Shown in pieces: positions 1 to 21,009 of a DNA stretch of 21,009 nucleotides. The translations under genes and the position numbers were made by a program. How positions within the stretch are numbered: position 1 is the stretch's first letter; each line of letters starts with the position of its first letter. The DNA lies in assembly GCA_030620115.1 (NCBI GenBank), contig JAUXFG010000061.1, forward strand, positions 1 to 21,009, read 5' to 3'. A model generated the notes under the pieces. That model did no database searches, had not been told where the DNA came from, and was given only the letters and a program-made list of their open reading frames with translations. This DNA is from Candidatus Fermentibacterota bacterium. GTDB taxonomy: Bacteria > JAFGKV01.

Positions 1-5
1 CGTTC

Positions 6-42
6 CAACATCAAGCATCCAGAAACCAGCATCCAGCATCAC
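6..42. repeat. Degenerate CCAGCATC repeats
   Basis: The left edge holds several imperfect copies of the unit CCAGCATC or CAAGCATCCAG (for example CATCCAGAAACCAGCATCC, then CAGCATC). No gene is visible in bases 1-142, and no clear intrinsic terminator follows the stop codon of the glycosyltransferase at 143. The same style of short purine/pyrimidine-biased repeat recurs around 7824-8066, so this looks like one of several low-complexity intergenic repeat types in this genome. It may extend beyond the window. Confidence 0.5.
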
Positions 43-142
43 CTCGCAGCTAACCCACATATGTCGTTGCAAAACTTGACTCGTTTGTGAAGTTTCCAAC
101 CTATTGAAGACGGCTAGTGTCCTCACCCATCCTGTACGGAAA

Positions 143-1648
143 TTATCCATGCGGTGCTGGCGGATGTGTCTTTCCTGTCCTGGGGACAGACGGGGTATCC
201 CTCTCCAGGAGAGAAAGCTCGGTGGACCCAGATCCAGACACCCGTCTTCTTATCTTCCGGGACTCCCTGGCCTTTTTCTGCAGCCAACCCTTGTATTGTA
301 CGGTAGACTTGTACGGAGAATACAGAAGGAACATCCTCCCACCCGGAGGCACCCGCATCCAAGTCATTTCTGCCAACACAGAAGCCGAGGCTTTGTCCCC
401 CCATCGATGACGATAGTCGAAATAATCAACGGTAAACACATCGCCGAAACTCGGCGGAACAAGAAGCGAGCATTTGCCCGAGTAGTAGTAGTGAAATACA
501 GGCGCCTCTATTTCCGGTGCAATGACCACTACATCACCGGGTTGTTCCTCTTCCTCTATGAGATGAACCATCTCACGGATTGCGCCTTTCTTGTAAGAGG
601 AGTAGTAGTATCTGATACCAAGGAGACTGGGGAGCAACAGACAAACCAGTGCCACACTACGCATTGCCACACCGCTTCTTTTCCACCCCGCAGCAAGGAG
701 CAAGAAAAACGCCGGCAGTAAGGATACATCGTATCTTCCCGGGGTATAGGCGGGGCGCCCCAATGAGACCAGAAATGCGAGAACCAATCCAACACCCGAC
801 AGCAATGCCTGCTCACGACCTACGCGGCTGCCAAGTCCTCGTACCACAAGAAGAACGGCTCCAATCCCTGCAAAAACCGGTGAAATCGGCACACCATGGA
901 TGATGGAATGAGCCCTTGCTTGTACCCCCGTGAGCCAGAGCCCAATAGTCCTGGCCACAGCATCCGGCGGCGGGGGGGGAAGCCAACTTCCCGTGTCAAA
1001 GGCAAAACTCTGAACAGCCGCAAGCCAGACCACGGGAAGCCATCCGAATAGCAGCACGAGGATGTATGGCCGAGCAGTGACAAGAGGAATTCGACCTCTT
1101 CCGAAGAGCAGAAGAATCCATGACGAAGCCACGGCGAAGATCGAGAAATGATGTGTCCACAGCAATGCCAACTGCACCACGATCAAGGCCACGAGATACC
1201 GCGATCGTGGTTGCTGCCGTGTCCTAGAAGTCAGAAATGCCAGCATTATTCCCAGGAACACAATCAGCGAATACATCCGCGCCTCTTGACTGTGCCATAC
1301 GTGAAGAGGTGAGACTGCCAGGAATACACCGGCCAAGAGACCGGCGTTTCCAAGCAAGGACCAACCTACCCAACCCAAGAGAGGAATTGAGAGTATGCCC
1401 AGAAGAGCGGACAGGCCCCGTGTCTTCGTCTCACTAGGCCGGTCCGGGCCCACGCTGAGCCCAAGCAACCAGTAGTAGAGCGGTGGCGAGCAATCATGCT
1501 GGAGAGCTTCCCATACAGGGCCTGATGCCCCCTGGGCAATGGCCAGGCAGTTCGCCTCGTCGGTCCACAGAGGTTGTATTCCGAGATGGGGCACCCTCAG
1601 AGCCACACCAAGTATGAATAAGACACACAATCCTCTCTTCACGCTCAT
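143..1648 (-). CDS. GT39-like (PMT/ArnT-type) membrane glycosyltransferase
   Basis: Polytopic membrane protein of about 501 residues, resembling the GT-C fold of dolichyl-phosphate-mannose protein mannosyltransferases and ArnT. These enzymes move a sugar from a polyprenyl-phosphate donor to an acceptor on the outer face of the inner membrane. The first extracytoplasmic loop has the expected acidic pair in PLWTDEAN (Asp30-Glu31), then SPPLYYW near residue 54 and SQEARMYS further on, both typical of the family. Many hydrophobic segments follow, and then a soluble, basic, Ser-rich C-terminal tail. The open frame extends upstream to 1735 but would overlap the previous gene. ATG at 1648, four bases after that gene's stop, or in-frame GTG at 1642 are more likely starts. 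The GTG has the better spacing to the AGGAGA ribosome-binding site. It is probably translated with 1653-3350. The exact sugar and acceptor cannot be told. Confidence 0.85.
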   Translation of the reverse strand: MSVKRGLCVLFILGVALRVPHLGIQPLWTDEANCLAIAQGASGPVWEALQHDCSPPLYYWLLGLSVGPDRPSETKTRGLSALLGILSIPLLGWVGWSLLGNAGLLAGVFLAVSPLHVWHSQEARMYSLIVFLGIMLAFLTSRTRQQPRSRYLVALIVVQLALLWTHHFSIFAVASSWILLLFGRGRIPLVTARPYILVLLFGWLPVVWLAAVQSFAFDTGSWLPPPPPDAVARTIGLWLTGVQARAHSIIHGVPISPVFAGIGAVLLVVRGLGSRVGREQALLSGVGLVLAFLVSLGRPAYTPGRYDVSLLPAFFLLLAAGWKRSGVAMRSVALVCLLLPSLLGIRYYYSSYKKGAIREMVHLIEEEEQPGDVVVIAPEIEAPVFHYYYSGKCSLLVPPSFGDVFTVDYFDYRHRWGDKASASVLAEMTWMRVPPGGRMFLLYSPYKSTVQYKGWLQKKARESRKIRRRVSGSGSTELSLLERDTPSVPRTGKTHPPAPHG

Positions 1649-1654
1649 TCTCCT
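1649..1654 (-). promoter_or_regulatory. Ribosome-binding site deciding the 143-1648 start
   Basis: AGGAGA on the minus strand overlaps the TAG stop of the upstream gene. It lies directly against ATG at 1648 but six bases ahead of the in-frame GTG at 1642. By usual spacing rules the GTG would be favoured, which would remove two residues from the protein. The overlap of ribosome-binding site and stop codon suggests translational coupling of the two glycosyltransferases. Confidence 0.6.
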
Positions 1655-3350
1655 ATGCGGGATGATCAGATCCATCATCACGACATGCGTGCTTCTCAAA
1701 AATCCAGATGGTGGGGCAATGATAGCGGAGGTCATGCGGGAGAAGCGTTACACCGCCTGAAGCCCATAGGGGCGGGTGCGGTGCGGTTGCAAACTCATGT
1801 TTTTCGTAGCAAACACCCTGCGTCAGTTCCCCGCCCGAAAAGAGGAGCCCAGCGGCCTGTGCCTGCGCGCGTCGCAACTCAGGCGCCCGCTGCCATGGTT
1901 CAGTATCGTAATCGGTGAGCACAATCCAGTCAGGTGACACCGCAGCAAGCGTATCTTGGGTCAGCGTGCTCACCACTATATTGAACTTCTTGCTCGAGAT
2001 GGGGGGAGATGCGAAATACGGGGCTCCCGGGAAAAAAACCGTATCTCCAGAATCCCCACGCCTCTTGAGCCACATGCCTGCTCTGTTCCGCACATCGTCT
2101 TGCGTGAGCGTACCCACGTGTTCGGCAGTGAGTACCACTTGCGAGGTCAAACACATTGCCAATCCCAGGGCAAGAAAGACTCCTTTTCTTCTCGAATTCC
2201 ATGCCCACTGGACTCCATAACCCAAGACCAAGAGATGCATGGGTATCAGCGGGAGCATGTATCTCGAGAACTTCAGCGGCGATCGCGCCAACTGGACCCA
2301 GAAAACCAAGAGAAGGAGAAGCAGGCTCCCCAAACGATGAGCCCGCCAACGGTAAAGCGCGATGGGAAGCGAGATCAGGAAAAGCACCGTGGTCCATGGG
2401 CCGATCCCCGATGGAAGGCTCTCCAATATATGGTACACGAGGGAGTGGCTCGTTCCGAGAAAAGCGTCGCCGTGCCCGGCCTGGACATGGCGCCACTGCC
2501 ACACAAGATCCTGCAGGAATGTGTGGAAATTGAACACCGCGTAGGGCGTCCCCGCCAGAAAAGACAGACCGGCGAAGAGAAGCCCTCTGGCGAGAATCTT
2601 GACCTGTCGACCTTCAACAGCCGCGTAGATCGGCAGTATCAAGACAAGGACTCCATTGAACTTCACCGACGCCGCCAGGCCAGATGTGGCGAATGCGGCA
2701 TAGAGAAGCCACCAGCGCGGCTTCTTCTGCCTCCCTACGCCTGCCAGCAGGGCTGTGGCCAGGATCCAGAATACCAATGCGATATCCGGGGTGGCGGAAT
2801 GTGCATAGAGAAGAAACAACGGCGAAAGAACCAGCATCAACCCTAGCGCCACATGAACGACGGGTTGCCTTACCACACGACCCAGGAGTGCCATGAATAA
2901 GAGCACGCATCCCAAACCAAGAAGCCACGAGACAAATCGAGCCACAAGATAGATCGACGCAAGTTGGTCTGGTCTCGTCAGGTAGAATGCCTTATCCGCC
3001 GCAAGAGTCACGAATCCCAGAAGGTGTGCCGCAGCAAGTGCGGCGCCGATCGTGTACAGATGGAATGAGCCCCAGTGAAACCACCCAGGATCGAATCGTA
3101 GGCTCCGTGGTTTCATCCTGGCCAGCGGCATGAGCGCGGAACACTCATCCACCTGATAGCTCTGCAAGGGGCCGGTGAAGAATAATCTGTCTGCGCTTCT
3201 CCCTATGACCTGCTCGGCATCTGCATCATATAATGCGGTGCGTTCCTCGCTTGGCAGCCCCCAGCGAATCCCCAGACTGGCCAACACCACATAGACCAGC
3301 GCAACCACAAGCGTGCTGAGGAAAGCAATCCTCCTATCCCGAACCCGCAC
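1653..3350 (-). CDS. GT39-like membrane glycosyltransferase (PMT_2-type)
   Basis: Integral membrane protein of 565 residues with an N-terminal transmembrane helix (about residues 9-27) and roughly ten further hydrophobic segments, matching the GT-C layout of lipid-linked-sugar glycosyltransferases. After the first helix comes a long extracytoplasmic loop with the acidic pair in SYQVDECSAL (Asp68-Glu69) and then FHWGSFHLYTIGAAL, which resembles the PDE...YGSLPLY pattern of PMT-like enzymes. A soluble C-terminal part of about 130 residues follows the last helices (WIVLTDYDTEPW is visible). The start is a GTG at 3350 with a weak AAAGGCGG upstream. It lies four bases upstream of the next glycosyltransferase, so the two form a pair. 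Family assignment is firm at the fold level; donor and acceptor are unknown. Confidence 0.85.
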   Translation of the reverse strand: MRVRDRRIAFLSTLVVALVYVVLASLGIRWGLPSEERTALYDADAEQVIGRSADRLFFTGPLQSYQVDECSALMPLARMKPRSLRFDPGWFHWGSFHLYTIGAALAAAHLLGFVTLAADKAFYLTRPDQLASIYLVARFVSWLLGLGCVLLFMALLGRVVRQPVVHVALGLMLVLSPLFLLYAHSATPDIALVFWILATALLAGVGRQKKPRWWLLYAAFATSGLAASVKFNGVLVLILPIYAAVEGRQVKILARGLLFAGLSFLAGTPYAVFNFHTFLQDLVWQWRHVQAGHGDAFLGTSHSLVYHILESLPSGIGPWTTVLFLISLPIALYRWRAHRLGSLLLLLLVFWVQLARSPLKFSRYMLPLIPMHLLVLGYGVQWAWNSRRKGVFLALGLAMCLTSQVVLTAEHVGTLTQDDVRNRAGMWLKRRGDSGDTVFFPGAPYFASPPISSKKFNIVVSTLTQDTLAAVSPDWIVLTDYDTEPWQRAPELRRAQAQAAGLLFSGGELTQGVCYEKHEFATAPHPPLWASGGVTLLPHDLRYHCPTIWIFEKHACRDDGSDHPA

Positions 3351-3458
3351 CTCTTACCGCCTTTCGAAGCGAAACCGACGAAATGGTTCTGAATGCGAGG
3401 CTTGCGACGGAAGACCCCGGCTCTGTCAGGGCGTAGCCTGGCTCCGCCGTGGCGAAGC

Positions 3459-3490
3459 CCGGAGGCGTATCCTCTGTGATACGTCGAGGA
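3459..3490 (+). repeat. Hairpin repeat family A, copy 1
   Basis: The core is CCGGAGGCGTATC, a six-base loop CTCTGT, then GATACGTCGAGGA; CGTATC and GATACG pair perfectly. A related block on the minus strand at 7687-7716 has the same frame (CCGGA.GCGTA, loop, TACGTCGAGGA) with a changed but still paired stem (CGTAGC/GCTACG). The shared flank and the conserved pairing argue for a dispersed structured repeat rather than chance. Confidence 0.6.
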
Positions 3491-3510
3491 GGCTGATGGA
3501 GCGCAACGAA

Positions 3511-3579
3511 GTCCCGCGTCGGACGCGGGATGCCATATCGGCTGTTGCAGCCGAAAGTTGGTGAGAAGTGCGGGTCAGA
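3511..3579 (+). repeat. Hairpin repeat family B, copy 1
   Basis: An eight-base-pair hairpin (TCCCGCGT, loop CGG, ACGCGGGA at 3512-3530) is followed by a small GGCTG/CAGCC hairpin (3540-3552) and a 28-base motif at 3552-3579 whose core is GGTGAGAAGTGCGGG. The same order, hairpin with TCCCGC/GCGGGA arms and then the 28-base motif, occurs on the opposite strand at 16914-16999. The two 28-base motifs match at 24 positions. I infer a dispersed, non-coding, structure-forming repeat. Confidence 0.65.
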
Positions 3580-3664
3580 CTTCAACTGCGAACCTCTCCA
3601 TCTAGTGTCGAGGGGCGGACGGCCACACTATCCCGCATCTTGCATCATCCATAGTCGCAAAATG

Positions 3665-4543
3665 TCACGGATTCCCGGTCTCCGACGGGTCAATGGACAG
3701 GGCACGTTGACGGAGAGATGTGCGCATGTTGCCGCGGTTTCCACAAAGAACTCGCCAGCCATGCCGACGATGGAATCGAAAAAAACTGGCAATATGGGCA
3801 CGCTTCTGTCGACTGAAACCGGCAGACGCGCTCTCACGCTTATGCGCGTGGATCATATGGGCATCCGGAAAGTAGATGACGCGCCACCCTGCCTGGTGCA
3901 TCCGATAACACCAGTCCACATCCTCGAAGTAAAGGAAATAGCCGGGATCCATGGGACCGACTTCCTTTTCGGCGGCAGCCCTCACCAGGAGACAAGATCC
4001 CAAGAGCCAGTCAACATCGCGCGCGGTCTGATGATCATAATTCATCATCAGATGATGTGCGTCTATGGCCGCAGCGGGAAGCAGATTCCTGAATAGAGTA
4101 CGCCGAACCAGCACGTGCCCGAGCGTATAGAATCTCCGACAGGAGTACTGAAGCGAGAGATCCGGATTCACCAACTTGACGCCAATGATCCCGGCATCAG
4201 GCGTGGCATCGCCGTAAGCCACCAGCTTGGTGATAGACTCCGGGGTCGCAATCACATCAGGGTTCAGACAGAGGTAATAGCGGCCCACTGCTCGTCGCAG
4301 CGCCAGATTCGTCGCCCGCGCAAGGCCTACATTGCCGCCGCTGCGAGAAAGCTCCACATGCGTAAAACCGGAAAACATCCGTTCTTCCAGAATCTGCTTC
4401 GGCGAGTTATCAATGATCTTGACTTCGTATGACGTGCCGGGACACGCCTCTGGGAGTGACTCTATGCAAACTCTGATCTCTGCGGGATCCTCGTAGAATA
4501 CCAGGATGATGGAAACGTCAACGCACGAGGGCCGATGTTCCAT
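3665..4543 (-). CDS. Family 2 glycosyltransferase (WbbL/rhamnosyltransferase-like)
   Basis: A 292-residue soluble GT-A fold glycosyltransferase that should transfer a sugar from a nucleotide donor to a lipid-linked acceptor in the cytoplasm. Visible GT2 hallmarks are the N-terminal strand VSIILVFYEDP (about 10-20), IIDNS (43-47), GGNVGLARATN (69-79), LNPDV (93-97, in place of the DXD metal site), WLLGSCLLVR (179-188) and the acceptor-side FLYFEDVDWCYR (203-214). This spacing matches bacterial rhamnosyltransferase-like proteins such as WbbL, though sugar specificity cannot be assigned. The C-terminal tail is basic and may sit at the membrane. Its ATG shares one base with the TGA of the upstream gene (TGATG), so translation is probably coupled. 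It is the last gene of the 7496-to-3665 block. Confidence 0.88.
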   Translation of the reverse strand: MEHRPSCVDVSIILVFYEDPAEIRVCIESLPEACPGTSYEVKIIDNSPKQILEERMFSGFTHVELSRSGGNVGLARATNLALRRAVGRYYLCLNPDVIATPESITKLVAYGDATPDAGIIGVKLVNPDLSLQYSCRRFYTLGHVLVRRTLFRNLLPAAAIDAHHLMMNYDHQTARDVDWLLGSCLLVRAAAEKEVGPMDPGYFLYFEDVDWCYRMHQAGWRVIYFPDAHMIHAHKRESASAGFSRQKRAHIASFFRFHRRHGWRVLCGNRGNMRTSLRQRALSIDPSETGNP

Positions 4544-6009
4544 CAGCTCGGCCTCACGAAGCGCCTCAAGCCAAGGGCCTCCCCACCTACTCTCGCTCCC
4601 TGTATCATTTGCCTTGTCCGCCGCTCCAATTCGTTTCTTGGCACGTATTGCTCCTCGCGGTCAAGAACATAGTGCTCTTCCAGCCACTTCTCCACAGGTC
4701 GCATAATGCGTCGTCTCCGTCGGTCAGCCCTATCCCTTTTTACCAGCCATACTACCTTCGGTTGCTTTGCCGAAAGCTCTCTCACTGCATCTTCCCCAGG
4801 TCTGATCAGTTGAAAACGCAGCAGTCCCTTCCCATAGTGGAGCAGCGGATACTCCTCTGTGGTAACCACAATCTTGTCCGGTTCCGTGTCAGCAGTGAAC
4901 ACTTTTACTATGGAGCGCCACGGAATCAGATAGCTCGTGTTGTGGTACTCCCTGCCCAAGAAAAGATTCACCAATCCCACGATATACACGGCCAGGAGTA
5001 CCGCCGCACAAAAATATCTCACCTTGTAACGGGATCTTTCGATTCCCCCCGCAAGAAACATCGCCCACACGGGCACTAAGAAGAGCAGTCTGCTGGGAAC
5101 GTAGGCCAAAGGCAATGAACGGGCGATGAAGGAGATCACCACGACACCGACCAGAAGCCCCGTCAGCAATGCCACGCGGAGGATTCGCCTATCCCACCCC
5201 CGATACACCAACCAGAGGGACACGACAAGTCCGGGAACACTGACCCAGATCGACCAAGGAAACACATTCTCCGAGACAGCGAACGTATAGAACGGATAGA
5301 CGAAAGTGAAAATCAGCGTGGGAACAAACCCGGAGAAGGAGGCCTGTTCTCCCCAGACAAACATACCACGGGCTTGCCCTGTGGCCAAGATCCCCAAAGG
5401 CATCATCATGGCAGCAGCCAAACCAAGCGCACAGAACGATCCCAGAAGCACCTTGGATGTCCTATGGAAGAAAACCATGACCAATCCAAGCAACAACGCG
5501 GCGCCGAACATCAGGTAGTTGGTGTATCCTGCTGCGGCCAGCACGAACCCCCAAAGAAGCCCCCTCCTTGGGGAAGGCGAGGCAAAAAACCGGATAAGGG
5601 TAAGCATCAATACCACATAGACGAATGCGGATAGACTGTAATATCGGGCCATGCAACAGAACATGACCCAAAGAGGCGAGGCGGCCAAAAGGACCGGCGA
5701 CAACCACGGACGCTTGATTCCCAATCGCTCGGCGAGTACCCCTGAAAGGAATATGGTCCCCCCTCCCACTACAATAGAGAGACTCCTCAGTGCGATTTCA
5801 CTAGTACCAAAGAGAAGCATCCAGTAATGGAGGAGTACGAAGTAGAACGGCGGGTGGAAATCGGAACCATGGCCGGAAAGGATATCCCTCAATGTCTCAC
5901 CCGCGCCCACCAGACTGCTGATCTCGTCTCCCCAAAAGTCCAGCCGACCAGCATTGGCGATAAGCAAGACAACCCAGAGTGCCGCCACGGCGGCATAGCA
6001 TCGACGCAA
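4543..6009 (-). CDS. GT39-like (ArnT/PMT-type) membrane glycosyltransferase
   Basis: A 488-residue polytopic protein of the GT-C type. The acidic pair of the first periplasmic loop is in LDFWGDEISS (Asp28-Glu29), FHPPFYF follows at 51-57, and ARYYSL and NYLMFG mark further family positions. The hydrophobic core is followed by a soluble C-terminal region of about 120 residues rich in Arg and Glu. The best start is TTG at 6009, two bases after the stop of the radical SAM gene, with AAGAAGG about ten bases upstream. An in-frame GTG seven codons later lacks a ribosome-binding site. It overlaps the GT2 gene by one base. The order radical SAM, GT-C, GT2 suggests one polysaccharide or glycolipid pathway. 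Its substrate is unknown. Confidence 0.85.
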   Translation of the reverse strand: MRRCYAAVAALWVVLLIANAGRLDFWGDEISSLVGAGETLRDILSGHGSDFHPPFYFVLLHYWMLLFGTSEIALRSLSIVVGGGTIFLSGVLAERLGIKRPWLSPVLLAASPLWVMFCCMARYYSLSAFVYVVLMLTLIRFFASPSPRRGLLWGFVLAAAGYTNYLMFGAALLLGLVMVFFHRTSKVLLGSFCALGLAAAMMMPLGILATGQARGMFVWGEQASFSGFVPTLIFTFVYPFYTFAVSENVFPWSIWVSVPGLVVSLWLVYRGWDRRILRVALLTGLLVGVVVISFIARSLPLAYVPSRLLFLVPVWAMFLAGGIERSRYKVRYFCAAVLLAVYIVGLVNLFLGREYHNTSYLIPWRSIVKVFTADTEPDKIVVTTEEYPLLHYGKGLLRFQLIRPGEDAVRELSAKQPKVVWLVKRDRADRRRRRIMRPVEKWLEEHYVLDREEQYVPRNELERRTRQMIQGARVGGEALGLRRFVRPS

Positions 6010-6011
6010 TA

Positions 6012-7496
6012 CTAGTGTCCCTTCTTGAAAGCTTTCAGCTCATTGCCAATGAGCTTCAAGCCTTTTCGGGCGATGTATCCCAGCTCTCTGGGGTTCACAT
6101 GTCCCGATCTGAGAAGGAGCTTGGCTCGGAGCAGGGATCCTTTGCTTTTTGCTCGCGCCATATCATGATCACTCAAGCCAGGGAGTTGCATCACAAATGT
6201 CTCCTCAAGGAGCCACTTCTCCCACGCGCCCCGGAGATGCGGTTTGATCAGATCATGACGAAGGGCGATGTCGTACAGCTTTGATCCGGGATAAGGTGTG
6301 GTGACTGACCAACCCATATAGTCAAGGAGGCCATGGGAGGCCAACTCATCGGCGAACGCAAGGGTGTGATGCGTCTCCTCCACACCTTCGAATCTGACTT
6401 CCCCGTTCTCTTCCCATACATTGAACAGCATGAAGAGCCCATGAACCCGAATCCCGTGGTCCTTGAGTATCTTGCATGCATCCCTCACCTGCTCCGTGGT
6501 CACATGCTTTCCAATGCCCTTCAGCGTTGCCCCATTTCCGCTCTCGATGCCCAGATGCACATACCAACAGCCAGCCTCTGCCATGGCCTTGACCAGACGC
6601 GGAGGGAGCGGATATGCGCGAACTTGGGTCTTCCAGTACAAGCCAAGATCGCTTTTGCGCAGCGCCTTTGCTATGGCCTCCCCCGCCGCAACATCGCTGT
6701 TGAACTCATCGGCATGGTCAAAAACCTCGCGTATGCCAAAAGCCGTGCGTAGTTGCTTCATTTCAGACACTACATTCTCGGGGGACCTCATCCGCACCAA
6801 AGGCTTCGAGAGCTTCCAAACGGCGTTGGAGCAGAACGTGCAGGAAAAGGGGCAGCCTCGACTCATGACCATGGATGTCTCAGGTCTGGCCTTGGACAGA
6901 TAGAATCCCCGATATGCATCCATCTCGATCAGATCCCTGGCGGGGAATGGGAGCGCATCCAGGGGCGTGATATGCGCACGGGGCTTGGTGGTGACCACAC
7001 TTCCGTGATCCGCCAGCAGGGCCAGTCCATCAACCTTGCCGCAATCCAATTGCCAATCTGCCCCTCTGGAAAGCCAGAGATCCACGAGTTCGCAAAGAGT
7101 TATTTCGCCCTCACCTCGAACCACGACGTCGATGGCGCCCGTGCGAAGCGACTCCTCGGGAAGCGCGGTGGCGTGCGGTCCACCGGCCACTACGATCGTT
7201 TGGGGAAAATGACGCTTCGTTCTGCGTGCGAGCTCATAGGCGCCTTCCGCCGATGTCGTATAGAATGAGAGACCGAGAAAATCGGGAGCTACATCATCGA
7301 TGACCTTCCAGCTCTCCTGGAACCCAACCCGAAGCCCATCCAGCACCGTAATGTCGATATCCGGGAAACGATTCCGAAGTGCACCCGCAAGATACAATAC
7401 CCCTAATGGCGGGGCGATCTCCTCGCCGAGCTCGCCCAGCCGGGGCTTCTTCATAGGTGGTGCAAAAAGCAGAAGGATTCGTGGTCTCTTTTTCAT
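6012..7496 (-). CDS. B12-binding-domain radical SAM protein
   Basis: The protein has 494 residues from ATG 7496. An N-terminal cobalamin-binding-type Rossmann domain spans about 6-140: ILLLFAPP, APPLGVLYLAGAL, GLSFYTTS, VVAGGPHATALPEE and VVRGEGE are characteristic. The radical SAM TIM-barrel domain follows, with the [4Fe-4S] motif CPFSCTFC (Cys215, Cys219, Cys222) and the SAM-pocket-type GIESG. The classical B12 DXHXXG is replaced by DGLRVG, so any cobalamin would bind without the lower histidine ligand, as in many class B radical SAM methylases. The open frame continues upstream to 7595, but those 33 residues look non-protein-like and cover a promoter-like site, so 7496 is preferred. It opens the block with the GT-C and GT2 genes. 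Methylation or another C-C bond reaction on a lipid or sugar is plausible, but the substrate is unknown. Confidence 0.88.
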   Translation of the reverse strand: MKKRPRILLLFAPPMKKPRLGELGEEIAPPLGVLYLAGALRNRFPDIDITVLDGLRVGFQESWKVIDDVAPDFLGLSFYTTSAEGAYELARRTKRHFPQTIVVAGGPHATALPEESLRTGAIDVVVRGEGEITLCELVDLWLSRGADWQLDCGKVDGLALLADHGSVVTTKPRAHITPLDALPFPARDLIEMDAYRGFYLSKARPETSMVMSRGCPFSCTFCSNAVWKLSKPLVRMRSPENVVSEMKQLRTAFGIREVFDHADEFNSDVAAGEAIAKALRKSDLGLYWKTQVRAYPLPPRLVKAMAEAGCWYVHLGIESGNGATLKGIGKHVTTEQVRDACKILKDHGIRVHGLFMLFNVWEENGEVRFEGVEETHHTLAFADELASHGLLDYMGWSVTTPYPGSKLYDIALRHDLIKPHLRGAWEKWLLEETFVMQLPGLSDHDMARAKSKGSLLRAKLLLRSGHVNPRELGYIARKGLKLIGNELKAFKKGH

Positions 7497-7532
7497 CGAT
7501 CGCTTCCCGAGCACAGACCGTGCCCAGCCCAC

Positions 7533-7558
7533 ATTGTACACCGGCAGTGTACTCGCCA
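7533..7558 (-). promoter_or_regulatory. Possible promoter with overlapping palindrome
   Basis: On the minus strand a TTTGGC element and TACAAT (7533-7538) are 16 bases apart, ending about 36 bases before ATG 7496. A perfect six-base inverted repeat, GTACAC-TGCCG-GTGTAC (7536-7552), occupies the spacer and enters the -10 element, where a repressor or MerR-like activator could act. The consensus match is partial, so this is a candidate only. Confidence 0.35.
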
Positions 7559-7686
7559 AACCTCTCCCGAGTCCCGAACCGTCGGCTTTCAGCAATCAGC
7601 TGTCAGTTTAGAGCTCCCGCAGAAATAGCTTCACATCTTAACATCCCATCTTCGCCGCATCGATTGGCCTCACCTCGATCGCGTAA

Positions 7687-7716
7687 TCCTCGACGTAGCT
7701 TGGGCTACGCTTCCGG
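7687..7716 (-). repeat. Hairpin repeat family A, copy 2
   Basis: On the minus strand this reads CCGGAAGCGTAGC, loop CCAA, GCTACGTCGAGGA. It matches copy 1 at 3459-3490 outside the loop except for one flank base and one base pair of the stem. That pair is T-A in copy 1 and G-C here, so pairing is kept. Flanking bases (about 7640-7800) also look repeat-like, but I could not align them to another copy in this window. Confidence 0.55.
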
Positions 7717-7870
7717 TTACGCTCCCTCGGGGAGACCAATTCTACGGCAAATCTGTGCGCGAAGACTGCGAATCTATTCCTGCGCGAACCCTTAGGGCTC
7801 GCGCATTTCGCTTTTCTCTTCCAATTCCAGCAATCCAGCAATTCGCTCTTCTTCCAACCCTCCCTCCTTA

Positions 7871-7900
7871 GATTGCAGATTCCAGATTGTCAGATTATAG
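7871..7900. repeat. CAGATT-type repeat, left copy
   Basis: A run of degenerate units GATTGCAGATTCCAGATT and CAGATTATAG. It shares two separate 13-base words with the run at 8038-8066: GATTGCAGATTCC (7871-7883 and 8054-8066) and CAGATTCCAGATT (7876-7888 and 8038-8050). It flanks the left side of the inverted-repeat element. Confidence 0.6.
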
Positions 7901-7922
7901 GTTCTTCCCTCCTCCCCCACCC

Positions 7923-8022
7923 AGATTCTTCGGTTGCTCCGCTCCCTCAGAATGATACGTCTCTTCACGTCCAATGCCAACCGCATTTGTCATTCTGAGC
8001 GACTGCAAGAAGCGAAGAATCT
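7923..8022. mobile_element. 100-base inverted-repeat element (MITE-like)
   Basis: Two 33-base arms (7923-7955 and 7990-8022) are inverted copies matching at 26 of 33 positions, with the outer ten and inner ten bases identical (AGATTCTTCG outside, CTCAGAATGA inside). A 34-base centre joins them. The arms contain the motif CATTCTGAGCGA...GAAGAATCT, which I recognise as a very widespread intergenic repeat in many bacterial genomes; that recognition is from memory. No transposase is encoded, so it would be non-autonomous. CAGATT-type repeats lie on both sides. Confidence 0.6.
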
Positions 8023-8037
8023 CTCCCATATTCTCCC

Positions 8038-8066
8038 CAGATTCCAGATTATAGATTGCAGATTCC
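8038..8066. repeat. CAGATT-type repeat, right copy
   Basis: Degenerate units CAGATTCCAGATT, ATAGATTGCAGATTCC. It shares two 13-base words with the left run at 7871-7900, in the same orientation but different order. It ends 15 bases from the stop codon of the cyclophilin gene. Confidence 0.6.
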
Positions 8067-8081
8067 TAATTCCTGTTCTGA

Positions 8082-8690
8082 TTAGCCAACCATCATCGCC
8101 TTCTCGATCACCACAGGTTCTTTGGGCACATCTCCATGCGGACCTACCGTCGTAGTCGGCACAGATCGTATGGCATCTACCACATCGAGCCCCTCGATCA
8201 CACGCCCAAACACCGCATAACCGAAGCTGCCAGGTCCCTGATAGTCAAGGTTTGAATTGTCAACTACATTGATGAAGAACTGACTCGTGGCGCTATGAAC
8301 AGCCTGCGTACGGGCCATGGCAATGGTTCCTCTCAAATTCTTGAGTCCATTGTCAGCCTCGTTCTTGATCGGCGCCTTGGTTTGCTTCTTCTTCATGTCA
8401 GTCGTGAAGCCGCCTCCCTGAATCATGAAACCCTCGATCACCCTATGGAATATCGTTCCATCATAGAGACCATCGTTGACATACGATTCGAAGTTGGCGA
8501 CACTGATCGGCGCCTTGGCGCGATCAAGCTCGATCTTGATATCGCCCAGTGACGTCTTCAGGAGAGCCACGGGTTTTTCACCGAGAACGGACTGCGACAC
8601 CGGCTGATCGCTCTGATCCGTTCGGGCGCAGCCCGGTATTAATGGAAGAATCAGTGAGAAGGCCATGAATAGGATAAGAATTCGAGACAT
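8082..8690 (-). CDS. Cyclophilin-type peptidyl-prolyl isomerase, predicted lipoprotein
   Basis: A 202-residue protein with an N-terminal signal and lipobox ending LIPGC (Cys21), followed by a short linker and a cyclophilin domain from about residue 41. Catalytic-site features are present: [14 protein letters not shown] with Arg83 and Gln91, GTIAMAR (121-127) and SQFFINV (136-142); [16 protein letters not shown] completes the barrel. Such enzymes speed cis-trans isomerisation of Xaa-Pro bonds; the lipobox places this one in the envelope, where it would help fold exported proteins. Proline at -2 of the lipobox is unusual. The frame is open to 8717, but ATG 8690 has GGGAGAG about nine bases upstream and starts directly with the signal peptide. 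It probably has its own promoter, being set apart from the lipoprotein gene upstream. Confidence 0.9.
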
Positions 8691-8717
8691 AATCGTTCTC
8701 TCCCTGGTTTGGGCCAT

Positions 8718-8745
8718 TGTGTACGGGCAAAATGAACCACATCAA
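8718..8745 (-). promoter_or_regulatory. Possible promoter for the cyclophilin gene
   Basis: On the minus strand TTGATG (8740-8745) and TACACA (8718-8723) are 16 bases apart and end 27 bases before ATG 8690. The match to a sigma-70 type promoter is weak. It is listed because the gene lies 111 bases after the previous stop codon and needs some start signal. Confidence 0.25.
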
Positions 8746-8801
8746 AAACATCCTTTCCATGTATGATGGATCTCGGAAGAAAGCACGCGTCAAGACTGAT
8801 G

Positions 8802-10118
8802 TCAGCGATCAGCTAATGCTGGATCACCCTCGCCGCCTGCCGAGCCTGGGAACGAAGCACAATTGATCATCGTGCAGACACGCAAGCATCGAAGGTCGGG
8901 CTCTGCGGTAGAAACAATACGCCGCAACTGATCCAACATGTTCTCGGCTTCAGAAATGCCGGAGCATCCGAGGGCAGCCATCCACGTCTTGGTTGTGCCC
9001 CCCAAGGCTCCGGCCCAGTAGAGCAACTCCCCTGCGGCACATGCAGATCCAAGGTCGGCAGTCTCTTCCATCAAAGGCCCCGTGGCATCCCGGCACCAAT
9101 CCTTGAGGATACTGCAAACCCGTCCTCGAGTCAGTGAATCTTGGTCAGACAGGCTACCCACCATCAGGGCCGCAGCTTGCGGCCGAAGAAACAGAGAGAG
9201 CGTATCGGCAACTGCGAGAAGAGATCTCATCATTGTCTGTGGCGCGGGGGTGGACGAAAGCACTTCGTTGCCGCGATTCCAGCCCCGAACCAGAAAAAAT
9301 GTTGCCTCTACATCCATGGCCATTCCCCGCCGCCGCACAGGGAAACCCCCGGAGTAGGGATCAAGCCAGCTCCGATTGCATAGCGCCCAGAGTTCCTTTT
9401 CCCACCCCTGGTCCCACGCCACGATCTCGCGGGTGAGCCATCGAAGTCGAAGGAGCCAGGCCAACGCCTTCAATTCATCAGGAAACGACGTCTTCTCTGC
9501 CCGTTCCAATGCCTGTTCAAGAATCTCTCTGGCCTGTCGCGGATCATGGATGATGCCCAAAACCAGCAACCGATGACGCAACTCCGGTATACGATCATTG
9601 ATGGCAAGAGCATCCAGGACCCGGGCTGTTTCTCCGATGTGAAGCCAAAGAGGAGCCTCATCCGGCGCCCATGATCCAGTGGACTCCTGCTGACGCTCCA
9701 GCAGCCAGGACCGCAGCTCGGCAAGATTATGCGGTGCATGTCGCTGCTTCCACTTCGCCCGTGCGAGAGCGGTTCGCCACCTGGCAAATACCCTCGCGGT
9801 GGCCAGCGGATCATCCTCCACTAGCCTGCTCCATCGCGCCCACGCTCGGTATTGTTGGCCTAGCATGTCCCCTTCCACGGTACCCAACGAACGCGAACGC
9901 TCTCGTAGTTTGTCTTCAGTGGCAGCCTGCTTCTCTATAAAATGGGCACGCGGAGCCTCACGCGCTTGAGGGGCCAGTTCCCAATACTCCGGAGTCCCGA
10001 ACCGGACCTTGCGATCCCCGCATCCGAGGGTCCCCCCAAGTGCGAGCCAAAGGGGAAGCCAGCGCAAGCTCACGCGAGCAACTCCACGGAGTGAATCTGT
10101 TCTCATGTCAAGGCGCAT
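8802..10118 (-). CDS. Unrecognised predicted lipoprotein, helical
   Basis: A 438-residue protein I do not recognise. A basic N-terminus and a hydrophobic segment end in GGTLGC (Cys33), a likely lipoprotein signal. The rest is rich in Arg, Ala, Leu, Trp and Glu and appears mostly alpha-helical. The middle (about 195-260) reads like helical repeats (DPRQAREILEQALERAEKT, ELKALAWLLRLRWL). A cysteine-containing C-terminal part follows, with SACAAGELLYW, MAALGCSG and LRCLRVCTMINC. No catalytic motif is evident. ATG 10118 overlaps the end of the FGE-like gene; ATG 10106, one base after that gene's stop, is an equally good start and gives a more compact signal peptide. Its position directly after the FGE-like lipoprotein suggests the two work together in the envelope. 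Confidence 0.75.
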   Translation of the reverse strand: MRLDMRTDSLRGVARVSLRWLPLWLALGGTLGCGDRKVRFGTPEYWELAPQAREAPRAHFIEKQAATEDKLRERSRSLGTVEGDMLGQQYRAWARWSRLVEDDPLATARVFARWRTALARAKWKQRHAPHNLAELRSWLLERQQESTGSWAPDEAPLWLHIGETARVLDALAINDRIPELRHRLLVLGIIHDPRQAREILEQALERAEKTSFPDELKALAWLLRLRWLTREIVAWDQGWEKELWALCNRSWLDPYSGGFPVRRRGMAMDVEATFFLVRGWNRGNEVLSSTPAPQTMMRSLLAVADTLSLFLRPQAAALMVGSLSDQDSLTRGRVCSILKDWCRDATGPLMEETADLGSACAAGELLYWAGALGGTTKTWMAALGCSGISEAENMLDQLRRIVSTAEPDLRCLRVCTMINCASFPGSAGGEGDPALADR

Positions 10119-10890
10119 CCCGCGCGCATCTGAAACCTACCCCTTGAATCGCCTTCGATGGGTAGTGGTGTCCCCTGAATGCGCATCTCATGGTGAGTGA
10201 ATCAGTCTTGAAACTGCCCCCTCGGAGAACCCGATATCTCCCGTCAAATACCGGCCCATGCGGATCCCGCTCAGGCGAGGAAGCATAGTAATCCCGGGCG
10301 AACGCATCAGCGACCCACTCCCATGCGTTTCCCGCCATATCCAAAACACCGTACGGGCTTGCTCCCATGGGAAAGCTCCCCACTGGGGTGAGCGAATCCG
10401 AACTGCAGTTTGCGAACCCGGGACGAAAGTCGGCGCCCCACGGATATGCCAGGCCCCCAGTACCACAAGCGGCCTTTTCCCATTCCGCTTCAGTAGGTAA
10501 TCGCACACCACGCCAGAGAGCAAAATCGCGAGCCCCTCTCCAGGTCACTGTTGAGACAGGGTATCGCTCATAACCCTGCTCCACCATGAACTTCCGCCCT
10601 TTGCGGAATATGCGGCTTCCATTCTCCCCAAGCGACAGTTCGCCCGCCGCTTCGGGCTCGGCATTGAGAAACTCGGCAAACTCCTGGTTCGTCACCTCAT
10701 GCCGATCGATAAAGAATGAAGACAAAAAGATCCTATGAACGGGGATTGCCTCATCTCCACACAGGGAATCCCCCATCCAAAAGGCTCCCTCCTTCACCTC
10801 CACCATGTCTTCAGAAAATGAGGGCTTCTGCTCTCCACATGAAAACAGTGTTATCACAACAATGAGCCCAAGTGAATGTACATATCTCAT
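10108..10890 (-). CDS. Formylglycine-generating-enzyme-like (SUMF1) lipoprotein
   Basis: A 260-residue protein with a signal and lipobox ending LFSC (Cys18) and then one FGE-sulfatase domain. Family landmarks in order: MVEVKEGAFWMG (29-40), HEVTNQEFAEFLN (64-76), YPVSTVTWRGARDFALW (110-126), RLPTEAEWEKAA (130-141), YPWG (149-152), SPYGVLDMAGNAWEWV (178-193), VLRGGSF (221-227), RCAFR (235-239) and GFRCA (252-256). True enzymes that convert sulfatase cysteine to formylglycine carry a cysteine pair between RGGS and RCAxR. Here that segment is FKTDSLTM, with no cysteine, so this is more likely a non-FGE paralogue (a binding or structural domain) than a sulfatase maturase. Its ATG overlaps the leuS stop by four bases (ATGA). 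Confidence 0.88.
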   Translation of the reverse strand: MRYVHSLGLIVVITLFSCGEQKPSFSEDMVEVKEGAFWMGDSLCGDEAIPVHRIFLSSFFIDRHEVTNQEFAEFLNAEPEAAGELSLGENGSRIFRKGRKFMVEQGYERYPVSTVTWRGARDFALWRGVRLPTEAEWEKAACGTGGLAYPWGADFRPGFANCSSDSLTPVGSFPMGASPYGVLDMAGNAWEWVADAFARDYYASSPERDPHGPVFDGRYRVLRGGSFKTDSLTMRCAFRGHHYPSKAIQGVGFRCARDAP

Positions 10891-13358
10891 TTCGCCACCA
10901 AACTAAGGAGTCTCCCAGAAACGTAGAATATCTTCGCAGGATCCTTGTACCCGAGATGTCTCTGTACTGCATCGGATTCCAAGGCCCGCTCCACAACCTG
11001 TTGCTCCTCATAGTCAGCAGGCACGAGGATCTTGTCTCGAACCTTCCCATTGATTTGAACCACCACCAGAACTTCTTCCCGAACCAGAGCATCCTTCTCC
11101 CAGGAGAGCCAGGGTTGCTCATGAATACTTCCCGAACGGCCCATTGCCTCCCATAGCTCCTCCGAGATGAACGGGGTCATGGGTGACATCAGCCGGATAA
11201 GAATCTCGAGACCTTCGTTCCAGAGGGATCCGGCAGAAAGACGCTGATCTCTGAGCCCATAGAGGTAGTTCACGAACTCCATGAGCGCGGCCACACCTGT
11301 GTTGAACTCCAGCCTGTCGATATCGTTGGAGACCTTCTTGATGGTCTTGTGGAGGTGGTATAGGAACTCCTTCTCGAGCTCTGGCGCCGGGGCATTTCCC
11401 GGCGCTGCTGTGCCGGTTGACTCGGTCACCAAGACCCATACTCGCTTCAGAAATCGATAGATCCCCGCAATGCCGGCCTCCGACCATGCCATCTCCGCCT
11501 CGAACGGTCCCATGAAGAGGATATAAAGCCTCAATGCGTCCGTACCGTACTTCTGAGCCATCTCATCCGGGGTCACGATATTGCCAAGGGATTTCGACAT
11601 TTTTCGTCCATCCTCGCCCAGCAGCATTCCTTGGTTCTTCAGCACCGAAAATGGTTCATCGAAGTCAACCAAACCGGCATCATACATGACCTTGGTCCAG
11701 AATCTGGCATACAGGAGATGCATCACTGCATGCTCCGCACCGCCCACATAGAGATCCACAGGCAACCAAAGACGAAGCGCCTCAGATGATACTGGCGCGG
11801 AGTCTTCCTTGGGCGAGGCGAATCGCAAAAAATACCAGGAAGAGCATGCAAACCCATCCATGGTATCGGTCTCACGGCGCGCCTTTCGACCGCATTGCGG
11901 ACACGAGGTCTCTACCCATTCCCGGCATCGTGCCAGTGGCGATTCCCCGCTTTCATCCGGCTGGAAGTCCGCCAATTCAGGAAGAACCACAGGGAGATCT
12001 TCCTCTGGCACGGGAACTACACCACATTCCGGACAGTGAATGAGCGGTATGGGGGCACCCCAATAGCGCTGCCGACTGATGAGCCAATCATGAATCCTGT
12101 AGTCCACGGTACGCTCACCGAATCCATGCTGCTCCGCGAACTCACCCATCTTGGCCTTTGCTTCATCGGAGGCAAGCGCGGTGAATTGTCCGCTGTTCAC
12201 CAGAAATCCCGATGCTTCCATGGCCTCTGAGATCTCTCCGTGGGTGGAGCCGTCAGGAGAGATCACTTCAACAACAGGGAGGGAGTGCTCGCGAGCGAAC
12301 GCAAAGTCTCGTGCGTCATGGGCAGGAACCGCCATGATTGCTCCGGTTCCATAATCCATAAGCACGTAGTCAGCCACGAAGATAGGAATCCTCTCCTCAT
12401 TGAAGGGATTGACGGCATGGGCTCCGGTGAAAATCCCCGTTTTCTCCTTCTCTATGGCCGCCTTCCGCTCAGTATCGCTCTTGCGTTTGGCCGCGGCAAC
12501 GTAGCCTTCTACCTCGGTGCGTTGCGCAGCGTGGGTAATGACCGTCACCAGAGGATGTTCAGGAGCAATAACGCAGAAGGTGGCGCCAAAGATCGTGTCA
12601 ATCCTGGTGGTAAAAACCGGCATATCGTGAGATCCGCCGCGCTCATCATGGGCGTCGAACACAATCCGCGCGCCTTCGGAGCGGCCGATCCAGTTCCGCT
12701 GCATGGCCTTGATGCCCTCGGGCCAATCGACGTTCTCCAGGTCGGCAAGCAGACGGTCGGCGTATGCCGTGATACCGAAATACCACTGCTCCAGGTGCTT
12801 CTTGGTCACCTCACTCTCACACCGCCAACAGATACCATTCGATGCCTGCTCATTGGATAGTACGATCTGGCATTGGGGACACCACCACTGAGGATGGAGG
12901 CCTCGGTACGTGAGCCCTCTGTTATGGAGCAATAGGAAAAACCACTGCGTCCACCGATAGTACCGCGGATCCGTGCTGAACACCTCCCTCTCCCAATCGT
13001 AGGAAAGCTCAAGAAGCTTCATCTGCCTGCGATAGTTCGCTGCGTTATCCGCAGTGGTCACGGCAGGATGCTGTTGCACCCTGAGTGCGTACTCCTCAGC
13101 CGGCTGCCCAAAGGCGTCCCAACCCATGGGGTGAAGCACATTGAATCCCTCCATGCGTTTCTTACGGCTGATGACGTCAGTGGGGACGTAGTTTCTCCCA
13201 TGTCCAACCGAAAGGCCTGCTCCTGATGGGTAAGGAAAAAAATCGAGACAGTAGAACTTGGGTCTTCCTACGACTTCCCTTGTGCGATACAGCCCGGTCT
13301 CTTCCCAGGCGGGCCGCCACTTCATCTCCAAACCGACAAAATCATATGCCCTGCTCAT
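10887..13358 (-). CDS. leuS: Leucyl-tRNA synthetase
   Basis: An 823-residue class I aminoacyl-tRNA synthetase that charges tRNA-Leu with leucine in the cytoplasm; the length is usual for bacterial LeuRS. The HIGH-type signature is in PYPSGAGLSVGHGRNY (42-57). A zinc-finger-like CPQC...CWRC lies at 160-180. The editing (CP1) domain shows TTRIDTIFGATFCV (250-263) and GTGAIMAVPAHDARD (337-351), so proofreading should be intact. A second cysteine set is at 442/445 and 486/489, SSWYFLR follows near 506, and KMSKS is at 586-590 in GEDGRKMSKSLGN. The helical anticodon-binding and C-terminal domains fill the remainder. ATG 13358 has GAGAGG seven bases upstream. The gene heads a block with two lipoprotein genes, which is an odd partnership. 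Confidence 0.98.
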   Translation of the reverse strand: MSRAYDFVGLEMKWRPAWEETGLYRTREVVGRPKFYCLDFFPYPSGAGLSVGHGRNYVPTDVISRKKRMEGFNVLHPMGWDAFGQPAEEYALRVQQHPAVTTADNAANYRRQMKLLELSYDWEREVFSTDPRYYRWTQWFFLLLHNRGLTYRGLHPQWWCPQCQIVLSNEQASNGICWRCESEVTKKHLEQWYFGITAYADRLLADLENVDWPEGIKAMQRNWIGRSEGARIVFDAHDERGGSHDMPVFTTRIDTIFGATFCVIAPEHPLVTVITHAAQRTEVEGYVAAAKRKSDTERKAAIEKEKTGIFTGAHAVNPFNEERIPIFVADYVLMDYGTGAIMAVPAHDARDFAFAREHSLPVVEVISPDGSTHGEISEAMEASGFLVNSGQFTALASDEAKAKMGEFAEQHGFGERTVDYRIHDWLISRQRYWGAPIPLIHCPECGVVPVPEEDLPVVLPELADFQPDESGESPLARCREWVETSCPQCGRKARRETDTMDGFACSSWYFLRFASPKEDSAPVSSEALRLWLPVDLYVGGAEHAVMHLLYARFWTKVMYDAGLVDFDEPFSVLKNQGMLLGEDGRKMSKSLGNIVTPDEMAQKYGTDALRLYILFMGPFEAEMAWSEAGIAGIYRFLKRVWVLVTESTGTAAPGNAPAPELEKEFLYHLHKTIKKVSNDIDRLEFNTGVAALMEFVNYLYGLRDQRLSAGSLWNEGLEILIRLMSPMTPFISEELWEAMGRSGSIHEQPWLSWEKDALVREEVLVVVQINGKVRDKILVPADYEEQQVVERALESDAVQRHLGYKDPAKIFYVSGRLLSLVAK

Positions 13359-13785
13359 CGTACTACCTCTCTTCGTCTCCCCCTAATGCACATCGCGGAG
13401 AAGGCGTTCCCCCTGTTCTCGTGTCGCAAGAGTCTCATATGGCTGATGGTGCACGGGTCACTGAATCATGCATTGCGGCAATCGCCCCATCGGTATCTAT
13501 TCCGGAGATCCACCGGTTCCTACCAAAACAGTCTTGGTGATCCCGCGGTGCTATGCGGAGGAGACAGAAGCCAATGACTCACGATTCGTCACATTTCAAC
13601 AAGTTCCGCCGTCCGACCTCATCCCCCTTTGCAAAGGGGGATTGAGGGGGATTTTTCGATGCTGTCCGCATCTATCCAAATATCGCGTCGATTCGTCACT
13701 AGGAAAAGCATCAGGCAATCCTCAGCTTTCCTCGTCACTTCTCTGTCCGGTGATACCCTATGGTTGGAATGCCCGTGCCAGACGT
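13359..13785. other. 427-base intergenic region upstream of leuS
   Basis: No gene with a ribosome-binding site is visible on either strand. The clearest element is the long palindrome at 13621-13642 with a following GGGGGATT echo. The minus strand, which would be the leuS leader, contains ACCGCGG at about 13543, but not the full T-box consensus. I see no clear terminator after the TPR gene and no strong promoter before leuS. The rest of the region shows nothing I recognise. Confidence 0.65.
13621..13656. repeat. 22-base perfect palindrome with GGGGGAT echo
   Basis: Bases 13621-13642 form a perfect palindrome centred on TTTGCAAA with five-C and five-G arms. It is followed by ATTGAGGGGGATTTTT, which repeats the GGGGGAT arm. 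The word CCCCCTTTGCAAAGGGGG is, from memory, a very common intergenic repeat in many bacteria. On the plus strand the T run comes after the second G-arm, so a bidirectional terminator role is possible but weak. Confidence 0.6.
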
Positions 13786-15558
13786 CTATCCTCCTGCATA
13801 GATGAGGCTGTCGATGACCGCTTGCAGCCGCTCGGGCTCTGCAGATAGAAGCCGGATCTTCTTCTCCACGTAGTTAGCCCGGTCGGTCTCGCCCCTTTGC
13901 TGGAAGAGCGGCAAGGCCTTCTCCATGTATGCCTTGGCTTCTTTGACTTTCTCGATGGCATCCAGCAGCATCTTCTCCGCTTCCTCATAGCGTTTCTCAT
14001 AGTCGATGCTTGTATCTTCCACATGACGCTTCGCACGCTCCTCCAACTCCTCCGCCTCCCGCTCCTTCAGCTCGCCGGCAACCATCATGGGAAGTGGTTC
14101 TCCGGGTGCTTTCCGCAAGGCGTCGACCGAGTGCCTCCTGGCCATCTTGAGATTGCCGGTTTCCATGTAGGCGATGGTGATGGCCACCAAAGCATTCACG
14201 TTCTCCGGATCATGCTCCACCATGCGTTGCAATCGCCCAATTGCTTCTTGCTGTCTCCCCAACGCCATGAGGACTTTCACCTGTCGCCCAATCACTTCAG
14301 GAGATTCCGGATCTACCTGTTCCCACTCTTTGTACACATCAAGCGCACCCTCGTACTCACCAATATCGTACAGCGCTTTCCCCAGGATATCATAGATGGG
14401 AGCAGCGGAGAGCCCGGCGTCCTTGATGACAAAACGGATCGCCTCCTTGACGAGATCGATGATCTGTGGCCGGGAGAAGCCAAGAGTATCCTGCCCAGCG
14501 ACATCGAATTCCCCTAGCACCAGGTATTCAGATCCGGAAGGAATCAAGCGTCTCCACGCATACGATTGAGTGGAGTCCTCCCGGACCACGTCATAGTAAA
14601 CTTTGAAGGCCTTGCCAAGATCACCAGTATCCTCATAGATGCGCGCTAGCGCGCTTCGATAGGCAGGATCGTCATGAATGGCTAAGGCCAGATCCATCTT
14701 CTCCACAGCCTGCTCCATCTCACCCAAAGCTCTGAGGCATTGAGCACAATTGTAGTATGCGGGGTGATAGGAACTATCCGCCTCCATCGACTTGTGGAAG
14801 TACGGAAGAGCCTCCTCAAATCTCTCCTCGCGCTGAAGAAGCACTGCCTTGTAGTAGTAGGCCTGCCCAATGCGGGGATCCAGTTCGATGGTCTTGTCCA
14901 CGAGGGCCATAGCGTCATCATACTGTTCCATAGCATAGTGCGCCGCCACCCGCCCGATCCATGCGGCGCCGCAGGAAGGATCGATGGCCGTGGCCTGCTC
15001 AAAGTTCAGGAGCGCATTCTCATTGTCCCCGGATTGCAAATACTGAAGCCCTATCTGGTATGATCTGTCGGCCTGGGCACGGGCGAAGCCCTGGGCCTCT
15101 TCAGCAACCTGCTGGGCGAACTGCTGGAGGCTCTTCTTATTGTCTTCGATATCGATACCCTTCACGATCGCCATCTGGGCTGTTTCTACCTGCAGTACCC
15201 GCAAGGTGATCTTGTACTTCCTGCCGAGCTTGACTGCAAAGCCCATGACCATGAAGTCTGCGTCGAGCTGCTTGCCCAACTCCGCAGCAACGGAATCGGG
15301 TTCGGCGTAGGTCATGGGGAATTCCAAGGATTTGGAGAGCTTCTTGAGTTCCTTCTCGGAGACCACTTCCATCTGTGGAAGCTCTTCCAATGCAGAACGG
15401 ATATACTTGGATGCCTTCTTGCCAAATGACGCATACTGAGAGGAAGAGACATCCAGATTCATCACTATGACCTTCTTGGTGTTATCCCCGAAGGAAACAC
15501 CCGCCAGCGTGACGAAGATCACGACGGCCATTCGCGTGAGGGCTCCTGTTCGTTTCAT
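13786..15558 (-). CDS. Exported TPR-repeat protein with FlgO/CsgG-like N-terminal domain
   Basis: A 590-residue protein with a signal peptide (residues 1-24; no lipobox). Residues about 27-150 look like the domain shared by FlgO- and CsgG-type outer-membrane-associated proteins: a first strand KKVIVMNLD, then VVSEKELKKL, AAELGKQLDADFMVMGFAVKLG and a last strand ITLRVLQVET. Tetratricopeptide repeats follow at about 163-330 and 385-485, with AaxxYxxAxxxYxxAlxxdP-type units such as NALLNFEQATAIDP. The C-terminal 100 residues are highly charged and probably coiled coil. It should act outside the cytoplasm as a protein-interaction scaffold. ATG 15558 was chosen over an upstream ATG at 15594 because it has a perfect ribosome-binding site and begins the signal peptide. 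It follows the activase C-terminal gene by 43 bases. Confidence 0.85.
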   Translation of the reverse strand: MKRTGALTRMAVVIFVTLAGVSFGDNTKKVIVMNLDVSSSQYASFGKKASKYIRSALEELPQMEVVSEKELKKLSKSLEFPMTYAEPDSVAAELGKQLDADFMVMGFAVKLGRKYKITLRVLQVETAQMAIVKGIDIEDNKKSLQQFAQQVAEEAQGFARAQADRSYQIGLQYLQSGDNENALLNFEQATAIDPSCGAAWIGRVAAHYAMEQYDDAMALVDKTIELDPRIGQAYYYKAVLLQREERFEEALPYFHKSMEADSSYHPAYYNCAQCLRALGEMEQAVEKMDLALAIHDDPAYRSALARIYEDTGDLGKAFKVYYDVVREDSTQSYAWRRLIPSGSEYLVLGEFDVAGQDTLGFSRPQIIDLVKEAIRFVIKDAGLSAAPIYDILGKALYDIGEYEGALDVYKEWEQVDPESPEVIGRQVKVLMALGRQQEAIGRLQRMVEHDPENVNALVAITIAYMETGNLKMARRHSVDALRKAPGEPLPMMVAGELKEREAEELEERAKRHVEDTSIDYEKRYEEAEKMLLDAIEKVKEAKAYMEKALPLFQQRGETDRANYVEKKIRLLSAEPERLQAVIDSLIYAGG

Positions 15559-15564
15559 TGTTGC

Positions 15565-15571
15565 TCCTCCT
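15565..15571 (-). promoter_or_regulatory. Strong ribosome-binding site of the TPR gene
   Basis: AGGAGGA on the minus strand, six bases ahead of ATG 15558. It is one of the best ribosome-binding sites in the window. It settles the start of the TPR protein and excludes the upstream in-frame ATG at 15594. Confidence 0.75.
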
Positions 15572-15601
15572 GTAGTGTGATAAGAAAATAGCATCCGTCT
15601 T

Positions 15602-16912
15602 CTATGTGCCTACGAGACCCACGGCGCTTTCGGCCGTGGACCCTGCCAAGGCTCGAAGTCTCTCATACGATCGAGCCAGTTCGAGAAAAACCCCGATATC
15701 TCTGTCCAGAGTACCCTGCGTACCATCGAAATAAAACGTCCTGATGGGGAGGCCGTCCAGATCCCTGGTCAATGTGGGATAGATGGCCTCGGCAACTATT
15801 GCGTTCATACACGTGAACGGCGAAATGTCAACAACCCCTGAAACTCCGTGGTGGTGAAGGTAGACAACACGCGACACGGAAAGAACCATCTCACCAAGGG
15901 CGCCGTCACTGGGGAGGTATGGCTCCCCCAGAGTCAGAAGATCCTTCATATGGGTCGGTTCCGGTCGATCTCGCAGGTCCACAGAGAATATCTCCTCGAG
16001 CTTTGCCGCATCACCTTCCTGCACCCAGTGCCGAACTCGTGATCTGAGTCTCTCCGGGCTCACCAACGATTTTTTTCTTCTGAGTCGCAGCTCGTCTTCA
16101 CGATTCGAATAGTGGATCCACTCCCGAAGCCCGGTGAGCCAGGCTTCGGCGCCGTGTCCCTCGAGCAGGCGAATGAATGCCATGTTGGTGAATTCGTTGT
16201 TCCGGCAAAAGATCTCACCCACTACGCCGATCAATGGCCGTGTCTCGTCACGTTTTTCCACGCTGCGCAATCGATCTCGTCCCCATCGCAGTGCATCTGC
16301 AACAGCGGAAAGCTCCCCGGTCCGCGCGGGGTTCTCCAACACGGCGCACACGCGTGACAGGGCCTCCTCAAAACACTCATCACTCTTGCCTCTCTGCATC
16401 TCGTACGGTCTCGTCCGAAGCAGTTGGGCTGTCAAAAGATCCGCGGACACGATTCCCCACCATGTAGATCTGTTGAGGCCTTTCGATCCATCCCCCATGC
16501 CTTCGTAGGCATCGGAGCTGGTCGGCGAGATGATCAGCGCATCGCCGAACCCATTACGATCCAGGACGACTCTGATATAGTGCGCATACTGCCCGAATCG
16601 ACATGGGCCTGACGATGTGGGCATGAGGAAGGCAACATCTGATGGAGCAAACCCATCGTCAACGAGCACCCGGAGAAAATCGCCCAGCGTGATGATCTCG
16701 GGATAACATTCCTCACCCGAGCTGTGCGCTTGCCCCAACTCCAACGTACGGCTATCTGAAGCCGGCGTAATTTTCGCTCGAATACCATGACCGCGGAATG
16801 CCGCGGCTACGGCCCGCGAATTGGCCGTGGGCATGCGGGGAATGAATACGGTCCGATCAGACAGAGGCTTCGGATGCATACCCAGAATTCCGGCTTGAGA
16901 ATAGGACGACAT
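15602..16912 (-). CDS. C-terminal part of acyl-CoA dehydratase activase-related protein
   Basis: A 437-residue protein matching the C-terminal portion of the large (about 1400-residue) CoA-enzyme-activase/DUF2229 proteins. Landmarks are TVFIPRMP, GEECYPEIITLGDFL, PTSSGPCRFGQY, GEIFCRNNEFTN and the cysteine in DISPFTCMN; the conserved cysteines in ECYP, GPCRF and FTC could bind iron-sulfur clusters, as in the related 2-hydroxyacyl-CoA dehydratase and benzoyl-CoA reductase subunits. The gene directly upstream (17033-20068) supplies the missing N-terminal two thirds, and both are in the same reading frame. The frame is open back to a TTG at 17005, but that part is the family B repeat. ATG 16912 (or ATG 16879) is a more protein-like start, although no good ribosome-binding site is seen. 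No dehydratase partner lies in the window. Confidence 0.8.
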   Translation of the reverse strand: MSSYSQAGILGMHPKPLSDRTVFIPRMPTANSRAVAAAFRGHGIRAKITPASDSRTLELGQAHSSGEECYPEIITLGDFLRVLVDDGFAPSDVAFLMPTSSGPCRFGQYAHYIRVVLDRNGFGDALIISPTSSDAYEGMGDGSKGLNRSTWWGIVSADLLTAQLLRTRPYEMQRGKSDECFEEALSRVCAVLENPARTGELSAVADALRWGRDRLRSVEKRDETRPLIGVVGEIFCRNNEFTNMAFIRLLEGHGAEAWLTGLREWIHYSNREDELRLRRKKSLVSPERLRSRVRHWVQEGDAAKLEEIFSVDLRDRPEPTHMKDLLTLGEPYLPSDGALGEMVLSVSRVVYLHHHGVSGVVDISPFTCMNAIVAEAIYPTLTRDLDGLPIRTFYFDGTQGTLDRDIGVFLELARSYERLRALAGSTAESAVGLVGT

Positions 16913-16913
16913 A

Positions 16914-16999
16914 TCTAGCCCGCACTTCTCACCGGCTTTCGTTGCGAAGCGGTGTAGTTGGCTGTGGCTGTCCCGCACCCAAAGCGTTGGGTGCGGGAC
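16914..16999 (-). repeat. Hairpin repeat family B, copy 2
   Basis: On the minus strand a 13-base-pair perfect hairpin (16970-16982 with 16987-16999, loop CGCT; arm GTCCCGCACCCAA) is followed by 28 bases and then the 28-base motif at 16914-16941 containing GGTGAGAAGTGCGGG. The motif matches copy 1 (3552-3579) at 24 of 28 positions, and the hairpin occupies the same relative place. It lies exactly between the two activase genes and ends one base before ATG 16912. No T run follows the stem, so it is not a standard terminator. Confidence 0.7.
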
Positions 17000-17032
17000 G
17001 ACCAAGCATCAGAATGATAAAAAATCATCCGG

Positions 17033-20000
17033 CTAGGCAGCCTCGGGCTTCCGTCTTGTCGATGGCACTTCCGCGCTCGTTCTTTTCAACATGCCCTTGG
17101 ACTCGAGAAAAGCCTCGCAGCGGGTCATGATCCCCGCATCATTGGCGTGTCCATCAAACTGCAGCGTAAGGAAGGGCTTTCCCCCCGCCTCACGAAGGTA
17201 GTGCTTGATGAACGAATCGGGGCCGCATTTGAAATTCGTCACATGGATCACGTGCAAGAGATCGTCATTCCTGGTGAGCTTGGCTGCGGCAATAATCTTC
17301 CGACCATAGTTCCAAAACATATTGGGGTTCACGTCGGAAATATCAATGGAATCCACATCCAAGAAGTCCATAGGAATCACATCTATCCCATAGTAGTCCC
17401 TAAGCTTCGGGGCAACCGAAAGGCTTACGCGCCTATCGTAGATACTGTACGGTCGCCCCAGAAGAACGATCGCGCGCTGGTCTTGGGCTCTGATATTACC
17501 CAGGGCCTCTTTCCCGGCCTGATGGAGTCTCGCAACGAAGTCCGCCTGTACACGCTGCGCATGCTCCAATGCCCGATCAACCTCCTTTCGTGAGACACCA
17601 AAGCGGGCGAGGTCTTTCGATAGGGCTCGTCTCACATGGGATCGCCCTCGCCGAAACCAGAGTATTGGCGAAATCAGCTTATTGGAGAGCCCTGCAAGGG
17701 CCGAGGAAGCGCGCAATACATAAGGAAGGGTCTGACCCCATACGCACGTGAAGCTCTCCACATTCTGCTGTGGGGTCTTCCTATCGATGATCACGGGGAC
17801 AAAGACCGCGTCGACCCCCTGCTCCAGGAGCCAGGATGCATGCCCATGAGCCACGGTGATGGGGAAACACGGCTCCGCAACGGTGCTTTCCAAGCCTCGT
17901 TCCACAAGCCGCTTGTTCGTGGGCGGGCTAACCATGATTGACCAGCCCAGACGCTCGAAGAAGGCATACCAGAACGGCAGAAGCTCTATGGCGTACATGG
18001 CATTGGGAATACCAACAGTGGGGCCATGTTGCATCAACGGCCTCTGCGGAAGAAGCTCGAGATAGCGGCTGAACAGATCGTCGGTGACAGGGATATTGGA
18101 GGTCTTTTGCCGCTTGCGATACCGCTCCGAGCACTGGTCGCCCCAGTAGCTTCGCTCTCCTTCTACGGTGAATTCCTGGATATTGCAGTAGTTCTCGCAG
18201 CCGGGACACGTGAATTCCCGCATGGAATAGGGAACACGCTCAAGACACAGACCCCGAAAACGAGTCTTCCTTTCGCCGCTCCTTGCCCACTCACGGGCAA
18301 GGAGCGCAGCCCCAATCGCGCCCATGACACCATTATGTGGCGGTACGACTATCTTCTGGCCAAGCACCGACGAAAAAGCTGCCGCCACTGCATCATTGTA
18401 TGCAGTGCCCCCCTGAAAAAAAATGACACCATCGATCGATCGTCCCCTCACGACCCTGTTGATGTAGTTCATCACCACAGAGTATGCCAGGCCGGCCACG
18501 AGATCGGGAATCAGCGCACCCTTTCTCAGGTGTGCGAACACATCACGTTCCATGAACACCGTACATCGTTCGCCGAGACGCACAGGATTTCGAGAAGCCA
18601 AGGCCATGGACGCAAACTCATCCTTTATGGAGATCCCCAGTTCCACAGCCCGCTCTTCGAGGAAGGAGCCGGTGCCCGCAGCGCATGCCTCATTCATGGT
18701 AAAATCCACCACCACGCCGTCCTCGATGCGGATATACTTCGAGTCTTGGCCCCCAATCTCGAGGATCGTGTTGACCTTGGAGTCGAGATATCGTTCGGCG
18801 ATGAAGCTCGCACCACGCTGGTGCGCAGTGATCTCATCGTTTACCGTATCGGCGCCCACCAATTGACCGATGAGCTCACGGCCCGAACCCGTCGTACCCA
18901 CCGCTCCCACGTGGACCCTGTCCCCCAATTCCCTGGCCAATTTCTCCAGACCGTCACTCACCACCTCTATGGGACGTGCCCGGGTGCGCACGTAGAGCTC
19001 CCATAAGACCGATCCATCACCGTCGATCACGGCAAGGTTCGTGCTCACACTTCCCACGTCGATGCCCAAATACACGGGGCGTTGCTCGCCACGTTTGGGG
19101 AGCTCTACCTCTGGCACGCGATCTCTCAGGAGAATGACATCCTGCATGTCGAGAGGATCCAGCGTAGTGAACTCATCCGGTGCAAGGGTTACAGAACCGG
19201 GCAAACGGGAAGTCGGGGCGGCGGCTTCCGCGGCGGCGGCGCCTGCGGCTCCTATCCACGCATGATACTGCGGCACATGAAACTGGTGAGGCTCCAGATC
19301 GAACGCGCTACGCAGGGACTCGGCTACGGCACTGTTCGCGGCCACACCGCCCACGAAGAGAACAGGCGGCACCACATGCTTATTACGGATCACTGCCCCT
19401 TTGAAGTTTTTCGCCACCGCCTCACAGAGCCCTGCCAATACCTCGTGGGGATCATATCCCTTCTGTTGCGCGTGTATCATGTCCGACTTCGCGAACACCG
19501 AACAACGCCCGGCGATCTTGGGGATGCGTTCCGCGCCCTTGACCAGGTCACCAATCTTCTCGACATCAAATCCCAATCGTCCAGCCTGTTGGTCGATGAA
19601 TGCACCCGTGCCGGCGGCACAGTCACCATTGGTCTCATAATCAACTACCGACAGTGTTCCATCAGGGAGAATGGCCTCAAGCCGGAGGTACTTGGACGTC
19701 TCACCACCCATCTCGAAGACGGTTCTGGTATCGAGATGAAGCAGAGAGATACCCTTGGCTAACGCAATGAACTCGTTCTCATGCGCCACATCAAGGGACT
19801 TGGCCACAGGCTCCGCAGCAGCTCCTGTCAAACGAACTCCCAAGAGGCTCGATCCAACCGCCTTCACCACCGCATCAATCATCCTTCCGGCAGCCTCTGC
19901 CGGTCGCCCTTTTGTTCTGATGTAGGGGCTGAACCATGCCGTGCACCAGGCCGTCTCAACACCTTGGGAAAAGCCTGCAGGCAGCCGTCCGTGTGATGTT

Positions 20001-20068
20001 TTGGTTGACAACAGCACGGCCTTGAGGGCCACAGACCCAATGTCCACTCCAAGATAGAACTCACCCAT
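17033..20068 (-). CDS. Acyl-CoA dehydratase activase-related protein: two ATPase domains plus DUF2229-like region
   Basis: A 1011-residue cytoplasmic protein. Domain 1 (about 5-285) and domain 2 (about 333-595) are both BcrAD/BadFG-type ASKHA ATPases: phosphate-binding GVDIGS (7-12) and GIDVGS (335-340), EMGGETSKY (119-127) and EIGGQDSKY (437-445). Each keeps the two cysteines that bind a bridging [4Fe-4S] cluster in HgdC-type activases: Cys150 in DCAAGTG and Cys189 in RCSVF; Cys462 in ACAAGTG and Cys502 in RCTVF. A third region (about 610-1011) is DUF2229-like, with CPGCENYC and a later Cys646, and GRPYSIYD and CGPDSFIKHYLREAGGKP near the end. HgdC-type activases use ATP to drive low-potential electrons into radical dehydratases; the role of these large fused versions is not established. 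ATG 20068 has GGAGG ten bases upstream. The usual C-terminal third is encoded by the next gene. Confidence 0.92.
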   Translation of the reverse strand: MGEFYLGVDIGSVALKAVLLSTKTSHGRLPAGFSQGVETAWCTAWFSPYIRTKGRPAEAAGRMIDAVVKAVGSSLLGVRLTGAAAEPVAKSLDVAHENEFIALAKGISLLHLDTRTVFEMGGETSKYLRLEAILPDGTLSVVDYETNGDCAAGTGAFIDQQAGRLGFDVEKIGDLVKGAERIPKIAGRCSVFAKSDMIHAQQKGYDPHEVLAGLCEAVAKNFKGAVIRNKHVVPPVLFVGGVAANSAVAESLRSAFDLEPHQFHVPQYHAWIGAAGAAAAEAAAPTSRLPGSVTLAPDEFTTLDPLDMQDVILLRDRVPEVELPKRGEQRPVYLGIDVGSVSTNLAVIDGDGSVLWELYVRTRARPIEVVSDGLEKLARELGDRVHVGAVGTTGSGRELIGQLVGADTVNDEITAHQRGASFIAERYLDSKVNTILEIGGQDSKYIRIEDGVVVDFTMNEACAAGTGSFLEERAVELGISIKDEFASMALASRNPVRLGERCTVFMERDVFAHLRKGALIPDLVAGLAYSVVMNYINRVVRGRSIDGVIFFQGGTAYNDAVAAAFSSVLGQKIVVPPHNGVMGAIGAALLAREWARSGERKTRFRGLCLERVPYSMREFTCPGCENYCNIQEFTVEGERSYWGDQCSERYRKRQKTSNIPVTDDLFSRYLELLPQRPLMQHGPTVGIPNAMYAIELLPFWYAFFERLGWSIMVSPPTNKRLVERGLESTVAEPCFPITVAHGHASWLLEQGVDAVFVPVIIDRKTPQQNVESFTCVWGQTLPYVLRASSALAGLSNKLISPILWFRRGRSHVRRALSKDLARFGVSRKEVDRALEHAQRVQADFVARLHQAGKEALGNIRAQDQRAIVLLGRPYSIYDRRVSLSVAPKLRDYYGIDVIPMDFLDVDSIDISDVNPNMFWNYGRKIIAAAKLTRNDDLLHVIHVTNFKCGPDSFIKHYLREAGGKPFLTLQFDGHANDAGIMTRCEAFLESKGMLKRTSAEVPSTRRKPEAA

Positions 20069-20135
20069 GACCCGTCATCCTCCACACTGGGCTGCGGCGG
20101 CGACCGCCCGCAATATCACGATAAAACGAGGCACA

Positions 20136-20164
20136 AAACAGCCGTCTAGGCCACCCGGTGTCAA
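20136..20164 (-). promoter_or_regulatory. Possible promoter of the activase genes
   Basis: On the minus strand a perfect -35 hexamer TTGACA (20159-20164) is followed after 17 bases by CTGTTT (20136-20141), a poor -10. It lies about 70 bases ahead of ATG 20068 in the 202-base gap after the GT4 gene. The rest of this gap shows only a small AAGGC/GCCTT hairpin (20164-20179) and no gene. Confidence 0.3.
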
Positions 20165-20270
20165 GGCACGTCGGCCTTGGCCAGAGACGTCCCCACCGAT
20201 CTTCAACAGCCCATGACCCATGGTAATGCTTTTTCCGAAAGAACAAACCTATTCCCCTGTCTCGGAAATG

Positions 20271-21009
20271 CTACAACTCCTTGGCATACGATTCATTCTG
20301 ATGTGATTCTATGCGAAACCGGACTTCCTCGAATCCATTGCGGTACAACCGAGCAACATCCGGTGCAGTGGTCTCCCAGTGAAATCTCTTCAGTGCAAAT
20401 GCATGAGCCGCTTCACCCAACCGGGTGGCCTCATCCTGATCCCTCATCAGTTGGATAATGGCTTCCGCCATGACGGCTGGGTCTTCCGACGAGACGACCT
20501 CTTGCCCGTCCTGCAATCCGAGCCCCTCGATGGCTCGTCTCGTGGCCACCAAGGGAAGCCCCCGTCCCAGGAGCGAGAGGACCTTCACGTTCGTCCCCGC
20601 GCCAAGCCGTAACGGCGCTATGGCCACGGCCACGTCGCCCAATGCATCATCCAATTGCGGGACATACCCCGTGTAAGTAATCCACGGTTCCCTGGGTAGC
20701 TGTGCGCGTCGCCGCATGAGTCCCACCACCCGAAGCTCCGCATCCGGCTCCCTTTTTCTTACAAGGGGAAAGATCTCTCGGGCGATATATCGCACTGCAT
20801 CCCGGTTTGGCGCGTAATCCAATGCACCAACAAATACCGCCGTCTTGGCGGGCTGGCGACGAAGCGGTCGCCCCGGCACTGCCAGTGATATGGGTATGGT
20901 GGTTACCGGGATGGGTTTGATCTGCTCGGCAAGAATGCGTCTTTCTTCCTCATGGACGGCGAGAACTCGCTGACATGAGCGGTACGCCAAGAGCTCCTGC
21001 TCCATGACA
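20271..21009 (-). CDS. Family 4 glycosyltransferase, C-terminal part (runs off window)
   Basis: At least 245 residues of a GT-B fold glycosyltransferase; the frame is open through the right edge, so the N-terminal acceptor-binding domain lies outside. Visible family features are RVLAVHEEERRILAE (end of the N-terminal domain), the domain-linking VTTIPISL, AVFVGALDYAPNRDAVRYIAREIFPLV, ELRVVG, ITYTGYVPQLDDALGDVAVAIAPLRLGAGTNVKVL and GLPLVATRRAIEGL. These bind the nucleotide-sugar donor. At the place where many family members have a glutamate (K-I-L-E), this protein has serine (KVLS). The ATG at 21003-21005 is probably internal. It may belong to a sugar-transfer pathway upstream of the window; the sugar is unknown. 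Confidence 0.85.
   Translation of the reverse strand, partial: VMEQELLAYRSCQRVLAVHEEERRILAEQIKPIPVTTIPISLAVPGRPLRRQPAKTAVFVGALDYAPNRDAVRYIAREIFPLVRKREPDAELRVVGLMRRRAQLPREPWITYTGYVPQLDDALGDVAVAIAPLRLGAGTNVKVLSLLGRGLPLVATRRAIEGLGLQDGQEVVSSEDPAVMAEAIIQLMRDQDEATRLGEAAHAFALKRFHWETTAPDVARLYRNGFEEVRFRIESHQNESYAKEL

Follow-up and report, generated by a model that had tools for sequence, protein, structure and literature searches.

Two adjacent genes in the window (the whole 21,009-nucleotide stretch of DNA that was analysed) are best read, with a probability of roughly 93%, as an ancient A/B pair for an ATP-dependent iron-sulfur reductase, beside which a MITE-like element inserted at the stop of gene A in this genome, with two polypeptides being made. 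Several observations support this reading: the genes are split in relatives, which lack the repeat; the repeat family shows inverted ends and duplicated targets; and the two halves are homologous, with a dehydratase-type fold predicted for protein B. An earlier note had offered three readings of the locus, namely gene fission by repeat insertion, an ancestral two-gene state and recoding by stop-codon readthrough. Only the ancestral two-gene state survives, because relatives are split without the repeat.

Organization of the gene pair

Genes A and B occupy one shared frame on the minus strand (Table 1). Reading of the ORFs confirms the earlier description of a 1011-residue activase/DUF2229 frame with a downstream frame in register, and also that the sole in-frame stops between them are TAG (17035-17033) and TGA (17011-17009). 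The length first given for protein A stands, whereas the 437 residues given for protein B become 436 when counted from ATG 16912. The gene B frame ends at 15602 and is open from TTG 17005 (467 aa), with its first ATG at 16912; an alternative start, ATG 16879, aligns with the start used by relatives. Gene A ends in ...EAA* at the same stop position as in relatives.

Table 1. Features of the gene A-gene B junction and its surroundings (positions in the window)
Feature	Position	Strand	Remarks
Gene A	17033..20068	minus	1011 aa; two BadF/BadG/BcrA/BcrD ATPase (activase) domains and DUF2229 half
Gene B	15602..16912	minus	436 aa from ATG 16912; double-cubane-protein/dehydratase-fold subunit (predicted), three invariant cysteines (C69, C104, C368)
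Second in-frame stop TGA	17009..17011	minus	within inserted stretch
Inserted stretch	16915..17032	minus	118 nt (1 mod 3), made up of the element and a single 4-bp target duplication
MITE-like element proper	16919..17032	minus	shared family unit is 16915-17006; 17007-17032 not found in other copies
Perfect 13-bp hairpin, GTCCCGCACCCAA-CGCT-TTGGGTGCGGGAC	16970..16999		inside element
Terminal repeat GGTGAGAAGTGCGGG	16919..16933	minus	right end of element
CTAG, proposed left target-site duplication	17033..17036	minus	holds TAG stop of gene A
CTAG, right target-site duplication	16915..16918	minus	2 nt before ATG 16912

Split and fused forms in other bacteria

A six-frame search with protein B covered 98 genomes, including that of the window (G000), which holds this copy alone. 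The best matches lie in the same-family genomes G001 and G002 (58%) and in G034 (47%) and G047 (42%), and in all four A and B are separate genes. At 37% or below, most matches consist of a single long frame of ~1400 codons. A full-length relative close by had been predicted for a recent split; the search found no unsplit copy among close relatives, and fused forms fall outside the clade that contains the window.

The junctions of these four relatives take several forms. In G001 and G002 the two genes overlap at ATGA (...GAGGCGGCATGAGC...) in different frames and without a repeat, and in G034 the overlap is 37 nt. In G047 the genes are in frame, with a single TAG between them and ATG directly after it. 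The inserted 118-nt stretch is absent from all four junctions, so that the proposed search for the repeat at the same point in close relatives gives a negative answer. The TPR-protein gene that comes next after B is syntenic in G001 (50% identity).

Loci from named genomes number 80, of which 8 could not be assessed; 68 of the other 72 are split and 4 are fused. The fraction is no census, as the loci are those that best matched a query which is itself split. A frame offset of 2, as for an overlap, is present at 56 of 73 split loci, tallied by hand; the 73 take in the copies of G000, G001, G002, G034 and G047, and two of these five copies are also counted with the named loci. Gene A has no conserved stop codon across split loci: TAG, TGA and TAA are all present.

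In a tree of 109 sequences with SH-aLRT support, the window groups with L042, L043 and L088 (Candidatus Eisenbacteria) at support 100. This group sits inside a clade of 80 sequences (SH-aLRT 99) whose members are all split save three with long open frames that are unclassified in the tree, and these three are split by junction reading. The clade spans Acidobacteriota, Planctomycetota, Actinomycetota, Calditrichota, Krumholzibacteriota, KSB1 and others. Judged from these sequence comparisons, the two-gene state is old and common to many bacterial phyla.

B-like proteins on an ORF of their own also occur outside the main split clade, in G013 (L055), G022 (L068) and G012 (L069). These lone ORFs suggest that the halves have been joined or separated more than once.

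The earlier statement that the two proteins together correspond to one long polypeptide holds for distant homologues. Fused proteins of ~1400 aa exist at L163 (Nitrospirota) and at L164, L165 and L167 (Deltaproteobacteria/Thermodesulfobacteriota). They have the same domain order as A plus B over the full length at 37-42% identity but, unlike the window's pair, are single polypeptides. When A and B are aligned to them, as had been proposed, A ends at residue 979-1012 and B begins at 980-1012; the two meet end to end and nothing is lost between. C236 of protein B is kept in nearly all split proteins (32/38 sequences overall in alignment A2) and is absent from the four fused proteins, which have V.

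An expanded MITE-like family

The repeat reported in the gap between the genes is indeed a dispersed hairpin repeat, with 74 BLAST matches in this draft genome of 296 contigs, a number that places the family far beyond chance. Rfam yielded no match for it. The terminal sequence GGTGAGAARTSCGGG occurs 525 times (at most one mismatch) in the 4.1-Mb genome and 0 times for a reversed-pattern control, while the same ends number 5 in G001 and 3 in G002, approximately background. Expansion of the family is thus confined to G000 among the genomes searched.

Sixty-eight elements with paired inverted ends measure 79-370 nt (mode 177), and their inner modules are mosaic across the family. Identical 4-bp flanks border 15 of the 68, and of 5000 shuffles 3 reach this count. 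The flanks conform to YTAR; a smaller set of 29 pairs gives the same result. Like MITEs, members of the family are short, carry inverted terminal repeats, reach high copy number, have a 4-bp YTAR target-site duplication and show no coding capacity. The repeat is a MITE-like non-autonomous transposon family that is young and unrelated to the gene split.

For IS5, a YTAR target duplication has been published (PMC10359306); IS711 also has a YTAR target, but it is TA that is duplicated (PMC2266754). Bacterial MITEs of the IS5 group with YTAR duplication and the family studied here are alike in small size, inverted ends, 4-bp YTAR duplications and very many copies. They differ in that the terminal sequence CCCG(C/G)A(C/T)TTCTCACC was not assigned to a known IS and no autonomous partner was found. 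The stretches of DNA examined around eight PF01609 matches and one weak PF13701 match lack the family ends, and long inverted-end pairs on contigs C1, C17, C27 and C78 include no transposase among the listed ORFs. In the distant genome G037 (L172, L173, L175), the ends of a small family are almost identical to these (CGTGAGAAATGCGGG) and form inverted pairs ~176-255 nt apart beside CTAA/TTAG-like sites, which is a clue to a shared transposase type.

The right terminal repeat of the copy between A and B is perfect. No left terminal repeat is recognisable, and the 26 nt at 17007-17032 are unlike any other copy. Because the left end has no terminal repeat, its border is set by the CTAG match alone and would lie at CTAG 17036-17033; CTAG has 15 occurrences in the 21-kb window.

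Other repeats are present in the window. A second copy of the MITE-like family, at 3343-3574, is 231 nt long with no clear duplication, and short AT-rich repeats (TAGATTGCAGATTCCAGATT) occupy 7869-8071 as three copies between two genes.

Of 217 element edges, 20 coincide with the stop codon of a long frame. The share of edges at stops is above that of all NTAR sites (15% versus 6%, p 1.4e-4). A preference of the element for stop codons was dropped as a candidate, as there is no excess over nearby intergenic YTAR sites (17/115 versus 14/90, p 0.64).

Proposed history of the junction

Ancestral A and B genes would have stood nose to tail in this lineage, as the ATGA overlap of the closest relatives suggests. 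In this genome only, a MITE-like element with a YTAR target would then have inserted into the CTAG at the gene A stop. The duplicated CTAG would have kept the stop of gene A, and the insert would have put gene B ~118 nt away. Before insertion the site would read ...GAGGCTGC-CTAG-ATATGTCG...; removing the element and one CTAG leaves the stop TAG, two bases and ATG, a frame offset of 2 as in relatives. An insert of 118 nt (1 mod 3) would turn offset 2 into offset 0, and the common frame of A and B would therefore be accidental, a 1-in-3 coincidence. Two polypeptides would be made from A and B.

Alternative explanations

The repeat might instead have inserted recently into a continuous gene of 1400 codons and broken it. 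Its position exactly at the junction and the fused homologues on which A and B meet end to end are what such a fission would leave, but those homologues are 37-42% identical and lie outside the window's clade. In most close relatives A and B are separate genes with no repeat between them; this is true of the same-family genomes and of the broad clade that contains the window, and repeat-free split relatives share the syntenic neighbour gene. Recent fission is rejected as highly improbable because the split is common to phyla while the repeat, among the genomes searched, is expanded only in this one. Less probable still is that ribosomes read through TAG and TGA to make one long protein. The frame is open apart from these two stops, and G047 with its single TAG between in-frame genes would suit such recoding. 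Against it, gene B is in another frame at most split loci (56/73), those of the closest relatives included, where readthrough could not join A and B. The stop codon also varies among relatives, two different stops within 9 codons would have to be read, and the linker codons would be transposon sequence. Both of these readings can be ruled out with high confidence.

An ancient pair with an inserted element leaves room for the hairpin repeat now to regulate gene B, by attenuation, by stabilising RNA or by supplying a new ribosome-binding region once start-stop coupling was lost. A very stable hairpin (RNA folding z = -5.3) does lie between A and B, the genes no longer overlap as they do in G001 and G002, and a GGTGAG stretch is located ~15 nt upstream of ATG 16912. 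However, the hairpin and its tail are a standard module of many family copies at unrelated loci and thus need not be adapted to gene B, and there is no T-run behind the hairpin, which is hence not a canonical intrinsic terminator. Regulation of this kind seems doubtful, and the hairpin is a candidate element that may affect expression of B.

A predicted two-subunit iron-sulfur reductase

Gene A matches PF01869 (235.7 bits over two stretches) and PF09989 (182.2 bits), both above the gathering score. Its activase domain matches solved activators, the DCCP reductase 7yyl_E among them, and the window locus is the sole activase locus of the genome. Protein B has no match to any Pfam or NCBIfam model. 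PF06050 (HGD-D) has no match on B or anywhere in the genome, which makes B a distant relative and not a member of that Pfam family. An AlphaFold2 model of B (pLDDT 85) gives ten Foldseek matches at E <= 0.001 (E 6e-7 to 3e-4), with TM-scores of 0.42-0.47 that indicate a distant relation. All ten belong to the DCCP/2-hydroxyacyl-CoA dehydratase superfamily, represented by double-cubane cluster protein, 2-hydroxyisocaproyl-CoA dehydratase and 3-methylbenzoyl-CoA reductase, and B is predicted to have their shared fold. Profile comparison shows that protein B and the DUF2229 half of A are homologous (E 4e-6). C69, C104 and C368 of B are invariant in 38 of 38 sequences and are putative ligands, able to hold an iron-sulfur cluster.

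A and B most likely form an ATP-driven iron-sulfur reductase. They are likely to work as a heteromer in which the ATPase part of A would drive electrons into putative clusters of the DUF2229 half and of B. No literature on DUF2229 with an activase was found, and nothing relevant on COG3581.

The DCCP:DCCP-R structures (PDB 7yyl, 7yzm, 6eno) are the best structural matches of B, and both systems combine an ATPase activase partner with a dehydratase-fold protein that has invariant cysteines, a likeness known for A/B from sequence and predicted fold. B is only ~14% identical to DCCP in sequence. A/B also differs in architecture: protein A joins two copies of the activase domain to one dehydratase-like half (DUF2229), and the other half is a protein of its own. 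(R)-2-Hydroxyisocaproyl-CoA dehydratase with its activator (3o3m, 4eht) and 3-methylbenzoyl-CoA reductase MbdONPQ (9gai) resemble A/B in having two homologous dehydratase-fold subunits and a BadF-family ATPase drive. Unlike these enzymes, A/B lacks a PF06050 match, and no CoA-substrate genes were noted near the locus.

Implications

The case is an ordinary finding, in which a transposon came recently to lie between the two genes of an ancient pair, and it removes an apparent instance of recoding or recent gene fission. A mobile element can mimic either process, as a YTAR-duplicating insertion on a stop damages neither gene but changes the frame of one relative to the other. The locus also draws attention to an abundant enzyme that has hardly been described, probably an iron-sulfur enzyme of two subunits driven by ATP; no Pfam or NCBIfam model recognises its second subunit in this genome.

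The expansion of the MITE-like family is of greater interest than the gene pair. It is a tentative idea, on balance unlikely, that a lineage-specific burst (~525 ends in 4.1 Mb) separated an overlapped pair, a hairpin spacer replacing the fixed coupling of the subunits, and that it may have done so at other gene pairs in this genome.
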